Assembly (NCBI RefSeq): GCF_001975725.1
Contig: NZ_CP019434.1
Coordinates: forward strand, 1,327,041 to 1,391,040
Origin: Acidihalobacter ferrooxydans
GTDB taxonomy: Bacteria > Pseudomonadota > Gammaproteobacteria > DSM-5130 > Acidihalobacteraceae
Reading direction: 5' to 3'
DNA: 64,000 bases
Shown: positions 1 to 64,000 of the stretch, piece by piece
Position numbering within the stretch: position 1 is the stretch's first letter
Layout: each line of letters starts with the position of its first letter
Position numbers and translations under genes: made by a program
Notes under the pieces: model-generated
The model's input: only the letters and a program-made list of their open reading frames with translations
The model's database searches: none
What the model was told of the DNA's origin: nothing

Positions 1-480
1 TCGTTGACGCTGCCGATCCAGAAGCCTGTCGTCAGGTCGGCGGAAAAGGCGGCGACGCCCAAACCAGCCCGTCCGCAGGGCGGCGGAACCGAGACCGCCA
101 AGGACGCTGCGCCACCAAAGTTCGATTTTTACACCCTGCTGCCCAAGCTCGAAGTCGTGGTGCCGACAGGCAAGCCGCAGCCGGCCAAACCGATTCAGAA
201 CGCGCAACCGAAACCCTCCGCGCCGCCGCAGAAAATCGAAATTCCCGGCAGCTACATGCTGCAGACCGGCTCGTTCGGCACTTACGCCCAGGCCAACCGC
301 ATGAAGGCCAGCCTCGCGCTGTTGGGTTTCGTGGCGAACATTTCCCAGGTCGAGGTGGGTCTGGATACCTGGTATCGCGTACAGATCGGCCCGTTCCATG
401 ACCTCAAGAAACTCAACGCCGTGCGTGATGCGTTGAGCAGGCACAAGATCGACAGTCTGGCGCTGAAAATCAGCGGCTGA
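1..480 (+). CDS. SPOR-domain protein, 3' part (start lies upstream of window)
   Basis: The reading frame is open from the first base, so the gene begins outside the window; the TTG at 4 is not a credible start. The visible part has a low-complexity Pro/Ala/Lys-rich linker (about residues 10-80) followed by a C-terminal SPOR domain (about 84-157: YMLQTGSFGTYAQANRMKA, then WYRVQIGPF). SPOR domains bind denuded glycan strands of septal peptidoglycan, and the linker plus C-terminal SPOR layout is typical of inner-membrane-anchored FtsN-like proteins whose N-terminal membrane segment would be upstream. Exact role in division is inferred from the family only. Confidence 0.85.
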   Translation, partial: SLTLPIQKPVVRSAEKAATPKPARPQGGGTETAKDAAPPKFDFYTLLPKLEVVVPTGKPQPAKPIQNAQPKPSAPPQKIEIPGSYMLQTGSFGTYAQANRMKASLALLGFVANISQVEVGLDTWYRVQIGPFHDLKKLNAVRDALSRHKIDSLALKISG

Positions 481-537
481 GGGGCTGTTGCAATCGGCAT
501 GGATCGGCAAACGCGTCCGACTGCATCAGGAGCAAGT

Positions 538-1143
538 ATGAACGCAACGATACCAGGGCCGGATGGCAAGCCGCGCTGCCAATGGTGCAAAGCCGCACCG
601 GAATTTTTCGCCTACCACGACGCCGAGTGGGGCTATCCGGTGGGCGACGACAGGCGCCTGTTCGAGAAAATCTGCCTGGAAGGATTTCAGTCGGGGCTGA
701 GCTGGTGCACGATACTGGCCAAGCGCGAGAACTTCCGCGCGGTGTTTCACGGCTTCGATTTCAACAAGGTCGCGCTGTTCACCGAGCGCGATGTCGAACA
801 CCTGCTCAAGAATGCCGGCATCATCCGCCACCGCGGCAAGATCGAGGCGGTCGTCAACAATGCCCGACGTGCGCAGGAGATGGTTGCCAGGGAAGGTTCG
901 CTGGCAGCGTTCTTCTGGCGCTACGAACCCGATCCGGCGCAGCTGCCCGTACCGCAGACCGTAACCACCTCGCCGGAATCCGTCGCCCTGTCCAAGGCAT
1001 TGAAAAAGCTGGGCTGGAAGTTCGTCGGCCCGACGACGGCTTACGCCTTCATGCAGGCGATGGGGCTGATCAACGATCACGCCGAAGGCTGTGTGATTCG
1101 TGCGGAAGTCGAGAAGGCGCGAAGCGGATTCAAGCGGCCGTGA
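538..1143 (+). CDS. tag: DNA-3-methyladenine glycosylase I
   Basis: Base-excision enzyme removing 3-methyladenine from alkylated DNA. The 201-residue product matches Tag in length and motifs: near the N terminus CQWCKAAPEFFAYHDAEWG supplies the Cys and His of the Tag zinc site, LEGFQSGLSWCTIL is the Tag helical core with the base-recognition Glu, and NDHAEGC near the C terminus supplies the second His and Cys. I chose ATG 538 because GGAG (525-528) sits at a normal distance, although an in-frame ATG exists at 499. It follows the SPOR gene by 57 bases and precedes hrpA; no regulatory site was recognised. Confidence 0.93.
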   Translation: MNATIPGPDGKPRCQWCKAAPEFFAYHDAEWGYPVGDDRRLFEKICLEGFQSGLSWCTILAKRENFRAVFHGFDFNKVALFTERDVEHLLKNAGIIRHRGKIEAVVNNARRAQEMVAREGSLAAFFWRYEPDPAQLPVPQTVTTSPESVALSKALKKLGWKFVGPTTAYAFMQAMGLINDHAEGCVIRAEVEKARSGFKRP

Positions 1144-1202
1144 TCGAAAGCTGCAGCCAATGCAGGTAGGCTTGCTCGTTTTCTGACAGACAAAACGCCC
1201 GC

Positions 1203-4200
1203 GTGCAGGACTCCGAACTTCTCCAACAGCTGCAAAGCCGCCTCGACGGGGTGCGTCCGCGCGAGCGCGTCGAGTTCGCCAGGCGTCTGGCGGGTCTGGA
1301 GCGTCGCGTGCGCGGCGGGCAGCCGATCGACCGTGGGCTGGCGAAACTGGCACCCGAGATCGAAGCCGCCTGCGAGCGCGTGGCGGCGCGGCGGGCCGCG
1401 CTGCCGGTGCCGGAGTATCCCGACGAGTTGCCGGTGGTCGCGCGGCGCGAGGACATTGCCCGCGCCATCGCCGACAACCAAGTCGTCATCGTCTGCGGCG
1501 ACACCGGCTCGGGCAAGACCACCCAGCTGCCCAAGATCTGCCTGGAGCTGGGGCGCGGCGTCGCCGGGCTGATCGGCCACACCCAGCCGCGGCGCATCGC
1601 CGCGCGCAGCGTCGCCGCGCGCATCGCCGAGGAACTCAAGACCGAAGTCGGGCGCGGGGTCGGCTTCAAGGTGCGCTTCTCGGACCACGTCAGCCCCGAG
1701 AGCTACTTGAAGCTCATGACCGACGGCATCCTGCTCGCCGAGATGCAGCAGGACCGCATGCTTACCCAGTACGACACGCTGATCATCGACGAGGCCCACG
1801 AGCGCAGCCTCAACATCGATTTCCTGCTCGGCTACCTCAAGCGCCTGCTGCCGCAGCGGCCCGACCTCAAGCTCATCATTACCTCGGCGACCATCGACCC
1901 GGAGCGCTTCTCGCGCCACTTCGGCGACGCGCCCATTCTCATGGTTGAGGGCCGCACTTATCCCGTCGAGGTGCGCTACCGTCCGCTGGTAACGCTGGAG
2001 GACGACGACGAGGACCGCAGCCAGACCGACGGCATCGTCGAGGCCTGCGCCGAGCTGGCGCGCGAGGGCCTGGGCGACGTGCTGGTGTTCCTGCCCGGCG
2101 AGCGCGAAATCCGCGAGGCCGCCGAGGCGCTGCGCAAGCACCATCCGCCGCACACCGAAATCCTGCCGCTGTACGCGCGGCTGTCCGCCGCCGAGCAGCA
2201 TCGCGTGTTCGAGGGCCATGCCGGGCGGCGCATCGTGCTCGCCACCAACGTCGCCGAAACCTCGCTCACCGTGCCTGGCATCCGCTACGTGGTTGATACC
2301 GGCACCGCGCGCATCTCGCGCTACTCCTGGCGCGCCAAACTGCAGCGCCTGCCGATCGAGCCGATTTCGCAGGCCTCGGCCGACCAGCGCAAGGGCCGCT
2401 GCGGGCGCGTCGGGCCGGGCGTGTGCATTCGCCTCTACAGCGAGGAGGATTTCGCCTCGCGTCCCGCGTTCACCGATCCCGAGATCCAGCGCACCAACCT
2501 CGCCGCCGTGGTGCTGCAGATGGGCGCGCTGGGCCTGGGCGAGGTCGCCGACTTCCCGTTCATCGACCCGCCCGATCCGCGGTTGATCAAGGACGGCTAC
2601 CTGCTGCTCGAAGAGCTGCACGCGGTCGATGCGCACAACCGCCTCACCGACATCGGCCGGCGCCTGGCACGGCTGCCGGTCGATCCGCGCCTGGGCCGCA
2701 TGCTGCTCGCCGCCGAGCGCGAGGGCGCGCTGCGCGAGGCGCTGGTCATCGTCTCCGCGCTGGCCGTGCAGGATCCGCGCGAACGCCCCGCCGACCGGCA
2801 ACAGGCCGCCGACGAGGCACACAAGCGCTTCCACGACGAACGCTCCGACTTCCTCGCCTACCTCAAGCTCTGGGAGCACTACCATGAGCAGGCCAGGCAC
2901 CACTCCAAGTCGCAGCTGCGCAAGCTCTGTCAGCGCGAGTTCCTGTCGTGGATGCGCATGCGCGAGTGGCGCGAGACCTGGCGCCAGTTGCACGGTCAGC
3001 TCGCCGAGATGGGCTTTCGCGAGAACCAGCAGCCCGCCGAGTACGAGGCCATCCACCGTTCGCTGCTCACCGGGCTGCTTGCGCACGTCGGCTTCAAGTC
3101 CGAGGACGAGCGCGACAAACACGCCTATCTTGGCGCGCGCAATCGCAAGTTCCACATTTTTCCCGGCTCCGGCCTGCACAAGCGCGGCCCCAAGTGGCTG
3201 ATGGCCGCGGAGATCACCGAGACCGCGCGCACCTACGCCCGCACCGTCGCGCGCATCAAGCCGGAATGGATCGAACAGCTCGGCGCGCACCTGCTCAAGC
3301 ACCACATCTTCGAGCCGCACTGGGAACAGCGCCCCGCGCGCGTCGGCGCCTTCGACAAGCTCACGCTCTACGGACTCGTCGTGCAGCCGCGCAAGCGCGT
3401 CGACTACGCGCGCACCCACCCTGCGGAGGCGCGCGAACTCTTCATTCGTCATGCCCTGGTCTACGGCGAGTTCCGCAGCCGTGGCGGTTTTCTCGCGCAC
3501 AACCGCGCGCTGATTGAGGAAGTCGAGGAGCTGGAGGCCAAGGCCCGCCGGCCCGACATCCTGGTCGACGAACACGTGCTGTTCGAGTTCTACGACCGCC
3601 TCGTCCCGGCCCACATCAACAACGGCAAGGCTTTCGAGCGCTGGCGCGAGCAGGCCGAGCGTGAAAACGCTCAATTGCTGTACCTGACGCGCGACGCGTT
3701 GATGCAGCACGGCGCTGGCGAGATCACCGCCGACCGTTTCCCCGACCAGTTCGTCGCTGGCCCCGGCCTGTCGCTGCCGCTGCGCTACCGTCTGGAGCCG
3801 GGCGGCGAGGACGACGGCGTGACGCTCACCGTGCCGCTCGCCGCGCTCAGGCAGGTCGAGGTCGCGCGCTGCGAATGGCTGGTGCCCGGCCTGCTGGAGG
3901 AAAAGCTCACCGCGCTGATTCGCGGCCTGCCCAAGGCACTGCGCAAGAACTTCGTGCCCGCGCCGGACTTCGCCCGCGCCTGCGCGCAGGCGCTCGCCTT
4001 CGGCGAAGGCGAGATGTTCGAGGCGCTCGCGCACCAACTCAAACGCATGACCGGCGTGGACGTGCCTGCGGACGCCTTGGACCGCGACGCGCTACCCGAG
4101 CACCTACGCATGCGTTTCGAGGTCATCGACAGCAAGGGTAAGCTGCTCGCCGCCGGGCGCGACCTGTCCGCGCTGGCCGACACGCTGGAAGGTCGCGTGC

Positions 4201-5093
4201 AGCAGACCTTCGAGGCGTTGCCCACGCAGAGCCTGGAGCGCGACGACGTCGCCGCCTGGGATTTCGGCGACCTGCCCGAGAGCGTCGACATCGAGCAGCA
4301 CGGTCTCGCGCTCAAGGGCTATCCGGCGCTGGTGCGCGAAGGGGAGAAGGTCGCCCTGCGCGTGCTGGACAGCGCCGCCAGCGCCGAGCATGCGCACCGC
4401 GAGGGCGTGCTCGGCCTGCTGCACATCGTGTTGCGCGAGCGGGTCAAATACCTGCACAAGCGCCTGCCGCATGCGCAGACCATGTGCCTGCACTTCGCCG
4501 CGGTCGGGCGCTGCGAAGCGCTCAAGGACGATCTCATCGACGCCGTGCTGGAAGACCTGTTCCTCGCCGGGCCGCTGCCGCGCAGCGAGGCCGAGTTCGC
4601 CGCGCGCGTCGAGGCCGGGCGTAGCGAGATCGTCACCGCTGCTACGCAACTCGCCGAGCGCATGAACGACGCGCTCGCCACCTTCCACCGCATCCGCCAG
4701 AGCCTCAAGGGCAACGTGCCGCTGAGCTGGATCGAGGCCGCCGCGGACGTCAACGACCAGCTCACGCACCTCGTCTATCCCGGCTTCGTCCGCGCCACGC
4801 CTGCGGCGTATCGCCAGCACCTGCCGCGCTATCTCAAGGCCATCGAGCGGCGCCTCGAACGCCTGCAGCAGCAGCCCGACAAGGACCGCCGCCTGCGCGT
4901 GGAGATCGAGCCGTTATGGGCACGCTGCAAGCAGCGCTGGGGCGATGGACGCAACGTCGGCGAGGCGCTGCGGGACTACCGTTGGCAGATCGAGGAACTG
5001 CGCGTTTCACTGTTCGCACAGGAACTCGGCACACCGCGGCCGGTATCGGTGGCGCGGCTGGAGAAGCAGTGGAAGGAGATGGGGAGTGTGTGA
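1203..5093 (+). CDS. hrpA: ATP-dependent DEAH-box RNA helicase HrpA
   Basis: 1296-residue helicase, close to the usual HrpA length of about 1300. Visible motifs in order: Walker A GDTGSGKTTQ (about residue 100), TQPRRIAARSVA (Ia), DEAH box in IIDEAHERSLN, SAT (motif III) in LIITSATIDPERF, and QRKGRCGRVGPG (motif VI). The helicase core is followed by the HA2/OB-fold region and the long C-terminal DUF3418-type extension seen in bacterial HrpA. The start is GTG 1203. HrpA acts in the cytoplasm on mRNA and, in E. coli, in the rescue of stalled or collided ribosomes. It is convergent with the PEP-CTERM gene downstream. Confidence 0.95.
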   Translation: MQDSELLQQLQSRLDGVRPRERVEFARRLAGLERRVRGGQPIDRGLAKLAPEIEAACERVAARRAALPVPEYPDELPVVARREDIARAIADNQVVIVCGDTGSGKTTQLPKICLELGRGVAGLIGHTQPRRIAARSVAARIAEELKTEVGRGVGFKVRFSDHVSPESYLKLMTDGILLAEMQQDRMLTQYDTLIIDEAHERSLNIDFLLGYLKRLLPQRPDLKLIITSATIDPERFSRHFGDAPILMVEGRTYPVEVRYRPLVTLEDDDEDRSQTDGIVEACAELAREGLGDVLVFLPGEREIREAAEALRKHHPPHTEILPLYARLSAAEQHRVFEGHAGRRIVLATNVAETSLTVPGIRYVVDTGTARISRYSWRAKLQRLPIEPISQASADQRKGRCGRVGPGVCIRLYSEEDFASRPAFTDPEIQRTNLAAVVLQMGALGLGEVADFPFIDPPDPRLIKDGYLLLEELHAVDAHNRLTDIGRRLARLPVDPRLGRMLLAAEREGALREALVIVSALAVQDPRERPADRQQAADEAHKRFHDERSDFLAYLKLWEHYHEQARHHSKSQLRKLCQREFLSWMRMREWRETWRQLHGQLAEMGFRENQQPAEYEAIHRSLLTGLLAHVGFKSEDERDKHAYLGARNRKFHIFPGSGLHKRGPKWLMAAEITETARTYARTVARIKPEWIEQLGAHLLKHHIFEPHWEQRPARVGAFDKLTLYGLVVQPRKRVDYARTHPAEARELFIRHALVYGEFRSRGGFLAHNRALIEEVEELEAKARRPDILVDEHVLFEFYDRLVPAHINNGKAFERWREQAERENAQLLYLTRDALMQHGAGEITADRFPDQFVAGPGLSLPLRYRLEPGGEDDGVTLTVPLAALRQVEVARCEWLVPGLLEEKLTALIRGLPKALRKNFVPAPDFARACAQALAFGEGEMFEALAHQLKRMTGVDVPADALDRDALPEHLRMRFEVIDSKGKLLAAGRDLSALADTLEGRVQQTFEALPTQSLERDDVAAWDFGDLPESVDIEQHGLALKGYPALVREGEKVALRVLDSAASAEHAHREGVLGLLHIVLRERVKYLHKRLPHAQTMCLHFAAVGRCEALKDDLIDAVLEDLFLAGPLPRSEAEFAARVEAGRSEIVTAATQLAERMNDALATFHRIRQSLKGNVPLSWIEAAADVNDQLTHLVYPGFVRATPAAYRQHLPRYLKAIERRLERLQQQPDKDRRLRVEIEPLWARCKQRWGDGRNVGEALRDYRWQIEELRVSLFAQELGTPRPVSVARLEKQWKEMGSV

Positions 5094-5152
5094 CCGCCCG
5101 TCATTTTTATGCTTGATTGCAAGACCTGTCCCCGTGTGTGCGAGTTTGGGTT

Positions 5153-5188
5153 GCGGCCTCTCAGCAAGGAAGCGGGCTGAGAGGCCGC
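5153..5188. terminator. Hairpin between convergent hrpA and PEP-CTERM gene
   Basis: A perfect 13-bp inverted repeat (GCGGCCTCTCAGC, 5153-5165, and its complement 5176-5188) with a 10-base loop lies between the two converging stop codons. The T-tract after it is short (GCATTTCC), so efficiency is uncertain. A bidirectional terminator role is inferred. Confidence 0.6.
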
Positions 5189-5202
5189 ATTTCCGAGTCG
5201 GT

Positions 5203-5970
5203 TCAGCCGATTCGCCTTCTCAATGCAAACATCCCGGTGAGTGCGGCTAAGCCGAAAAATAGCAATCCCAATGACGACGGCTCGGGCACAGCCACCGTGT
5301 CGCCCGAGATTTCCTTGTAAAGCTTTTGCTCAACTGCGGTTTCGAAATCGGAAAAGCTGTTGGCTTGTATGAGGAAAGCACTCGTGCCGCCCACGATATT
5401 GTTCTGGTACCAGCTTTTCAGAAAAGCGCCGCCGCCTATGGGTAGGCCATTGATTGCTGTTACGCCATTCGCCAGGGCATTGTCGCGGGCGCTGGCGGTA
5501 TTGGCGCCTGCGTTTTCCGTACCGTCCCCTGACACGTCCATGATCCATTTCGAGCTGGTGAAACCATTGCCCGAGAACAGGGGAAGCGCAAAATCGATCG
5601 CGCTTCCAGGTGCCGTCGCACCGCTATACGCCCGGCCAGTGGCGGATAGGGTACTGGCAAAACTATTCGCGGTCGTCGCATTGGTGATGTGCGTCCAGTC
5701 GACAAGCTGGCTTTGTTGGCTCGATCCTGACCATTCGATATACGTGACGGCAATACCGCCCGGCTGATTGCCTATAAGTGATTGAATCGTCGGATTTTGG
5801 AAGGCGTTCACATATCCGCTCTTTTGTAGCGAATATTCGCTGGCACTCACGCTGCCTGACGCATCGACCAATAATGCCAATTCGAGGCCGACATTGATGG
5901 GGGCGGCATTAACCATGCCTCCTCCCATAATTCCGCACGCTACGACTGTGCTCAATATAAAGCGTTTCAT
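5203..5970 (-). CDS. Exported VWA (DUF1194-like) protein with PEP-CTERM sorting signal
   Basis: 255 residues. An N-terminal signal peptide (MKRFILSTVVACGIMGGG... ending near NAAPI) is followed by a von Willebrand factor A fold with a MIDAS-type DASGSVS near residue 36 and a later DVSGDG. The pattern VTYIEWSG and WTHI resembles DUF1194 proteins. The C terminus is a textbook PEP-CTERM tag: VPEPSS, a hydrophobic helix, then RRR, so the protein should be processed by an exosortase and linked to extracellular polysaccharide export or biofilm matrix. ATG 5970 is preferred over 5988 because AAGGGGG lies 7 bases before it. No exosortase gene is in the window. Its upstream region carries a sigma-54 promoter candidate. 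Confidence 0.85.
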   Translation of the reverse strand: MKRFILSTVVACGIMGGGMVNAAPINVGLELALLVDASGSVSASEYSLQKSGYVNAFQNPTIQSLIGNQPGGIAVTYIEWSGSSQQSQLVDWTHITNATTANSFASTLSATGRAYSGATAPGSAIDFALPLFSGNGFTSSKWIMDVSGDGTENAGANTASARDNALANGVTAINGLPIGGGAFLKSWYQNNIVGGTSAFLIQANSFSDFETAVEQKLYKEISGDTVAVPEPSSLGLLFFGLAALTGMFALRRRIG

Positions 5971-6045
5971 GTTCATACCCCCTTGCATCTACCGTGCAAA
6001 TGATGTGATGTCTGATTGCCCGTCGAGATTGAATTCCAATCCCAC

Positions 6046-6072
6046 TAGGGAAAGAAGCATCAATCAAGCCAA
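6046..6072 (-). promoter_or_regulatory. Candidate sigma-54 (-24/-12) promoter of the PEP-CTERM gene
   Basis: On the minus strand TTGGCTTGATTGATGCT has GG at 6070-6069 and GC at 6058-6057 separated by exactly 10 bases, the invariant spacing of RpoN promoters. It agrees with TGGCAC-N5-TTGC at the GG/GC core and several flanking bases. Transcription would start near 6046, giving a leader of about 75 bases. PEP-CTERM genes are known to be under RpoN with the PrsK/PrsR two-component pair, which fits. Confidence 0.6.
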
Positions 6073-6189
6073 TCCTTGGCTGCTGACCAGTTTATTCTTT
6101 AATATTCTCAGTTGTAACAATAAGTTATAAAAATATATAGAAAATATGATGATTTTAAAATCAAGAAAAAATCTTCTGATTCACTGGAG

Positions 6190-6206
6190 TGTAAAATTTT
6201 TCGACA
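6190..6206. promoter_or_regulatory. Upstream activator-like site 1
   Basis: TGTAAAATTTTTCGACA lies about 120 bases upstream of the -24 element. It is an imperfect palindrome and nearly identical to the site at 6313-6329. Position and repetition fit an enhancer for a sigma-54 activator such as PrsR; the binding protein is inferred. Confidence 0.5.
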
Positions 6207-6299
6207 CCTTTTTTTTGCTTCAAATAATGTGATTAATCCGTTAACTGATTGATTATAGGTTGATAACCAGCGTCGAGCGTGTTAGTAGCGAACACTTTA

Positions 6300-6329
6300 T
6301 GTCGAAAAATACTGTAAAAAATTTCGACA
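6300..6329. promoter_or_regulatory. Upstream activator-like sites 2 and 3 (overlapping)
   Basis: TGTAAAAAATTTCGACA (6313-6329) repeats the 6190 site with two changes in the A/T centre. An inverted half-site, TGTCGAAAAAT (6300-6310), abuts it, so this is a double site about 240 bases upstream of the -24 element. An inverted pair GTGTT-N7-AACAC (6279-6295) lies just before it and may be part of the same control region. Confidence 0.45.
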
Positions 6330-6330
6330 C

Positions 6331-6915
6331 TCGCTAATAAATCCGTTGTTGGGCGACTGTGGTATTTTTATTTGTATCAGTTAGTTGTGTGAAAATAACA
6401 GGTTCTGGAATTTGACAGAGTAGGCCTTGCGGCATGAACTGTAGTTTGTCCGTGATTCAGATACCCCTCCTTCTTTATGGGTAGCTAGCAGGAGTGTAAG
6501 TTTCGCGGTGACCTGGTATTCGGACTGGGCGCAAAACGACGGATTGGGGCCGGCTATCAACTTCAATGGCTGTGCCCTACGTAAATGAGCGTTGGCCGGT
6601 CTGGGCGGGGACTGGCTGAACTTCGGGTTCTCTGCATGGCATCCGCACGATGCTGATCCGGCCTAGACGCAAGAGATAGAACGCTGGCAGGGGCTGATCG
6701 CGGATAGGATCGCGTCTGAATAATCGTTGAGTACTTCACTGCAGTTAGCCAATGGCTGGGCGTGCTCGATAGGCTATGAATCATCGTGACAAGGCGTATG
6801 TATCGGTGTTTTACGCTGGCTGCAAGAAAAACGAGTTAATAAGTTATTGAAATACATTTAATTATTCTGGTGGCGATGCATGGCAGACGCATTCGCCGAA
6901 GTTTGTTTTTGGGTG
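6331..6915. other. AT-rich gene-free stretch
   Basis: No open reading frame here has a ribosome binding site, family-like sequence or codon use resembling neighbours. The only frames are short (61 and 73 codons, minus strand). Base composition is clearly less GC-rich than in flanking genes, especially before 6400. It may be a decayed insertion or a long regulatory region. Confidence 0.4.
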
Positions 6916-6918
6916 AAA

Positions 6919-7075
6919 ACCTGTTGGACTTGGTAAGAATCTAACGCGGCGATGGGGTGATTGGTCCACAACCCGTACGTTTTCGTTAAATAGAACTATT
7001 ACGGAAAATAGAGAAACCGGCCTCCATCTCCCGCTCGCTTCACTATGATCTTTCTCAAGCCCAACAAGCGCCGGG
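6919..7075 (+). repeat. Family A repeat, degenerate copy
   Basis: Left end ACCTGTTGGACTTGG then CGCGGCGATGGGGTGATTGG, and right part CTCCCGCTCGCTTCACTATGATC followed by CAAGCCCAACAAGC, match both halves of the family A element best seen at 20351-20455. A middle insertion of about 50 bases makes it longer than the other copies. Confidence 0.5.
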
Positions 7076-7240
7076 ACTCGCGTTGTCCGGCGGTCGTTGA
7101 GTGAAATCTGGAGTGTGAAAGCGTGCATAATGCGCCGCCTTATAGAAAGGGCCGCGGCGCGGTCCGGCTTGCATGCCGGGCGTCAGGCGCCGCTGTTTGC
7201 TACAACGCAAATAACGCCAGGCATTATCGAGGAGTTTTTC

Positions 7241-8509
7241 ATGCTGCGGCTTGTTACATCGCTGTTCACATTATTGTTTGGCATGACGGTGCTGCTTACC
7301 GGGCTGGGGCTGTTGTCGACGTTGCTGGGCGTGCGGGCGCAGGCCGCCGGCATGCCAAGCAGCACGATCGGGCTGATTATGGCCGCCTACTTTGCCGGGT
7401 TTATCGTGGGCACTTACTGGTGCCCGCGTATCATCCGTCGGGTCGGACACGTGCGCGCCTTCACCGCTTTCGCCGCGATCTCTGCCGCTACCGCGCTGGC
7501 CCACGCGCTGTGGCTCGACGCCTGGTTCTGGGGCGTGTTGCGCATGTTCAATGGCGTCATGATGGTCGGCATTTACATGACTATGGAAAGTTGGCTGAAC
7601 ACCGCCGTCGATAATCGACGCCGCGGCGGCTTGTTCGCAGTCTATGTGACGCTTTCGATGGTCGCGATGAGTCTCGGGCAGTTTCTGTTGATGGTGGGTT
7701 CGCAACACAGCTTCATCCCGTTCGCGCTGGTTTCGATGTTGTTCTGTCTCGGTCTGGTTCCGATTGCGTTGACCCGGGTGCAGCAGCCAACGCCCGTAGA
7801 TACGCCGACGCTGCATTTGCGTCAGCTGATCGGGTTTTCGCAGCTCGGCACGCTCGGCACGCTGGTCGCCGGCTTGACCAGTGGCGCATTCTGGGGGTTA
7901 GGTGCGGTGTTCGCCAAGGCGCTCGGACTGCCTGCATCGGCCATCGCCGCGTTCATGGGCGTCACCATTGCAGGCGGCGCATTGCTGCAATGGCCCATTG
8001 GTAAGCTATCCGATCGCTTCGATCGGCGCACCGTTTTGCTCGGGGTGTGCGTGGCCGGCGCTGTGTTCGCTGCAGGAATTTCCGTGGCTACTCACGTGTC
8101 GCTGATGCTTCTGCTGGTGTTGAGTTTTCTCTACGGCGGCGTGGCATTCACGCTGTACGGCATCAGCGTGGCACACATGAACGATCAGATTCGGGTTGAA
8201 GATATGCTTGAAGCGTCGAAAGGTCTGTTGCTGATCTATGGCGTTGGCGCCGTTATCGGTCCGGTCTTTGCGGGCCAGTTGATGAGTCGTTTCGGCCCGC
8301 CGAGTCTGTTCGTCTTTTTCTCTGCGACGCTGATCGCGTTGGCGCTGTTCGGCTTTTACCGCAGCCGCGTCACTGAACCGACGCCATTGGTCGAACAAGG
8401 CGATTTCGTACCCATGGTGCGCACCTCGCAGGCCGCAGTCGAACTGGCACAGACGGAAGCGCAGGAAGCCGAGGATAGCGGGGAGCAAACCCACGACGCC
8501 GCCGCCTGA
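7241..8509 (+). CDS. MFS transporter, YcaD-like
   Basis: 422-residue major facilitator with about 12 hydrophobic helices. It has the short N terminus, YFAGFIVGTYWCPRIIRRVGH (loop 2-3 motif A position) and a second-half equivalent GKLSDRFDRR, as in YcaD/DHA-type permeases. FNGVMMVGIYMTMESWLN is typical of the YcaD group. The C terminus is a charged, Glu/Ala-rich cytoplasmic tail. ATG 7241 is chosen over an upstream ATG at 7097 because GAGGAG (7229-7234) precedes it and the upstream extension has no family resemblance. Substrate unknown. It stands alone: a repeat element follows it. Confidence 0.85.
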   Translation: MLRLVTSLFTLLFGMTVLLTGLGLLSTLLGVRAQAAGMPSSTIGLIMAAYFAGFIVGTYWCPRIIRRVGHVRAFTAFAAISAATALAHALWLDAWFWGVLRMFNGVMMVGIYMTMESWLNTAVDNRRRGGLFAVYVTLSMVAMSLGQFLLMVGSQHSFIPFALVSMLFCLGLVPIALTRVQQPTPVDTPTLHLRQLIGFSQLGTLGTLVAGLTSGAFWGLGAVFAKALGLPASAIAAFMGVTIAGGALLQWPIGKLSDRFDRRTVLLGVCVAGAVFAAGISVATHVSLMLLLVLSFLYGGVAFTLYGISVAHMNDQIRVEDMLEASKGLLLIYGVGAVIGPVFAGQLMSRFGPPSLFVFFSATLIALALFGFYRSRVTEPTPLVEQGDFVPMVRTSQAAVELAQTEAQEAEDSGEQTHDAAA

Positions 8510-8529
8510 CGCTGCATGGCCCCGAATTC

Positions 8530-8692
8530 AACCCGGCTGTTTCATGCGTTCGCGCAGATATCGCGTCGGATACGGGTGTCACAAGGGGCACCGAAGGAGC
8601 GTCGTATCGGTCAATACGGTCGACTGAGGACATAACCCCGTGTGAAATCAACCGGCCCGCGAGATCGGTGGAGATTTGCGAAACCGCCGGGT
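8530..8692 (+). repeat. Family B repeat, copy 1
   Basis: 163-bp element with terminal inverted repeats ACCCGGCTGTTTC and GAAACCGCCGGGT. It has the family core: CACAAGGGG...CGAAGGAGC, CGTATCGGT, CGACTGAGGA, CCCGTGTG, then CCCGCGAGATCGG. Inner CACAAGGGG and CCCGTGTG arms form a second nested hairpin. It fills most of the 364-base gap between the MFS gene and hldE and encodes no plausible protein. Confidence 0.75.
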
Positions 8693-8828
8693 CAATATCC
8701 ACGGGGGCTGCTCATGGGCGTGTCTGTTTGTGGGGCGCATCGAAAAAAGGGGCGAGCGGCTGGAAATAACCCCACGCGGCGCGCACCAGTCTTTCGAGTC
8801 GTTCATGGCGGAGTCGCGCCAGCGCCTG

Positions 8829-8837
8829 TGCTATGAT
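8829..8837 (+). promoter_or_regulatory. Extended -10 promoter candidate for hldE
   Basis: TGCTATGAT gives an extended -10 (TGN plus TATGAT) 37 bases before the hldE start. No good -35 hexamer lies at 16-18 bases, as is common for extended -10 promoters. Confidence 0.4.
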
Positions 8838-8873
8838 GCGCGCCGCCGAGAGGGCACAATTTCGATATTCCGA

Positions 8874-10316
8874 ATGAGTTTGACCATACCCAATTTTGAT
8901 CGCGCCCGCGTGCTCGTGGTGGGCGATCTGATGCTCGATCGTTACTGGCACGGCGACACGTCGCGTATTTCGCCCGAGGCGCCGGTGCCGGTGGTGCGTG
9001 TGGGGCCAAGCGAGGAGCGGCCTGGCGGCGCAGCCAACGTGGCGCTGAATCTCGCGGCGCTGGGCGCACGACCGTATCTGCTCGGCCTGACCGGGCATGA
9101 CGAGGCGGCCGATACGCTGGAGCGGGTGCTGACCGAGGCCGGCGTGCGGTGTCGGTTTCTGCGCTTCGGGAGTCACCCGACGATCACCAAGCTGCGTGTG
9201 CTGAGCCGGCATCAGCAGCTCATCCGACTCGATTTCGAGCAGGGCTTTCTGCCCGAGGATACCGCGCCGCTGGCGCTCGACTATGCCGAGCTGCTGGACG
9301 AGGTCGAGGTCGTCGTACTTTCCGATTACGGCAAGGGTACGTTGGCAGCCAGCCGCGAACTCATCGCGCTGGCGCGCAGCCAGGGCAAGGCCGTGGTGGT
9401 CGATCCCAAGGGCAGCGACTTCGCGCGCTACCGTGGCGCGACGGTGATCACGCCCAACCGCAATGAATTCGAGCAAGTCGTCGGGCGTTGTGCCGACGAG
9501 GCGACGTTGATCGAACGCGGCGAGGCGTTGATCGGACGCGAATTGCTTGGCGCGCTGCTGGTCACGCGCAGCGAAGAAGGCATGACGCTGCTGCGTGCCG
9601 ACGCGCAGCCGCTGACCCTGCCCACGCATGCCCGCGAGGTGTTCGACGTGACCGGCGCCGGCGACACCGTGGTCGCCGCGCTGGCCGCGGCATTGGCGGC
9701 AGGGGAGGACTGGCCGCAGGCCGTGGCGCTGGCCAACCTGGCGGCCGGGATCGTGGTCGGCAAGCTGGGCACGGCGACTGCGACCACTGCCGAACTGCGC
9801 CGTGCGTTGCATGCGCACGACGAACAGCCGACAGGCGTACTTGCCGTAGAGTCGCTGGCGCAGGTCGTCGAGGATGCCCGCATCCACGGCGAACGCATTG
9901 TCATGACCAACGGTTGCTTCGATATTCTTCACGCCGGCCATGTCGATTATCTGACCAAGGCCCGCCAGCTTGGCGATCGGCTGATCGTCGCGGTCAACAC
10001 CGACGAGTCTGTGGCGCGCCTCAAGGGGCCGAAGCGGCCGATCAACATTCTGGCGCATCGCATGGCCGTGCTGGCCGGGTTATCCGCCGTCGACTGGGTG
10101 GTCTCTTTCGCGGAAGATACGCCCGAGCGTCTGATTTGCCGACTGCTGCCGGATGTGCTGGTCAAGGGCGGGGACTACCGCGCCGAGGACGTTGCCGGTT
10201 ATGGCTGCGTGACCGCCCACGGCGGAGAAGTGCGCATCATTGATTTTCGTTACGATTGTTCCACCAGCAAAATCGTCCAGGCCATCCGGCGGGGCGACGC
10301 GGAGACACACTCATGA
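8874..10316 (+). CDS. hldE: Bifunctional heptose 7-phosphate kinase / heptose 1-phosphate adenylyltransferase
   Basis: 480 residues, close to E. coli HldE (477). The N-terminal ribokinase-type domain shows [33 protein letters not shown] and the anion-hole motif [15 protein letters not shown]. The C-terminal nucleotidyltransferase domain starts near residue 340 with [17 protein letters not shown] (HxGH motif). The two domains phosphorylate D-glycero-D-manno-heptose 7-phosphate and later activate heptose 1-phosphate with ATP to ADP-heptose for the LPS inner core. ATG 8874 begins at the conserved [18 protein letters not shown]; upstream in-frame ATGs would add unrelated residues. It overlaps hldD by 4 bases (ATGA), so the two are co-translated. 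Confidence 0.96.
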
Positions 10317-11251
10317 TCATCGTCACCGGCGGCGCCGGTTTTATCGGCGCCAACATCGTACAAGCCCTCAACGGGCGCGGCGAAACCGACATACTTGTCG
10401 TTGATGATCTGGAGGACGGCACGAAGTTCGTCAACATCGCCGACCTGCAGATCGCCGACTACATGGATAAGGACGATTTCCTGGCCCGCGTCGAGGCCGG
10501 CCGGGACTTCGGCGCGCAGGCCATTTTTCACGAAGGCGCGTGTTCGGCCACCACCGAGGGGGACGGCCGCTACATGATGCGCAACAACTTCGAATACTCG
10601 AAGACGCTGCTGCACTACTGCCTGGATCACGGCACACAGTATCTCTATGCCTCTTCGGCATCGGTTTACGGCGCCGGCCCGGTGTTCACCGAGGGGCTGG
10701 AGCACGAAAAGCCGCTGAATGTGTACGGCTACTCAAAGTTCCAGTTCGACCAGTACGTGCGCCGTCTGTCCGCGCAGGCGCGCAGTCAGGTGGCGGGTTT
10801 TCGTTACTTCAACGTTTACGGACCGCGCGAGCAGCACAAAGGCTCGATGGCCAGCGTCGCCTTTCATTTCAACAACCAGATCAAAACCGATGGCCGCTGC
10901 CGTCTGTTCGAGGGCACCGATGGCTATGCCAATGGCGGCCAGCAGCGCGATTTCGTCTACGTTGGCGACTGCGTGGCGGTGAACCTGTGGTTCCTCGATC
11001 ACCCAGAAGTGTCCGGAATCTTCAATCTCGGCACCGGCCGCGCGCAGACCTTCAACGACGTGGCCAGTGCCGTGATCGACTGGCACGGTGCGGGCGAGAT
11101 CAAATACGTCCCGTTTCCGGAACATCTCAAGGGGCGTTACCAGAGCTACACTCAGGCCGATATTTCCGCCCTGCGCGCGGCCGGTTACGAAGCGCCATTC
11201 AAGACCGTCGAAGAGGGCACACGGCTTTATCTCGACTGGCTGAACCGCTAG
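10313..11251 (+). CDS. hldD: ADP-L-glycero-D-manno-heptose 6-epimerase
   Basis: 312-residue short-chain-dehydrogenase-type epimerase that inverts C6 of ADP-D,D-heptose to give the LPS core precursor. Visible: Rossmann motif [12 protein letters not shown] at the extreme N terminus, [19 protein letters not shown], and catalytic [13 protein letters not shown]. It follows hldE with a 4-base overlap. The stop codon TAG sits at the left border of a family A repeat. Confidence 0.96.
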
Positions 11252-11326
11252 GAGCCTGTCGGATTTGGAAAGCATCGGCTGCGGCGATGGGATAATGGGC
11301 CCATTTCCCCGCTCTTTTTCGTCGAA
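11250..11326 (+). repeat. Family A repeat, copy 2 (left half variant)
   Basis: Starts AGGAGCCTGTCGGATTTGG, then ATCGGCTGCGGCGATGGG and CCCGCTCTTTTTCGTCGA. The same left half and the same CTCTTTTTCGTCGA variant recur at 12808-12905. The right terminal repeat is not recognisable; the 14-bp tandem repeat follows directly. Confidence 0.65.
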
Positions 11327-11368
11327 TAGAATCACTCGTCTAGAATCGCTCGTCTAGAATCACTCGTC
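11327..11368 (+). repeat. Three tandem copies of a 14-bp unit
   Basis: TAGAATCACTCGTC, TAGAATCGCTCGTC and TAGAATCACTCGTC in direct succession, with one substitution in the middle copy. The array lies at the right edge of the family A copy between hldD and waaA. Confidence 0.85.
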
Positions 11369-11553
11369 CTCAAAAGAGCAGATTGTGAGCCTCTTGCCCC
11401 TTGCCGCAGCCGATGCTTGCCAGGTCCGACCGACTTCTGGTCTCGTACCTCATTGCCGGCGGTATGTTCAGCACCCATTCCGGGTAAGCCGCAGTGCGCA
11501 GGCAATGGCCATTATGGTTCGATGTGTTCAGCCCTGCCGCGCCGGCCTCTGAC

Positions 11554-12810
11554 ATGCGCGGGCTCTACACCTTGCTGCTGTATCTGATCGCGCCGGCCGT
11601 GGTGCTGCGCTTGTTGTGGCGCAGCCGGCGCAATCCGGGCTATCGGCAGCGCATCCCCGAGCGCTTCGGTTTTGGCCGGGCGTTCGCGCAACGGCCGCGC
11701 ATCTGGATTCATGCGGTGTCGGTCGGCGAGACCATCGCCAGCGTACCGCTGGTGCGCCGATTGCAGCAGCAGTATCCCGGTTATGCCGTGCTGGTGACCA
11801 ATACCACCCCGACGGGTGCCGCGCAGGTCCGGCGCCTGTTTGGCGATACCGTCGAAAATGCCTACTTGCCGTACGATCTGCCCGGCGCGGTCGAGCGTTT
11901 TCTGGAACGGGCACGGCCGCGTGTCGTGCTGTGCATGGAAACCGAAATCTGGCCCAATCTGTTTGCCGCCTGCGCTCGCCGCAATGTGCCGGTGTTCATC
12001 GCTAACGCACGGCTTTCGGCGCGCTCCGCGCGGGCCTACGCCCGTGTCGCCGCGCTGACCCGCGCCACGCTCGGGCAGGTTGCCACGGTGGCGGCCCGCG
12101 ATGCCCGCGACGCCCAGCGTTTTCGTGCGCTCGGCGCACCGCGTGTGTTCGTTGCCGGCAACCTCAAGCATGACCTCGATGTGCCGGCGACCGCGCGCGA
12201 AACCGGTATGGTGTTGCGCGCGGCGCTTGGCGCCGACCGCCCGGTATGGATTGCGGCCAGCACCCATGCAGGCGAGGATGAAATCGTGCTCGACGCACAC
12301 CGTCGCCTGTGTGGACGGTTGCCCGATGCGCTGTTGATACTGGTGCCGCGCCACCCCGAGCGTTTCGACGAGGCCGCGGCGCGCAGTGCGTCCGCCGGTT
12401 TTGTGACCCGCCGACGCAGCCTTGATATCGTGCCGGATGCGCAGACCCAGGTGTTCATTGGCGACACCCTTGGCGAGCTGATGTGCTTCTATGCGGCTGG
12501 CGATGTGGCTTTCGTCGCAGGCAGCTTCGTCGAGGTCGGCGGACATAATCCGCTGGAACCGGTGGCGCTCGGTCTGCCGGTGCTGACCGGTCCGCAGGTG
12601 TTCAATTTCGAGCAGGTTTATGCGGCACTGTTCGCCGCGAATGCGGCGCGCCAAGTGGACGATGCAGGCGCGCTCGCGATGGCCCTGGTCGAGTTGTTTG
12701 CGGCGCCCGAACAGCGGGCGAGGATGGGTGAGGGCGGCGAACGCGTGCTGGCTGCGCATCGCGGAGCGACGGATCATCTGGCGGCATTGCTCGCCGACGC
12801 TTTAGGCTAG
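11554..12810 (+). CDS. waaA: 3-deoxy-D-manno-octulosonic acid transferase
   Basis: 418-residue GT30 glycosyltransferase that adds Kdo to lipid IVA at the inner membrane. A hydrophobic N-terminal segment (LYTLLLYLIAPAVVLRLLW) is followed by IWIHAVSVGET, the conserved start of the N-domain with the catalytic Glu region, and CMETEIWPNLF. The C-domain has VAGSFVEVGGHNPLEPVALG and FNFEQVYAAL, signature nucleotide-sugar-binding elements of WaaA. ATG 11554 begins at MRGLYTLLLYL, matching the usual short N terminus. Together with hldE and hldD it supplies the LPS inner core. Its TAG stop is again at a family A border. Confidence 0.94.
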   Translation: MRGLYTLLLYLIAPAVVLRLLWRSRRNPGYRQRIPERFGFGRAFAQRPRIWIHAVSVGETIASVPLVRRLQQQYPGYAVLVTNTTPTGAAQVRRLFGDTVENAYLPYDLPGAVERFLERARPRVVLCMETEIWPNLFAACARRNVPVFIANARLSARSARAYARVAALTRATLGQVATVAARDARDAQRFRALGAPRVFVAGNLKHDLDVPATARETGMVLRAALGADRPVWIAASTHAGEDEIVLDAHRRLCGRLPDALLILVPRHPERFDEAAARSASAGFVTRRRSLDIVPDAQTQVFIGDTLGELMCFYAAGDVAFVAGSFVEVGGHNPLEPVALGLPVLTGPQVFNFEQVYAALFAANAARQVDDAGALAMALVELFAAPEQRARMGEGGERVLAAHRGATDHLAALLADALG

Positions 12811-12905
12811 GAGCCTGTCGGACCTGGAAAAAATCCGCTGCGGCGATGAGCACGAGGCCGACACCCCGTTCTTTTTCGTCGAGAGATATCTGCCTGTTCG
12901 TGGAG
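12808..12905 (+). repeat. Family A repeat, copy 3
   Basis: Left end TAGGAGCCTGTCGGACCTGG, then CCGCTGCGGCGATGAGC and CCCGTTCTTTTTCGTCGAGAG, ending near CTGCCTGTTCGTGG. It fills the gap between waaA and the next small gene and carries that gene's GGAG ribosome binding site at its right edge. Confidence 0.65.
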
Positions 12906-12910
12906 CGGGT

Positions 12911-13306
12911 ATGCGCGGCAAGAAAATGCGGTACCATCTGCGCATGCATAGTCCGATCCGTCTGGCGCTTGCCGCCCTGATCTTGTTGCCTTTGGCCACC
13001 GTTCACGCCAATGCCGTGCTGCAGCCCACCTGCACGATATCTCTGGCACAGTGGGAGAGTCCGGATCGGACCCGTGCGTTGCTGGGCGATCCGGCTTTGC
13101 GGATTTTAGTGCGGGCGTGGCAAAAACAGCCGGATAGCCACTTGCGAATCGACTATCCGGTCGGCGAGCAGGGCGCACTCTGGTCCAGCCGTATGCAGGC
13201 CTGGCTGGTCGCCTTCGGGATTCCGCGTGCCGCCGTGCGGTTGCAGCCCGGCAGTGGTAGCGACGCATTGTCGTTGAGCTTGCGGTTGGCCCAGGGGCAC
13301 GCATGA
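12911..13306 (+). CDS. Small exported protein of unknown function
   Basis: 131 codons if ATG 12911 is used, which has GGAG five bases upstream; ATGs at 12926 and 12944 are alternatives. A signal peptide (IRLALAALILLPLATVHANA) precedes a mature domain of about 95 residues with one Cys and a moderately conserved-looking WQKQPDSHLRIDYPVGEQG. I do not recognise the family. It ends in a 4-base ATGA overlap with the amidase gene, so it is co-translated with it. Confidence 0.6.
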   Translation: MRGKKMRYHLRMHSPIRLALAALILLPLATVHANAVLQPTCTISLAQWESPDRTRALLGDPALRILVRAWQKQPDSHLRIDYPVGEQGALWSSRMQAWLVAFGIPRAAVRLQPGSGSDALSLSLRLAQGHA

Positions 13307-14139
13307 GGCGCGTCGCGGCAGTGCAGATGGCTTCGGGGCCGAATATCACGGCCAACCTTCTGGAGGCGGGCAAGCACATTGCCGGAGCAGCCGACGAAGG
13401 CGCGAGACTGGTCGTGTTGCCGGAAAATTTCAGTCTGATGCCGGAGTACGATCAAGAGCGCGTGGCTGCCGTCGAGGACGACGGTAGCGGGCCGACGCAG
13501 GATTTTCTCGCCGAGCAGGCGGCGCGTCATCGGGTCTGGCTGGTCGGCGGTACCGTGCCACTGCGTTCGGCCGATCCCGAGCGGCCTTACGCCGCCTGTC
13601 TGGTCTATGGGCCGGATGGCCGCCGCGCGGCGCGCTACGACAAGATTCATTTGTTCGACGTGCAACTCGACGATACCGGCGAGCAGTATCACGAGTCGGC
13701 GAGCACCATGCCCGGGCGGGATGTGGTCACGCTCGACACGGATGTCGGTCGCCTCGGTCTGGCAATTTGCTACGACTTGCGATTTCCGGAGCTGTTTCGT
13801 GCGTTGCTTGACCGCGGCGCGCAGATTATCGCTGTGCCAGCGGCTTTTACCGCGCATACCGGCCGCGCGCACTGGGAGCCGTTGCTGCGCGCCCGCGCGA
13901 TCGAAAATCTGGTCTATGTCATCGCGGCGGCGCAGGGCGGCTATCACGTCAGTGGCCGCGAAACGTACGGACACAGCATGATTGTCGATTCGTGGGGCGG
14001 CGTACTGGCCCAGCGTGAGCGCGGCGCAGGTACGGTGTGTGCCCAAATCGATCCCGAACGGCAGCATCGTGTGCGCCGTTCCTTCCCCAGTATCGATCAC
14101 CGTCGCCTCAAGGGCGCGGTCGACGTGGAGGTTTTATGA
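13303..14139 (+). CDS. Carbon-nitrogen hydrolase (Nit/omega-amidase family)
   Basis: 278 residues. The nitrilase-fold catalytic triad is visible: Glu in VLPENFSLM, Lys in [10 protein letters not shown] and Cys in [13 protein letters not shown]. The overall form matches the Nit1/Nit2-like branch that hydrolyses deaminated glutathione or alpha-keto acid amides. In many gammaproteobacteria this gene directly precedes tldD, as here, with a 4-base overlap at the stop. Function in this operon beyond amide hydrolysis is unclear. Confidence 0.88.
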
Positions 14140-15581
14140 GTAGTCATGCATTGGAACTTGCCCGCGAGCATATTCTCGCTCCGTCCGGTTTGGGCGAAAA
14201 CGAACTCGGCCGTGTGCTGTCCGGTCTGCTCGGCGGCGCCGTCGACAATGGCGATTTGTACTTTGAGCTGAGTCGGCACGAATCCTGGTCGCTGGAGGAC
14301 GGTATCGTGCGCGAGGGCGCATGGAGCGTCGACCAGGGTGTCGGCGTGCGCGCCATCAGCGGCGACAAGACCGGCTTTGCCTATAGCGACGAAATCATGC
14401 TGCCCGCGCTGCTTGAGGCCGGGCAGGCGGCGCGTGCCATCGCCCGTGGTGGCGACAACGGGCGTATGCAGGCCTGGCAGCAGTGCGCCGGGCATGCGCT
14501 GTATCTGCCTGACGACCCGACCACCGATCTCTCCGCAGAGGACAAGATCGCGCTGCTGCAGCGTGTCGACGCCGAGGCGCGGCGCCTGGATTCGCGCGTG
14601 CAGCAGGTCATGGTCAGCATGGCGGCCAGTCATGACCTCGTGCTGGTCGCCGCCAGCGACGGTACGCTGGCGGCCGATGCGCGCCCGCTGGTGCGGCTCA
14701 ACGTCACCGTGATCGTCGAGCAAAACGGTCGGCGCGAAACCGCTTCGGCCGGCGGTGGCGCGCGGGTCGGTTACCGTTATTTTCTCGAGCAGGACCGTCC
14801 GCTGCATTACGCTCGCGAGGCGGTGCGTCAGGCGTTGCTGAATCTGGAAGCGGTGCCTGCGCCGGCCGGTGCCATGAACGTGGTACTCGGTCCGGGCTGG
14901 CCCGGCATCCTGTTGCACGAGGCCATCGGCCATGGTCTGGAAGGCGATTTCAACCGCAAGGGCACCTCGGCATTCAGCGGCCGGCTCGGTCAGCAGGTCG
15001 CCGCGCGCGGCGTGACCGTGGTTGACGACGGCACGCTGCCCGAACGCCGGGGTTCGCTGAATATCGACGACGAGGGCACGCCAACGCAGTGCACCACCTT
15101 GATCGAGGACGGCGTGCTGGTGGGTTACATGCAGGATCGGATGAACGCGCGGCTGATGAACATGCCGGCCACCGGCAACGGGCGCCGCGAGTCCTATGCG
15201 CACCTGCCGATGCCGCGGATGACCAACACCTACATGCTCGCCGGCAACGAAGCGCCGGAGGACATCATTGCTTCCGTCGACAGCGGTCTGTACGCGGTCA
15301 ACTTTGGCGGCGGTCAGGTGGATATCACCTCCGGCAAGTTCGTGTTCTCGGCCTCCGAGGCGTACTTGATCGAGAACGGCCGGGTGACACGGCCGGTCAA
15401 GGGCGCGACGCTGATCGGCAACGGGCCGGACGTGCTCACCCGCGTTGCCGCGATCGGCAACGATCTGAAGCTCGACGAGGGTGTCGGCACCTGCGGCAAG
15501 GACGGTCAGAGCGTGCCGGTCGGTGTTGGTCAGCCGACGCTGCGCATCGACGGGTTGACGGTGGGTGGCACGCAAGCCTGA
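14136..15581 (+). CDS. tldD: Metalloprotease subunit TldD
   Basis: 481 residues, the normal TldD length. The zinc-binding HExxxH is seen in [18 protein letters not shown]; the conserved glycine-rich region [22 protein letters not shown] and [10 protein letters not shown] follow. TldD pairs with PmbA/TldE (16093) to form a heterodimeric peptidase acting on unfolded peptides, antitoxin CcdA and microcin precursors. GGAGG (14127-14131) precedes ATG 14136. Co-translated with the amidase; pmbA follows after about 500 bases containing a repeat. Confidence 0.95.
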
Positions 15582-15629
15582 GCGCAGGCGACTACACTTA
15601 TGGGGCACGTTCAATCCGGTAATCCATCA

Positions 15630-15755
15630 GGAGAGGCGCCTTGGCTTGATCTTTGAGTTCGCGGCTTGCTTCTTCGGTCGGGCATCACGCAACACGGTCG
15701 CTCGCCGAAGAATCATCCCTGTGAATTCAAAGCTCTGCGCAATCATCGCCTCGCC
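15630..15755 (+). repeat. Family D repeat, copy 1
   Basis: 126 bp bounded by imperfect inverted ends: GGAGAGGCG...CTTTGAGTTC at the left, and the complement of GGCGAGGCG...CTTTGAATTC at the right. A reverse-orientation copy lies at 59290-59412 and a right-end fragment at 33250-33300. Shared blocks include CTTGATCTTTGA, GCTCGC-GAAGAAT and CTCTGCGCAATCA. Confidence 0.6.
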
Positions 15756-15801
15756 ACAATGGACTATCCGGGCTCAAAACCACCGAGCATGGAGGTCGCC
15801 C

Positions 15802-16065
15802 ATGAAGGAAGACGCTATTTTTGAACACGAAGTTGCTCTGCCGAGCCATGGCAACGCGGACAACATAGTCCATTGGCACGCATTTCGGCGCATTGAACAG
15901 GCGCGTGAGTTCCTGCCCTCGATTCGACTCGACGCAGGGCAGCGTCTGGTCGGCGGACAGACCGCCGACAGCCTCGGCCCGTTGTGGTGGGTCGGCGTGC
16001 GTGTCGACGATCACGAACGCTGGGGTAACCGGCAGGCAGTCAACAAACACGCGGTCAGCGACTGA
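15802..16065 (+). CDS. Possible small protein, unknown
   Basis: An 87-codon frame with a good GGAGG (15791-15795) six bases before its ATG. The product begins MKEDAIFEHEVALPSHGNA and has no recognisable motif, signal peptide or membrane helix. It lies between a family D repeat and pmbA, where the antisense yjgA (darP) gene often lies in relatives. It may be a chance frame. Confidence 0.3.
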   Translation: MKEDAIFEHEVALPSHGNADNIVHWHAFRRIEQAREFLPSIRLDAGQRLVGGQTADSLGPLWWVGVRVDDHERWGNRQAVNKHAVSD

Positions 16066-16092
16066 GCGGCCGCGAGGATTGAAGGAGTAGAT

Positions 16093-17436
16093 ATGCAACA
16101 CAAGCAGTCCCTTGCCCTTGACCGGAACGCTCTGGAAGCGGTTGTCGCCCGTGTGCTGGAACAGGGCGGCAAGGCCGGCGCCACGGCGGCCGAGGCGGTC
16201 GTCAGTGTGGATAACGGCCTGGGCGTCACTGCGCGCCTCGGCGAAGTCGAAACGCTGGAATACCACCGTGACAAGGGCCTTGGGCTGACGCTGTATTTCG
16301 GTCAGCGCAAGGGCAACGCCAGTACTGCCGACTTGAGCGATTCCGGTATTGCCGAGGCCGTTGCGGCCGCTGCGGCGATCGCCCGATACACTGCCGAGGA
16401 TCCCTATGCGGGCTTGCCCGACGCTGCCCTGATGGCTTCTGACTATCCCGAACTCGACCTCGATCATCCGTGGGACATCAGCGCGGAACAGGCGGTGGAA
16501 CTGGCGCAGCGCTGCGAGGCTGCGGCCCGCAGTCACGACGCGCGCATCGTCAACTCCGAGGGCGCCAGCGTCAACACGTCGCGTGGCACCGTGGTCTACG
16601 GCAATACGCACGGCTTCATCGGCGGCTACACCGGCACCCGCCACAGCGTGAGCTGCTCTGTGGTGGGTGAACAGGATGGCGCGATGCAGCGCGATTATTG
16701 GTACGCCAGCTCGCGGCTGGCGGATGCGTTGGGCGACGTCGAGGCCATCGGTCGGCGCGCCGCCGAACGCACCGTGCGTCGCCTGGGCGGGCGCCAGTTG
16801 GGCACGCGCGATGTGCCAGTGATCTTCGAATCCGATCTGGCGCGCAGCTTGATCGGGCATTTCACGGCCGCTGTCCGCGGTGCGTCCCTGTACCGCAAGG
16901 CCAGTTTCCTGCTCGATCGACTCGGCGAGCAGGTGTTTCCGGACTTTCTCGCGCTGCGCGAAGAACCGCACCTGCCGCGTGCGCTGGGCAGCGCGCCGTT
17001 TGACGGCGAGGGCGTCGCCACACAGGCGCGCGACATCGTCAGCGGCGGCGTGTTGCAGGGCTATGTGCTTGACAGCTATTCCGCACGTCGGCTCGGGATG
17101 CAGACGACCGGCAACGCCGGCGGCGTGCACAACCTCAGCGTGTCTCACGGCGATCTCGATCTGCCGGGGCTGTTGCGGGAGATGGGTACCGGGCTGTTGG
17201 TCACCGAACTCATCGGTCATGGCATCAATATGGTCACCGGCGACTACTCGCGTGGCGCGGCCGGTTTCTGGGTTGAAAACGGCGAGATTCAGTATCCGGT
17301 CGAGGAAATCACCGTCGCCGGCAATCTCAAGGAAATGTTCCGCGGCATCCTGGCAGTTGGCAACGATGTGGACACGCGCGGCAATATCCGCACCGGCTCC
17401 ATCCTGCTCGATCGACTGACTGTCGCGGGCCAATGA
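16093..17436 (+). CDS. pmbA: Metalloprotease subunit PmbA/TldE
   Basis: 447 residues, the usual PmbA length. It has the TldD-like fold without HExxxH: SVDNGLGVTARLGEVETLEYHRDKG appears near the N terminus, and VLDSYSARRLGMQTTGNAGG and LIGHGINMVTGDYSRGAAGFWVENGE near the C terminus are PmbA signatures. It forms the active heterodimer with TldD. GGAG at 16083-16086 precedes ATG 16093. The stop overlaps the next small gene by 4 bases. Confidence 0.95.
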   Translation: MQHKQSLALDRNALEAVVARVLEQGGKAGATAAEAVVSVDNGLGVTARLGEVETLEYHRDKGLGLTLYFGQRKGNASTADLSDSGIAEAVAAAAAIARYTAEDPYAGLPDAALMASDYPELDLDHPWDISAEQAVELAQRCEAAARSHDARIVNSEGASVNTSRGTVVYGNTHGFIGGYTGTRHSVSCSVVGEQDGAMQRDYWYASSRLADALGDVEAIGRRAAERTVRRLGGRQLGTRDVPVIFESDLARSLIGHFTAAVRGASLYRKASFLLDRLGEQVFPDFLALREEPHLPRALGSAPFDGEGVATQARDIVSGGVLQGYVLDSYSARRLGMQTTGNAGGVHNLSVSHGDLDLPGLLREMGTGLLVTELIGHGINMVTGDYSRGAAGFWVENGEIQYPVEEITVAGNLKEMFRGILAVGNDVDTRGNIRTGSILLDRLTVAGQ

Positions 17437-17732
17437 GCGATGCCCGGGATGCTTTCGATCTGGCGCCGCTGAGGCGCGTGTGTGCGCGTATCGAAGCGGC
17501 CCCGACCAGTGGCATCGGCCTGATGCTTTATGGTCTGCTCAAGGGCATGCAGGTCGAACAGCGGGGTAGCCCGTTCGCACTGACGCGCCTGCGCATGCTG
17601 GAGGCCGATGTGCGTGCGGATGTCTATGCGCTGATGGAATTATTCGCGCAGCAGGCGAACCATGCGCCTGAATGGATGGCGATGCTCGCGCGGATGGACG
17701 AGCTCGTGGGAGCCGAGGCCCGCGCGGATTAA
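17433..17732 (+). CDS. Small helical protein of unknown function coupled to pmbA
   Basis: 99 residues, no signal peptide or transmembrane helix, predicted mostly alpha-helical by eye (LRRVCARIEAAP, ALTRLRMLEADVRADVYALM). It begins at an ATG overlapping the pmbA stop, which argues for a real, co-translated gene. I do not recognise the family. Confidence 0.6.
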   Translation: MSDARDAFDLAPLRRVCARIEAAPTSGIGLMLYGLLKGMQVEQRGSPFALTRLRMLEADVRADVYALMELFAQQANHAPEWMAMLARMDELVGAEARAD

Positions 17733-17734
17733 CT

Positions 17735-17868
17735 AAGGCTGTCGTTGTCTACTCATGCGGCACGCCAGGGCATCAAAATCGGACTCTTGTGCTCATTTAC
17801 GCGCTGTATACCGCGTTTTTTCGCCCGATAATCCTTCTCTCGCACTCGCCTGTGCGACAACGCCAGTC
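17735..17868 (+). repeat. Family C repeat, copy 1
   Basis: 134 bp, left end AAGGCTGTCGTTGTCTACTC, right end GCGACAACGCC. It matches the reverse complement of 25544-25681 along its length: ACTCATGCGGCACG, TCGCCCGA-AATCCTTCTCTCGC and CTCGCCTG-GCGA are shared. It lies three bases after the stop of the small pmbA-linked gene. Confidence 0.7.
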
Positions 17869-17979
17869 GTACTAATGGACTATTCGGGTCAATCCCTCTG
17901 TCACGCACAAACGGATAGCCTTGTATCGGCGCGAGCCGCAGCAGTCGGCGGCGATGGTGCGCGTGGCCCGCTCTTTGGG

Positions 17980-18008
17980 TTGATTGTCGCGCGGCGGCCG
18001 CGTAGACT
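17980..18008 (+). promoter_or_regulatory. Sigma-70 promoter candidate for rpsF operon
   Basis: TTGATT (17980-17985) and TAGACT (18003-18008) with a 17-base spacer, upstream of the ribosomal operon. Transcription would begin near 18015, leaving a leader of about 107 bases. Confidence 0.45.
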
Positions 18009-18014
18009 CACGCG

Positions 18015-18121
18015 CCTTTTAGCGGATTGTCGCTTGCTTCCGGGTTGGTAGTTCTCGGCGATCCTCTCCTTGCCTCACCCTCTGCACGGACGGGAGGCTT
18101 TATATCCGAAAGGAGTTTCAA
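18015..18121 (+). promoter_or_regulatory. rpsF leader, possible S6:S18 autoregulatory RNA
   Basis: The leader can pair GCCTC (18072-18076) with GAGGC (18094-18098), followed by an unpaired CCG (18106-18108) immediately before the AAGGAG ribosome binding site. A conserved CCG near the Shine-Dalgarno is the hallmark of the S6:S18-binding leader known in many bacteria. The match here is only by eye. Confidence 0.35.
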
Positions 18122-18562
18122 GTGCGTCACTATGAAGTCGTGTTTCTGGTCCACCCTGACCAGAGCGAGCAGGTGCCGGCAATGGTCGAGCGCTACCGCA
18201 GCATCATCGAGGGCGATGGCGGGAAAGTACATCGCTTCGAGGATTGGGGGCGGCGTCAGTTGGCTTACCCGATCAACAAGATTCACAAGGCTCACTACGT
18301 GCTCATGAACATTGAGTGCGGCGCGACGGCGTTGGCGGAGTTGGAGACGGCGTTCCGTTTCAACGATGCGGTGCTGCGCAATCTGATCATGCGCATGAAG
18401 AAGGCGGAAACCGAGCCGTCGCCGCTGGCCCGGTCGAAGGATGAGGGTGACAGCGATTCCAGCAGCGAACGCCGCGTTCGTCACGCCGAGGCGACGTCAA
18501 CGGAAGACGACGATGCCAGCGATTCTGACTCGGATTCTGATCCGGATTCCGAAGAAAAGTGA
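18122..18562 (+). CDS. rpsF: 30S ribosomal protein S6
   Basis: 146 residues starting at GTG 18122 ([18 protein letters not shown]), with AAGGAG just upstream. Canonical S6 elements: [31 protein letters not shown] and [15 protein letters not shown]. After about residue 100 the protein ends in a long acidic Ser/Asp/Glu tail ([14 protein letters not shown]) longer than the tail of E. coli S6. S6 binds S18 on the 30S platform, and both genes are adjacent. Confidence 0.97.
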
Positions 18563-18593
18563 ACCTAACCAAGTGTTGCTGAGGTAAATCATT

Positions 18594-18818
18594 ATGTCTC
18601 GTTTTTTTCGTCGCCGTCGTTACTGTCGCTTTACGGCCGAAGGCGTTGAGCGGATCGACTACAAAGATCTCGCTACGCTGAAAGCCAACATCACCGAAAC
18701 CGGCAAGATCGTGCCGAGTCGCGTGACCGGCACCCGTGCGCGTTATCAGCGGCAACTGGCCGAAGCGATCAAGCGCGCGCGCTACCTCGCGCTGCTGCCG
18801 TACACCGACCAGCACTGA
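18594..18818 (+). CDS. rpsR: 30S ribosomal protein S18
   Basis: 74 residues, full length. Begins [19 protein letters not shown] and contains the conserved [10 protein letters not shown] and [20 protein letters not shown]. It lies 31 bases after rpsF and is almost certainly in the same transcript; its product pairs with S6. Confidence 0.98.
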
Positions 18819-18856
18819 TCGCTTATGAGGCTCGCGCTTGCGGGTCAGGCGGAACC

Positions 18857-19753
18857 ATGCGCAAGTTAGCGACCTTCATCATGGCCGGCCGACTGCAGGC
18901 GGTAAGCATTGCGGTTCTGCTGGCGATACTGGGCGTGTTCGTCCCGCCATTCACGCTGTTGAGCGGGGCGGTCATTGCATTGGTGGCATTGCGCAAAGGG
19001 GCGATGCCGGCCCTCGTCGTAATTGGCTGGGGTACGTTGCTGCTCAGTGCGTTGACGCTCGGTCTGTTCGGTCAGTTTGCCATCGGTGTGATTTACGCTT
19101 TCGCACAGTGGCTGCCGATACTCGGGGCGGCGCTGCTGCTACGGCGCACCGTGTCCTGGTCCGTGGTGATGCAGGCAATCGCCCTGGTCGGCATGTTCGG
19201 CGTGGTGTTGACCCAGTTGCTCTACCCGAACGCGGCGCAGTTGTGGCAGGGCGTATTACAGACTTCGCTGGCCGGTACGCTGGAGCGCATCGGCATGAAC
19301 GCGAACGAGGCGTCTACGGCGATCAGTGATGTGGCGCAGTACTTCACCGGGATTTTCGCGGTCTCGATTGCTCTGGGCGTTGCCATCAGTCTGACGCTGG
19401 GGCGCGCCTGGCAGGCGATGCTTTACAACCCCGGGGGATTCCGCGAGGAGTTCACCCAGTGGCGCATCGGGCAGCCGTTCGCGCTTGCCATGCTGGTGCT
19501 GGTGCTGGCCGCGGTGGTGTTGCGCAATACCTTGCTGGTGCAGTTGATGCTGGTCGGGCTGGTGCCGTTCCTGTTACAGGCGCTGGGTCTGGTACATGGT
19601 TTGGTGAAACAGTCCGGGATGAACATCGGCTGGCTGATCGCGATGTATGCGCTGCTGGTGTTCGCGACAGTGCAGGTGGCGGCGTTGCTGGCTGCGGTCG
19701 CGCTGGCGGATTGTTTTGTGGATATTCGCAGTCGTCTGGCCAAGCGTCCGTGA
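18857..19753 (+). CDS. Multipass membrane protein, DUF2232/YybS-like
   Basis: 298 residues with about eight hydrophobic segments (for example AVLLAILGVFVPPFTLLSGAV, TLLLSALTLGLFGQFAIGVIY, FALAMLVLVLAAVVLRNTLL). A DUF2232-like membrane gene is commonly found between rpsR and rplI in gammaproteobacteria, so position supports the call. It resembles energy-coupling or flippase-like small membrane proteins but no motif proves a substrate. Confidence 0.75.
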   Translation: MRKLATFIMAGRLQAVSIAVLLAILGVFVPPFTLLSGAVIALVALRKGAMPALVVIGWGTLLLSALTLGLFGQFAIGVIYAFAQWLPILGAALLLRRTVSWSVVMQAIALVGMFGVVLTQLLYPNAAQLWQGVLQTSLAGTLERIGMNANEASTAISDVAQYFTGIFAVSIALGVAISLTLGRAWQAMLYNPGGFREEFTQWRIGQPFALAMLVLVLAAVVLRNTLLVQLMLVGLVPFLLQALGLVHGLVKQSGMNIGWLIAMYALLVFATVQVAALLAAVALADCFVDIRSRLAKRP

Positions 19754-19799
19754 CACGGATGCGAAGGCTCTTATTCAGTGAATTGCAAGGATAGGTATC

Positions 19800-20255
19800 A
19801 TGGAAATCATCTTGCTGGAAAAAATGGAAAACCTGGGCGGCCTGGGTGACAGGGTTCGCGTCAAATCGGGCTATGCGCGCAATTATCTCATTCCGCAAGG
19901 CAAGGCGAAGTATGCGACGGCGGCCAACATCGCTGAGTTCGAAGCCCGCCGTGCCGAGATCGAAAAAGCCGCTGCCGAGGTGCTGGCGGCCGCCGAGGCG
20001 CGTGCCGAGCGATTTGCGGATCTGGTCGTGACCATTACCGCCCTGGCAGGCAGCGAAGGCAAGCTGTTCGGTTCGATCGGCACGCAGGATATCGCCGATG
20101 CGGTGACGGCTGCGGGCGTCGAACTCGAGCGTCGCGAAGTGCGTCTGCCCGAAGGCGCAATCCGCCAGACCGGCGAGTATGAGATCGCGGTTCATCTGCA
20201 TGCCGACGTGAATGCCGCGCTCAAGCTTGTAGTGATACCCGATAACGTGGAATGA
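19800..20255 (+). CDS. rplI: 50S ribosomal protein L9
   Basis: 151 residues. Begins with the L9 N-domain [19 protein letters not shown], then [16 protein letters not shown], a long connecting helix ([26 protein letters not shown]), and a C-domain ending in [20 protein letters not shown]. Last gene of the ribosomal operon; a family A repeat separates it from dnaB. Confidence 0.98.
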
Positions 20256-20350
20256 TCGGTGGCGGCTTGATGCCGTTCCGGTAAGCTCGTGGTGCCGGGC
20301 GCGCGACATGCGCCCGGTCATCCCGGTCGATACCGGGATGTTGTCCACCG

Positions 20351-20455
20351 CCTGGGAGCCTGCCGGATGTGGAGGATCAGCGCGAGGCGAGTGGGGGATG
20401 GTCCCATTATTCCATCGCCGCAGCCGATTTTTTCCAAGTCTGACAGGCTCCCAGG
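20351..20455 (-). repeat. Family A repeat, best-preserved copy
   Basis: 105 bp bounded by a perfect 12-bp inverted repeat, CCTGGGAGCCTG (20351-20362) and CAGGCTCCCAGG (20444-20455). Read on the minus strand it gives CCTGTCAGACTTGGAAAAAA, TCGGCTGCGGCGATGG and CTCGCCTCGCGCTGATCC, matching the other copies. It lies directly in front of dnaB, ending 20 bases before its ATG, so it is likely to be in the dnaB leader. Confidence 0.85.
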
Positions 20456-20475
20456 CTTGCGATCTGCGTGGGTGT

Positions 20476-21879
20476 ATGGCCGAGTACGTTTCCAGAGCAC
20501 AGCGAGGCAGCGCGCCGCTGCCTGCATCACTGCGTATCCCTCCGCATTCGGTCGAGGCCGAACAGGCGGTGCTGGGTGGCTTGATGCTCGACAATTCCAC
20601 CTGGGATCAGGTGGCTGACCGGATCAACGAGGCGGATTTCTACCGTCACGATCACAAGCTGATTTTTCGCGCCATCGGGCGCCTGGCCGAAGCGGGACAG
20701 CCGCTCGACGTGGTGACGCTCTCCGAAGCGCTGGAGCGCAGCGGAGAGAGCGAGCACGCCGGTGGGCTGGCCTATCTGGGCGCGCTCGCAAAAGATACGC
20801 CCAGCGCCGCCAATATCCGCGCCTATGCCGATATCGTGCGCGAACGTTCCGTGCTGCGCCAGTTGATCAGCGTCGGCACGCGTATCGCCGACGATGGTTT
20901 CAATCCGGAAGGGCGCGACTCCAGGGAAATTCTCGACGAAGCCGAGAAGGCCGTGTTCGAGATCGCTGAGCAGGGCGCGCGCGGACGGGCGGGTTTTGTC
21001 AGCATCAAGTCCTTGCTGCGCCCGGCGCTGGATCGCATCGCATTGCTCAACGAGAGCGACGGTTCGGTGACCGGGCTGGCGACGGGTTACGATCAGCTCG
21101 ATGAGCGCACCTCCGGCCTGCAGCCCGGGGATCTGGTCATCGTCGCGGGCCGGCCCTCGATGGGCAAGACCACGCTTGCGATGAACATTGCCGAATACGC
21201 TGCGGTCAAGCAGCGCAGCCCGGTGGCGGTGTTCAGCATGGAAATGCCCGGCGAGCAGTTGACCATGCGTCTGCTGTCCTCTCTCGGGCGCATCGATCAG
21301 CATCGCTTGCGCACCGGCAAGCTGGACGAGCATGACTGGCCGCGGCTGACCAGCGCGGTGCAGATGCTCAACGAAGTGCCTATTTTCGTCGACGACACCC
21401 CCGCCCTTACGCCAACCGAACTGCGCGCTCGTGCGCGTCGACTCAAACGCGAGCATGGCCTGGGGTTGATCGTGATCGATTACCTGCAACTCATGCAAGT
21501 CCCGGGTACGCGCGAAAATCGGGCCACCGAAATATCCGAGATTTCGCGTTCGCTGAAAGCACTGGCAAAGGAGTTGTCGGTGCCCGTGGTGGCATTGTCG
21601 CAGCTCAATCGCAGCCTGGAGCAGCGGCCGAACAAGCGGCCGGTCATGTCCGATCTGCGCGAGTCGGGTGCCATCGAGCAGGATGCCGATCTCATCATTT
21701 TCATTTACCGTGACGAGGTCTACAACGAGGACAGCCCGGACAAGGGCACCGCGGAAATCATCATCGCCAAGCAGCGCAACGGCCCCATCGGCACCGTCCG
21801 GTTGACCTTCCTCGGTCAGTTCACCCGGTTTGAAAATCACATCAACGATGTTTATGTCGATGGAGCCGGTTTCGGGTGA
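20476..21879 (+). CDS. dnaB: Replicative DNA helicase DnaB
   Basis: 467 residues. The N-terminal domain is visible from PPHSVEAEQAVLGGLMLDN; the RecA-like core has Walker A GRPSMGKTTLAMNIAEYA, FSMEMPGEQLTMRLLSS, Walker B region LGLIVIDYLQLMQ, LSQLNRSLEQRPNKRPVMSDLRESGAIEQDAD and a C-terminal arginine-finger region KQRNGPIGTVRL. No intein. ATG 20476 is chosen because it gives the normal length; the frame upstream runs into the family A repeat. It overlaps alr at the stop. Confidence 0.97.
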   Translation: MAEYVSRAQRGSAPLPASLRIPPHSVEAEQAVLGGLMLDNSTWDQVADRINEADFYRHDHKLIFRAIGRLAEAGQPLDVVTLSEALERSGESEHAGGLAYLGALAKDTPSAANIRAYADIVRERSVLRQLISVGTRIADDGFNPEGRDSREILDEAEKAVFEIAEQGARGRAGFVSIKSLLRPALDRIALLNESDGSVTGLATGYDQLDERTSGLQPGDLVIVAGRPSMGKTTLAMNIAEYAAVKQRSPVAVFSMEMPGEQLTMRLLSSLGRIDQHRLRTGKLDEHDWPRLTSAVQMLNEVPIFVDDTPALTPTELRARARRLKREHGLGLIVIDYLQLMQVPGTRENRATEISEISRSLKALAKELSVPVVALSQLNRSLEQRPNKRPVMSDLRESGAIEQDADLIIFIYRDEVYNEDSPDKGTAEIIIAKQRNGPIGTVRLTFLGQFTRFENHINDVYVDGAGFG

Positions 21880-22976
21880 GGCGGCCGGCCCGGGCATACA
21901 TCGATCTTGCGGCTTTACGCCATAACCTGGCGCAAGCACGCGACTGCGCGCCGCGCAGTCGCGTCGTGGCGATGGTCAAGGCGGACGCCTATGGACATGG
22001 CCTGCTCGAAATCGCCGACTGCCTGTCCGAAGTCGCCGACGCGCTCGGCGTAGCCTGCGTCAGCGAAGCGCTCGCCTTGCGCGACGCCGGTATCGGGGCA
22101 CGCATCGTTGTCACCCAGGGCTTCAAGCATGCCGAAGAACTTCACGCCGCCGCGGCGCATGCGCTGGATGTTGTGGTGCATGCGCCGTATCAGCTCACAT
22201 TGCTCGAAGTGACGCGTCTGAACACGCTGCCCCGACTCTGGGTCAAGGTCGATACCGGTATGCACCGGCTCGGATTCCCGCCTGCGCAGGCGGGGCGTGT
22301 CCACGCGGCTCTCAGTGGTCTGGCTGGGTTGCCGGCGCCGCCGGGGTTCATGACGCATTTTGCGTGCGCGGACGATCCCGGTAACCCGTTGACCGGGTTG
22401 CAGCTCGAACGCTTCGCGGCGACGACGGCCGGTCGGCGCGGTGAATGCAGCCTGGCCAACTCCGCGGCGGTGCTTGCCTTGCCCGCAGCACATCGCGACT
22501 GGGTGCGCCCTGGCGTCATGCTCTACGGCAGCTCGCCGTTGCCCGCCCGCCCGGCGGAAACCCTCGGATTGCGGGCGGTCATGCATCTGCGCGCGCCGCT
22601 GATCGCGATCAACCGACACCCGCGTGGCGCAACGATCGGTTATGGCGCGGACTTCGTCTGCCCTGAAGACATGCCGGTCGGCGTGGTCGGAATCGGCTAC
22701 GGCGACGGCTATCCGCGCCATGCCGACAGCGGCACGCCGGTGTGGGTCGGCGGCCGACGCGCCCCGCTCGCGGGCCGCGTATCGATGGATATGCTCACCA
22801 TCGACTTGCGTGGCGTTGACGCCCGCGTCGGTGACGACGTCGAGCTGTGGGGGCAAGGCGTGCCCGCCGACGAAGTCGCTGCCCACGCGCAAACGATCAG
22901 TTATGAACTGTTTTGCAGCGCCGGCTCACGTACGCATCGGCTCTATTCCGGGCCGGGTACTGCTTCGCTCATGTGA
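21876..22976 (+). CDS. alr: Alanine racemase
   Basis: 366-residue PLP enzyme making D-alanine for peptidoglycan. The PLP lysine is in AMVKADAYGHG, a substrate-binding region in KVDTGMHRLGF, and the catalytic Tyr in VGIGYGDGYPRHA; RVSMDMLTIDL is the usual C-domain motif. Start is GTG 21876, overlapping the dnaB stop (GTGA). The dnaB-alr order is common in gammaproteobacteria. Confidence 0.96.
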   Translation: MRRPARAYIDLAALRHNLAQARDCAPRSRVVAMVKADAYGHGLLEIADCLSEVADALGVACVSEALALRDAGIGARIVVTQGFKHAEELHAAAAHALDVVVHAPYQLTLLEVTRLNTLPRLWVKVDTGMHRLGFPPAQAGRVHAALSGLAGLPAPPGFMTHFACADDPGNPLTGLQLERFAATTAGRRGECSLANSAAVLALPAAHRDWVRPGVMLYGSSPLPARPAETLGLRAVMHLRAPLIAINRHPRGATIGYGADFVCPEDMPVGVVGIGYGDGYPRHADSGTPVWVGGRRAPLAGRVSMDMLTIDLRGVDARVGDDVELWGQGVPADEVAAHAQTISYELFCSAGSRTHRLYSGPGTASLM

Positions 22977-23005
22977 CAATTTGATGTCAAGATAAAAAAC
23001 GTTGT

Positions 23006-23033
23006 TTGACATTATTTTACGCTCGCGTAGTCT
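23006..23033 (+). promoter_or_regulatory. Promoter candidate for the FadL-type gene
   Basis: A perfect -35 TTGACA (23006-23011) is followed after 16 bases by TAGTCT (23028-23033), a weak -10. It lies about 70 bases upstream of the gene start. Confidence 0.4.
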
Positions 23034-23066
23034 TAGCGGCCTGGGAAAATCCAGAATAATCAGCAT

Positions 23067-23082
23067 ATTAGATTAATCTAAT
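23067..23082. promoter_or_regulatory. Perfect 16-bp palindrome, possible operator
   Basis: ATTAGATTAATCTAAT is its own reverse complement. It sits downstream of the promoter candidate and 9 bases before the GGAGGA ribosome binding site (23091-23096), a position suited to a repressor. Confidence 0.45.
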
Positions 23083-23103
23083 ACACATCCGGAGGATTAC
23101 TGA

Positions 23104-24423
23104 ATGAATCAGATCGTGAAACGTACCTTGTTGGCGGCTTCCGTCGCCGCTGCCGTCGGTATGGTCAGCAATGCCCATGCGACCAACGGTTATGAGTTGA
23201 TCGGTGTCGGTGCCTACCAGATGGGTATGGCTGGCGCGGTCGTCTCCGCGCCCGGTTCGGCGATGACGGCGATTACCAACCCGGCCGGTATTGCCGCGAT
23301 CGCACCGCAGGCGGATTTCAGCCTGGAAGCGTTTCTACCGAAGCGAAGCCTTGATTTCACAAAAGGTGGTGGTGCCAAGTCCAGCAGTGACGTGAACATG
23401 TACGGTATTCCTGCGATCGGCTGGTCAGCGCCGACCTCGGAGGGCTCGAATGTCTACTTCGGTGGTGGTATGTACGGCACGTCGGGCATGGGTGTGGATT
23501 ATCCGCAAACCAAATATTCCCCTAATCCTATGGCCCCTACTACTAACTCTCTTTATTTCCGCGGTTACGGCAATTTGTCACTTTGGCAGATGGCGCCCGC
23601 TCTGGCTTGGAAGGTTAACGATAAGTTGAGTCTGGGTGCTGCGCTGGATATCGGCTATATGTCGGCTTCGTTCCAGCAGCAGATCGTCGATTATTCGAAT
23701 ACAGCCAACCCAAATACCAGCGCACCCAATCAGGTTTTCAACGGAGTCAATATGACCCGTTCGGCAAGTGCTTTTGGTTTGGGAATCACGCTGGGCGCTT
23801 TGTACAAGATCAATCACATGTGGACCGTGGGTGCTTCCTACACGAGTTCACAGTCGTACAAACTTAAGTATAACCTTGCCTACGGCGATATCACCTCAAT
23901 GGGCGTGGCATATCCGGGTGGGCGTTACACGCTGACCATGAAAACTCCGCAGACTTTTGCGGTCGGTGCGACCGTGAACCCGACGAGCGCCCTGTCTGTT
24001 TCAGGTCAGATCAAGTACATTGGCTGGCATGAGGTGATGAATAATCTCAGCATCACCGGACCCAAGAACTATAACGGCTTCACGCCACACTGGAAGAATC
24101 AGACCGTCTATGCAGTAGCGGCCAATTACCAGGTGACCCCCGCGTTGCAGGTGCGTGGCGGCTTTAATTACGGCAAATCGCCAATCGATAGTAGTTCGGC
24201 GGTCTACAATATGATCCTGCCTGCGGTCGTCGAACAGCATTACACGGTCGGTTTCAGCTATCAGCTCAACAAGCACTGGGGTATTGGTGGAGCGTACATG
24301 TACGCTCCGAAGGTGTCGTTCACGGCGCCGGCTAGTTCGGGCAGCCCGACCGATCCCAACAATAGCCAGAAAATCGATCTCAGCGAGCAGGCTGTGGCGT
24401 TCAACATCGGCTACAAGTTCTGA
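23104..24423 (+). CDS. FadL/OmpP1/TodX-family outer membrane porin
   Basis: 439 residues. Signal peptide (LLAASVAAAVGMVSNAHA) is followed by the FadL hatch sequence TNGYELIGVGAYQMGMAGA and NPAGIAAI, close to the NPA motif of the family, then a beta-rich barrel ending in aromatic F (AFNIGYKF). FadL-type channels move long-chain fatty acids or other hydrophobic compounds across the outer membrane. It has its own promoter, palindrome and terminator, so it looks monocistronic. Substrate unknown. Confidence 0.9.
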   Translation: MNQIVKRTLLAASVAAAVGMVSNAHATNGYELIGVGAYQMGMAGAVVSAPGSAMTAITNPAGIAAIAPQADFSLEAFLPKRSLDFTKGGGAKSSSDVNMYGIPAIGWSAPTSEGSNVYFGGGMYGTSGMGVDYPQTKYSPNPMAPTTNSLYFRGYGNLSLWQMAPALAWKVNDKLSLGAALDIGYMSASFQQQIVDYSNTANPNTSAPNQVFNGVNMTRSASAFGLGITLGALYKINHMWTVGASYTSSQSYKLKYNLAYGDITSMGVAYPGGRYTLTMKTPQTFAVGATVNPTSALSVSGQIKYIGWHEVMNNLSITGPKNYNGFTPHWKNQTVYAVAANYQVTPALQVRGGFNYGKSPIDSSSAVYNMILPAVVEQHYTVGFSYQLNKHWGIGGAYMYAPKVSFTAPASSGSPTDPNNSQKIDLSEQAVAFNIGYKF

Positions 24424-24477
24424 TTCGATGCCGGCAATCCGGAAGGCCGCTCTGGCCTGATTCGATTGCCTTGTTGA

Positions 24478-24503
24478 GGGGTCATGGCGACATGGCCCCT
24501 TTT
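24478..24503 (+). terminator. Rho-independent terminator after the FadL-type gene
   Basis: GGGGTCATG (24478-24486), loop GCGA, CATGGCCCC (24491-24499) with one U-G pair, then TTTT. A classic intrinsic terminator 55 bases after the stop. Confidence 0.85.
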
Positions 24504-24583
24504 CATGTCCGGTGTTTGGGTTTTTTCGTTAATGCGCGCTCGTCCGGCATGTCGGCGGCGCCAGGATTGGAGGGGATTGTGCG

Positions 24584-25537
24584 ATGTCGATGCGCAAATT
24601 GTTCCAGATTATTGTCTTGGGTTTTGGTCTGTCGCTGGTCGGTCTGGCGCAGGCGGCTGATCAACATATTCGTCCGTTCGTGCTGGGGTCTGTTTCCACG
24701 GGCGATTTCATGACGAAGGTTCAGCAGGTCGAAACGGCGCTGAAGGGGGCCGGATTCAGCATCGTGGGCACTTACAGCCCCGATATGAGCAAGTTTCATC
24801 CCTATCAGGCGGCCACGGTGGTGGTGGTGACCAGCCCGGCGCTGCAGGCCGCGGCGGCCAAAACCTCGCACGGGGGCTATGGCGCTGTGCTTTCGGTATC
24901 CGTCACGCAGGTTGACGGCAAATTGCAGGTTGCCTACATGAATCCGATCTACATGTCGTACGCCTATCGTATGAAAACCGATCTGCAACCGGTGCTGACT
25001 GCACTGGGTCAGGCGATTGGCGACGAAAAGACGTTCGGCGCCAAGGGTATGACACCGGGTGGCGTGGAAAACTATCACTACACCTGGGGCATGGAGTATT
25101 TCAACGAGCCGCTGCATCTGAACACTTACAGCACGCACGCGCAGGCTGTGGCGGCCGTCAAGAAGGGGCTTACCGAGGGTAAGGGGCATACCCGGTTCGT
25201 CTATCAGGTCAATGTCCCGGGAACCAACCAGACGGTGTTCGGCGTGGGGCTGGATAATCCAGGTAACGGCAATGCGAACGACGCTTACATCATGTCGGTC
25301 GTCGATTACAAAGCACTCAAGCACACGGCGTACCTGCCCTACCAGATTCTGGTCGTCGGCAACAAGGTCGAGGCGTTGAATCTGCGTTTCCGGCTGGCGG
25401 TGTTTTTCCCGGAATTGGCCATGATGGGGGGGCATTCGTTCATGACCTTGATGCCCGCGCCGAATGCAATCAAGGATGCCCTGACCAAGGCCGCAGGCGG
25501 TTCCGTTTCATCGGGGTCGTCGTTATTCAATTACTGA
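24584..25537 (+). CDS. Exported protein of unknown function
   Basis: 317 residues with a signal peptide (FQIIVLGFGLSLVGLAQA, cleavage before ADQH). The mature N-terminal part (VETALKGAGFSIVGTYSP, ATVVVVTSPALQAAA) resembles the alpha/beta layout of DUF302-like domains, but the match is weak. Conserved-looking aromatic runs include YHYTWGMEYF and the C-terminal MMGGHSFMTLMPAPNAI. GGAGG (24569-24573) supports ATG 24584. It is separated from the FadL gene by a terminator and followed by a family C repeat. Confidence 0.75.
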   Translation: MSMRKLFQIIVLGFGLSLVGLAQAADQHIRPFVLGSVSTGDFMTKVQQVETALKGAGFSIVGTYSPDMSKFHPYQAATVVVVTSPALQAAAAKTSHGGYGAVLSVSVTQVDGKLQVAYMNPIYMSYAYRMKTDLQPVLTALGQAIGDEKTFGAKGMTPGGVENYHYTWGMEYFNEPLHLNTYSTHAQAVAAVKKGLTEGKGHTRFVYQVNVPGTNQTVFGVGLDNPGNGNANDAYIMSVVDYKALKHTAYLPYQILVVGNKVEALNLRFRLAVFFPELAMMGGHSFMTLMPAPNAIKDALTKAAGGSVSSGSSLFNY

Positions 25538-25543
25538 GCTAAC

Positions 25544-25681
25544 AAGGCTGTTGATATTCGCTCAGGCGAGGGCGAGAGAAGGATTGTCGGGCGAAAAGTA
25601 CAGTTTACTCGGCGTGAATGAGTTTTTTGAGCTCGATTTTTACGCCCTATCGTGCCGCATGAGTAGGATTTCAACGGCCTT
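25544..25681 (-). repeat. Family C repeat, copy 2
   Basis: 138 bp with terminal inverted repeats AAGGCTGTTGATAT (25544-25557) and the complement of AAGGCCGTTGAAAT (25668-25681). Opposite orientation to the copy at 17735. As there, it begins within a few bases of a stop codon. Confidence 0.75.
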
Positions 25682-25705
25682 GTAAAACGGTTTAAAAACT
25701 ATTGA

Positions 25706-25730
25706 CCCCGGCCTGGCCGGGGTTTTTTTT
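25706..25730 (+). terminator. Rho-independent terminator
   Basis: CCCCGGCCTGGCCGGGG (25706-25722) followed by eight T. It ends transcription of the exported-protein gene, just after the family C repeat. Confidence 0.9.
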
Positions 25731-25779
25731 GCCTGGCGCATTCGCCAGAATGTTGTTCAATGCATGCGGGAGCCAGTGT

Positions 25780-26205
25780 ATGAAATCGATCAAAGTCACC
25801 AATCTCGGTGAAATTCGCAATGAGCTGAACAAGTACAAGCGCGGCAAGAAGTTCGATATCCATCAGTTCAATCAGGTGGCGCGGCTGGCCTGGCTCGGCA
25901 AGATCGTGATGCATCCGCTCGACCGCGAGGATGCCGAGTGCAAGTCGTTCATGATGTATTGCGATTTTCCGGACGACTTTCAGAATCATTTTCTCGATGT
26001 GGACCAGGACCTCGTCGGACAGATGCATATCGTCGACGGAGAACAGGCCGAGGCCCTCGCGAAGATTCTGCGTGCCGGCATGGAAGAGCGCGCGGCCTTG
26101 TACCAGAACCTGCGCCAACGTGACTTCTATTTCGACGAGTTCTACCGTCCGCGCGGCAAGCAGGCCGACGCTGCACGGCGAGAGGGTCAAGACACGGACG
26201 AATGA
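25780..26205 (+). CDS. Conserved-looking cytoplasmic protein, unknown
   Basis: 141 residues, no signal or membrane helix, with a strongly helical, charged sequence (MKSIKVTNLGEIRNELNKYK; CKSFMMYCDFPDDFQNHFLD; FYFDEFYRPRGK). I do not recognise the family. ATG 25780 follows a weak GGGAG. Its ATGA stop overlaps the lipoate-ligase-like gene, so the two are a unit and may share a pathway. Confidence 0.65.
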   Translation: MKSIKVTNLGEIRNELNKYKRGKKFDIHQFNQVARLAWLGKIVMHPLDREDAECKSFMMYCDFPDDFQNHFLDVDQDLVGQMHIVDGEQAEALAKILRAGMEERAALYQNLRQRDFYFDEFYRPRGKQADAARREGQDTDE

Positions 26206-27221
26206 GCGCCGCGGTGGAGCTGCGTCTGCTCGATGTCGGGCGGGTGACGCCGGAGTATCTGCATGCCGCTTACACAGGGCTGGCCGAATGCCTGCCACGC
26301 GATGCCGATTATGGCTGGCTACTGACCGCGCGCAGCCAGCGCGGGCATATTGCCCTCGGTGCGAGTCAGTATGCGGATGCCGAGTTGGATATTCAGGCTT
26401 GCCGGGATGCTGGCATCCCGGTCATTCAGCGCAGACTGGGCGGCGGTACGGTATGGGTTGACGACGCGCAACTGTGCGTTTTTTTTATCCTGCCCGGCGC
26501 CGGTGCGCGCGCCGCTTTCTTCTCGCGTTGTCTGGATGTGCTGTGTGCGATGTTCGCCGGCATCGGACTTGCCGTCGAACGGGTTGGCGAACAGGACATT
26601 TGGGCGCGGGGCGCGAAGCTGCTGGGTAGTGGCGGAGCGACCATAGGCGCCGCGCAAGTGTTTGGCGCCAGTATTCTGGAGCGCTTCAACACGCACCAGT
26701 TCGCGGCTTGCGTGGCTGCGCCGAGCGCCGGGTACCGACGCTGGCTCGCGGAGTTGCTCGATGAGCAGATGACCGACCTGCAGCGTCTGGGCATCGAGGC
26801 CGACGAGGCCCGCTTGCGCTGTGCGCTGCGCGCGGCGTGTGCCGACCATTGGCGCGTGACGCGGGCGCAGGCGCTGGACGCAAGCGAAACGGCTGCGGTG
26901 GCCGGCGCGTACGAGGAGTTGGCCGAGCCGCTCGAGTCAGGCGGTAAGCGTCTGGTGTGCAATGGCATCAAGATCAATCGACAGACTTACCTGTTCGAAG
27001 ACGCCGGGCCGAACTGGCTGCGGGTCGTCTGGCGTGCGAATGCACTGGTACGGGTGGCGGCTGAACAGAGCGCCGCGGCTGCCGTTCTGGAGCGGTGCCT
27101 CGGGAAAGTGCTGCGCGAGGGGCTTGTTGCGGGTGAGGCACGCGCGCAAGGATTTTCCGGGGATGCAGCGCGGCGTCTGGAGCGGCGCGTTTTGCAGCTT
27201 TGTCGGGACGCGGGCAAATGA
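26202..27221 (+). CDS. Lipoate/biotin-protein-ligase-fold enzyme (LplA-like)
   Basis: 339 residues. The ligase core shows RRLGGGTVWVD (family RRxGGG motif, with Asp where His is usual) and a Lys in ARGAKLLGSGGATIGAAQV, matching the catalytic KxxG-A region that binds lipoyl-AMP. The chain ends in a C-terminal domain of about 90 residues, as in LplA-type ligases. It should activate lipoate or octanoate and attach it to a carrier lysine. No lipoyl-domain protein is nearby; dedicated ligases occur with sulfur-oxidation sHdr systems, but none of those genes is here. Confidence 0.75.
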   Translation: MSAAVELRLLDVGRVTPEYLHAAYTGLAECLPRDADYGWLLTARSQRGHIALGASQYADAELDIQACRDAGIPVIQRRLGGGTVWVDDAQLCVFFILPGAGARAAFFSRCLDVLCAMFAGIGLAVERVGEQDIWARGAKLLGSGGATIGAAQVFGASILERFNTHQFAACVAAPSAGYRRWLAELLDEQMTDLQRLGIEADEARLRCALRAACADHWRVTRAQALDASETAAVAGAYEELAEPLESGGKRLVCNGIKINRQTYLFEDAGPNWLRVVWRANALVRVAAEQSAAAAVLERCLGKVLREGLVAGEARAQGFSGDAARRLERRVLQLCRDAGK

Positions 27222-27260
27222 CCGCGCGGCAACTGGGTTCATGACAGCAGGAGATGACAG

Positions 27261-27650
27261 ATGGCGGCGCCGACCATAGAACAGCGCATGAAACGCAAAT
27301 ACGTGGTGATGACGACCGATCAGGCTACGGTCGAGCGCCTGGCTGCGGTGACGCCGCCTGAATGGGCGCAGGTGGTGTGTACCGACTTCGAGGAATTGGG
27401 GGAGTGGGACGATGTGTTGTTGTTCCGCTTCCTGCTGCTAGACCTCGACGAATGGGAGGTATTTGATCCGCTGGATGTCATTCGCGCCTTGCGCATGCAG
27501 TATCAGATCAACACGCCGGTGTTCTGCTTCGGTGGCGATGAGGACATTCAGGATGAAATGCGTATGGCACGCGCGGACCGTTTCTTCGACCGCGACGAGA
27601 TGATCGAGCGGCTGCCGGAGTTCTTCCGTCAGTACGCCTGGGGCGAGTGA
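27261..27650 (+). CDS. Small receiver-like protein, unknown role
   Basis: 129 residues. Alternating strands and helices (KYVVMTTD; VLLFRFLLLDLDEW; PVFCFGGDEDIQDEMRMARADRFFDRDEM) recall a response-regulator receiver fold, but there is no clear phospho-acceptor/Lys set, so it would be a pseudo-receiver. The start is ATG 27261 with AGGAG at 27249-27253. It ends at a strong bidirectional terminator. Confidence 0.6.
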   Translation: MAAPTIEQRMKRKYVVMTTDQATVERLAAVTPPEWAQVVCTDFEELGEWDDVLLFRFLLLDLDEWEVFDPLDVIRALRMQYQINTPVFCFGGDEDIQDEMRMARADRFFDRDEMIERLPEFFRQYAWGE

Positions 27651-27655
27651 AACGC

Positions 27656-27684
27656 AAAGCGCCACACGCAAGGTGTGGCGCTTT
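27656..27684. terminator. Bidirectional terminator between convergent genes
   Basis: Perfect 12-bp stem AAAGCGCCACAC (27656-27667) and GTGTGGCGCTTT (27673-27684) with a 5-base loop. A's on one side and T's on the other serve both directions. Confidence 0.85.
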
Positions 27685-27707
27685 GGCCGTCAGGCGATCG
27701 CGCCGGA

Positions 27708-28019
27708 TCAGCCGATCCAGTCGTGTTCGGTGACGTCGATGCGAATGTTCTGGGTGTAGGTCTGGCCGTTGCCTTCGATGGTCAGCTCGCCCATGCGAGT
27801 GCCGGCTTTGGGGAACTTGAACTTGCATTCGAAGGTGCCGGGCAGGGTGACCGTGCTTTCACACTTCTTCTCGCCATCGATGGTGAATACACCCTTGGCA
27901 GTGCCGGTGCCATCGAGCAGCGCCTGGAGCCTGAAGTCCTTGTTCACCGAGCGGCGGTAAGCGTTCGGATCCCGGTTGACGTTGTATTGCAGATTGTTCA
28001 GTTTGACCAGCTTGACCAT
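27708..28019 (-). CDS. Small beta-rich protein, unknown
   Basis: 103 residues if started at MVKLVKLNNLQYNVN, where an upstream GGAGG (28027-28031) supports the choice. It is rich in beta-strand patterns (GVFTIDGEKKCESTVTL, MGELTIEGNGQTYTQNI) and has two Cys 14 residues apart. No signal peptide. Family not recognised. Divergent from the 28141 gene with about 120 bases between, so the two may share control. Confidence 0.6.
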   Translation of the reverse strand: MVKLVKLNNLQYNVNRDPNAYRRSVNKDFRLQALLDGTGTAKGVFTIDGEKKCESTVTLPGTFECKFKFPKAGTRMGELTIEGNGQTYTQNIRIDVTEHDWIG

Positions 28020-28140
28020 GTTTGCAGTGCCTCCAGCTGATGGTGGGGTATGACCTACCATATTAGTTGGTTATGATATAAGAGGAAAATCATAGCACGT
28101 TTGCAACGAATTTCAGTGATTCATGTCTATAGGCCAATAT

Positions 28141-28554
28141 ATGGAAATTACCCCCGAACAACGTCTGGAGGCTGAGTTTGCGGCCTTGAACGAGCGAATC
28201 GTCGGGCTCGAAGCGGCCGCGCGCGCCAGTGCGGATGGGATTGCACCGGCCGGCCTGGTTGATGAGGCAATCGACACGTTGAACGGGTTGATGACGGCTT
28301 ACGCGACGCACGCCGGCAAGCCCATACCGGTCACCGACGATCCGCTGGAGGTGTTCAAGGCGTACGTGAAGGGCGATCCGAGCCTGAATGCGATTCGCGA
28401 CAACGTGCGCGAACTGGTGTATTACCGCAATTGTCTGGCGCAGGGCCGCCAGGATGCGCTGCCCGGCAATTCAGCGCTGATGACGGCACACACGGCACGG
28501 CATGTCTATCTCTACCTGCGCACGCGCTGCGCCCAGGAACACCGGCTGCCGTAG
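28141..28554 (+). CDS. Helical protein upstream of cbbQ-like gene, unknown
   Basis: 137 residues from MEITPEQRLEAEF; an in-frame ATG at 28123 is an alternative and neither has a strong ribosome binding site. Almost entirely alpha-helical by eye (LEAEFAALNERIVGLEAAAR; LVDEAIDTLNGLMTAYATH). Position 62 bases before the AAA+ gene suggests a shared operon; role unknown. Confidence 0.6.
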   Translation: MEITPEQRLEAEFAALNERIVGLEAAARASADGIAPAGLVDEAIDTLNGLMTAYATHAGKPIPVTDDPLEVFKAYVKGDPSLNAIRDNVRELVYYRNCLAQGRQDALPGNSALMTAHTARHVYLYLRTRCAQEHRLP

Positions 28555-28615
28555 CACGCAGGTTCGCGGGCATTTGTGCCGCGGGCTTACACAAAACCAT
28601 CGAGGAGGATCGAAC

Positions 28616-29458
28616 ATGTCCAATCCGTCGCGCGGCGTCGAACGCGATGTCATCCAGCGCCCCAGTGCCGGCAAGGCGCCGTTCTACCTGCCGCAGAAAG
28701 ACGAAGTCGAAATTTTTCGGGCCGCCTGGTCCAGGCGCCTGCCGGTCATGCTCAAGGGGCCGACCGGCTGCGGCAAGACCCGTTTTCTCGAACACATGGC
28801 GCATACGCTTCGCCAGCCGCTGGTCACCGTTGCGTGTCATGAAGATCTGACCAGTTCCGATCTGGTCGGGCGCTTTCTGCTGCAGGGCGACGAAACCGTC
28901 TGGCAGGACGGGCCGCTGACGCGCTCGGTCAAGGAAGGTGCCATTTGCTATCTCGATGAAATCGTCGAGGCGCGCACCGACACTACTGTCGTCATCCATC
29001 CGCTCACCGATCACCGCCGCCAGTTGCCGCTGGACAAGAAAAGCCAGTACATCGATGCGCATCCCGATTTCATGCTGGTCATCTCCTACAACCCCGGCTA
29101 CCAGACCGCGCTGAAGGATCTGAAACCTTCGACCAAGCAGCGTTTCGTGGGCATCAACTTCGATTACCCGGACGAGGAACTGGAACGCAAGATCGTGGCC
29201 GGCGAGTCAGGCTGCCAGAAGCCCGATGTGGTCGAAAAACTGGTCGCTGCCGGTCGCCGTGCCCGTGCGCTCAAGGATCATGGCCTGGAGGAAGCGACTT
29301 CGACGCGCGCGCTGTGCTATGCCGCCGATCTGATGAATGCCGGCCTGAGTGCCGTATCGGCCGCACGTGCCGCGATGGTTTATCCCCTGACCGACGATCC
29401 GGCACTGGTCGAGGCGCTGGAGGAGATCATCGAGGCGCATTTCGGACAGGCCGCCTAA
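28616..29458 (+). CDS. cbbQ: MoxR/CbbQ/NorQ-family AAA+ ATPase
   Basis: 280 residues. Walker A GPTGCGKTRFLEHMA, Walker B region ICYLDEIVEARTD, and a sensor region LVISYNPGYQ; the C-terminal CbbQ_C-like segment is LEEATSTRALCYAADLMNAG. GGAGG (28604-28608) precedes ATG 28616. CbbQ forms a hexamer that with CbbO remodels inhibited RuBisCO; NorQ-NorD act similarly on nitric oxide reductase. No rubisco or nor genes are in the window, so the client is not known. Paired with the VWA gene 4 bases downstream. Confidence 0.9.
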   Translation: MSNPSRGVERDVIQRPSAGKAPFYLPQKDEVEIFRAAWSRRLPVMLKGPTGCGKTRFLEHMAHTLRQPLVTVACHEDLTSSDLVGRFLLQGDETVWQDGPLTRSVKEGAICYLDEIVEARTDTTVVIHPLTDHRRQLPLDKKSQYIDAHPDFMLVISYNPGYQTALKDLKPSTKQRFVGINFDYPDEELERKIVAGESGCQKPDVVEKLVAAGRRARALKDHGLEEATSTRALCYAADLMNAGLSAVSAARAAMVYPLTDDPALVEALEEIIEAHFGQAA

Positions 29459-29462
29459 GCGC

Positions 29463-31997
29463 ATGGGCATGAACGACCACGAGGCGCTGGTTGAGATCGA
29501 GGAAATACTCCAGCATCTCGAATCGATCAGCTTCGTCGCCCAGCGCGATGCTCGCGAGGCGCTACCGGTGCTGAGCGGGGAGTCGGCCCGCGATCGCCTG
29601 CAATGGCTGGAGGCTGCGCGCGACCTGTTCTTCCATGACCGCGAAGCCGGCAAAGCCTTCATGCGCGGCACGCCCGGCCTGTATGCGCAATGGCCCGATG
29701 TGCGTGCCTGGACTGCACAGGCTTTCGCCTTCAACCGCTGGGTGAACTCCTGGCGTGCGCTGGAAGGATACATGGAACAGGCCGGCGACGTGTTCGTCGA
29801 GTTCGGTGCGGCGGGCGAGCAGGCCTGGTACGACATCGGCATGCGCTGGTGCGAACGCAGCGTCGAGGACGCGCGCGCTTACTTCGGCGAGCACTACCGC
29901 AAGCTTGCCGACGGCGAGGGCATCGCCGGCATCGAGGCGCTGATGGCGCCGGCCGAGATGCTCGCCACGCAAGCGCGCCTGACACTGGAGACCTATCTGC
30001 CGGGCGCGATGATCGCGCGCAGCGTGGTCGGTACGCCGGGGCTGGAGCCCTGGGCGCGGCGCGGCGTCGATCTGATGCAAACCGGACGCGCGCGCGGCGA
30101 GGCGTATTTCCGGCTGGAAAACGCCGAGGGCGTGCGCCACCTGCTCGACGAACTGCCCGGCTACCGCCCGCGCCGCCACAGCCGGTTCCTGCAACTGCTG
30201 CTGCTGGCCTGGTTCGATGAGGAAATTCCGCTGGCCGACAGCGACTGGCGCCCTGGCCGTGGCCGTCCGGCCATGGAATGCGACGGGCGCAGCATCTTCA
30301 TGCCCGCCGTGCTGGCCGACCGCGACGAGGCCGTGGTCGCCGCGCTGCACACCGCCGGTCACCTGCGTTACGACACCTATGCGGCAGTCGAAATCAACGC
30401 GCTGTTCCTCTATAGCGAGACGGCGCACCCGCCGCTGGACGCCGATCAGCGCATCACTTGGCGGCCGTTGTTCGCGCCTTATGCGGCACGCATGTTTCGC
30501 TTCCAGGTGCTATTCGACCTGTGCGAGGACTTGCGCGTGGACGCGCGCCTGTGCGCTGACGTGCCCGGTTATGCGACCCGTCTGGAGCGACTGCTGACCC
30601 ACGCCGAGCCGCCGGAAGGTCCGGCCGGCACCTACTACACCTTCGCGCGCGGGCAGTACGCGCAGCTCCTGCGTGGCGCGCCGCTCGATCCGCGCCTGGA
30701 GCACCTGCGCGCCGAGGATGCGCGTCTGCTCGACGCCTTCAAGGCCGGCGAAACCTTGTTCACCGATGCGGCTTTTCCCGAACTGACCATCGATCAGCGA
30801 AGCCAGGCCTATCTGCCCGGTCATGGCGTCAACACCGGCCGGCCCGTCTACCCGCGCCGCACCTACGCCGAGATCCACGATGCGCCGCATGCCGACGCCT
30901 ATGCCGAGCACAAACAGACCAAGGAAAAACAGAAGGGCGAAACGCCACCGCAGGCCCCCGAACAGCGCCAGAACGACCCCGATTCCGACATCAGCGTGCC
31001 GCCGGAGAACACCAGCGGCAGCGGCGGGCGGGTCGGCGTCGGCATCCCTATGCCGACCAAGGATGTATTTACGCGCGGCGCGAACCGCGCCGAAGGCGAG
31101 GGCAAGACGCCGTACCCCGAGTGGGACTACCGCGAGCAGCGTTACCTGCACGAATGGGCCAGGGTCATCGAGCGCCCGGTCACCGACGGCAAGCCGAACC
31201 GCGCCAGGCACATCCTCAACGACCACGCCGGTGCGCTCAAGCGCCTGCGCGCCGCGCTGGAAATGCAAAAACCGGCGCGCATGGCGCCGCTGCGCCGCCA
31301 GCCGGACGGCGACGAACTCGACATCGAGGCCACCATCGGCTACGTCGTGGACAAGCGCGCCGGCCTCTCTCCCGAGGGTTTGATCTATCGCCGGCGCGCC
31401 GTGCAACAACGCGACACCGCCGTATTGCTGCTGGCCGACATGTCGACCTCGATCATGGCCCGTCATCCGAGCGGCGACGGCAAGATCGTCGATCGCATCC
31501 GCTCCGGCCTGATCCTGTTTTCCGAGGCATTGTCCAGCCTCGGCGACGCCTACGCCATCTGCGGCTTTGCCTCGAAGTACCACGACAACGTGAACTATTA
31601 CGTGCTCAAGGATTTCAAGGAACCCGGCGGCGCCGAGATCAACGCGCGCATTGCCGGCATCTCCGGGCGCCTGGCCAGCCGCATGGGCGCGGCGATCCGC
31701 CACTCAATCAAGCGTTTCGACGCGGTCGATGCGCGCCACCGCCTGCTGCTGCTGCTCAGCGACGGGCGCCCCGCCGACTACGACGACGGCGGCGATCCGC
31801 GCTACCTCAACGAGGACACGCGCATGGCGATGAAGGAAGCGGTGGACGCCGGCGTGCATCCGTTCTGTATCACGCTCGACCCGCGCGGCGGTCAATACCT
31901 GCCGTCGATCTTCGGCCCCAGTCACTACACGGTGCTCGATCGGGTCGACGAGCTACCGGCGCGCCTGCCCGAAATCTACCTCAGGCTGCGGCGGTGA
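29463..31997 (+). CDS. cbbO: CbbO/NorD-like VWA-domain partner of CbbQ
   Basis: 844 residues. A long helical N-terminal part precedes a charged Lys/Glu/Pro linker (about 480-510) and a C-terminal von Willebrand A domain with the MIDAS motif in LLLADMSTSIMA and a later LLLLSDGRPADYDDGG. This matches CbbO, the substrate-binding adaptor of the CbbQ hexamer, in layout and slightly exceeds its usual length. Its stop overlaps the deacetylase start (GTGA), meaning translation of the three genes is linked. Confidence 0.88.
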   Translation: MGMNDHEALVEIEEILQHLESISFVAQRDAREALPVLSGESARDRLQWLEAARDLFFHDREAGKAFMRGTPGLYAQWPDVRAWTAQAFAFNRWVNSWRALEGYMEQAGDVFVEFGAAGEQAWYDIGMRWCERSVEDARAYFGEHYRKLADGEGIAGIEALMAPAEMLATQARLTLETYLPGAMIARSVVGTPGLEPWARRGVDLMQTGRARGEAYFRLENAEGVRHLLDELPGYRPRRHSRFLQLLLLAWFDEEIPLADSDWRPGRGRPAMECDGRSIFMPAVLADRDEAVVAALHTAGHLRYDTYAAVEINALFLYSETAHPPLDADQRITWRPLFAPYAARMFRFQVLFDLCEDLRVDARLCADVPGYATRLERLLTHAEPPEGPAGTYYTFARGQYAQLLRGAPLDPRLEHLRAEDARLLDAFKAGETLFTDAAFPELTIDQRSQAYLPGHGVNTGRPVYPRRTYAEIHDAPHADAYAEHKQTKEKQKGETPPQAPEQRQNDPDSDISVPPENTSGSGGRVGVGIPMPTKDVFTRGANRAEGEGKTPYPEWDYREQRYLHEWARVIERPVTDGKPNRARHILNDHAGALKRLRAALEMQKPARMAPLRRQPDGDELDIEATIGYVVDKRAGLSPEGLIYRRRAVQQRDTAVLLLADMSTSIMARHPSGDGKIVDRIRSGLILFSEALSSLGDAYAICGFASKYHDNVNYYVLKDFKEPGGAEINARIAGISGRLASRMGAAIRHSIKRFDAVDARHRLLLLLSDGRPADYDDGGDPRYLNEDTRMAMKEAVDAGVHPFCITLDPRGGQYLPSIFGPSHYTVLDRVDELPARLPEIYLRLRR

Positions 31998-33208
31998 GCA
32001 GGGCCGTGCTCATTGCCGCGTCGCGCTACCGGCGACACAGCTACGGCAACAATCACCCGCTGGATATACCCCGCGTTTCACTCACGGTCGATCTGATCCG
32101 CGCCTACGCCGCGCTCGACCCGGATGAGTATCTGCCCTCGCGCCGCGCTACCGTGGCCGAACTGGAGTGGTTCCACACGCGCGACTATGTCAGCGCCATG
32201 CAGCGCTGCGAGGCACTGGGCAAGGTCACCGACCGCTACCGCCATCGCCACAACATCGGCAATCTCGAAAATCCCTGGTTCCACGATTTTTTCAGCACGC
32301 CGGCCACTGCCACCGGCGGCAGCATCCAGGCCGCCGAGCAGGTGCTTGCCGGCCGCGCCGCGTTCAGCCCCGCCGGTGGCATGCACCATGCCATGCCCGA
32401 CCGCGCGCAGGGTTTCTGTTTCTTCAACGACACCGCGCTGGCGGTGATGCGCTTGCGCCGTGAGGGTCTGCGCGTGCTCTACGTGGACATCGACGCGCAC
32501 CATGGCGACGGCGTCGAAGCCGCGCTGCGCGACGATGCCGAGGCTTTCACGCTGTCGCTGCACATGGACGCCGAATACGCGTACCCCTTCGCGGGCGGAC
32601 GTAGCGAGGATTGCGGCCCACAGGCCAACGCCTTCAATCTGCCGCTGCCGCGCGGGACCAACGACAGCGAGTACCGGCATGCATTCAACCGCGTGTGGCC
32701 GGCGGTGCTCGACGCCGTGCGCCCGGATGTCCTTGTGTTGCAGGCCGGCACCGACCCGATCATGCCCGATCCGCTGGGTAAGTTCCGGCTCTCCACGCAA
32801 CTGTTTCTCGAAATCGTCGCCCGCGTGCTGGCCGATGCGCCGCGCCAGGCCAACGGCACGCCCCGCGTGGCGGTGACGGGCGGCGGCGGCTATCACCCCT
32901 TGATCCTGGCACGGGCCTGGACCGGCGTGTGGGGGCTGCTCAGCGGGCGTACGCTGAGCGAGGAAATTCCGCCGGCCGGGCAGGAACTGCTGGCCGCAGT
33001 GGAATGGGGCGCGGACGAGTACGACGATGACGAGGAAGAAGAACTCGAACGCGCCGGGACGCCGTACCGGGAGTTGCTGACGCATCGGATCGATCGGCCG
33101 CACGAGGGTGAGATTCGGGCGCAGATCGATGCGCGGGTGGACACCCTGCTGGATGCACACCCGCGCTTGCGCAGGCGTGGCGTAGCGGCCTCCGGGGGGA
33201 CGGTTTGA
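31994..33208 (+). CDS. Histone-deacetylase-family (arginase/HDAC fold) zinc hydrolase
   Basis: 404 residues. Active-site motifs intact: GGMHHAMPDRAQGFCFFND (His pair), YVDIDAHHGDGVEAA (Zn-binding Asp and His), Asp in QAGTDPIMPDPLG, and the catalytic Tyr in TGGGGYHP. Bacterial members deacetylate acetylpolyamines, acetoin-utilisation proteins or acetyl-lysine. The C-terminal 80 residues carry an acidic stretch (DEYDDDEEEELE). Start GTG 31994 overlaps the CbbO stop, so it is part of the CbbQO operon, which is not a standard partner for these ATPases. Confidence 0.88.
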   Translation: MSRAVLIAASRYRRHSYGNNHPLDIPRVSLTVDLIRAYAALDPDEYLPSRRATVAELEWFHTRDYVSAMQRCEALGKVTDRYRHRHNIGNLENPWFHDFFSTPATATGGSIQAAEQVLAGRAAFSPAGGMHHAMPDRAQGFCFFNDTALAVMRLRREGLRVLYVDIDAHHGDGVEAALRDDAEAFTLSLHMDAEYAYPFAGGRSEDCGPQANAFNLPLPRGTNDSEYRHAFNRVWPAVLDAVRPDVLVLQAGTDPIMPDPLGKFRLSTQLFLEIVARVLADAPRQANGTPRVAVTGGGGYHPLILARAWTGVWGLLSGRTLSEEIPPAGQELLAAVEWGADEYDDDEEEELERAGTPYRELLTHRIDRPHEGEIRAQIDARVDTLLDAHPRLRRRGVAASGGTV

Positions 33209-33238
33209 ACCCGCAGACGATCGCATCGCGCGACAATG

Positions 33239-33300
33239 CCGACAGGCTCCTGGCTGAAGACAATTTGAATCCAAAGCTCTGCGCAAGCAGCGCCGCGCCT
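33239..33300 (+). repeat. Fragment of family A right end joined to family D right end
   Basis: CCGACAGGCTCCTGG (33239-33253) resembles a family A terminus. It is followed by GGCTGAAGA and GAATCCAAAGCTCTGCGCAA, the right part of family D. It looks like a nested or decayed pair of elements. Confidence 0.45.
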
Positions 33301-33403
33301 GATCGATGATCCAGGTCGAGCGGGCCGCGCCAGCGACCTGCCCGGATTGCCGGCGCTATCCCCATGCAGAGGAGCGCGCCGGCGTACCTGCCTCAACCGC
33401 CCC

Positions 33404-34654
33404 TCAAGGCTTGACGAACAGTTTGCGCGGAAACGGCGCCAGCAGTTCATGGCCGGTTTCCGTCACCACGAAACTTTCCGAAATTTCCACGCCCCAATCA
33501 TCCATCCAGATGCCGGGTATGAGGTGGAACGTCATGCCCGGTTCGAGCACGGAGCGGTCGCCGGGGCGCAGGCTCATGGTGTGTTCGCCCCAGTCAGGCG
33601 GATAGTTCAGGCCCATCGAATAGCCGATCCGCGATTCCTTGACGAGGCCTTTCGGTGCGGTCGCGGCGCGCCAGGCCGCTTCGATGGACTCGCAGGTGGC
33701 GCCGGGTCGCACCGCTTCCAGCGCAGCCTGCACGCCTTCGGCGACGATTTCGGCTGCCGAGCTGAGCCGCTGCGGCGGGGTGCCGAGAAAGACGGTGCGG
33801 GCCATCGGGCAGTGATAGTGATACCGCGCGGCGGCAAGTTCGAGAATGGTGGCCTCGCCCTGAACGAACGGCTTGTCGTTCCAGGTCAGGTGCGCGGTCG
33901 AGGTGCCGCGGCCGGTCGGCAGCATCGGCACGATGGCGGGATAATCGCCGCCGCATTCGCGGGTGCCGCGCATTTGCGCACGGTAGATTTCTCCGACCGC
34001 GTCGCATTGACGGACGCCTGGCTCGACATGCCCGACCGCAACCTTCATCACGCGCTGCATGATCTGCCCGGCCTGGCGCATGTATTCCAGTTCCTGGGGC
34101 GACTTGATCGAGCGCAGGCCGGAGACCAGCCGGGTGACGTCGGTGAAACTGGCGTGAGAGAGTTGGCGACGCAGCACTTCGTAGCCGCGTGCCGAAAAAT
34201 AGTAACTGTCCATGTCCAGGCCGATGCGCGCGTTGTCGAGTTCGCGCTCGCGCAGGATGTGCGCCACGAAGTCCATCGGGTGGCGGTGGTCATGCTGTAC
34301 GTAGCGATCAGAGTAGGAGTAGATGTTGTCCGAGTCGAGGTAGGTGGTTTCCAGGGCGCCGTTGGCGTCGATGCCGCGGCCGATCCAGATCGGTTCCGGT
34401 TCGGCCAGCGCGATGACGACAAGCTGCGGCACATAGAACGACCAGCCGTCATAGCCGGTCAGATAGTTCATGTTGGCCGGATCGAAGACCAGGAAAACCT
34501 CCAGGCCTTGCGCCTTCATCAATGCTTTGGTGCGGCTCACGCGTTCAGCGTATTCCTGCGGGCTGAACGGCAGGGGCCAGAAATTGGCGTGGCGCTGCGG
34601 TGTGTTGACCGGCGGGACGCCGTTTTCGTACTGGTAGGGCAATTCGTTCGTCAT
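33404..34654 (-). CDS. doeA: Ectoine hydrolase
   Basis: 416 residues, creatinase/M24 fold. It matches DoeA/EutD: KALMKAQGLEVFLVFDPANMNYLTGYDGWSFYVPQ, and ELAAARYHYHCPMARTVFLG, where the metal-binding Asp residues of true M24 peptidases are replaced as in creatinase-like enzymes. DoeA opens the ectoine ring to N-acetyl-2,4-diaminobutyrate. ATG 34654 is preferred over an upstream TTG at 34684, though no clear Shine-Dalgarno precedes it. It is last of the minus-strand genes and separated from eutC by a family B repeat. Confidence 0.9.
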   Translation of the reverse strand: MTNELPYQYENGVPPVNTPQRHANFWPLPFSPQEYAERVSRTKALMKAQGLEVFLVFDPANMNYLTGYDGWSFYVPQLVVIALAEPEPIWIGRGIDANGALETTYLDSDNIYSYSDRYVQHDHRHPMDFVAHILRERELDNARIGLDMDSYYFSARGYEVLRRQLSHASFTDVTRLVSGLRSIKSPQELEYMRQAGQIMQRVMKVAVGHVEPGVRQCDAVGEIYRAQMRGTRECGGDYPAIVPMLPTGRGTSTAHLTWNDKPFVQGEATILELAAARYHYHCPMARTVFLGTPPQRLSSAAEIVAEGVQAALEAVRPGATCESIEAAWRAATAPKGLVKESRIGYSMGLNYPPDWGEHTMSLRPGDRSVLEPGMTFHLIPGIWMDDWGVEISESFVVTETGHELLAPFPRKLFVKP

Positions 34655-34689
34655 GGTCGTCGGCTCGTAAGAGGTAGAGTTCAACTTGG

Positions 34690-34850
34690 CCCGAATGTTT
34701 CAAAAATTTGTGCCGGTATCGCGCCGGATATTGTTTTCACAAGGGGATTTCGGAAGGAGCGGCGTATCGGTGATTACGGCCGACTGAGGAAATATCCCTT
34801 GTGGAATCAAGAGACCCGCGAGAGCGGCGGGAATTCGTGAAACATTCGGG
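34690..34850 (+). repeat. Family B repeat, copy 2
   Basis: 161 bp with 11-bp-class inverted ends CCCGAATGTTTC and GAAACATTCGGG. The 42-bp stretch 34763-34804 is identical to 58410-58451. The inner arms CACAAGGGGATTTC and GAAATATCCCTTGTG nest inside the outer ones. It sits between eutC and doeA inside the ectoine island. Confidence 0.9.
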
Positions 34851-34881
34851 TTAGTGATAAGGATGGGCGGGTACGGTGTCC

Positions 34882-35871
34882 TTATGCGTCGATTTCCTGC
34901 CCCAGTCCGGCAGCGTTCGCCAGCGCCAGCGCGTGTGCGGCGATGGCGGTGTCCTGCGCACCTGTGCCGGTCAGGTCGCAGAGTGTGATGTCGCGGTCCG
35001 AGGTGCGTCCGGTGGCATTGCCGCACAGGATGGCGCCGAGTTCGACCGTGGGCGGCGGCGAGCTGAGGCAACCGGCGGCGATCGCTGGGCGCAGTTCGCC
35101 GAGTGTCAGGCTTTGTGCGATGCGGTCGCAGACGATGCGCGTTGCGCGGGCGAGCGCGGCGGGCGCGATCTCGTTCTTGTAAGGTGCGTCCGATCCCATC
35201 GCGGTGACGTGCTGCCCCGCGTGCAGCCAGTCGGCCTGTACGATCGGTTCGCGCGATGGCGTGGTGGTGACCACGATATCGGCTTCGCGCACGACGGCCG
35301 CGGCGCTGTCGCGGGTTTCAACCGGGATGCCCAGGCATTGGGTCATTTCGGCGGCGTAGGCTTGCGCCGCGTCGGCGCGACGGCCCCAGACCAGCACTTT
35401 TTCCAGTGGGCGCACACGCTTGAGCGCTTCGATCTGCAACCGCGCCTGCAAGCCGGTACCGAGTACGCCGGCACTGCGCGCATCGGTTCGTGCCAGCGTC
35501 CGTGCGGCCAGAGCGCCGGCTGCGGCGGTGCGCAGATCGGTGAGATAGCCATTGTCCAGCAGCACGGCTTCCACGCGGCCGGTTTCGGCGCTGAGCACTG
35601 CCATGAAGCCGGACAGGCTGGGCAGCCCGCGTGCCGGATTGTCGAAAAAGCCGGATGAGGCCTTGATGGCCAGTTGCGGGATGCCATCGATATAGGCCGT
35701 CTTGATGTCCACCTCGGCATTGCGCGGCGCGATTTCCAGCGCCAGCACCGGCGGTTGAATGGCGCGCCCTTCACCGAGCGCGCGGAACGCGCGTTCGGCT
35801 GCGTCGATGGCCGCGAGGTCCAGCGGCACGAGGTGGCGCAGTTCGCGCTCGGTGAGAATGCGGACGTTCAT
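34882..35871 (-). CDS. eutC: Ornithine-cyclodeaminase-family protein EutC
   Basis: 329 residues from ATG 35871 (MNVRILTERELRHLVPLDL). The NAD-binding motif GVLGTGLQARLQIEAL and KASSGFFDNP with the cyclodeaminase core identify the OCD/mu-crystallin family, and placement beside eutB and doeA points to ectoine-utilisation EutC, involved with EutA and EutB in converting hydroxyectoine into ectoine-pathway intermediates. A longer upstream frame was rejected as it runs through low-complexity sequence. EutC is separated from eutB by 184 bases. Confidence 0.85.
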   Translation of the reverse strand: MNVRILTERELRHLVPLDLAAIDAAERAFRALGEGRAIQPPVLALEIAPRNAEVDIKTAYIDGIPQLAIKASSGFFDNPARGLPSLSGFMAVLSAETGRVEAVLLDNGYLTDLRTAAAGALAARTLARTDARSAGVLGTGLQARLQIEALKRVRPLEKVLVWGRRADAAQAYAAEMTQCLGIPVETRDSAAAVVREADIVVTTTPSREPIVQADWLHAGQHVTAMGSDAPYKNEIAPAALARATRIVCDRIAQSLTLGELRPAIAAGCLSSPPPTVELGAILCGNATGRTSDRDITLCDLTGTGAQDTAIAAHALALANAAGLGQEIDA

Positions 35872-36055
35872 GGTGCGGAGTCTATCTGATGATGGCGTGT
35901 GCCGATGAAGAAAAGCTCTCGCACACGTTCGCAGTAAACCATATAAAAATAAGCGTAATTTTGCCATGCAAAATGAGACCACTGACGCCGGGCTCGACAC
36001 CGGACAAAGAGCGGTTCGCGTCGAGCAGATCCGCGATCGGCACTCGACAGGCCCC

Positions 36056-37042
36056 TCATTCGACTGATTCTCCATTGACGATGCGGGTGAAGTGTTCCAT
36101 GTCGACGTTGTTGCCGGTGATGATGGTGGCGACGCGCCGTCCGCCGCCGGGCACGCCGCCACGCGCCAGCACAGCCGCGCCGACAGCGGCAGCGCCCTCG
36201 GTTACCAGACGCTCGTGGCAATACAGATCGCGCATGGCGCGGGCTATTTCGGCTTCGGACACCTGTACGACGTCGTCGAGCAGCTGTTGTGCCAGGGCGA
36301 AGGTATAGCGGTTGTCCAACCCGATGCCACCGCCCAGACTGTCGGCCAGCGTCGGTTCTTCGGGCACGTCGACCGGATGCTTCGCGGCCAGACTGGCGAT
36401 CATCGCCGCGCCGCGTTCGGGGCTGACACCGACGATGTGGAGAGCCGGGTTGATGGTCTTGGCGGCCAGCGCTACGCCGGCCAGCAGGCCACCGCCGGAC
36501 AGCGGGATCAGCAGCGTATCCAGCTCCGTGGCGTCTTCGAGCAGTTCCAGGCCGAGCGTGCCTTGCCCGGCGATGACGTCCGGATGGTCGAAGGGCGGGA
36601 TGTAGCCGAGTCCGTGCTCGGAGGCCAGCCGCAGCGCCTCGGTAACGGCGGCATTCTGGTCGCTACCGGCGCGCACCACTGCGGCGCCGCGATCGCGTAC
36701 GGCTTGCGCCTTGTGTTCGGGGACGAGGCTGGACAGGCAGACGGTGCAGGCGACGCCTGCGGCGCGCGCAGCCCAGGCCACGGCGCGGCCGTGGTTGCCG
36801 GTCGAGGCGGTAACGACGCCGCGTTGCAGCGCATCGGCATCGAGACAGAGCAGCGCGTTGGTGGCGCCGCGCAGCTTGAAGCTGCCGCTGGGTTGCAGGG
36901 TTTCGAGTTTGAGCAGCACCTGTTCGGCGCCGCTCAGTTGTGCCAGACGCGGCGCCGGTAACAGGGGCGTGTGCGCCACGCGCCCGCGCAGACGGGCGCG
37001 GGCGCGATAAACGTCGAGCGCGGTGGGCGGTTCAGCTGCCAC
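36056..37042 (-). CDS. eutB: Serine/threonine-dehydratase-like PLP enzyme EutB
   Basis: 328 residues. PLP Lys in QPSGSFKLRGATNALL; STGNHGRAVAWAA and IPLSGGGLLAGVALAAK (glycine-rich phosphate loop) are fold type II dehydratase motifs. Context assigns it to EutB of hydroxyectoine use. I place the start at GTG 37042, overlapping the doeD stop by 11 bases; a much longer frame continues upstream but is antisense-free read-through of the transaminase gene in another frame and unlike the family. Confidence 0.85.
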   Translation of the reverse strand: MAAEPPTALDVYRARARLRGRVAHTPLLPAPRLAQLSGAEQVLLKLETLQPSGSFKLRGATNALLCLDADALQRGVVTASTGNHGRAVAWAARAAGVACTVCLSSLVPEHKAQAVRDRGAAVVRAGSDQNAAVTEALRLASEHGLGYIPPFDHPDVIAGQGTLGLELLEDATELDTLLIPLSGGGLLAGVALAAKTINPALHIVGVSPERGAAMIASLAAKHPVDVPEEPTLADSLGGGIGLDNRYTFALAQQLLDDVVQVSEAEIARAMRDLYCHERLVTEGAAAVGAAVLARGGVPGGGRRVATIITGNNVDMEHFTRIVNGESVE

Positions 37043-38462
37043 GCAGCGCGCCTTTGGCGGCCAGCTCTTCGGTGACCGCGGCCACAGCCTGGCGGGTGGT
37101 GTCGACGATGCGATCCGCTTCGGCGCGGGTGAGCACCAGCGGCGGGGCGAAGCCGAGGATGTCGCCGTGCGGCATGGCACGGGCGAGCACACCCTGGGCG
37201 CGGCAAGCTTCATAGACTCTGACGCCGACTTTGTGCACGGAATCGAAGGGCAGGCGCCTGGCCGGATCGCGGGCGAACTCGACGGCGGCGAGCATGCCGA
37301 CGCCGCGCACTTCGCCGATGATGGGCGAGTCCTTGAGCGCTTCGCGCAGGCTACCGAGCAGGTAGGCGCCTGTATCGCTGGATTTCCTGACCAGATTTTC
37401 GCGCTCGATGATATCGAGATTGGCGAGCGCGGCAGCGGTGCCCAGCGGGTGGGCGGAGTAGGTCCAGCCGTGGCCCAGCGGCCCGAGTTTGTCGGAGCCT
37501 TCTTCGAGCACGCGCCACACGCGCTCGCCGACCAGGACCGCGGACAGCGGCGCATAGGCGCTGGTCAGGCCCTTGGCGAGGGTCATCAGGTCGGGCTCGA
37601 TACCGTATTTTTCACAGCCGAAGGTGGTGCCGATGCGACCGAAGCCGGTGATGACTTCGTCGGCGATCAGCAGAATGTCGTAACGGCGCAGAACGGTCTG
37701 GATTTCTTCCCAATAGCCTTCGGGCGGCGGCACGATGCCGCCGGTGCCGAGCACCGGTTCACCGATGAAGGCGGCGACGGTATCCGGGCCTTCTTCGAGG
37801 ATCATGCGTTCGAGTTCGGCGGCGCAGTGGCGGGAAAACTCGCGTTCGCTCATGCCGTCTTCGTCGCGCCGGTAGTAGTGCGGCGTGAGGGTGTGTTTGA
37901 CCTGCGGCAGCGGCAGGTCGAAAGCTTGGTGGAAGACCGGCAGGCCGGTGAGGCTGCCGGTCATCAGGCCGGAGCCATGATAGGCGCGGTGGCGCGAGAT
38001 GATTTTCTTCTTCGTGCTGCGGCCGAGGATGTTGTTGTAGTACCAGACGAGCTTGATCTGGGTTTCGTTGGCGTCGGAGCCGGACAGGCCGTAGTACACA
38101 CGGCTCATGCCGGGCGGGGCCATGCGGATCAGGCGCTCGGACAGCGCGATCAGAGGTTCGTTGGAGTGGCCGGCGTAGGCGTGGTAATACGCCAGTTCGT
38201 GCGCCTGACGCGAAATCGCGTCGGCGACTTCGCTGCGGCCATAGCCGATGTTGACGCAGTACAGGCCGGCGAAGGCGTCGAGGTATTCCTTGCCGTGCGC
38301 GTCGCGCAGGGTCGCGCCCTGACCGCCGGCGATGATCTGCGGGTTGGACAGGCCGTGTGCGTGCGCCTTGAGATTGGTCGACGGGTGCAGCACGTAGGCG
38401 CGATCGGCGGCTTCGAGTTCGGCGAGCGTATCGTTGGGGATGGATGCAGTATTGAGCGTCAT
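37032..38462 (-). CDS. doeD: Diaminobutyrate transaminase (class III)
   Basis: 476 residues. PLP-binding Lys in LMTLAKGLTSAYAPLSAV, Asp in LLIADEVITGFGRIGTTF, and YYGLSGSDANETQIKL are class III aminotransferase motifs. In the ectoine pathway DoeD moves the amino group of L-2,4-diaminobutyrate to give aspartate semialdehyde. It follows doeC after 24 bases and overlaps eutB. Confidence 0.85.
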   Translation of the reverse strand: MTLNTASIPNDTLAELEAADRAYVLHPSTNLKAHAHGLSNPQIIAGGQGATLRDAHGKEYLDAFAGLYCVNIGYGRSEVADAISRQAHELAYYHAYAGHSNEPLIALSERLIRMAPPGMSRVYYGLSGSDANETQIKLVWYYNNILGRSTKKKIISRHRAYHGSGLMTGSLTGLPVFHQAFDLPLPQVKHTLTPHYYRRDEDGMSEREFSRHCAAELERMILEEGPDTVAAFIGEPVLGTGGIVPPPEGYWEEIQTVLRRYDILLIADEVITGFGRIGTTFGCEKYGIEPDLMTLAKGLTSAYAPLSAVLVGERVWRVLEEGSDKLGPLGHGWTYSAHPLGTAAALANLDIIERENLVRKSSDTGAYLLGSLREALKDSPIIGEVRGVGMLAAVEFARDPARRLPFDSVHKVGVRVYEACRAQGVLARAMPHGDILGFAPPLVLTRAEADRIVDTTRQAVAAVTEELAAKGALRGS

Positions 38463-38486
38463 GGTGTCTCCTCCGGGCAGGTGGGC

Positions 38487-39962
38487 TCAGCCGGGCAGGC
38501 CAAGGCAGATGTATTTCAGTTCGCTGTATTCGTCCAGGCCGTGCCGCGAACCTTCGCGGCCTTGCCCGGATTGTTTGACGCCGCCGAAGGGAATCGGCGG
38601 GCCGGTGAGTTTTGCGCAGTTGATCGCCACCATGCCGTAGTCGAGCGCGTCGCCGAGGCGGGTGGCGCGGCCAAGATCGGCGGTGTAGCAGTACGCGACC
38701 AGGCCGTATTCGGTGTCGTTGGCCAGCCGTACGGCTTCGGCCTCGTCGTCGAACGCCAGCACGGCAGCGACCGGAGAGAAGGTTTCCTCGCGGAACAGGG
38801 CCATGTCCGGGGTGACGTCGGCAACCACCGTGGGGGCGTAGAAATTGCCGCCCAGCGGCTTGCCGCCGGTGAGCACGCGCGCGCCGCGTTCGCGCGCGTC
38901 GCTGACGTGCTGATCAGCCTTGGCGACGGCGCGGGCGTCGATCAGTGGGCCGATATCGGTGTCCGGCTCGAGGCCGTGACCGACGCGCAGCGCGGCGGTG
39001 CGGGCCGCGAAGCGTTCAAGGAAGGCCGCATAGAGCGGGCGCTGTACGAGAATCCGGTTGGCCGCGAGGCAGTCTTCGCCGGAGGTCTGGAACTTGGCCG
39101 CCAGCGCGCCGTCGACGGCAGCGTCGAGATCAACATCGTCGAACACGATGAACGGCGCGTTGCCGCCGAGTTCCAGCGTCAGCCGCTTGACGGTGTCGGC
39201 CGACTGGCGGATCAGGGCCTTGCCGACCTCGGTGGAGCCAGTGAAACTGAGCGCGCGTACGCGGGTGTCGCGCATCAGCGCACTGGCGATGCTGCGACCA
39301 TCGCCGGTGATGACCTGGAATATACCGCCCGGAATGCCGGCCTGCTCGGCCAGCCGAGCCAGCGCCAGCGCGGAGTAGGGCGTTTCGCTGGCCGGACGCA
39401 CGAGCATCGGGCAGCCCGCCGCCAGGGCGGCGGCGGCCTTGCGCGTGACCATGGCCGAGGGAAAGTTCCACGGCGTGATCGCGGCGGTGACGCCGATGGG
39501 CTGGCGCAGCGTGTGCAGGTGACGGCCGGGCAGGTGGCTGGGGATGGTCTCGCCATAGGCGCGGCGGCCTTCTTCGGCGAACCAGCGCACGAAGCTGGCG
39601 GCATAGTCGATTTCGCCGCGCGCCTCGGCCAGCGGTTTGCCTTCTTCCAGCGTCATGATTCGCGCCAGATCCTCGCGGTGCTGGCGCATGCCTGCGTACC
39701 AGGCCAGCAGGCGGTCGGCGCGCTCATCCGGGGTCAGCGCGGCCCATGCGGGCAGGGCTGCGGCGGCGGCATCGATGGCGGTTACGACCGCTGCCTCGCC
39801 GAGTGACGGGATGTGGCCGATGGTTTCGCCCGTGGCGGGATCGGTGACGGCGAGCGTCTCGCGCGCGCCGGTCCAGTGTCCCGCGAGCCAGGCTTGTTCG
39901 CGCCACAAATGAGGCGTGTCGAGTTGGAAGTGCGAGCGTGTTCGTGCGGTTTGCGGGGCCAT
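38487..39962 (-). CDS. doeC: Aldehyde dehydrogenase, aspartate/succinate-semialdehyde type
   Basis: 491 residues. Catalytic Cys in QTSGEDCLAANRI, general-base Glu in LELGGNAPFIV, FTGSTEVGKALI coenzyme loop and ITPWNFPSAMVTRK show an intact NAD(P)-dependent ALDH, sequence type GabD/DoeC. Next to doeD it should oxidise aspartate semialdehyde to aspartate. ATG 39962 has AAGGAGG seven bases upstream. First gene of the minus-strand operon. Confidence 0.85.
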   Translation of the reverse strand: MAPQTARTRSHFQLDTPHLWREQAWLAGHWTGARETLAVTDPATGETIGHIPSLGEAAVVTAIDAAAAALPAWAALTPDERADRLLAWYAGMRQHREDLARIMTLEEGKPLAEARGEIDYAASFVRWFAEEGRRAYGETIPSHLPGRHLHTLRQPIGVTAAITPWNFPSAMVTRKAAAALAAGCPMLVRPASETPYSALALARLAEQAGIPGGIFQVITGDGRSIASALMRDTRVRALSFTGSTEVGKALIRQSADTVKRLTLELGGNAPFIVFDDVDLDAAVDGALAAKFQTSGEDCLAANRILVQRPLYAAFLERFAARTAALRVGHGLEPDTDIGPLIDARAVAKADQHVSDARERGARVLTGGKPLGGNFYAPTVVADVTPDMALFREETFSPVAAVLAFDDEAEAVRLANDTEYGLVAYCYTADLGRATRLGDALDYGMVAINCAKLTGPPIPFGGVKQSGQGREGSRHGLDEYSELKYICLGLPG

Positions 39963-40203
39963 TGTCGCGCCTCCTTCCAGGTGAATGTCCGGTGGTCGTG
40001 CGTTGCGTGTCATCACGTTGCTGAGCCGATAGGTTCAGTATGCATCGCCAGGGGGTGGCGCACGGTCTTTGATGGGGCCGCGGCGCAGTCCATTTGGACT
40101 TTAGTTTGCGGAAAATAAAGTCCTTTATCTGTTTTGAGTGAAAAAATTATTAATTGAATCAATATCCAATCGGAGAATTTCGAAAATTCCCAGGTTTGGT
40201 CAG

Positions 40204-40366
40204 AAGCCGGATATTGCATAAATTCGTGTTGTTCGCACGCCGGATACGGGTTTACGGATCAACTCCGCAGGAGTGGCGTATCGGTAAGTATGGCTGGCTG
40301 TGGAAGCCATCTCTGGTGGGATCTGAAAGCCGGTAACAGTGGTGGCGATTCGTGAAATAGCCGGAT
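40204..40366 (+). repeat. Family B repeat, copy 3 (diverged)
   Basis: Ends AGCCGGATATTGCAT and GTGAAATAGCCGGAT frame a 163-bp copy. The core GGAGTGGCGTATCGGTAAGT and the CATCTCTGGTGGGATCTGAAAGCCGG parts match the other copies, but the inner hairpin is degraded. It lies in the 505-base gap between doeC and the molybdenum enzyme; the first 240 bases of that gap are AT-rich and hold no gene. Confidence 0.6.
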
Positions 40367-40381
40367 CCTGGCGTTCGGTTC

Positions 40382-40416
40382 GTCAAGTCCGGCAGCCTCC
40401 TCCGACTGGCTCCTGG
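40382..40416 (+). repeat. Family A right-end fragment
   Basis: GTCAAGTCCGGCAG followed by GGCTCCTGG resembles the right end of the 61058-61161 copy (CCAAGTCCGGCTG...GCTCCTGG). No left half is visible; it lies 15 bases after family B copy 3. Confidence 0.45.
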
Positions 40417-40468
40417 ACTATCCTTGGGCAGCCACGCCCGTGTTTATTTACAGCAGGAGACTATATCC

Positions 40469-42763
40469 ATGAAGCCGGTATCCGAGACCCCGCCGCAGCG
40501 CACGTTCACGATGACGCATTGGGGTGTCTACGAGCTCGAATCGGCCGGCGGGCGACTGCTGGACGTGAGGCCGTGGCGTGGCGATCCGGCGCCGTCGCCG
40601 ATCGGCCGCTCGCTGCTGGCGGTCGATCACCCGCGCCGCGTTCGTGCGCCGCGGGTCAGCCGGGGCTGGCTGGACGCGCGCGAGGGCCGGCGGCGCGCAC
40701 GACGCGGCAGCACGGAATTCGTCGAAATGCCCTGGCACGAGGTTTTGGATCGGGTCGCCAGCGAGCTAGATCGGGTCCGGCAGACGTGGGGCAACACGGC
40801 CATCTACGCCGGTTCCTACGGCTGGGCCAGCGCCGGGCGTTTCCATCACGCGCAGAGCCAGATGCACCGCTTCATGAACACGCTCGGTGGGTATACCCGT
40901 TCGGTGAACAATTACTCGTTCGCGGCAGCCGACGTGATCGTGCCCCACGTACTCGGCTGTTCGTACCGGTCGCTGCAGGATGAGGCGCCGGATCTGGCCG
41001 AGGTGGCGCGCCACACCGCACTGGTACTCACATTCGGCGGCATTCCGCTCAAGAACGCGCAGATCGAACCCGGCGGACAGGGGCGCCATCTGGTGCGTGA
41101 TCTGCTGCGCACGGCGCATCGGCAGGGTTGCCGCTTCGTCAATGTCTCGCCGCTGCGCGACGATGTTGCGGCGGAGTTGGAGGCCGAGTGGCTGCCGTTG
41201 CGACCCAATACGGATACCGCCCTGATGCTGGGCCTGGCGCACACACTGTATGTCGAAAAACGCTATGACCGCGCTTTCGTGCAGACCTATACCACAGGGT
41301 TCGAGCGTTTCTCGCGCTATCTTCCCGGCACCGACGATGGGCAGCCCAAGGATGCCGCCTGGGCGGCGGCGCTGACAGGCGTGCCGGCGGCACGCATTCG
41401 TGCACTGGCGCGTGAACTGGTCGCCGCGCGCAGTCTGATCAACGTGAGCTGGTCGGTGCAGCGCGCCGATCATGGCGAACAGCCCTACTGGATGGCGATC
41501 ACGCTGGCCGCGATGATCGGGCAAATCGGTCTGCCCGGTGGCGGATTCGCTTTCGGTTATGGCGCGGTCGGCTCCATCGGCAACGGCGTGCCGCGGGTGC
41601 GGATGCCGTCCTTACCCGGCCTGCGCAATCCGGTCGATAGTTACATTCCGGTCGCGCGGATCAGCGACATGCTGCTCAACCCCGGTAGCCGCTTCGCGTA
41701 CAACGGACGCAATCTGGTCTATCCGGACATCCGGCTGGTGTACTGGGTCGGCGGCAATCCCTTCCATCACCATCAGGACCTCAACCGCTTGCTTGAGGCC
41801 TGGCAGCGGCCCGAAACGATTATCGTGCATGAACCGTTCATGACCGCGACAGCGCAACATGCGGACATCGTGCTGCCGGCGACAACGCCGCTGGAGCGCA
41901 ACGATCTCGGCGGCGCATCACAGGATAATGTGCTGGTCGCCATGCGCCGGGCGATTCCGCCGGTAGGTCAGGCGCGCGACGATTACGCGATTTTTTCCGA
42001 TCTGGCGCAACGGCTGGGCGTGCATGAGGCGTTCACCGAAGGGCGTTCGGAAATGGATTGGCTGCGGTATCTCTATGCGCGCCTGCGCGTAACGCATGAC
42101 GATTTGCCCGAATTTGACGTGTTCTGGACGCAGGGCATCCACGAATTCGCCGCGACATCCTCCGCGCACCCGCCGTGCCGGTTGCTGCGGGCGTTTCGCG
42201 AGCAACCGCTGGAGCATCCGCTGGCCACGCCTTCCGGGCGGATCGAAATCGGTTCGGATGTCATCGAGTTGTATGGCTACGCCGATTGCCCGGGTCATCC
42301 GGTCTGGCTGGAACCGGGCGAATGGCTGGGTGGCGCCGAGGCGGTTCATCACCCTCTGCATTTGCTTTCCAACCAGCCGGCGACGCGCCTGCATAGCCAG
42401 TGGGAGCATGGCGTGACGAGCCAGCAAGACAAGATCAACGGCCTGGAGGCGCTGCAGATCAACCCGGGGGATGCACGCGCCCGGGGCGTGCGCGATGGCG
42501 ATGTCGTGCTGGTGCGCAACGCGCGCGGACGCTGTCTGGCCGGGGCGCGGGTGACGGATGCGCTGATGCCGGGCGTTGTTATTTTGCCGACCGGCGCGCC
42601 CTTCGAGCCGGCGGCGCCGGGCGTGCCGGGCAGCCTGGAGTTACGCGGCAATCCGAACGTACTCACGCGCGACCACGGAACGTCGCAGCTTGCGCAGGGG
42701 CCGAGCGCGCAAACCTGCCTGGTGGAAGTCGAGCGTTACGATCCTGCGGCGGACCCGCGCTGA
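40469..42763 (+). CDS. Cytoplasmic molybdopterin oxidoreductase (BisC/TorZ-like)
   Basis: 764 residues. It lacks an N-terminal Fe-S Cys motif and a twin-arginine signal, as in single-subunit cytoplasmic S- or N-oxide reductases. YAGSYGWASAGRFHHAQSQ has the Ser of the BisC/TorA/DMSO reductase group as molybdenum ligand, and LLSNQPATRLHSQWEHG and GSLELRGNPNVLTRDHGTSQLAQGP are typical C-terminal cofactor-binding segments. CAGGAGA (40451-40457) supports ATG 40469. It is transcribed toward a regulator gene and overlaps that gene's 3' end by 28 bases. Its role in ectoine use is not known. Confidence 0.8.
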   Translation: MKPVSETPPQRTFTMTHWGVYELESAGGRLLDVRPWRGDPAPSPIGRSLLAVDHPRRVRAPRVSRGWLDAREGRRRARRGSTEFVEMPWHEVLDRVASELDRVRQTWGNTAIYAGSYGWASAGRFHHAQSQMHRFMNTLGGYTRSVNNYSFAAADVIVPHVLGCSYRSLQDEAPDLAEVARHTALVLTFGGIPLKNAQIEPGGQGRHLVRDLLRTAHRQGCRFVNVSPLRDDVAAELEAEWLPLRPNTDTALMLGLAHTLYVEKRYDRAFVQTYTTGFERFSRYLPGTDDGQPKDAAWAAALTGVPAARIRALARELVAARSLINVSWSVQRADHGEQPYWMAITLAAMIGQIGLPGGGFAFGYGAVGSIGNGVPRVRMPSLPGLRNPVDSYIPVARISDMLLNPGSRFAYNGRNLVYPDIRLVYWVGGNPFHHHQDLNRLLEAWQRPETIIVHEPFMTATAQHADIVLPATTPLERNDLGGASQDNVLVAMRRAIPPVGQARDDYAIFSDLAQRLGVHEAFTEGRSEMDWLRYLYARLRVTHDDLPEFDVFWTQGIHEFAATSSAHPPCRLLRAFREQPLEHPLATPSGRIEIGSDVIELYGYADCPGHPVWLEPGEWLGGAEAVHHPLHLLSNQPATRLHSQWEHGVTSQQDKINGLEALQINPGDARARGVRDGDVVLVRNARGRCLAGARVTDALMPGVVILPTGAPFEPAAPGVPGSLELRGNPNVLTRDHGTSQLAQGPSAQTCLVEVERYDPAADPR

Positions 42764-43248
42764 GGCGGGTCGGCCACGTAGTTCGCCGGCACGGCGAGAG
42801 ATCGCAAGGGTTTGCCCATGACGACGGCCGTTCTGAAGCGGCGGATGTTGGCATCGTCGAAGAACAGTCGGCGGGTCATGGCCTCGAAGTCGTCCATGCT
42901 CTGAGCAAGGGCGATGATCACGAAATCGCTGTCGCCGGTCACGTAATAGCATTGCTGCACCAGCGCTTCGTTGGCGACCTTGCGCCGGAACTTGTCGACC
43001 TGATCCGCGCGTTCGTGCTCAAGTTCGACGGTGACGATAAAGGTCATCGGCAGGCCCACTGCGGCCGGCTGAATCTCGACGGCGTCGCGCACGATGACGC
43101 CGCTTTCGCGTAAGCGCTTGATGCGCCGCTGTACGGCGGGGGCCGACAATGACACCGCTTCCGCCAGTCGGTCGAGTGATTGGCGGGCATCCGCCTGCAG
43201 CAGATCCAGCAGGCATCTGTCGATCAGGTCAAGCGCGGGAAACTTCAT
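42736..43248 (-). CDS. Lrp/AsnC-family transcriptional regulator
   Basis: 170 residues from MKFPALDLIDRCLLDLLQADARQ. N-terminal winged helix (SLDRLAEAVSLSAPAVQRRIKRLRESGVI) and C-terminal RAM domain (CYYVTGDSDFVIIALAQSM) are complete. Divergent from the ammonia-lyase-like gene with a 126-base AT-rich gap, so it may control that gene. Downstream end overlaps the molybdenum enzyme tail-to-tail. One of two AsnC-type regulators in the island. Confidence 0.88.
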   Translation of the reverse strand: MKFPALDLIDRCLLDLLQADARQSLDRLAEAVSLSAPAVQRRIKRLRESGVIVRDAVEIQPAAVGLPMTFIVTVELEHERADQVDKFRRKVANEALVQQCYYVTGDSDFVIIALAQSMDDFEAMTRRLFFDDANIRRFRTAVVMGKPLRSLAVPANYVADPPQRGSAAGS

Positions 43249-43374
43249 TGAATTTGTCGTGAGGGTGATTATTTGAACAACATTTTTAATCAAAAATTCA
43301 TGAATACGCAAAATATAGTCGATCAATGCCTTCAGTATGGTGTTTCTATTAAATGACCAGAGGCGGCTTTCGCG

Positions 43375-44475
43375 GTGTATCTGCTCAGCAATCCGCTACG
43401 GCTCAAAGGGCTTGCCGCGTCGGCCGGGCTGGCGCAGGGCGCAGTCGTTGCCGACCCGTGCGCTGCACAAGCGCTGTTCAGTCGCTGCCCGCGAGCGGCG
43501 CGGACACCGTTGCGCGAGCTGCCGCAACTGGCGAAGCATTTTGCCGTCGGCGAGTTATGGGTAAAAGACGAGAGCGAGCGACTGGGCCTGGGCAGTTTCA
43601 AGGCGCTGGGCGCGGCGCACGCCATTGCGCGTGAGGCTGCGCAGCGCGTTGAAGCTGCGGGTGGCGAATCCGATGCCGACGTTTGGCGGGAGGCGCTGGC
43701 GGGGGAGGTTCTGGTCTGCGCGAGTGCCGGCAATCATGGTCTGTCGGTGGCGGCCGGCGCGCGGATTTTCGGGGCGCGGGCTGTGGTCTATCTCAGCCGT
43801 GCGGTGCCTGAAGCCTTTGCCGAACGATTGCGCGCCAGGGGTGCGCAGGTGTGCCGCGCCGGCGATACCTACGAGGACAGCATGGCGGCCGCGGCGGCGG
43901 ATGCCCAGCGCTATGGCTGGACGCTGCTGTCGGATACGACCTGGCCGGGATACGTCGAATGGCCGCAGCGCGTGATGGAAGGCTATCTCATCCTCGGGGC
44001 GGAGGCGCTGGAACAACTGCCGGCGCCGGCAACGCATGTGTTTGTGCAGGCCGGTGTCGGGGGCTTCGCCGCGGCGATGACCGCGTTGCTCCGGGCGCAC
44101 TGGGGCGATGCGCCGCGCATCGTCGTCGTCGAGCCGGCGTCGGCACCGGCGCTGCTTGAAAGCGTGCGCGCGGGGCGTGCGGAGCGGACCGCAGGGCCGA
44201 CCTCGGTCATGGGTCGCATGGACTGCAAGGAGCCCTCCCATCTGGCGCTGGCCGAGCTGGCGCGCGAGGCGGATGCGTTCGTCACGCTGACGGATGCGGA
44301 AAGCCTCGAAACGGTCGCTGCGATTGCGCAGTGCGGACTTGTGACCACGCCGTCCGGCGCTGCTGGAATAAGCGCCCTGCACCATGCGGACGCGGCAGCG
44401 CGGGCGGCGCTCGGTCTGGATCGCGACAGCCGCGTGCTGGCCTTCATGACGGAAGGTCCGGAGGACGCGACATGA
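43375..44475 (+). CDS. Diaminopropionate ammonia-lyase-like PLP enzyme
   Basis: 366 residues, somewhat short of the roughly 400 of DpaL/YgeX. PLP Lys in LGLGSFKALGAAHAIA, ASAGNHGLSVAAGARIFGARAVVYLS, and Gly-rich phosphate loop QAGVGGFAAAMTA identify the fold type II lyase group. GTG 43375 is used. Divergent from the AsnC gene and overlapped by the M20 gene (ATGA). In E. coli ygeX is followed by the M20 gene ygeY, which this pair resembles; the true substrate may be diaminopropionate, diaminobutyrate or a related amino acid. Confidence 0.75.
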   Translation: MYLLSNPLRLKGLAASAGLAQGAVVADPCAAQALFSRCPRAARTPLRELPQLAKHFAVGELWVKDESERLGLGSFKALGAAHAIAREAAQRVEAAGGESDADVWREALAGEVLVCASAGNHGLSVAAGARIFGARAVVYLSRAVPEAFAERLRARGAQVCRAGDTYEDSMAAAAADAQRYGWTLLSDTTWPGYVEWPQRVMEGYLILGAEALEQLPAPATHVFVQAGVGGFAAAMTALLRAHWGDAPRIVVVEPASAPALLESVRAGRAERTAGPTSVMGRMDCKEPSHLALAELAREADAFVTLTDAESLETVAAIAQCGLVTTPSGAAGISALHHADAAARAALGLDRDSRVLAFMTEGPEDAT

Positions 44476-45638
44476 GCAGGTCGATGATCGGCGCGGATCG
44501 GCTGGAGGCGCTTGCAGCGTTCCGGCGTGCCGTGCATCGCATGCCGGAAACCGGTTTTGCGGTGGATGCGACGGCTGACTGCATTGCCGAGCGGCTACGC
44601 GCTGCCGGCCTGACGGTCACGACCGGTGTCGGTGGCAGCGGGGTCGTGGCGACGCTCAGGCGCGGTCAGGGCATGCGCGCCGTCGGCTTGCGCGCGGATC
44701 TGGATGCGTTGCCGATCGAAGAAGCGAATACGTTTGCGCATCGTTCCCGCGTGCCCGGCAGGTTCCATGGCTGCGGTCACGACGGGCATGCCGCGATGTT
44801 GCTCGGCGCGGCGCTGCAACTGGCCGAACAGGGCGAGTTCGACGGTACGGTGCAGTTCGTCTTTCAACCGGACGAGGAAAGCGGACGCGGCGCACAGGCG
44901 ATGATCGAGGATGGCCTGTTCGAGCGCTTTCCCATGGATGCGATCTACGGACTGCACAACCTGCCGATGCTGCCGCTCGGGACATTCGCGACGCAGGCCG
45001 GGGCACTCACCGCCTTCGAGGAATTGTTCGAGATCCGCCTCCAGGGGCGAGGCGGGCACGCCTCGGCCCCGGAGCGCACCGCTGATCCGCTGATGGCGGC
45101 CGCGCAGATCGTGCTCGGTCTGCAGACGATCGTTTCGCGTGCGCTCCCGCCGGGGGAACACGGCGTCGTCTCGGTGACCGAGTTTGTCACCGATGGCGCG
45201 CGTAACGTGATCCCCTCCACGGTGACGATTCGTGGCGATGCGCGGGGCTATAGCGATGCGGTGAGCGATCGGGTCGAGCGGCGCATGCGCGAGATTGTCG
45301 CCGGCGTTGCGGCCGCGCATGGCGTTACCGCTGAGGTGTGCTATGCGCGAGAGTTCGAGCCGCTGGTCAACTCTGAGGCGGAGGTACGCTGTGCAGTTGC
45401 CGCGGCGCGCGCGATACCGGGAAGCCGGGTTGACGAAGCCTGCGGGAAGGTCGGTTTTTCCGAAGACTTCGCGCGGTTTCTGCGGTATCGGCCGGGCTGC
45501 TTCGTGCTGATGGGTAATGGCACGCAAGGCCATCATGGAGCGCCACTGCACAATCCTCATTACGATTTTAACGATGCGGCACTGGCCTTCGGCGCAGAGT
45601 ACTGGGTGCGGCTGGCGACACAGGTGCTCGGATCATGA
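44472..45638 (+). CDS. M20/ArgE-type amidohydrolase
   Basis: 388 residues. Metal-site motifs: GLRADLDALPIEE, HGCGHDGHAAMLLG, FQPDEESGRGAQ, GHASAPERTADPL and the C-terminal NGTQGHHGAPLHNP. This is the amidohydrolase branch that cleaves N-acyl or N-carbamoyl amino acids. It may deacylate an N-acetylated diamino acid in this island. Overlaps neighbours at both ends by 4 bases, so the three genes are tightly coupled. Confidence 0.85.
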   Translation: MSRSMIGADRLEALAAFRRAVHRMPETGFAVDATADCIAERLRAAGLTVTTGVGGSGVVATLRRGQGMRAVGLRADLDALPIEEANTFAHRSRVPGRFHGCGHDGHAAMLLGAALQLAEQGEFDGTVQFVFQPDEESGRGAQAMIEDGLFERFPMDAIYGLHNLPMLPLGTFATQAGALTAFEELFEIRLQGRGGHASAPERTADPLMAAAQIVLGLQTIVSRALPPGEHGVVSVTEFVTDGARNVIPSTVTIRGDARGYSDAVSDRVERRMREIVAGVAAAHGVTAEVCYAREFEPLVNSEAEVRCAVAAARAIPGSRVDEACGKVGFSEDFARFLRYRPGCFVLMGNGTQGHHGAPLHNPHYDFNDAALAFGAEYWVRLATQVLGS

Positions 45639-46807
45639 GCCGCGTCGCGCCGCCACGGGGGTTTGCGTCGGATGAATTCGAGGCGCGACTGGAAAAGGCT
45701 CAGGCGCGGATGCGCCGAGAGGGGCTGACGTCCCTGCTGCTGACCCGCGAAGCGGAAGTGCGGTATTTCAGCGGCTTCACGACACCGTTCTGGCAGAGTC
45801 CGACGCGTCCGTGGTTCCTGCTGGTACCGCTGCGCGGCAAACCGATCGCGGTGATACCGGAAATCGGCGTGGCGGCGATGCGCCGTGGCTGGGTCGATGA
45901 CATCCGCAGCTGGCCCGCGCCGAGGCCGGAGGACGACGGCCTTTCCCTGCTGGTCGAGACACTGCGCGAAACAGGCGCCGAACGCGGCCGGGTCGGCGTG
46001 CCGATGGGGCCGGAGACGCAGTTGCGCATGCCGCTGGCCGATTACTACCGGCTGGAAGCGGCACTGCCGACCACGGAATTCGTCGATGCGACGGGGCTGA
46101 TCCGGGCATTGCGCCTACTCAAGTCGGACGCCGAAATCGCCAGGATCGCGCACGTCTGCGCGCTTGCCGGCGAGGCGTTCGCGGCCGTGCCGCGACTGGC
46201 GGCGACCGGCCAGCCGCTGGCGGAGGTTTTTCGCGCGTTCAGAATCGATCTGTTGAGACGGCGGGTCGACGATGTGCCCTATCTGGTCGGCGGCGCCGGG
46301 CCGGGCGGCTATGCCGATGTGATCTCGCCGCCGGGCGATCGCGCGCTGGGGGCGGGCGACGTGCTGATGATGGATACGGGCGCAGTCTACGATGGCTATT
46401 TCTGCGATTTCGACCGTAATTACGCGGTCGAGCGTGCCGACGCCGCCGCGCACCGCGCCTACGCGACGCTGTACCGCGCGACCGATGCCGGCTTCGCTGC
46501 GGCCCGGCCGGGCGCGCGCTGTGCCGATGTCTTTCACGCGATGCGCACGGTGATCGAGGACGCTGGCTACGACGTCGGCGATGTCGGCCGGATGGGGCAT
46601 GGTCTGGGCATGCAACTGACCGAATGGCCGTCACTCACCGCGACGGATCGCACCGTGCTGGCGCCCGGCATGGTGCTGACTCTGGAGCCTGGCCTGTCGC
46701 TCGGCGCTTGCTGCGGCATGGTGCATGAGGAAAATCTGGTCATACGTGAAGACGGGGCTGAGTGGTTGACGTGCCGGGCGCCGGACGAACTGCCGGTGCT
46801 GGCCTGA
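45635..46807 (+). CDS. M24 metallopeptidase (Xaa-Pro dipeptidase type), DoeA paralogue
   Basis: 390 residues. Unlike DoeA at 33404, all five metal ligands of M24 enzymes are visible: Asp in LMMDTGAVYDG, Asp in YFCDFDRNY, His in MGHGLGMQ, Glu in LTLEPG and Glu in VHEENLVI. The N-terminal creatinase-like domain is LTSLLLTREAEVRYFSGFTTPF. Co-translated with the M20 gene. It may act on an opened ectoine derivative or a dipeptide. Confidence 0.82.
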   Translation: MSRVAPPRGFASDEFEARLEKAQARMRREGLTSLLLTREAEVRYFSGFTTPFWQSPTRPWFLLVPLRGKPIAVIPEIGVAAMRRGWVDDIRSWPAPRPEDDGLSLLVETLRETGAERGRVGVPMGPETQLRMPLADYYRLEAALPTTEFVDATGLIRALRLLKSDAEIARIAHVCALAGEAFAAVPRLAATGQPLAEVFRAFRIDLLRRRVDDVPYLVGGAGPGGYADVISPPGDRALGAGDVLMMDTGAVYDGYFCDFDRNYAVERADAAAHRAYATLYRATDAGFAAARPGARCADVFHAMRTVIEDAGYDVGDVGRMGHGLGMQLTEWPSLTATDRTVLAPGMVLTLEPGLSLGACCGMVHEENLVIREDGAEWLTCRAPDELPVLA

Positions 46808-46856
46808 AATTTCCAGGCGGTAATCATGGAATACGGTAATCAGGGAGAGGTGTGAT

Positions 46857-47852
46857 TTGGATGAGGTAGTGCGCATCAGTTGCGATATCGATCTGGAAGC
46901 GCCCGGGCTGCGGCAAGGAGCACTCCATCTGCCGTTGTCGACCGATGATTCGGCATGGGGGCGCCTGCTGACGCCAATCGTGGCGGCCGTCGGCGAACGG
47001 CCGGGGCTCACCGTGCTGGTCACGGGTGCCAGTCACGGGGATGAATACGAGGGGCCGCTGGGCATCATGCGCGTGTTGCACGATATGCGCGGCCGCGCGC
47101 TCAGTGGCCGGCTTATCGCCTTGCCGGCATTGAATTACCCGGCCCTCATGGCAGGGCGCCGGCGATCGCCGCTGGACGGCGCCAATATGAACCGCAGTTT
47201 TCCCGGCCGCGCCGACGGGGGCCCGACCGCTGCCGTGGCGCATTGGGTGTACACGCGGCTATTGCCGCTGGCCGATGCGGTCATCGACATCCATTCCGGT
47301 GGTTCGACGCTGCGCTTTGTCCCGAGTGCAGTCATTCACGATTTGTCCGACCCGCAACAGATGGCCGCCACGCGCGCGCTGGCCGAAGCCTTCGCCGCGC
47401 CGTTCACTCAGGTGCTGACGGAGATGGACAGCGTGGGCGAACTCGACAGCGCGGTCGAGGCGCTGGGATTGCCGTTCCTGTCGACCGAGCTTGGCGGCGG
47501 CGGAGGCGTCACGCCGCAGACGGTTGCCATGGCCCATCACGGGCTGCTGCGTTGCCTGCGGCATCTGGGGCTGCTCGATGCGGCACCGTCCGCCGCGGCA
47601 CCGACACGGTTTGGGCGGGTGCCGGATAGCGCATACGTGATGTCCCGTCGCGCCGGTCTGTTGGAGCCGCTGGTCGAGGTCGGCGAGGCGGTCCGCGAAG
47701 GGGAGGCGGTCGCGCATCTGTATGACATCGACGATCCCCTGAGCGAGCCGATCAGCCTGCTGGCGCCGCAGAGTGGCGTGCTGGTGTGTCGCGCCGCCCG
47801 CGGTGGCGTGGCGCGCGGCGATACGGCAGCCGTGGTGGGGGTCGACGCATGA
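46857..47852 (+). CDS. doeB: N-acetyl-diaminobutyrate deacetylase
   Basis: 331 residues from TTG 46857 with GGGAGAGG just upstream. AstE/AspA-type zinc motifs: GASHGDEYEG (His, Glu) and DIHSGGSTLRFVP (His), plus NMNRSFPG. DoeB removes the acetyl group from the product of DoeA to give 2,4-diaminobutyrate for DoeD. It lies on the opposite strand from doeA and doeDC, splitting the pathway over several transcripts. Confidence 0.88.
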   Translation: MDEVVRISCDIDLEAPGLRQGALHLPLSTDDSAWGRLLTPIVAAVGERPGLTVLVTGASHGDEYEGPLGIMRVLHDMRGRALSGRLIALPALNYPALMAGRRRSPLDGANMNRSFPGRADGGPTAAVAHWVYTRLLPLADAVIDIHSGGSTLRFVPSAVIHDLSDPQQMAATRALAEAFAAPFTQVLTEMDSVGELDSAVEALGLPFLSTELGGGGGVTPQTVAMAHHGLLRCLRHLGLLDAAPSAAAPTRFGRVPDSAYVMSRRAGLLEPLVEVGEAVREGEAVAHLYDIDDPLSEPISLLAPQSGVLVCRAARGGVARGDTAAVVGVDA

Positions 47853-47940
47853 TGCTGGCGGCGCGTGAATGCCTGCGGTCAGGTGTTTGTCGGGCCTGGT
47901 GGATCGTGCCCAGGGTGCCACGCCGCACGCGGGGGCGCGT

Positions 47941-48438
47941 ATGAGCCACATTCGCCTGGACCGTTACGATCTGGCGATCCTGGCTGCGCTGCAGCGCGAT
48001 GGCCGGATGTCGAAGCAGAAGCTGTCGGAGGCCATTCACCTGTCGCCGACACCGTGCTGGGAACGCTTGAAACGGCTCGAACGGGACGGCCTGATTCGTG
48101 GCTATCGCGCCGAACTGGCGATCGGGAAATTGCTGGATGTGGCCCACTTCATGGTCGAGGTGACGTTGAGTCGCCATCGCCAGGAAGATTTCGTCCGATT
48201 CGAGGAAGAGGTCGAGTCGCATGCGGAAATTCTGTCCTGCTATGCGGTGGCCGGTGGCTTTGATTACTTATTGATGGTGGTTGCGGAAAACATCCGGAAA
48301 TACCAGCAAAACATGGAATCGTGGTTGACCGAAAAACTGGGCGTCGAGCGCTATTTCACCTATGTGGTGACGAAGACGGTGAAGGAGGCGCGTTATTTTC
48401 CTTTGGATGAGTTCTGGTCAGCGCGGAACTTTCAATGA
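47941..48438 (+). CDS. doeX: DoeX-type Lrp/AsnC regulator
   Basis: 165 residues. Winged helix DRYDLAILAALQRDGRMSKQKLSEAIHLSPTPCWERLKRLERDGLI is followed by a RAM domain (CYAVAGGFDYLLMVVAENI). An AsnC-type DoeX is a known regulator of ectoine catabolism, and the position between doeB and the importer supports that name. GGAGG is not evident; the start follows CGCGGGGGCGCGT. Confidence 0.82.
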   Translation: MSHIRLDRYDLAILAALQRDGRMSKQKLSEAIHLSPTPCWERLKRLERDGLIRGYRAELAIGKLLDVAHFMVEVTLSRHRQEDFVRFEEEVESHAEILSCYAVAGGFDYLLMVVAENIRKYQQNMESWLTEKLGVERYFTYVVTKTVKEARYFPLDEFWSARNFQ

Positions 48439-48583
48439 TTACGGGCCATTACATTGATACGGGAGGTGCGTTAATTCCAGGGTAAATGCAGTTTGCTTAT
48501 CAGGTTAGAAGAGGTACACCTTGTCCCGGCGCCGATTGATTCGTGTCGCCGTGGCTACCGATTAAAGTCTGTTGGAGGGCATC

Positions 48584-49456
48584 ATGTCTCGAAAATACTG
48601 GTTGAAAATCACTTCAATGCTGGCTGCGGGCGTCATGCTTTCGCTGTCGGCTGCGCCGTCCTTTGCACAGGGCCTTCTGGAAAAAGCCCGTTCGCAGGGC
48701 ATCACCATAGGAGTTGGCAACGACATCCCTTACGGCTGGATTACTCCGGATGGGCAGGGTAAGGGCATTTCCCCGGATATCGCCGTCAAGGTTCTGCACG
48801 AGATGGGGATCACGAACATCCGCTGGAAAGGCATGCCATTCGGTCAGTTGATCCCGGCCGTCAAGTCCGGGCGTATCGATCTGGCCGCGACCAGCCAGAA
48901 CGTGCTGCCGGAACGCTGCAAACAGGTGGCATTCTCGAAGGTCAATTCGAGTTACGGCGAAGGGCTGCTCGTGCTGAAGGGCAATCCAGACGGCATTCAC
49001 AGTTATATGGCGATCAAAAAGAATCCGCAGCTGAAGCTGGGTATCGTGACGGGCGCCGATGAGCTCAACTTCGCGCAGGCGCTGGGGATTCCGCAGAGTC
49101 AGATCGTGCTGGTCCACTCGAATGCGGACGGTATTCCAGCCCTGTTATCGCACCGTATCAATGCGTTCGCGGCCACAGGGCTGAGTGTGTATGAGATCGC
49201 CAAGAAGGCGCCGGGCAGAGTCGAGCGTGCCGAGCCGTTTACGCAGCCCATTTACCACGGCAAGCCGACGCGCTCCTACGGCGCGTTCTCGATGCGCAAG
49301 TCGGACCAAGCCTTCCTGAAGACCTTCGATGCGACCTTGGCCAAAGTGCAGGAGACTCCGTTCTGGGCGAAAACGCTGGAACATTATGGTCTGAGCAAGG
49401 AAGACGTTGCGGCGGCGCGTGCTGTGAAGACGGCCGATTTGTGCGCTGGTAAGTGA
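48584..49456 (+). CDS. ehuB: Ectoine/hydroxyectoine ABC transporter substrate-binding protein
   Basis: 290 residues, periplasmic. Signal peptide (ITSMLAAGVMLSLSAAPSFA) precedes a type 2 solute-binding fold: ITIGVGNDIPYGWITPDGQGKG, GRIDLAATSQNVLPERCKQVAFSK and PIYHGKPTRSYGAFSMRK. This is the EhuB type and is followed by permeases and ATPase in the order B-C-D-A. GGAGGG (48574-48579) precedes ATG 48584. Confidence 0.9.
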   Translation: MSRKYWLKITSMLAAGVMLSLSAAPSFAQGLLEKARSQGITIGVGNDIPYGWITPDGQGKGISPDIAVKVLHEMGITNIRWKGMPFGQLIPAVKSGRIDLAATSQNVLPERCKQVAFSKVNSSYGEGLLVLKGNPDGIHSYMAIKKNPQLKLGIVTGADELNFAQALGIPQSQIVLVHSNADGIPALLSHRINAFAATGLSVYEIAKKAPGRVERAEPFTQPIYHGKPTRSYGAFSMRKSDQAFLKTFDATLAKVQETPFWAKTLEHYGLSKEDVAAARAVKTADLCAGK

Positions 49457-49537
49457 TATACATCTGTCACTGACAATCGACCCAGACAGGCCCACGGACC
49501 GCCAGTCGGTCCGTGGGCTCCGACGGAGGGCCTTCAC

Positions 49538-50191
49538 ATGAGTATGCTCGAGATTTTTTACACGCTGCTCAAGGGATTGCAGATCACCGTAGAGTTGACG
49601 GTGCTGTCGACGATTCTGGGCGCCGTTTTCGCCTTCGCGTCGGGCATCGGCAGATTATCCAAAAATAAATTGTTCAAATATGTATCGATTGGCTATATCG
49701 AAATTTTCCGCGGTACGTCGCTGATCGTTCAACTGTTCTGGTTGTACTACGTGCTGCCTTTGCTGGGCATCTCCTTCAATGCCTTCTTGATCGGTGTATT
49801 TGCATTGGCATTGAATATCGGTGCCTACGGCGCCGAGGTCGTGCGTGGTGCGCTGCAGGCGGTGCCCAAGGGGCAGGGCGAGGCGTCAATTGCGCTCGGT
49901 TTTAGCCCGTTACAGCGACTGTGGCGCATATCGCTGCCGCAGGCGACGCCCGAGATGATGCCGACGTTTATCAACCTGGCGATACAGAACCTTAAGGATT
50001 CTGCCATCGTCTCACTGATCAGCTTGACCGATCTGACGTACTACGCCAACAACCTGCAGAGTCTCACCTACGAGACCTTGCGCATCTACACGGTCACCTT
50101 GTTCATGTATTTTTTCATGGCGCTGATGCTTTCATGGGTATTGGGCAGACTCGAACGCTATCTCCGGCGTTGGAAACCACTGGCCAGATAG
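49538..50191 (+). CDS. ehuC: Ectoine ABC transporter permease
   Basis: 217 residues with about five transmembrane helices. The amino-acid-type permease EAA motif is GALQAVPKGQGEASIALGFSPLQRLWRISLPQA. ACGGAGGG lies upstream of ATG 49538. Pairs with EhuD in the inner membrane. Confidence 0.9.
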   Translation: MSMLEIFYTLLKGLQITVELTVLSTILGAVFAFASGIGRLSKNKLFKYVSIGYIEIFRGTSLIVQLFWLYYVLPLLGISFNAFLIGVFALALNIGAYGAEVVRGALQAVPKGQGEASIALGFSPLQRLWRISLPQATPEMMPTFINLAIQNLKDSAIVSLISLTDLTYYANNLQSLTYETLRIYTVTLFMYFFMALMLSWVLGRLERYLRRWKPLAR

Positions 50192-50205
50192 GGGAGGGAC
50201 GGATC

Positions 50206-50901
50206 ATGTTATTCGGTATTCATTGGGATACCAGCGGATCGACACTGACTTTTGCACTGTCGATTCTGCCGATTCTGCTGATTGGCCTCAAAGTGACCAT
50301 CGAGGCCACGATATTCGGGTTTTTGCTGGCGCTTTCCGTTGGTTTGCTGTTGGCCATTTTGCGTTCGTCGCGGCTGCGCGTCGTGTCGTGGCCGATCTGG
50401 TTCGTGATCGAATTTTTGCGCGATACGCCATTGCTGGTGCAATTGTTTTTCCTGTTTTATGTTCTGCCTATGTACGGCATCAGCCTGCCGGCGCTGATGA
50501 TTGGCATTATCGGGCTTGGCTTGCAGTACAGCGCATACTGCGCGGAGGTTTACCGTGCCGGTATCGAAGCGATTGACCACGGGCAGTGGGAGGCCGCACA
50601 CGCGCTGGATTTGAGTAAATTGACGATCTATGTCGACATCGTTTTGCCGCAGGCTATTCCGCGCATCATACCCGCGCTGGGCACCTATCTTGTCGCGATG
50701 ATCAAGGACGCCCCGTTGCTTTCCGCGATTACCGTGCTGGACATGATGGCAGCTTCGACGATCATCGGCGATCAGACCTATAACTACATCGTGCCCCTGA
50801 CCATGGTCGGCGGGTTGTTTCTTGTCAGTACACTGGTGGCTTCGTATTTGGTGAACAGGCTGGACCGGGCGCTGCCTAAAACCGGGATACCCATGAAATG
50901 A
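50206..50901 (+). CDS. ehuD: Ectoine ABC transporter permease
   Basis: 231 residues, HisMQ-type permease. EAA loop: GIEAIDHGQWEAAHALDLSK followed by IVLPQAIPRIIPALG. GGGGAGGG (50191-50198) precedes ATG 50206, 14 bases after ehuC. Ends in a 4-base overlap with ehuA. Confidence 0.9.
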   Translation: MLFGIHWDTSGSTLTFALSILPILLIGLKVTIEATIFGFLLALSVGLLLAILRSSRLRVVSWPIWFVIEFLRDTPLLVQLFFLFYVLPMYGISLPALMIGIIGLGLQYSAYCAEVYRAGIEAIDHGQWEAAHALDLSKLTIYVDIVLPQAIPRIIPALGTYLVAMIKDAPLLSAITVLDMMAASTIIGDQTYNYIVPLTMVGGLFLVSTLVASYLVNRLDRALPKTGIPMK

Positions 50902-51665
50902 GCGAACAAGTCGTTTTCGACAGCATAACCAAGCGTTACGGTGAAACATGTATTTTCGAGGATTTCTCATTTGCAGCGCAAAAAGGTGAAAAAGTCGTAC
51001 TGATCGGTTCGTCGGGCTCGGGAAAATCGACGATATTGCGCATCTTGATGACGCTGGAGGAAATTCAGGGCGGCGAGGTCTATGTCGATGGTGAACCGCT
51101 GTGGCATGAGCCGGGAAAACCCGATAAACGTGCCAGTGAAGCTTATCTGCGCCAGATGCGTACCAGGATCGGGATGGTTTTTCAGCAGTTCAATCTATTC
51201 CCGCACATGACTGCGCTGCGCAATGTGATTGAAGCGCCGCTGCGGGTGCTGAAAGTACCGCGCAAGGACGCCGAGGCGCGTGGGCGCGAGTTGCTCGAAC
51301 GAGTCGGGCTTGGCGATCGCATGGATAATTTCCCGGCGCAGCTTTCCGGTGGTCAGCAGCAACGCGTGGCGATTGCACGGGCGTTGGCCATGCGCCCGGA
51401 AATTCTGTTGTTCGACGAGCCGACTTCGGCACTCGATCCGGAGATGGTTGGCGAAGTGCAAAACGTCATTCGTGAACTTGCCGAAGAGAGCGAATTGACC
51501 ATGTTGATCGTGACGCATGAAATGCGTTTCGCGCGCGAGATTGCAGATCGCGTGTGTTTTCTTGACAAGGGGCAGATCATCGAAGAAGGCTCGCCGGCTG
51601 AGGTGATGGGGAATCCCAAGAAAGAACGTACGCAGGCGTTTCTGCAATCGCTGCACGGGGGTTGA
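50898..51665 (+). CDS. ehuA: Ectoine ABC transporter ATPase
   Basis: 255 residues. Walker A GSSGSGKSTILR, Q-loop MVFQQFNLFPHMT, signature LSGGQQQRVAIARAL, Walker B ILLFDEPTSALDPE and H-loop LIVTHEM complete a polar-amino-acid-type ABC subunit. Last gene of the importer operon. Confidence 0.92.
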   Translation: MSEQVVFDSITKRYGETCIFEDFSFAAQKGEKVVLIGSSGSGKSTILRILMTLEEIQGGEVYVDGEPLWHEPGKPDKRASEAYLRQMRTRIGMVFQQFNLFPHMTALRNVIEAPLRVLKVPRKDAEARGRELLERVGLGDRMDNFPAQLSGGQQQRVAIARALAMRPEILLFDEPTSALDPEMVGEVQNVIRELAEESELTMLIVTHEMRFAREIADRVCFLDKGQIIEEGSPAEVMGNPKKERTQAFLQSLHGG

Positions 51666-51782
51666 TGAGGGCGAAATAGCCTTGCGGATGGATACCGGCA
51701 CGCGGCGTCGCTATCATGGCGAGCCTTTTGTCTCATGAGATGACGCGCCGTCACCGACGGCGTCTGCTGCGAGAGCCTTGCC

Positions 51783-53864
51783 ATGAACCGACTCCACAGC
51801 GTGCTGCCTTTTCTGCGCTGGTTTCCGATGTCTGCCGCGGGTATCCGCGCAGACCTGCTCGCGGGTATTACCGTGGCGCTGATTCTGGTGCCGCAGAGCA
51901 TGGCCTACGCGCAGCTCGCCGGGCTGCCGGTCGTGTTCGGCTTGTATGCCTCGTTCGTGCCGGTGATCGTCGCTTCGCTGTGGGGTTCGTCCAGCCAGCT
52001 GCATACGGGGCCGGTGGCGATGCTGTCACTGATGTCGGCGGCGGCGGTGCTCCCCTTCGCGACGCCGGGCAGCCCGGAGTTCATCCAGATTTCGGTGATG
52101 CTGGCGCTGATGGTCGGTGTGCTGCGCCTCGCGCTCGGGCTGTTCAAGCTCGGCGCGATTGTGAATCTGTTGTCCAGCCCGGTGATCGTCGGTTTCACCA
52201 ATGCGGCGGCGCTGATCATCGGGTTGTCGCAACTCAGCAAGATCATCGGCGTGCCGTTTCCGCGCTCGGATTTTTATCTCGCTGATCTGTGGGGCGTGGT
52301 CCGGCAGGTCGGGGCGACGCACTGGCCGACGCTGGCTTTTGCGGTTGGCGCGTATGTGCTGATCGTGCTGCTGGGCAGGATAATGCCCAGATTGCCGGGT
52401 GTGCTGGTGGCGGTGGTGCTGGCGACGATTGTTTCTGCGGCAATCGGTTTCGAGCAGAAGGTCGAGGTGCCGCTGACGCAGGTGCATGTGCCGGGCGAGG
52501 TGGCCGCTATCGGGGCGTATGCGGCCACCGCCGGGCGTATCGATGCGCTGACCCGCCAGATCGCCGCAACCAATCGTGAGGTCGCCAGACTGGAGCGAGC
52601 CGGAGGGCTGGACAATATCACGCGTGCCGCCGATATCGGCAAGGCACTGCGCCCCTTGCAGCACGAACGCACGCTGCTCAAGGCGCAGAACAACGAACGG
52701 CGCATCGCCTTGCATGAGTTGCGACTGGAGGGCGTGAAGACGCCTGCCGGGCTCGATTTCTATGCGTATGGAAAGGTGCCGGCGGGCATGCAGGGCGACG
52801 GCAAGGCGTGGCGCTTCGCGCGCGTGGCCGATGGCACCGTCACGCTGTCCGCCGGTGGCGCGGTGGTCGGGGCTATTCCCACCGGATTGCCCGGTTTCGC
52901 AGTGCCCGAGCTGAACTGGCGCGTGATGCTGGCGCTGCTGCCGGCGGCGCTGGTGATGGCGCTGATCGGTTTCATGGAGGCGACGTCGATTTCCAAAGCC
53001 ATCGCCACCACCACCGGCGAACGCATCGACGCGAGCAAGGAACTGGTCGGGCAGGGGCTGGCCAACATCGCCGGCAGTTTCTTCGGCTCGTACACGGTAA
53101 GCGGTTCGTTCTCGCGCTCGGCGGGGGCGGCGCGAACCGGCGCCAAAACGGGTCTGTTTGCCATTGTCAGCGCCTTGGTGGTGGTGCTGGTGTTACTGTT
53201 TTTCACGCCTTATCTCTATGCGCTGCCGCAGGCGGTGCTGGCGGTCATCGTGATGATGGCGGTGTTCAGCCTGATCCGGGTCGCGCCGCTGGTCCGGGCC
53301 TGGCGGGTTGATCGGGTGGAGGCGCTGATCGGCCTCGTGACCTTCGCCGCTACGCTCTGGATGGCGCCGGCTATCGCCAACGGGATTCTGCTCGGCATCG
53401 TGCTGACGCTGATCGCTTATCTGTTCAAGCGCATGAAACCGCGCGCCGAGATCGTCGCGTACAAGGCCGACGGCACCCTGGGTGGCGTTCGGGCGCACGG
53501 ACTTGCAGCGATCAGCCAGACCGTGGTGCCGGTGCGTTTCGATGGCGCGCTGACCTTTGCCAGCGTGGCGTACTTCGAGGATGTGGTGCTGGACGTGATC
53601 GCCGGGTTTCCCCGGGCGCAGGCGATTCTGATCATCGGCAGCGGTATCAACAGTATCGATGCCTCGGGCGAGGAAAAGGTGCGCGAGCTTGCCAAACAGC
53701 TGCACGACGCGGGCGTCGAGCTGTACTTCAGCGGGCTCAAGCACCAGGTGTTGTCCACGCTGGAGCGCACCGGCGTGGTTGACGAATGCGGGCGCGAACG
53801 CTTCTTGCCCAACAAGGAGCAGGCGCTGCAGACTCTACTGGCGCGGTACCCCGACTCCAGCTGA
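51783..53864 (+). CDS. SulP-family anion transporter with large insertion
   Basis: 693 residues, against about 500-570 for usual SulP/SLC26 proteins. N-terminal half: ADLLAGITVALILVPQSMAYAQLAGLPVVFGLYAS (SulP signature) and VIVGFTNAAALIIGLSQL. Residues about 225-360 are an insertion with coiled-coil-like heptads (IDALTRQIAATNREVARLER; LRPLQHERTLLKAQ) before the conserved GAIPTGLPGF. Late helices and a C-terminal STAS domain (FDGALTFASVAYFEDVV...IGSGINSIDASGEEKV) follow. It may carry sulfate, bicarbonate or another anion. Alone in its operon. Confidence 0.85.
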   Translation: MNRLHSVLPFLRWFPMSAAGIRADLLAGITVALILVPQSMAYAQLAGLPVVFGLYASFVPVIVASLWGSSSQLHTGPVAMLSLMSAAAVLPFATPGSPEFIQISVMLALMVGVLRLALGLFKLGAIVNLLSSPVIVGFTNAAALIIGLSQLSKIIGVPFPRSDFYLADLWGVVRQVGATHWPTLAFAVGAYVLIVLLGRIMPRLPGVLVAVVLATIVSAAIGFEQKVEVPLTQVHVPGEVAAIGAYAATAGRIDALTRQIAATNREVARLERAGGLDNITRAADIGKALRPLQHERTLLKAQNNERRIALHELRLEGVKTPAGLDFYAYGKVPAGMQGDGKAWRFARVADGTVTLSAGGAVVGAIPTGLPGFAVPELNWRVMLALLPAALVMALIGFMEATSISKAIATTTGERIDASKELVGQGLANIAGSFFGSYTVSGSFSRSAGAARTGAKTGLFAIVSALVVVLVLLFFTPYLYALPQAVLAVIVMMAVFSLIRVAPLVRAWRVDRVEALIGLVTFAATLWMAPAIANGILLGIVLTLIAYLFKRMKPRAEIVAYKADGTLGGVRAHGLAAISQTVVPVRFDGALTFASVAYFEDVVLDVIAGFPRAQAILIIGSGINSIDASGEEKVRELAKQLHDAGVELYFSGLKHQVLSTLERTGVVDECGRERFLPNKEQALQTLLARYPDSS

Positions 53865-53867
53865 GCG

Positions 53868-53904
53868 GGGCTATGCGCAGCGCGGGCCGCGTTGCGCATA
53901 GCCC
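53868..53904. terminator. Hairpin between convergent sulP and NRAMP genes
   Basis: Perfect 12-bp stem GGGCTATGCGCA (53868-53879) and its complement (53893-53904) with a 13-base GC-rich loop, starting four bases after the sulP stop. There is no T-tract, so a terminator role is less sure than a folded 3' end. Confidence 0.5.
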
Positions 53905-53980
53905 TCATGCCCCGGAGCGATTCAGGCGACCGCTGCAAGGCCGCCGCGCCGACCCGGCAAAGCGTTCGGACCGGGCCGAT

Positions 53981-55234
53981 TCAGAAACCGGAAATGCTGC
54001 TCAGGCCGCCGTACACGCCCAGCCCGGCGGTGAGCACGCTGATCGTCACCACCACCCATAGATACCAGCCGCGCAGGCGATGTGCCTCGGGGAGCGCCTT
54101 GATCGCCAGCGCGACCAGAAAACCCAACACCAGCGGCAGCAGGAGCGCGTTCATTACCTCGACACCGAGCGTCAACGTGACCAGGTTCGGGATGAAGATG
54201 ACGGCTAACGCGCCGGCGAGCAGCGCCACGGTATAAATCGTGTAGAACCACGGCGCCTCCTGCGGACGGTTTTCCAGTGAGTGACGATAGCCGGTCACTT
54301 CACCGAAGCCCCAGGCCGCGGCCAGCGAGACGACGATGGCCGCCACCATGCCGGCGCCGAGGATGCCCAGGCTGAATATCACGCTGCCCCAGGTTTCGCC
54401 GAGGAAGGGGACGAGGGCGTGTGCGATCTGACCGACCGTGTTGAGCGTGGCGTTCGGATCGGCGCGGCCGATGGTGGCCGCGGTGGCGACAAGCACGGCG
54501 GCCATGACCGCCTGCGTGATAAATGCGCCGATGGCGGTGTCCCAGCGGGCATGGCGAAAATGTTCAGGGCGCAGTCCTTTGTCGGCCACTGCGGACTGCT
54601 GATAGAAAATCATCCAGGGCATGATGACCGCGCCAATGTTGGCGGCGACCAGATACATATACTGCGGATTGCCGAGCGGCGCGTGGGCAAGGCCGGCGAT
54701 GATGGCGTGCGGGTCCGGTCTGGCGGCCACCGCCACGGCGAAAAAGACCAGTTCGAACAGGCCAAGCAGGATGGCGACGCGCTCGATCCGGCGATAGGAG
54801 CCGGTCCATACCACCACCAGCAGGAACGCGGCCGCGATGCCCACGCCGATGGCACGCGGCACGCCGAACAATTCACTGACGCCGGCGACGCCGGAAAATT
54901 CGGTGAGCAGTGCGCCGACGCAGGCGATGCCGAGCCCGCTGACCGACAGCCAGGCCCAGCCCTGGCCGAAGGTCTCGCGGATCAGCTCGCCGTGCCCCCG
55001 GCCCGTGAAAATACCCAGGCGCACGGTCAGTTCCTGCACGACATACAGGATCGGGATCAGGACGAGTTGCAGCGCCAGCAGCTTGTAACCCCATTGCGCA
55101 CCGCTCTGCGCAGCGGTGATGACGCTGCCCACGTCGGTGTCGGCGAGCATGACCACGAGTCCGGGCCCGATGACGGCCAGGAAAAGTTTCCATCTGGCCG
55201 CGGGGCGGGTGAGGGTTTCTGCTGCGACAGTCAT
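53981..55234 (-). CDS. NRAMP-like divalent metal transporter with variant motifs
   Basis: 417 residues and about 11 transmembrane helices. In helix 1 the family motif DPGN is replaced by DTDVGS (MLADTDVGSVITA). In helix 6 the MPH/N motif reads VIMPWMIFYQQSAV, so the canonical Mn/Fe-binding Asn and Met/His set is not kept. The general NRAMP fold is otherwise clear. A Fur box 22 bases upstream suggests iron-responsive expression. Substrate therefore uncertain: iron is likely by regulation, another metal by sequence. Confidence 0.82.
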   Translation of the reverse strand: MTVAAETLTRPAARWKLFLAVIGPGLVVMLADTDVGSVITAAQSGAQWGYKLLALQLVLIPILYVVQELTVRLGIFTGRGHGELIRETFGQGWAWLSVSGLGIACVGALLTEFSGVAGVSELFGVPRAIGVGIAAAFLLVVVWTGSYRRIERVAILLGLFELVFFAVAVAARPDPHAIIAGLAHAPLGNPQYMYLVAANIGAVIMPWMIFYQQSAVADKGLRPEHFRHARWDTAIGAFITQAVMAAVLVATAATIGRADPNATLNTVGQIAHALVPFLGETWGSVIFSLGILGAGMVAAIVVSLAAAWGFGEVTGYRHSLENRPQEAPWFYTIYTVALLAGALAVIFIPNLVTLTLGVEVMNALLLPLVLGFLVALAIKALPEAHRLRGWYLWVVVTISVLTAGLGVYGGLSSISGF

Positions 55235-55256
55235 GGAGCCTGGTTCCTTTTATGTA

Positions 55257-55275
55257 AATGAGAATGATTAGCGTT
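55257..55275 (-). promoter_or_regulatory. Fur box upstream of the NRAMP-like gene
   Basis: On the minus strand AACGCTAATCATTCTCATT matches 16 of 19 positions of AATGATAATCATTATCATT, a standard form of the Fur consensus. It lies 22 bases before the NRAMP start and 141 bases before lutA on the other strand, so it could touch both promoters. Confidence 0.75.
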
Positions 55276-55416
55276 CAGTATGACGCGTCAGCTTCCGAAA
55301 AGTTCCGACTGCTGTAGGATTATTTTACGCGTCACGCGTGATCGATAGCCCGCCTGAGTGCGGCGGTGTTATGCGACACTGTCGGCACGTGTTGATGAAC
55401 AGTGAGGATGTAAGGA

Positions 55417-56172
55417 ATGCGCGTAGGTTTGTTCGTGACCTGTCTGGTCGATGCCTTTCGGCCGAATGTGGGTTTTTCCGCTGTAGCGTTGCTGGAGCAG
55501 GCCGGCTGCACGGTTGCAGTCCCCGCGGGCCAGACGTGCTGCGGTCAGCCGGCATACAACAGCGGTGACCGTGAAGATGCGCGGCGTATCGCGCGGCAGG
55601 TCATCGAGCTTTTCGAGGAATTTGATTATGTGGTCGCGCCTTCCGGTTCCTGTGCCGGCATGCTCAAGCGCCACTATCCGGAACTGTGCGCGCACGACCC
55701 GGCATGGCGCGTACGCGCCGAACGCTTCGCCAGCCGCGTGCATGAACTGAGCGAATTTCTCACCGACGTGGTCGGCTTGCGGGAAGTGGACGCAAGCTAC
55801 GCAGGGCGCTGCACGTATCATGATTCCTGTTCGTCGCTGCGCGAAATGGACGTGCGCGCGCAGCCGCGCGCACTGCTTGGCTCGGTGCAGGGGCTGGAGT
55901 TGCAGGAAATGGCGGACACCGAGGTCTGCTGCGGTTTCGGGGGCACGTTCTGCGTCAAATATCCGGAAATTTCGGTGCGGATGGTGAGCGACAAGGCTGC
56001 GGCGGTGACAGCCAGCGGCGCTGACACGCTCCTCGCCGGTGATATGGGCTGTCTGCTCAATATCGCTGGCCGGCTCAAGCGCGAGGGCAGCGCCGTGCGC
56101 GTTTACCATGTAGCCGAAGTGCTGGCCGGGCGCGCCGATGTGCCCGGCATTGGCGAGGGAGACGACGCATGA
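55417..56172 (+). CDS. lutA: L-lactate utilisation protein A (Fe-S subunit)
   Basis: 251 residues. Two CCG motifs of the heterodisulfide-reductase-type domain are present: AGQTCCGQPAYNSGD and EVCCGFGGTFCVKYPE. LutABC oxidises L-lactate to pyruvate without a flavin LldD. GAGGA (55404-55408) at 8 bases supports ATG 55417. Divergent from the NRAMP-like gene, overlapping lutB by 4 bases. Confidence 0.92.
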   Translation: MRVGLFVTCLVDAFRPNVGFSAVALLEQAGCTVAVPAGQTCCGQPAYNSGDREDARRIARQVIELFEEFDYVVAPSGSCAGMLKRHYPELCAHDPAWRVRAERFASRVHELSEFLTDVVGLREVDASYAGRCTYHDSCSSLREMDVRAQPRALLGSVQGLELQEMADTEVCCGFGGTFCVKYPEISVRMVSDKAAAVTASGADTLLAGDMGCLLNIAGRLKREGSAVRVYHVAEVLAGRADVPGIGEGDDA

Positions 56173-57590
56173 GCGCGCCGCGCCCGCAGTTCAAGGCCCA
56201 GGCCGGTCGTGCGCTGCGCGATGCGCAGTTGCAGCACGCGCTGACGCACATCCGCAGCGGTTTTGTCGAGAACCGGCGCAAGGCGCTGGAAGTACTGCCC
56301 GAGTTCGAGGTGTTGCGCCGCGCCGGCAAGGCGATCAAGGACCACACGCTGGCCAATCTGGATCTTTACCTGGAGCGTTTCGAGCGCGAGGTTCAAGCCA
56401 GTGGCGGGCAGGTGCACTGGGCGGGCGATGCCGCCGAGGCGCGTGAAATCGTGCTGCGCTTGTGCGCGGAGGCCGGCGCGCGCACCGTGACCAAGGGCAA
56501 GTCGATGATCGGCGAGGAAATCGCCATCAACGCCGCGCTGGAAGCGGCCGGCATCGAGCCGGTGGAAACCGATCTGGGCGAGTACATCATCCAGCTGGCC
56601 GGCGAAACGCCCAGCCACATTATCGCCCCGGCGCTGCACAAAACACGCGCGCAGATTGTCGCGCTGTTTCGCAAACATCACGCCCAGTACGGCCTGAGCC
56701 AGGCGCTGGAAAGCGTGCCGGAGATTGTCGACGAAGCGCGGCAAGTGTTGCGCGACCGCTATTTTCAGGCCGACGTGGGCATCACCGGCGCGAATTTTCT
56801 GATCGCCGAGACGGGCAGCGCCGTGGTGGTCACCAACGAAGGCAACGGCGACCTGACCGCAACACTGCCGAAGACACATATCGTGCTCGCCAGCCTGGAG
56901 AAGGTCGTGCCGACGCGCGAGGATGTGAACGTGCTGCTGCGCCTGCTGGCGCGCAGCGCCACGGGCCAGGCGTTCACCGCATACACCAGTTTTTTTACCG
57001 GCCCGCGCCGTACGGACGATCTCGATGGACCGGATCGGTTTCACGTCGTGCTGGTCGATAACGGCCGCAGCGTGATCGCTGGCGACAGCGACTTCCACGA
57101 GGTGCTGCGCTGTATTCGCTGCGGCGCGTGCATGAATCACTGCCCGGTGTATAACGCCATCGGCGGCCACGCCTACGGCTGGGTGTATCCGGGGCCGATC
57201 GGCGCCGTGCTCACGCCGCTGCTGATCGGTGAGGAGCAGGCGGCCGACCTGCCGAATGCCTCGACCCTGTGCGGGCGCTGCGAAGCGGTCTGTCCGATGT
57301 CGATTCCGTTGCCGGGGCTGTTGCGCAAACACCGCGAACGACAGTATGCCGAGCGCATCGTGCCGCCACGCCAGCGCCTGGCGCTGCGCGCCTGGGCCTG
57401 GTTGGCGCAGCGTCCCGCCTTTTATCATCTGTCCACACGCGCCGGCATGCGGTTGCTGCGTCTGCTGGCGCGCCGACACGGTCGGTTTCATCGCCTGCCG
57501 CTGGCCGGGGGCTGGACCGCGAACCGCGATCTGCCGGCACCGCAGGGCGAGACCTTTCTGGCGGCCTGGAAGCGGGGAGAGCGGCCATGA
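56169..57590 (+). CDS. lutB: L-lactate utilisation protein B (2x[4Fe-4S])
   Basis: 473 residues. N-terminal LUD-like part, then ferredoxin-like clusters: CIRCGACMNHCPVY and CGRCEAVCPM. The segment RTVTKGKSMIGEEIAINAALE and GANFLIAETGSAVVVTNEGNG are LutB signatures. Co-translated with lutA and lutC. Confidence 0.94.
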   Translation: MSAPRPQFKAQAGRALRDAQLQHALTHIRSGFVENRRKALEVLPEFEVLRRAGKAIKDHTLANLDLYLERFEREVQASGGQVHWAGDAAEAREIVLRLCAEAGARTVTKGKSMIGEEIAINAALEAAGIEPVETDLGEYIIQLAGETPSHIIAPALHKTRAQIVALFRKHHAQYGLSQALESVPEIVDEARQVLRDRYFQADVGITGANFLIAETGSAVVVTNEGNGDLTATLPKTHIVLASLEKVVPTREDVNVLLRLLARSATGQAFTAYTSFFTGPRRTDDLDGPDRFHVVLVDNGRSVIAGDSDFHEVLRCIRCGACMNHCPVYNAIGGHAYGWVYPGPIGAVLTPLLIGEEQAADLPNASTLCGRCEAVCPMSIPLPGLLRKHRERQYAERIVPPRQRLALRAWAWLAQRPAFYHLSTRAGMRLLRLLARRHGRFHRLPLAGGWTANRDLPAPQGETFLAAWKRGERP

Positions 57591-58246
57591 CCGATGCACG
57601 CCGTGCAATCATCGCCCGGCTGCGCGCCAGCCTGGGCGATGCCGATATCCGCCGTCCGGCGGTCGAGCAGCGTCTGAACACTGCCCCGCGCGGGCCGACA
57701 CCGGCCGTGGGCGAGGATCTGGTCGCGGCCTTTACCACACGGGTCGAAGCGGCAGCGGCCAGCATGGTGCGCATCCGCGATGGCGCGGGCGTGGTGGCGG
57801 AGGTGCTGGACTATCTGGCGCAGCGCGAACTGCCGCAGCGCCTGCTGCTGGCCGATGATCCATGGCTGCGCAAACTGCCCTGGCCGACAAGCCTGCGGGT
57901 CGATATCGGCGCTGCGGCGCCGGATCATCTGGCCGGTCTGACGCGCGCCTACGCCGGAATCGCCGAGACCGGTTCTCTGGCGCTGCTATCGGGTCTGGCT
58001 ACCCCGACGGGGGCTAATTTCCTGCCCGATCACTATCTGTGTCTGCTGCGCACCGAGGACATCGTGCGTCACCTCGAAGATCTCTGGGCGCGGCTGCGTA
58101 CCGAAAGTATCGCGATGCCGCGCGCGCTGAATTTGATCACGGGGCCCTCGCGCACGGGCGATGTCGAGCAGACCATCCAACTCGGCGCGCATGGCCCGCG
58201 TAGCGTGCGGATCATCCTGCTGGATGGGTGCGATCGATCCGCCTGA
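57587..58246 (+). CDS. lutC: L-lactate utilisation protein C
   Basis: 219-residue LUD-domain protein. GIAETGSLALLSGLATPTGANFLPDHYLC and ITGPSRTGDVEQTIQLGAHGPR match LutC/YkgG. Third subunit of the lactate-oxidising complex. ATG 57587 overlaps the lutB stop. Followed by a family B repeat. Confidence 0.92.
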   Translation: MTDARRAIIARLRASLGDADIRRPAVEQRLNTAPRGPTPAVGEDLVAAFTTRVEAAAASMVRIRDGAGVVAEVLDYLAQRELPQRLLLADDPWLRKLPWPTSLRVDIGAAAPDHLAGLTRAYAGIAETGSLALLSGLATPTGANFLPDHYLCLLRTEDIVRHLEDLWARLRTESIAMPRALNLITGPSRTGDVEQTIQLGAHGPRSVRIILLDGCDRSA

Positions 58247-58336
58247 CCCCGAGCGTGCATCGTTCATTCGGGCGCCGCTGATCGAATCACCCCCGAAACA
58301 TTGCCGATCAGGCGTTGCTTTCGGGTTAGTATCTTC

Positions 58337-58497
58337 ACCCGAATGTTTTATAACGAGTACTGGTATCGCGCCGGATATTGATTTCACAAGGGGATTTCCG
58401 AAGGAGTGACGTATCGGTGATTACGGCCGACTGAGGAAATATCCCTTGTGGGATCAAGAGACCCGCGAGATCGGCGGTTGTTGTGAAACATTCGGGT
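58337..58497 (+). repeat. Family B repeat, copy 4
   Basis: 161 bp with inverted ends ACCCGAATGTTTTA and TGAAACATTCGGGT. Shares a 42-bp identical core with copy 2. The inner arms CACAAGGGGATTTCC and GGAAATATCCCTTGTG would form a second hairpin. It ends 14 bases before the thioredoxin-fold gene and supplies part of its upstream region. Confidence 0.9.
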
Positions 58498-58510
58498 TCA
58501 GGAGGCATGC

Positions 58511-59101
58511 ATGCAAGACTCCAACTGCGCACCCGGCATCGTCTGGCAAACCGAGCCGGAAATCGCGTTGCAAGAAGCGCGAGACACTCATCGATTGTCA
58601 TACGTCTTCGTCTACCGTCCCGGCTGCCCGGGATGTCGGCTCATGGATGAGGGCACGTTACGAAAATCCCCGGTCCGCCAGGCGCTCGCACACTGGGTCT
58701 GCCTGCGCTTGACGGAGCACCATCCGTTTGCGCAAGCGCGCGATCTGTTCTGGTATCCGGAGCATTTGACTCTCGATCCATCGGGAGGGCTCCTGCGCCG
58801 GCATTCCGGCTATCTGCCCGCGGATGAATTCATTCCCTGGCTGCTGCTGGCCGAGGGCGACCAGGCCCTGCGCCGCGCGCGTTACGAGCAGGCCACCGAT
58901 TATTTCAGCCGCGTGACGGCCAGTTATCCCGCCAGCGGTTGGGCGCCGGAAGCCGTGTATTGGCTGGGAGCGGCCAGCTATCTGGCGACCGACAGTGCGG
59001 TTGAGCTTCACCGCCACTGGCGCGTATTACGCCAGCGTTATCCCGACTCGCTGTGGGCTCACAAGGTTCAGGCCGATTGGCGGATGCCTGAAGTCAGGTA
59101 A
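58511..59101 (+). CDS. Thioredoxin-fold protein with TPR-like tail
   Basis: 196 residues. The redox-type motif CPGC is seen in FVYRPGCPGCRLMDE at about residue 40, on a thioredoxin-like fold. From about residue 115 the chain changes to helical repeats (GDQALRRARYEQATDYFSRVTASYPASGWAPEAVYWLGAA), a TPR-like pattern. No signal peptide, so it is cytoplasmic. GGAGG (58500-58504) precedes ATG 58511. The gene is flanked by inverted family B copies. Function unknown. Confidence 0.7.
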   Translation: MQDSNCAPGIVWQTEPEIALQEARDTHRLSYVFVYRPGCPGCRLMDEGTLRKSPVRQALAHWVCLRLTEHHPFAQARDLFWYPEHLTLDPSGGLLRRHSGYLPADEFIPWLLLAEGDQALRRARYEQATDYFSRVTASYPASGWAPEAVYWLGAASYLATDSAVELHRHWRVLRQRYPDSLWAHKVQADWRMPEVR

Positions 59102-59122
59102 GTGCCGTCACGAATAATACTT

Positions 59123-59272
59123 AACCCGGATGTGTCGCGACGACCACCGATCTCGCGGGCCTGTTGCTTCCATCCACAAGGGATGTTTCATCAGGCGGCC
59201 GTCATCACCGATACGCCGCTCTTTCTGTAGTCCCCTGTGAAAACACGATCCAGCGCGAGATTTAAATTGGGT
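59123..59272 (-). repeat. Family B repeat, copy 5 (inverted)
   Basis: 150 bp matching the reverse complement of copies 2 and 4: CCGATCTCGCGGGCCTGTTG, CACAAGGGATGTTTC, GGCGGCCGTCATCACCGATACG and CCCCTGTGAAAA. Ends are TAACCCGGATGT and the less conserved AAATTGGGT. It is the only minus-oriented B copy found. Confidence 0.8.
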
Positions 59273-59289
59273 GTCCCCATGCTTTTTTA

Positions 59290-59412
59290 GGCGGGGCTTT
59301 GATTGCGCAGAGATTTGGATTCACGGGGGATATTCTTCAGCGAGCAGCACCGTTGCGCGCTGCCACCGTGAAGAAAATTATTGTCGATTCAAAGATCAGG
59401 CAAGGTTGGTTT
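59290..59412 (-). repeat. Family D repeat, copy 2 (inverted)
   Basis: About 123 bp. Its reverse complement aligns with 15630-15755 through CTTGCCTGATCTTTGA, GCTGCTCGCTGAAGAAT, GTGAATCCAAATCTCTGCGC and AATCAAAGCCCCGCC. It overlaps the end of the diguanylate cyclase gene and supplies its last few codons and stop. Confidence 0.65.
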
Positions 59413-61021
59413 TGCTCATGGAATATCCGGGTTTATGCCAGACGAGCCGATTGCGCCCTTCTTGTTTGGCCCGGTAGAGGGCTTGGTCGGCGCGTTCAAG
59501 CAAGGTTTCGATGCGGGCATCATCCGCTGCCGATACGCTGGCCCCGATGCTGACGGAAATCGTGATCGGTTTGTCCTCCATCAGGGCGCATTCGAGCGTC
59601 TCGATCGAGCGACGAATCCGTTCGCCGACCTCGTGCGCTTCGTTGAGATCGCATTGGTCGAGCACGAGGCCGAATTCCTCTCCGCCAAGGCGTCCGAAGT
59701 GATCGATTTCGCGCAACTGGTGCATGACGGACTCGGAAAAACGACGTAAAACCTGGTCGCCGACAAGATGTCCGAAGCGGTCGTTGACACGTTTGAACCA
59801 GTCGATGTCGAGGATCATGAAGGTGATCGGCCAGGCGTGCCGTTGGCCGCGCTGCAAGGCTTGCGTCGCCCGCTCCAGAAAGGCGCGGCGGTTGAGGAGG
59901 CCGGTCAGGGGGTCATGCGATGCCAATTCGTGCAGTTCGCGTTCGAGGCGCTTACGTTCGCTGATGTCGCGCATGACACCTTCGACGGCCAGATAGTTGC
60001 CCTCTTCGTCGTTGATCGCATGGGAACTGACGGAGACGCATACGTGCGTACCGTCGCGATGAAGCAAAGTCACTTCATAGTCCGAAATTTTCCCATAAGT
60101 CGTCAATGCGTGAACCAGCTCATCGCGATCGCGCGGATCGGCATAGAACATGGATGAGTCCTGTCCGATGACGGCCTCGCAGGTATAACCGAGTATGCGT
60201 TCCACGGCCGGGCTCGCCATCAGGACTTTGCCCAATGCGTCGATGCGGTAATAGATGTCGGTCGTGTTTTCGAACAGATGTCGGACGTTGCGCTCGGTTT
60301 CCTGAAGGTAGCTGCGTAAGCGTTGCGGCGTAATGTCGGTCACGGCGGCGATTAATCCGCTAGTGTCGCCGACACGCTGCGCGCGCGCGCTGACGATACG
60401 CACGTGATCAGCGCAGGTGCGCAAGCGCATTTCCACCGGGCGCATCGCACCGCGGCCCGTAAGGGCTCGTTCGAGTCGATTATGGATGCGGGGTTTATCC
60501 AAAGGATGGACGAAGTCGAACAGTGAACGCCCGAGGATTTCCTCCGGCGTGACCGCCTCGAGCAGGCTCAGGCCGAGGCGGTTGGCATAGGCGATGCGGT
60601 CATGCTCGAACTGGAAGATCGCCACCGGCAAGTCATCATAAGTGGCGTTGTCTGCCGATTTGGTTCGTTTACCTGCGCCTGCAATGCCTCCGGGCGGGCG
60701 GTCTTGCGCGTGGCCGGTTGTGTCGGGGCAGCGCGCGTGTCCCTGGATCGCGGATGACTGCCGCCTCTCGCAATCAGGCGGCGCGTTTTGTGCGTGATCC
60801 GGGTCTTGCGTGTCGGGCTGAGTGTGGGGGGAGAGAAGTGCAACTCCGAACCCGGCATCCAAGCTGCCGGGCTTGGGGCGAATCGACTGAGGCGATGTGC
60901 TGACGGAACCAGAACCGCATGTTTTTTCGTTGCATGTAACCATAGCGCATACAACCATGACACGATGATCGTTGTGCACCTGCGTGTCTTGACGAAGAAG
61001 CATTGGTTTTTTCTTCATCAA
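59396..61021 (-). CDS. PAS-PAS-GGDEF diguanylate cyclase
   Basis: 541 residues. A long, low-complexity N-terminal region of about 115 residues is followed by two PAS domains (about 125-235 and 240-360; YYRIDALGKVLMASPAVERILGY) and a GGDEF domain with the active motif GRLGGEEFGLVL. An RxxD inhibitory site (REID) lies exactly five residues before it, so product inhibition is expected. SIGASVSAADDARIETLLERADQALYRAKQEGRN closes the domain. It should make cyclic di-GMP in response to a cytoplasmic signal. Start ATG uncertain; 61021 and later ATGs are possible. The last residues lie in a family D repeat. Confidence 0.88.
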   Translation of the reverse strand: MMKKKPMLLRQDTQVHNDHRVMVVCAMVTCNEKTCGSGSVSTSPQSIRPKPGSLDAGFGVALLSPHTQPDTQDPDHAQNAPPDCERRQSSAIQGHARCPDTTGHAQDRPPGGIAGAGKRTKSADNATYDDLPVAIFQFEHDRIAYANRLGLSLLEAVTPEEILGRSLFDFVHPLDKPRIHNRLERALTGRGAMRPVEMRLRTCADHVRIVSARAQRVGDTSGLIAAVTDITPQRLRSYLQETERNVRHLFENTTDIYYRIDALGKVLMASPAVERILGYTCEAVIGQDSSMFYADPRDRDELVHALTTYGKISDYEVTLLHRDGTHVCVSVSSHAINDEEGNYLAVEGVMRDISERKRLERELHELASHDPLTGLLNRRAFLERATQALQRGQRHAWPITFMILDIDWFKRVNDRFGHLVGDQVLRRFSESVMHQLREIDHFGRLGGEEFGLVLDQCDLNEAHEVGERIRRSIETLECALMEDKPITISVSIGASVSAADDARIETLLERADQALYRAKQEGRNRLVWHKPGYSMSKTNLA

Positions 61022-61057
61022 TCCTCCGGCATGCGTCCAGTATGCCTGTCGACGAGC

Positions 61058-61161
61058 CAGAAACCTGTCGGACCTGGAAACAATCGGCTGCGGCGATGGG
61101 CTACTGTGTTTATTCCCTTCTCGCCTCGCTTCGATCCGCCAAGTCCGGCTGTTGCTCCTGG
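61058..61161 (+). repeat. Family A repeat, copy 5
   Basis: 104 bp from CCAGAAACCTGTCGGACCTGG to AAGTCCGGCTGTTGCTCCTGG, with both terminal halves preserved. Core ATCGGCTGCGGCGATGGGCT and CTCGCCTCGCTTCGATCC match the dnaB-upstream copy read on its minus strand. Confidence 0.8.
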
Positions 61162-61206
61162 AGGTCGTTATATGAAAGCCGATGGCGAACGTGTTCGGCT
61201 GTATTT

Positions 61207-61237
61207 AATAATGACCATATTCAATAATAATGACCAT
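61207..61237 (+). repeat. Two direct copies of AATAATGACCAT upstream of the SARP gene
   Basis: AATAATGACCAT at 61207-61218 and again at 61226-61237, starts 19 bases apart, in an AT-rich part of the 472-base gap before the regulator gene. Direct repeats are typical of SARP-type binding sites, so autoregulation is possible. The rest of the gap, to 61493, holds no gene I can support. Confidence 0.4.
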
Positions 61238-61493
61238 TGCAAGTGTAAGTCAGTTTTGCGTAGTTTCGTCGTATCGTCTATTCTTCTTAAATTACATAAA
61301 TTTATAAATTCTGGGGAGCGTGCGTTGCGAACGAATGAACGGTCATGCACCGTTTCGACACATGAGTCAGTCCGGATTGATTTGGATTGTGCGGTGTATC
61401 GACGCAGCGCCACACCGCGAAATGATGGCCTCCAGCCACGGTCGCGACTCATCTCACATTGATGATGCCTTCGAGTAACCGAGCCACGCGCTG

Positions 61494-64000
61494 ATGTCGA
61501 CCCGTAAAAATTGCCTCTTGAGCCTGTCCACGCTGGGTCTGCTTCAGATTCGCGTCAACGGGCGTGATGTGCGCATTCAGTCGCGCCACGCACAGCGCTT
61601 GCTGATTTTTCTGTGCGCACAGCCGGGGCACCATCCGCGTCGGGAGCTGGCTTCCATGCTGTTCGGCACGCACGACACGGCGCGGGCCCTGACCTATTTG
61701 CGCCAGGCTTTGCAGCGATTGCGTCAGGCGCGCCCCGCCATCGGGCTTGAAGTCGATGCGCAGCAGATCGGCTTGTCGCCTACACAAGCGGTCGATCTTG
61801 ATCTGACGCGTCTGTTGTGCGCGGCGCAAGACGATGCACAGGCGCGCGAGGCGGCCATTGCCGACTATCACGGCGCTTTTCTCGAAGCCGAAACATCCGC
61901 GGATGCACCCGTTCTGTGGTGGGAATGGGTTCATCGGCAGCGCAGCCGGGCCGAACAGGCACTGCAGGTCTGTTATGCCCGCCACACCGAGGCATTGCTG
62001 GAGGCCGGTGAGCGACAGCAGGCCTGGGCGCTGCTGGAAACCTGGATGCAGGCCTTTGCGATGCACGATGTGCCGCATCAGGAAGCGATGCGGTTCCTGC
62101 TCAGCGAGGGACGCATGCCGGAGGCCTTGCAGCTGTATGCGCACTATGCGGAACGCCTGGCCAGCGTCAGCGGACGACGGCCCGGCGACACGCTTCAGGC
62201 GTTGTATGCTCGTCTGCGCGAACAACTGCAAGCGACCACTGCCCCGGCCACGTCCAGCGCACAGGATCAGGCGCAATACCGCTTTGTCACGCTGCTGGCC
62301 ATGGCGCCCGACAGGGGCGATGACGGCGTCAAGGACGAAGCCATCGAAGCGCACTTCCAACGGTTTCTGCCCTTGGTACGTCAGCTCGGCGAACGTTACG
62401 GCGGGCAGTTCAGGATCGGGTCTGACGGTGTTTTAGAGCTGCATTTCGACGCGCTGGAGACGCCGGAGATACAGGCCGATCAGGCGTTGCGTGCGGCGCT
62501 CGAACTGCGCCGTCTGAGTCCGGCTCCGTCCCCTCGGCTTGGGATCCATTGCGCCCTTACGCTGCACAGTCAGGCATTCGGACCTGTCGGCACACTCACA
62601 CGGGCCGCGCACGCCTGCGCTTGGGCCAACGACGCGCGCGGCGGAGTGGTGCTCAGCGAAACGGTGGTCAAACGGGCCGGCCTGGTCGGCGCGCACAAAG
62701 CCCGCCTCATACCACTGGCGCCGATCGATGTGTCTGGACAGCCGCTCAATGCCTATTGGTTTGCGCCGACCGAAGCCGCGCCGCACGCGCCGACTCAGAC
62801 GCCGCTGTTCATCGGCCGGGCAGAGGAATGTGCGTGCATCGAGCGCCTGGCGGCGCAGGTGCTGGCTTGCGGCCGGGGACAGGCAGCGTGGCTGCTCGGG
62901 CCAGCCGGTATCGGCAAAACGATGCTGCTGCGTCATCTGTTGCACCAGCCAGTCATCCGTCAAGGGGCGGCAGTGGTTCATCTGCGCTGTCAGGCCGCGT
63001 TGTGTCACAGCCCGCTGCGCCCGATCGCCGCGGTATTGCGTGAGGCGCTGGGATTGCAGCGGATGACGCCTGCGGCGGCGGTCGAGGCGGTGCGCAGTCT
63101 GCTGCGGGAGGTCGGCGAAACCGATCAATGGATGCACGCGTTGTGGTTACAGTGGCTCGATCTGCAAACGCCGCAGCAGCCTGTGACGATTCAGTTCGGC
63201 GATTATCGCAAGGCGCTTAACGACAGTGTGCTGTCGGTGATGCGCGCCCGGCTGTTCCCGCATCCGACGATTTTCCTGGCCGAAGACCTGCACTGGGCCG
63301 ATGCCGCTACGCTGGAACTGCTGGCGGCTTTCATGCAGGAATTAAATGAGCTGCCCGTGCTTTTTCTTGCCAGCAGCCGCCATGAGTTGGCGCTGTTTGG
63401 CGAACAGGCTGCGCCGCACGCGCAGATTCTGCGGCTCAAGCCCTGGGGCGCAAGCGAAGCGCGTGATTTCATCCGCGCGCGCTGTGGCCAGACGCTGTCG
63501 CCCGCGCAGGAGCGCGCGATCATCGCCCGCGCGGACGGTTATCCCCTGTATGTGGATGCCCTGGTGCGCACGGCACTCGATTCCAACGCCGCGCTGCCGA
63601 TCGAAACGTCCGAAATCCTGCGCCGTCAGATCGATCCGGTTGTGCATTGTCTCGACCTCTTGCAAGCTGCGGCCGTGGCCGACATGCCGGTCGATATCGC
63701 CATGCTGCATCGTCTGTTGTCTGAACGTGATCGCGCGACGCTGGAACGGTTGTCTGTCGAACTGGAAGCCGCTGGACTGTGGCGCCGGGAGGAGGCGGGC
63801 TGGCTATTCCGGCATGAGTTGATCCGTGACGCGGTGTACGCGAGCACGCCCAAATACCTGCGTACGAAACTGCATCTTGCCGTCGCCGACTCTCTCGAAA
63901 CAACCGATGGCAGTGATCCTGCATTGCTGGCGCAGCAGTATGCGGCCGGGCAGGCGTGGGCTGCCGCCGCCGGTCATGCGCTAACAGCGGCGCAGCACGA
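61494..64000 (+). CDS. SARP/BTAD regulator with cyclase-like and AAA ATPase domains, 5' part
   Basis: The frame is open from ATG 61494 to the window edge (835 codons, no stop). An OmpR-like winged helix (LGLLQIRVNGRDVRIQSRHAQRLLIFLCAQPGHHPRRELASML) and a BTAD-type helical region (to about residue 255) match AfsR/SARP proteins. Residues about 261-420 look like a degenerate class III nucleotide-cyclase domain (RLGIHCALTLHSQAFG, ACAWANDARGGVVLSE). A STAND-type ATPase follows: FIGRAEE, Walker A LGPAGIGKTMLLRHL at about residue 466 and Walker B IFLAEDLHWADAATLELLA. C-terminal part is missing. Confidence 0.85.
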   Translation, partial: MSTRKNCLLSLSTLGLLQIRVNGRDVRIQSRHAQRLLIFLCAQPGHHPRRELASMLFGTHDTARALTYLRQALQRLRQARPAIGLEVDAQQIGLSPTQAVDLDLTRLLCAAQDDAQAREAAIADYHGAFLEAETSADAPVLWWEWVHRQRSRAEQALQVCYARHTEALLEAGERQQAWALLETWMQAFAMHDVPHQEAMRFLLSEGRMPEALQLYAHYAERLASVSGRRPGDTLQALYARLREQLQATTAPATSSAQDQAQYRFVTLLAMAPDRGDDGVKDEAIEAHFQRFLPLVRQLGERYGGQFRIGSDGVLELHFDALETPEIQADQALRAALELRRLSPAPSPRLGIHCALTLHSQAFGPVGTLTRAAHACAWANDARGGVVLSETVVKRAGLVGAHKARLIPLAPIDVSGQPLNAYWFAPTEAAPHAPTQTPLFIGRAEECACIERLAAQVLACGRGQAAWLLGPAGIGKTMLLRHLLHQPVIRQGAAVVHLRCQAALCHSPLRPIAAVLREALGLQRMTPAAAVEAVRSLLREVGETDQWMHALWLQWLDLQTPQQPVTIQFGDYRKALNDSVLSVMRARLFPHPTIFLAEDLHWADAATLELLAAFMQELNELPVLFLASSRHELALFGEQAAPHAQILRLKPWGASEARDFIRARCGQTLSPAQERAIIARADGYPLYVDALVRTALDSNAALPIETSEILRRQIDPVVHCLDLLQAAAVADMPVDIAMLHRLLSERDRATLERLSVELEAAGLWRREEAGWLFRHELIRDAVYASTPKYLRTKLHLAVADSLETTDGSDPALLAQQYAAGQAWAAAAGHALTAAQH

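Follow-up and report, generated by a model that had tools for sequence, protein, structure and literature searches.

The window analysed here, i.e., the whole stretch of 64,000 nucleotides of the Acidihalobacter ferrooxydans genome, corresponds to positions 1327041-1391040 of a contig of 3,448,835 bases. Four full or nearly full copies of a repeated element are located in it, besides a half copy and two isolated ends, as follows:

20355-20451, plus strand: short-form element (97 bp) with an internal deletion, lying in the intergenic region that precedes a dnaB-like gene
61060-61158, minus strand: short-form element with decayed ends (covariance match, E 2.2e-15)
6915-7073, minus strand: long-form element, strongly decayed (covariance match, E 1.7e-5)
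11251-11437, minus strand: long-form element with an expanded apex (repeated apex segment)
12810-12882, minus strand: half copy of the long form, with the break at its apex
33239-33250, minus strand: solitary terminal fragment CCGACAGGCTCC (12/12 bases of the end motif)
40384-40400, minus strand: solitary terminal fragment (15/17 bases of the end motif)

The copy at 20355-20451 is flanked by TG (20353-20354) and CA (20452-20453), a decayed TA duplication. The original prediction had described it as a 105-bp repeat (20351-20455) bounded by a perfect 12-bp terminal inverted repeat. The repeat is present and the 12-bp match is exact (CCTGGGAGCCTG/CAGGCTCCCAGG), but the element proper is limited to the 97 bp given above: the outer bases are part of the target site, and the repeat extends inwards, with imperfections, over the full element. 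Among the five copies that had been listed, those at 20351, 6919, and 61058 were recovered, whereas the one at 11250 is longer than claimed (up to 11437) and the one at 12808 is only half an element. The end fragments placed at 33239 and 40382 both match the end motif, and the core words do recur in the window (TCGGCTGCGGCGATGG exact in three copies, CTCGCCTCGC in two).

The left TA of the 11251-11437 copy, together with the G that follows it, serves as the TAG stop codon of the preceding ORF (10256-11251), and at the half copy 12810-12882, the ORF before it (11494-12810) likewise ends in a stop formed by the left TA and G. No element is found at the gene end orthologous to that of the 11251-11437 copy in the relatives read. 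A tandemly repeated AGAATCRCTCGTCT-like unit is present in the apex of this copy. In Ottowia thiooxydans, a dnaB-like gene is closely preceded by an element end (L047, 2477), as it is here by the short copy at 20355; this shared neighbour is probably a coincidence. The window also harbors other repeats. A second family (around 17725-17889), of which this genome has at least 20 copies and the same-genus relative G004 three, often adjoins copies of the element or sits inside them (inside the copy near genome position 2552958, for instance); further repeats of the same genome, with a lower copy number, lie around 15610-15772 and 8552-8671, and a 41-base stretch (around 10322-10362) recurring in three relatives is possibly another short repeat.

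When the end motif was searched genome-wide with the pattern AGGAGCCTGTCGGACNTGGA, allowing up to three mismatches, 115 forward and 122 reverse matches (237 in all) were retrieved, versus 0 + 1 for the same pattern read backwards, so that the repeat is not due to chance. Eighty-four further genome stretches were fetched, and 115 elements were called, 111 of which were kept after four double-called copies had been dropped. Hence, the 3.45-Mb genome (a single contig) contains at least 111 readable copies, on the order of 120 rather than the hundreds that had been anticipated; many further copies sharing the same ends were thus found, and neither outcome regarded beforehand as contrary to the prediction (no further copies, or copies with no shared ends) was seen. 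Each element runs GGAGCC...GGCTCC within the context C-TA[element]TA-G and is one imperfect palindrome, folding end to end as a single hairpin, with a terminal inverted repeat of about 18 bp (18-19 bp), GGAGCCTGTCGGACTTGG, conserved at both ends. The commoner class is a long form of 157-165 bp (about 163), comprising 62/111 copies; 36 copies belong to a short form of 95-99 bp (about 97), and the remaining 13 have other lengths. The short form has the same two ends and is an internal-deletion derivative of the long one, without the apex of about 64 bp. In this genome, the median pairwise identity is 0.908 for the long copies and 0.773 for the short ones; the greater likeness of the former suggests that the long form spread in a later burst. 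Being short, gene-less, and dispersed in many copies with defined ends and terminal inverted repeats, the repeat is a MITE, i.e., a mini-transposon. Of the two possibilities originally put forward, MITE or REP-like element, it is the former that is borne out by the ends, the dispersal, the internal deletions, and the 2-bp target duplication in related genomes described below.

According to a crude ORF caller, 106 of the 111 copies lie outside genes (46 in tandem, 26 in convergent, and 17 in divergent gaps, and 17 at an edge) and five inside; no convincing insertion inside a gene, nor any in-frame peptide, was recognized among the matches listed. In tandem gaps, the element orientation agrees with that of the genes in this genome (34:11, p 0.0008); since this is not the case elsewhere (9:12), the bias is only suggestive. 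There is no link with the leading strand in this genome (52:57). By the same crude calling, overlaps with stop codons were observed in 13/111 copies of this genome and in 19/77 copies of other genomes.

The flanking letters of 105 end pairs (on the left, CTA in 53, CCA in 17, and CTG in 11; on the right, TAG in 49, TGG in 16, and CAG in 11) correspond to a CTAG site with TA on both sides, decaying to CA or TG. Both TAs are retained by 24/111 copies of this genome and by 32/76 copies elsewhere (77 copies, minus one too near a contig edge). Where the outer base next to the two TAs is a different one, the terminal G and C of the element are intact in 9/9 copies elsewhere, which, in a sample chosen by exact end, would favour a 2-bp rather than a 4-bp duplication; in this genome, the first G is not intact in 2/2 such copies.

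The target duplication was read in the Acidovorax relatives of the element and not in the present genome; at the orthologous sites of its four relatives, the junctions have diverged too far. The joined flanks of six Acidovorax sites were searched in four related genomes, and a contiguous empty site was found in a relative for five of them (none for L081). In four of these five cases, the filled site is longer than the empty one by the length of the element and exactly 2 bp more, and at L098 by that length and 5 bp more; at L071, for instance, CACTA directly joined to GCATT in three genomes becomes CACTA[element]TCGCATT when filled. The dinucleotide of the empty site is TA in three cases (L071, L098, and L130), CA at L134, and CG at L097. 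At another locus (L100), the element is absent in the relatives and the junction is too diverged to be read. The gain of the element plus 2 bp is the signature of IS630/Tc1-mariner transposition, and it is accompanied here by a TA duplication with a preference for CTAG.

Elements that agree in ends, length, and fold but whose interiors have diverged are present in Acidovorax, Comamonas, Simplicispira, Ottowia, Ramlibacter, Alcaligenaceae, and other Betaproteobacteria, in Rhodanobacteraceae, and in Desulfuromonadales. An exact scan of named genomes with the 19-base end retrieved 111 stretches, which is a lower bound; 77 element pairs were read in them, 51 measuring 162-164 bp, the rest being either 181-202 bp long, with modules of 18 and 21 bases, or shorter deletions. 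Modular insertions of these two sizes are of the Acidovorax type (L074, L115, L053, and L063), with lengths of 181, 184, and 202. Lentisphaerae, Verrucomicrobia, and Planctomycetes showed an end-like match only and were not counted as carriers. In the genus set containing Acidovorax, 43/47 genomes have at least one match, many of them at control level, the highest counts being 16 + 17; the family and order sets comprised five genomes. As for the closest relatives, three end matches were found in the same-genus genome G004 and none in three genomes of the sister genus, a distribution that would reflect either a recent amplification or a loss of copies elsewhere. No match to the Acidovorax form was found in the plasmids or phages searched, and the form of the present genome gave one weak plasmid match; such a near-absence is odd for an active mobile element. 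In the parts of the literature searched, the letters of the end motif occur only once, where a fragment of the element end is a primer for work on omcE in Geobacter sulfurreducens (PMC11077965).

The mean predicted RNA energy on the better strand is about -88 kcal/mol for the long form and -51 for the short one. A cross-group alignment of 33 hand-chosen long elements from several groups yielded a consensus of 58 pairs, 23 of which show both-sided (compensatory) changes. Paired cells amount to 95.9%, versus 86.8% in shuffled alignments and 35-50% when the columns are slid by 1-3, and the covariation score is 0.291, versus 0.135 (shuffled) and 0.05-0.09 (slid); the long copies of the present genome are less well paired than this set. 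Whole-length pairing is therefore kept across groups by compensatory changes. The top strand, assigned from homology rather than from energy, folds better than the bottom one in 61/62 own long, 29/36 own short, and 49/50 other long copies, with Alifold energies of -77 versus -47. An excess of G.T over A.C mismatches is biased if the reference structure comes from the very strand being counted; on the strand-neutral union of the two predicted structures, it is smaller (156:43), and on the bottom-strand structure there is none (32 G.T and 41 A.C). Rfam covariance models gave no gathering match in the window and in nine loci. The hairpin, of which one strand folds better than the other, would have been selected as RNA or as single-stranded DNA. 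It is tempting, if rather speculative, to regard this fold as the cargo of the element: in Beta-, Gamma-, and deltaproteobacterial lineages alike, compensatory evolution might keep a 163-nt one-strand hairpin that is needed in its folded state, as RNA or single-stranded DNA, either for mobilisation in trans or as an mRNA-end structure of benefit to the hosts, with insertions at stop codons that rebuild the stop. Arm-to-arm correction in a palindrome can, however, produce matched changes with no selection, and the compensatory changes might possibly be the outcome of such conversion, which would be compatible with the MITE reading. Pure conversion should not favour a strand, so that the better folding of one strand speaks against it, as does the G.T excess on the strand-neutral union.

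The transposase that might mobilise the element was looked for in IS630 (DDE_3) and Y1 loci only, and a MITE can outlive its partner. None of the six IS630 loci of this genome, and none of 30 of the 36 DDE_3 places found in 45 carrier genomes, has the ends of the element; 26 of the 45 carrier genomes have no DDE_3 match at all. The IS630 elements of this genome (L142-L145) were rejected as a source, as they share the target but not the ends, their terminal repeat being GTGTAGTGCGTC versus GGAGCCTGTCGG of the element; an independent copy of the element lies near L142. The broken transposase fragment of L146, which has a decayed element end inside it, led to IS630-like relatives of IS1471, whose ends mismatch. 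Solitary ends elsewhere were also considered as edges of an autonomous element, and none of the longest nearby ORFs at 18 loci looks transposase-like by eye; an end pair 2666 bp apart (L080) has a right end with four mismatches. Seven Y1_Tnp matches exist in this genome: no repeat end was found at L148 and L152-L154, and hence no linked RAYT gene in these loci, and L149-L151, lying outside the scan, are matches of the same length as L148 and with a near-identical score. The autonomous transposase or RAYT with the same ends, which the original prediction had proposed to look for, was thus not found in the IS630 and Y1 loci. As for the target, the TA-flanked terminal repeats detected in 10/30 IS630 loci elsewhere read CTA[...]TAG (TA flanks being required by the search), and the IS630 element L142 is inserted in the same way; hence, the target formats of IS630 and of the element agree.

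Altogether, the most probable interpretation (about 0.86) is that the repeat is a non-autonomous DNA transposon (MITE) moving, now or formerly, by cut-and-paste of the IS630/Tc1-mariner type. A transposase of the IS630 type, supplied from elsewhere (absent or lost here), would bind in trans the terminal repeat of about 18-19 bp, excise GGAGCC...GGCTCC, and insert it at the TA of a CTAG-like site, with duplication of the TA. Insertion at TA with TA duplication is known for the IS630-type element ISY100 (PMC2170065). Insertion in a CTAG overlapping a TAG stop would rebuild the stop from TA and the first G of the element, which helps to explain why many copies abut gene ends. The interpretation is weakened by the fact that no transposase with these ends occurs in the 6 own and 30 carrier-genome loci; for this reason, the claim is limited to stating, with the same confidence, that the element works like an IS630-mobilised MITE, and it is not assigned to any named family. 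Also to be weighed against it are the near-absence from plasmids and phages, the reading of the target duplication in Acidovorax and not in this genome, and the crude ORF calling on which the gene context depends.

Transposase families other than IS630 with TA/CTAG targets exist, and together with the lack of matching IS630 ends in the loci examined, this leaves some room, albeit limited, for a MITE mobilised by one of them, such as an IS5-related group. TA within CTAG is, however, a documented preference of IS630 (title of a study cited in PMC2170065), and an IS630 of this very genome uses the same site format. A comparably modest chance may be granted to a structured RNA or mRNA-end element, domesticated and no longer mobile, which would have spread in ancient times and be inherited vertically now. 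The cross-group covariation, the strand-specific folding advantage (61/62 own long copies and 49/50 others), the co-orientation with genes in this genome, and the absence of plasmid or phage matches to the Acidovorax form would fit such an element; its presence or absence differs between related genomes, however, the orientation bias is missing elsewhere, and the long copies are fairly similar to each other (0.91 versus 0.77 for the short ones), so that a later burst is suggested. Very improbable is a REP/BIME-type repeat dispersed by a RAYT (Y1) transposase: REP sequences are likewise palindromic, intergenic, and present in many copies, and Y1 matches do occur in the genome, but the discrete size of the elements (97/163 bp), their two symmetrical ends, the 2-bp target duplication, and the Y1 loci with no repeat end nearby (L148 and L152-L154) led to its rejection.

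By description, RUP and the Correia elements appear to be the closest kinds of element (PMC2229807, consulted in part). RUP (repeat unit of pneumococcus; 107 bp, attributed to IS630-Spn1) is similarly an intergenic MITE of about 100 bp with about 110 copies, a TA target, and a stem-loop; here, instead, no matching IS630 ends were found, a longer form exists, and the range is cross-group. The Correia/NEMIS elements of Neisseria (about 107 and 155 bp) likewise come in two sizes, distinguished by an internal segment, and duplicate TA, and stem-loop transcripts are known for them (PMC2229807); they differ, again by description, in the host range and in the whole-length cross-group covariation shown here. 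The BRE repeats of Bordetella and other Betaproteobacteria (about 90 and 40-60 bp; Hot et al. 2011, PMC3110155), whose chromosomal hosts are Alcaligenaceae and Comamonadaceae, Acidovorax among them, may be relatives of the present element or even identical with it, judging from the described sizes and hosts. Forms of the present element of 87 and 48 bp exist in the same groups. BRE are described there as tandem, variable in number, and with no named ends, and the letters of the end motif are absent from the main text of that paper as far as consulted. The kind of element is therefore already known, while the family, its cross-group conservation, and the empty sites are new here.

The family offers a bacterial MITE whose empty sites have been measured, whose target rule is clear, and whose fold is conserved between distant groups; whether the hairpins of bacterial MITEs are selected as RNA thereby becomes testable, by alignment as well as by experiment. 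The omcE primer hints at a copy of the element in a genetically tractable organism, Geobacter sulfurreducens.

Follow-up and report, generated by a model that had tools for sequence, protein, structure and literature searches.

A 160-bp MITE-type repeat in Acidihalobacter ferrooxydans with IS1380-type ends and a predicted one-strand RNA fold

We report that a repeat in the genome of Acidihalobacter ferrooxydans is a MITE-type non-autonomous transposon of fixed length (~160 bp), that between species selection acts on the fold of its interior, and that IS1380-type transposases are its probable movers. Taken together, our data suggest, with moderate confidence, a MITE that is moved by IS1380 and whose + strand would give an RNA rod serving the element's own propagation.

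The stretch of DNA that was analysed (the window) comprises 64,000 nucleotides, positions 1327041-1391040 of the 3.45-Mb chromosome, and contains five copies of one ~160-bp element, three of them full-length, one decayed but end-to-end and one truncated. Five copies had been claimed in the earlier sequence-only reading, and nhmmer with copy 2 as query indeed returned the other four at E-values of 1e-13 to 4e-37. As the + strand of the element we take the orientation whose RNA folds better. The copies, and the main features within copy 2, are:

8532..8690, + strand: copy 1, full-length, more diverged, 74% identity to copy 2
34690..34850, + strand: copy 2, full-length, flanks TTGG/TTAG
40207..40364, + strand: copy 3, decayed but end-to-end, 66% identity to copy 2
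58338..58496, + strand: copy 4, full-length, exact TTCA/TTCA target duplication
59125..59261, - strand: copy 5, truncated, model positions 27-161 only
34690..34702, + strand: left terminal inverted repeat of copy 2, CCCGAATGTTTCA, base of the hairpin
34838..34850, + strand: right terminal inverted repeat of copy 2, TGAAACATTCGGG
34733..34751, + strand: 5' arm of the central stem, GTTTTCACAAGGGGATTTC, strong between-species covariation
34789..34808, + strand: 3' arm of the central stem, GGAAATATCCCTTGTGGAAT
34753..34759, + strand: GAAGGAG, 5' side of the two tandem-GA internal loops (34753-34754 and 34757-34758), nearly invariant
34781..34787, + strand: CGACTGA, 3' side of the tandem-GA loops (34782-34783 and 34786-34787), nearly invariant

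The nested inverted arms noted earlier are real, and with DNA parameters copy 2 folds into one long hairpin (-42.6 kcal/mol vs -22.1 +/- 3.0 for shuffled sequences, z -6.9). The 42 bases shared by copies 2 and 4 (34763-34804 and 58410-58451) are exactly identical; the view that this is more than expected did not hold, as such a run is ordinary for an 89%-identical pair and 29% of the own-genome pairs at 87-91% identity have one as long. The identity is evidence neither for recent spread nor for selection on the fold. Copy 2 lies between eutC- and doeA-like genes of an ectoine-degradation cluster (DoeA/EutC-like, succinate-semialdehyde dehydrogenase) that is located at 33404-42763 beside a TorA/BisC-type S/N-oxide reductase, and copy 3 lies between the last two genes of this region.

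The terminal inverted repeat (TIR) CCCGRATGTTTCA, with its complement at the other end, is conserved at both ends of the element. A scan of the A. ferrooxydans genome for this TIR (≤3 mismatches) gave 116 forward and 119 reverse matches, compared with 1 + 1 for a reversed-pattern control, and the genome holds about 110 copies of the element. TIR-bearing places were taken as separate stretches, and 101 own-genome copies were examined. Both ends are kept in 77 of the 101, while 24 have one end missing, so that random truncation, put forward at the outset as part of what would speak against a selected fold, concerns a minority. Gene positions, assigned with a purpose-built gene finder, place 97 of the 101 copies between genes and one inside an ORF, with three having no gene on one side of the stretch; the coding share of the window is 89%. 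TIR-to-TIR lengths of 57-98, 231-263 and ~324-330 bp also occur in this genome (e.g. L213, L228, L195, L199 and L016), as do ~210-bp versions in Endozoicomonas; these shorter and longer versions comprise internal deletions, nested insertions and possibly further MITEs that share the ends. Another short repeat, GGAGCCTGTCGGACTT, has 7 matches in the window vs 0.4 expected (at 11251, 12810, 20355, 20436, 33235, 40385 and 61060) and is also found in L016, L022, L030, L149, L164, L240 and other stretches, often as inverted pairs ~140 bp apart; in several places it adjoins the 161-bp element or an IS1380.

The element is 158-162 bp long almost throughout and is flanked by a 4-bp target duplication of the type YTAR, mostly TTAA, TTAG or CTAG. 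Among 102 foreign copies with intact TIRs, the 4-bp flanks are identical in 58 and differ by one base in 34, and YTAR fits 145 of the 204 flanks; for the 77 full-length own copies the flanks are identical in 19 and have one mismatch in 22 (≤1 mismatch in 41). L240 contains a copy into which a sister element with different ends has inserted (insert flanks TTAA/TTGA), and joining the flanks restores the outer copy, which aligns across the junction to intact copies. Apart from this nested copy the joined-flank search for empty sites gave noise, and in the congener G001 the sequences flanking the copy 4 site are on different contigs. Any given reading frame stays open in 29 of 130 copies at most; a micro-ORF (AAGGAG as Shine-Dalgarno sequence, then GTG...TGA) was dropped by eye, its start not being conserved between genera. 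The element is short, high-copy and noncoding, with TIRs, a target duplication and ends shared with an IS, and thereby has all the features of a MITE. Of the recent spread suggested earlier, mobility with target duplications stands, whereas the own-genome copies are mostly old, since the median pairwise identity of the full-length ones is 75%. In five foreign copies (Nitrosospira, other loci) the neighbouring gene ends exactly 16 bp inside the element, which is consistent with the TAA of the TIR itself (CCCGGATGTTTCATAA) acting as a new stop codon.

With respect to the mover, the own genome carries an IS1380-family IS of 1570 bp (L147; transposase NF033539, E 1e-120), and both this IS and L149 have the TIR CCCGGATATTTCA with CTAG on both sides. 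Complete own-genome IS1380-family ISs thus share the TIR and the CTAG duplications of the element, and its ends are shared with the autonomous IS1380 elements at L147, L149, the end of L242, L148 and L146; an Endozoicomonas IS1380 has the same end sequence. The TIR types of two more IS1380 elements are met again on other versions of the element: CCCARATAATCCATTAG of the G025 IS1380 matches the ends of the variants L240 and L006 (CCCGGACAATCCATTAGGCG in L240 vs CCCAGATAATCCATTAGACG in the G025 IS), and CCCGCATATTGCA of the G001 IS1380 resembles the ends of L272 (CCCGGACATTGCACA / CCCGGATATTGCACC vs CCCGCATATTGCAYCA in the G001 IS). On account of these recurrences IS1380-type transposases are probable movers. 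Beyond the ~13-20 terminal bases there is no visible similarity between element and IS, and the interior is not a deleted IS. An IS1380 match of any kind was found in the own genome and in 4 of 13 and 7 of 20 other host genomes, some of the assemblies being drafts. As IS1380 is absent or fragmentary in many hosts, another mover or past activity would be needed there, and IS1380 is for this reason a probable mover with the status of a candidate.

A scan of GTDB genomes for both TIRs 118-148 bp apart matched 104 stretches outside the own genome. One group of matches is from Nitrosospira, Sulfuricella, Sulfurimicrobium, Gallionellaceae, Methylotenera and Tepidiphilus, another from Thioalkalivibrio, Halothiobacillus, Hydrogenovibrio, Endozoicomonas, Thiohalomonas and a Rhodanobacteraceae MAG, and a third from two MAGs labelled Myxococcales and Deltaproteobacteria. 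The copies in the Myxococcales MAG keep the ends, the length and the GA motif and little else; the Deltaproteobacteria match (L058) has an unrelated interior. The element occurs in Gamma- and Betaproteobacteria and, in diverged form, in a Myxococcales MAG. With a covariance model it was detected in 24 of 229 genomes from the class to which the window belongs (Gammaproteobacteria), and BLAST against PLSDB and INPHARED gave no match to the element at the sensitivity used. In the Rhodanobacteraceae MAG (L069:4671-6180) two CTAG-flanked copies bracket one gene, similar to a class D beta-lactamase / BlaR1 sensor (NCBIfam, below cut-off); joint movement of gene and copies is without support.

The fold consists of an outer stem, a short TCGC/GCGA helix, the central stem, the two tandem-GA internal loops and a tip hairpin. 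Aligning the copies and looking for covarying pairs, as the sequence-only reading had proposed, bore out the fold: RNAalifold predicted 36 pairs for 37 diverse copies, 25 of which have compensatory changes on both sides, and none of 500 shuffles reached the observed level. In this set 95.2% of the paired cells can pair, compared with 83.4% after shuffling and 38-45% when the partners are slid by 1-3 columns. The structure, fixed beforehand, was then applied to 18 sequences from genomes unused in its derivation (two with ~90% identity to a training row and the remainder with 67-87%). Of their cells 95.7% were paired (37-45% for slid versions), with double changes in 27 of the 36 pairs. The invariant columns are mismatches, GA opposite GA twice with two base pairs between (GAAGGAG / CGACTGA), and the loop bases are kept in >90% of the copies at nearly every position. 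In several of the held-out sequences both pairs between the GA loops have, in our reading, changed together, e.g. to CC/GG in L270. These patterns show between-species selection on the fold of the interior. Rfam gave no match at the gathering threshold for the window and ten loci, and for two elements searched at E≤10 sub-threshold matches only.

For 128 of 130 copies the better fold is that of the + strand RNA, the mean difference being about 16 kcal/mol, and both strands of the element fold stably. Because the copies share ancestry this preference says little by itself, and changes were therefore counted on a tree, the starting Watson-Crick pairs being picked irrespective of strand. In the central stem of foreign lineages 71 Watson-Crick pairs changed to G-U and 17 to A-C (p 5e-9), spread over the columns; the substitutions in these columns are somewhat asymmetric overall (99:70), and measured against this asymmetry a G-U excess remains (p about 2e-5). 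For the 18 unseen sequences the G-U:A-C count is 41:2 for the central stem and 54:7 in total, while the tree count for the outer and tip stems gave no bias of G-U over A-C. G-U pairs in RNA and the mirror-image A-C does not, and the favouring of G-U over A-C points to selection on one strand, most simply as a predicted RNA. Against an RNA it can be said that the + bias could also reflect a one-strand DNA hairpin and that, of the stems, the central one alone shows the G-U bias.

The resident copies of the home genome decay neutrally. On their terminal branches the central stem has 27 changes to G-U, 26 to A-C and 34 others, so that stems broken as often as kept, which had been named beforehand as what would refute selection on the folded form, were found for these copies only. 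Between species such selection is upheld by the covariation, the G-U bias and the invariance of the GA loops; for the own resident copies it falls. We also found no orientation bias to flanking genes (co-directional pairs 25 vs 23 for own and 28 vs 36 for foreign copies). Neutral decay together with the lack of orientation bias implies that the fixed home-genome copies are not kept for a host function, and selection acts on the propagating lineages, with the resident copies excepted.

The reading that we favour has three steps. IS1380-family transposases would bind the TIRs and move the element in trans; the + strand would be read into a ~160-nt RNA rod, and this would be the selected form; and, as the weakest step, the rod may serve the propagation of the element itself, for example if RNA from active copies is bound by a protein through the GA loops. 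Such a rod would be of no service to neighbouring genes, in keeping with the decay and orientation data for the home copies. A further-reaching suggestion, which we make tentatively, is that we are dealing with a transposable non-coding RNA gene for a conserved ~160-nt rod with two tandem-GA motifs, in which selection keeps the RNA product, rather than a protein, for promoting the spread of the element; travel between proteobacteria by exchange of IS1380-type ends belongs to this suggestion and is equally tentative.

The main rival to an RNA of the element's own is a cis effect by which new insertions become less costly, and we regard it as possible, if rather improbable. Here the fold would act on host mRNAs, either as a read-through rod cut by RNase III or by shielding or terminating transcripts, and copies with a good hairpin would be less harmful and hence survive insertion. 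The nearly exclusive intergenic placement (97/101 own copies, one inside an ORF) and the stable folding of both strands fit this, and NEMIS/Correia and ERIC behave in this way (PMC10969869); yet there is no orientation bias to flanking genes, the resident copies decay neutrally and the one-strand G-U bias is left unexplained. Both a DNA hairpin and palindrome repair are less likely than an own RNA or a cis effect. A single-strand DNA hairpin used in one-strand replication or transposition, like integron attC or the ends of IS200/IS605, is unlikely to be the selected form: the pairings also form in a DNA fold (z -6.9), DNA likewise tolerates G-T better than A-C and tandem GA is stable there as well, but the TIR, the 4-bp target duplication and the IS1380 match point to a double-strand DDE transposon, and no G-U bias would come from a cruciform, in which both strands take part. 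That the arms are kept complementary without selection, by template switching or inter-arm conversion, is very improbable, since homogenisation would erase mismatched loops such as GA/GA and ATGA/GGG, the very columns that vary least, and would predict equal G-U and A-C, even if two copies (L061:980-1139 and L144:5195-5354) show arm recombination. In these two the hairpin tip is inverted relative to the arms, presumably by recombination between them, and the tandem-GA loops are lost; both sit in YTAR-type flanks despite the missing loops, a point against the reading that we favour.

Folding bacterial MITEs are already known as a kind, among them NEMIS/Correia, ERIC (RU-1) and YPAL (RU-2) (PMC2229807, PMC10969869). 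The present element has in common with these a length of 100-200 bp, TIRs, many intergenic copies, predicted transcripts with one long stem-loop and a mover acting in trans; it differs from them in its TIR CCCGRATGTTTCA, the YTAR 4-bp duplication, the IS1380-type ends, its fixed tandem-GA architecture and its occurrence in several proteobacterial classes, those families being tabulated with other TIRs and, for Correia and ERIC, with 5'-TA-3' termini (PMC2229807). The first 13-16 bp of the TIR and the CTAG/TTAG target duplication are common to the element and the IS1380 family, whose ISs encode a transposase and are ~1.5-1.6 kb long, whereas the interior of the element is unrelated and has no ORF conserved in frame. 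Like REP/BIME it is a high-copy extragenic palindrome; REPs, however, have a length of 20-40 bp (PMC3733652) and are linked to RAYT tyrosine transposases (PMC2817692), while the element has TIRs, target duplications and a DDE-type partner. With integron attC it shares structure conserved above sequence and strand asymmetry, but unlike attC it is bounded by a TIR and 4-bp target duplications and lies outside cassette arrays. No described family with these ends was found in the open-access literature, and the family is apparently undescribed; ISfinder may list such an IS1380-group MITE.

Bacterial MITEs are usually treated as IS remnants, with their hairpins as a by-product of inverted repeats. 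In the present element the interior has no relation to the IS, the shape is kept over several classes, and the evolution is RNA-like on one strand while fixed copies rot. The element gives a defined putative RNA family with a probable mover, IS1380, and with ends that change with the IS1380 of the host, and as a result the claims of mobility and of an RNA are both directly testable. It thus offers a testable case that some MITEs may carry an RNA needed for their own spread.
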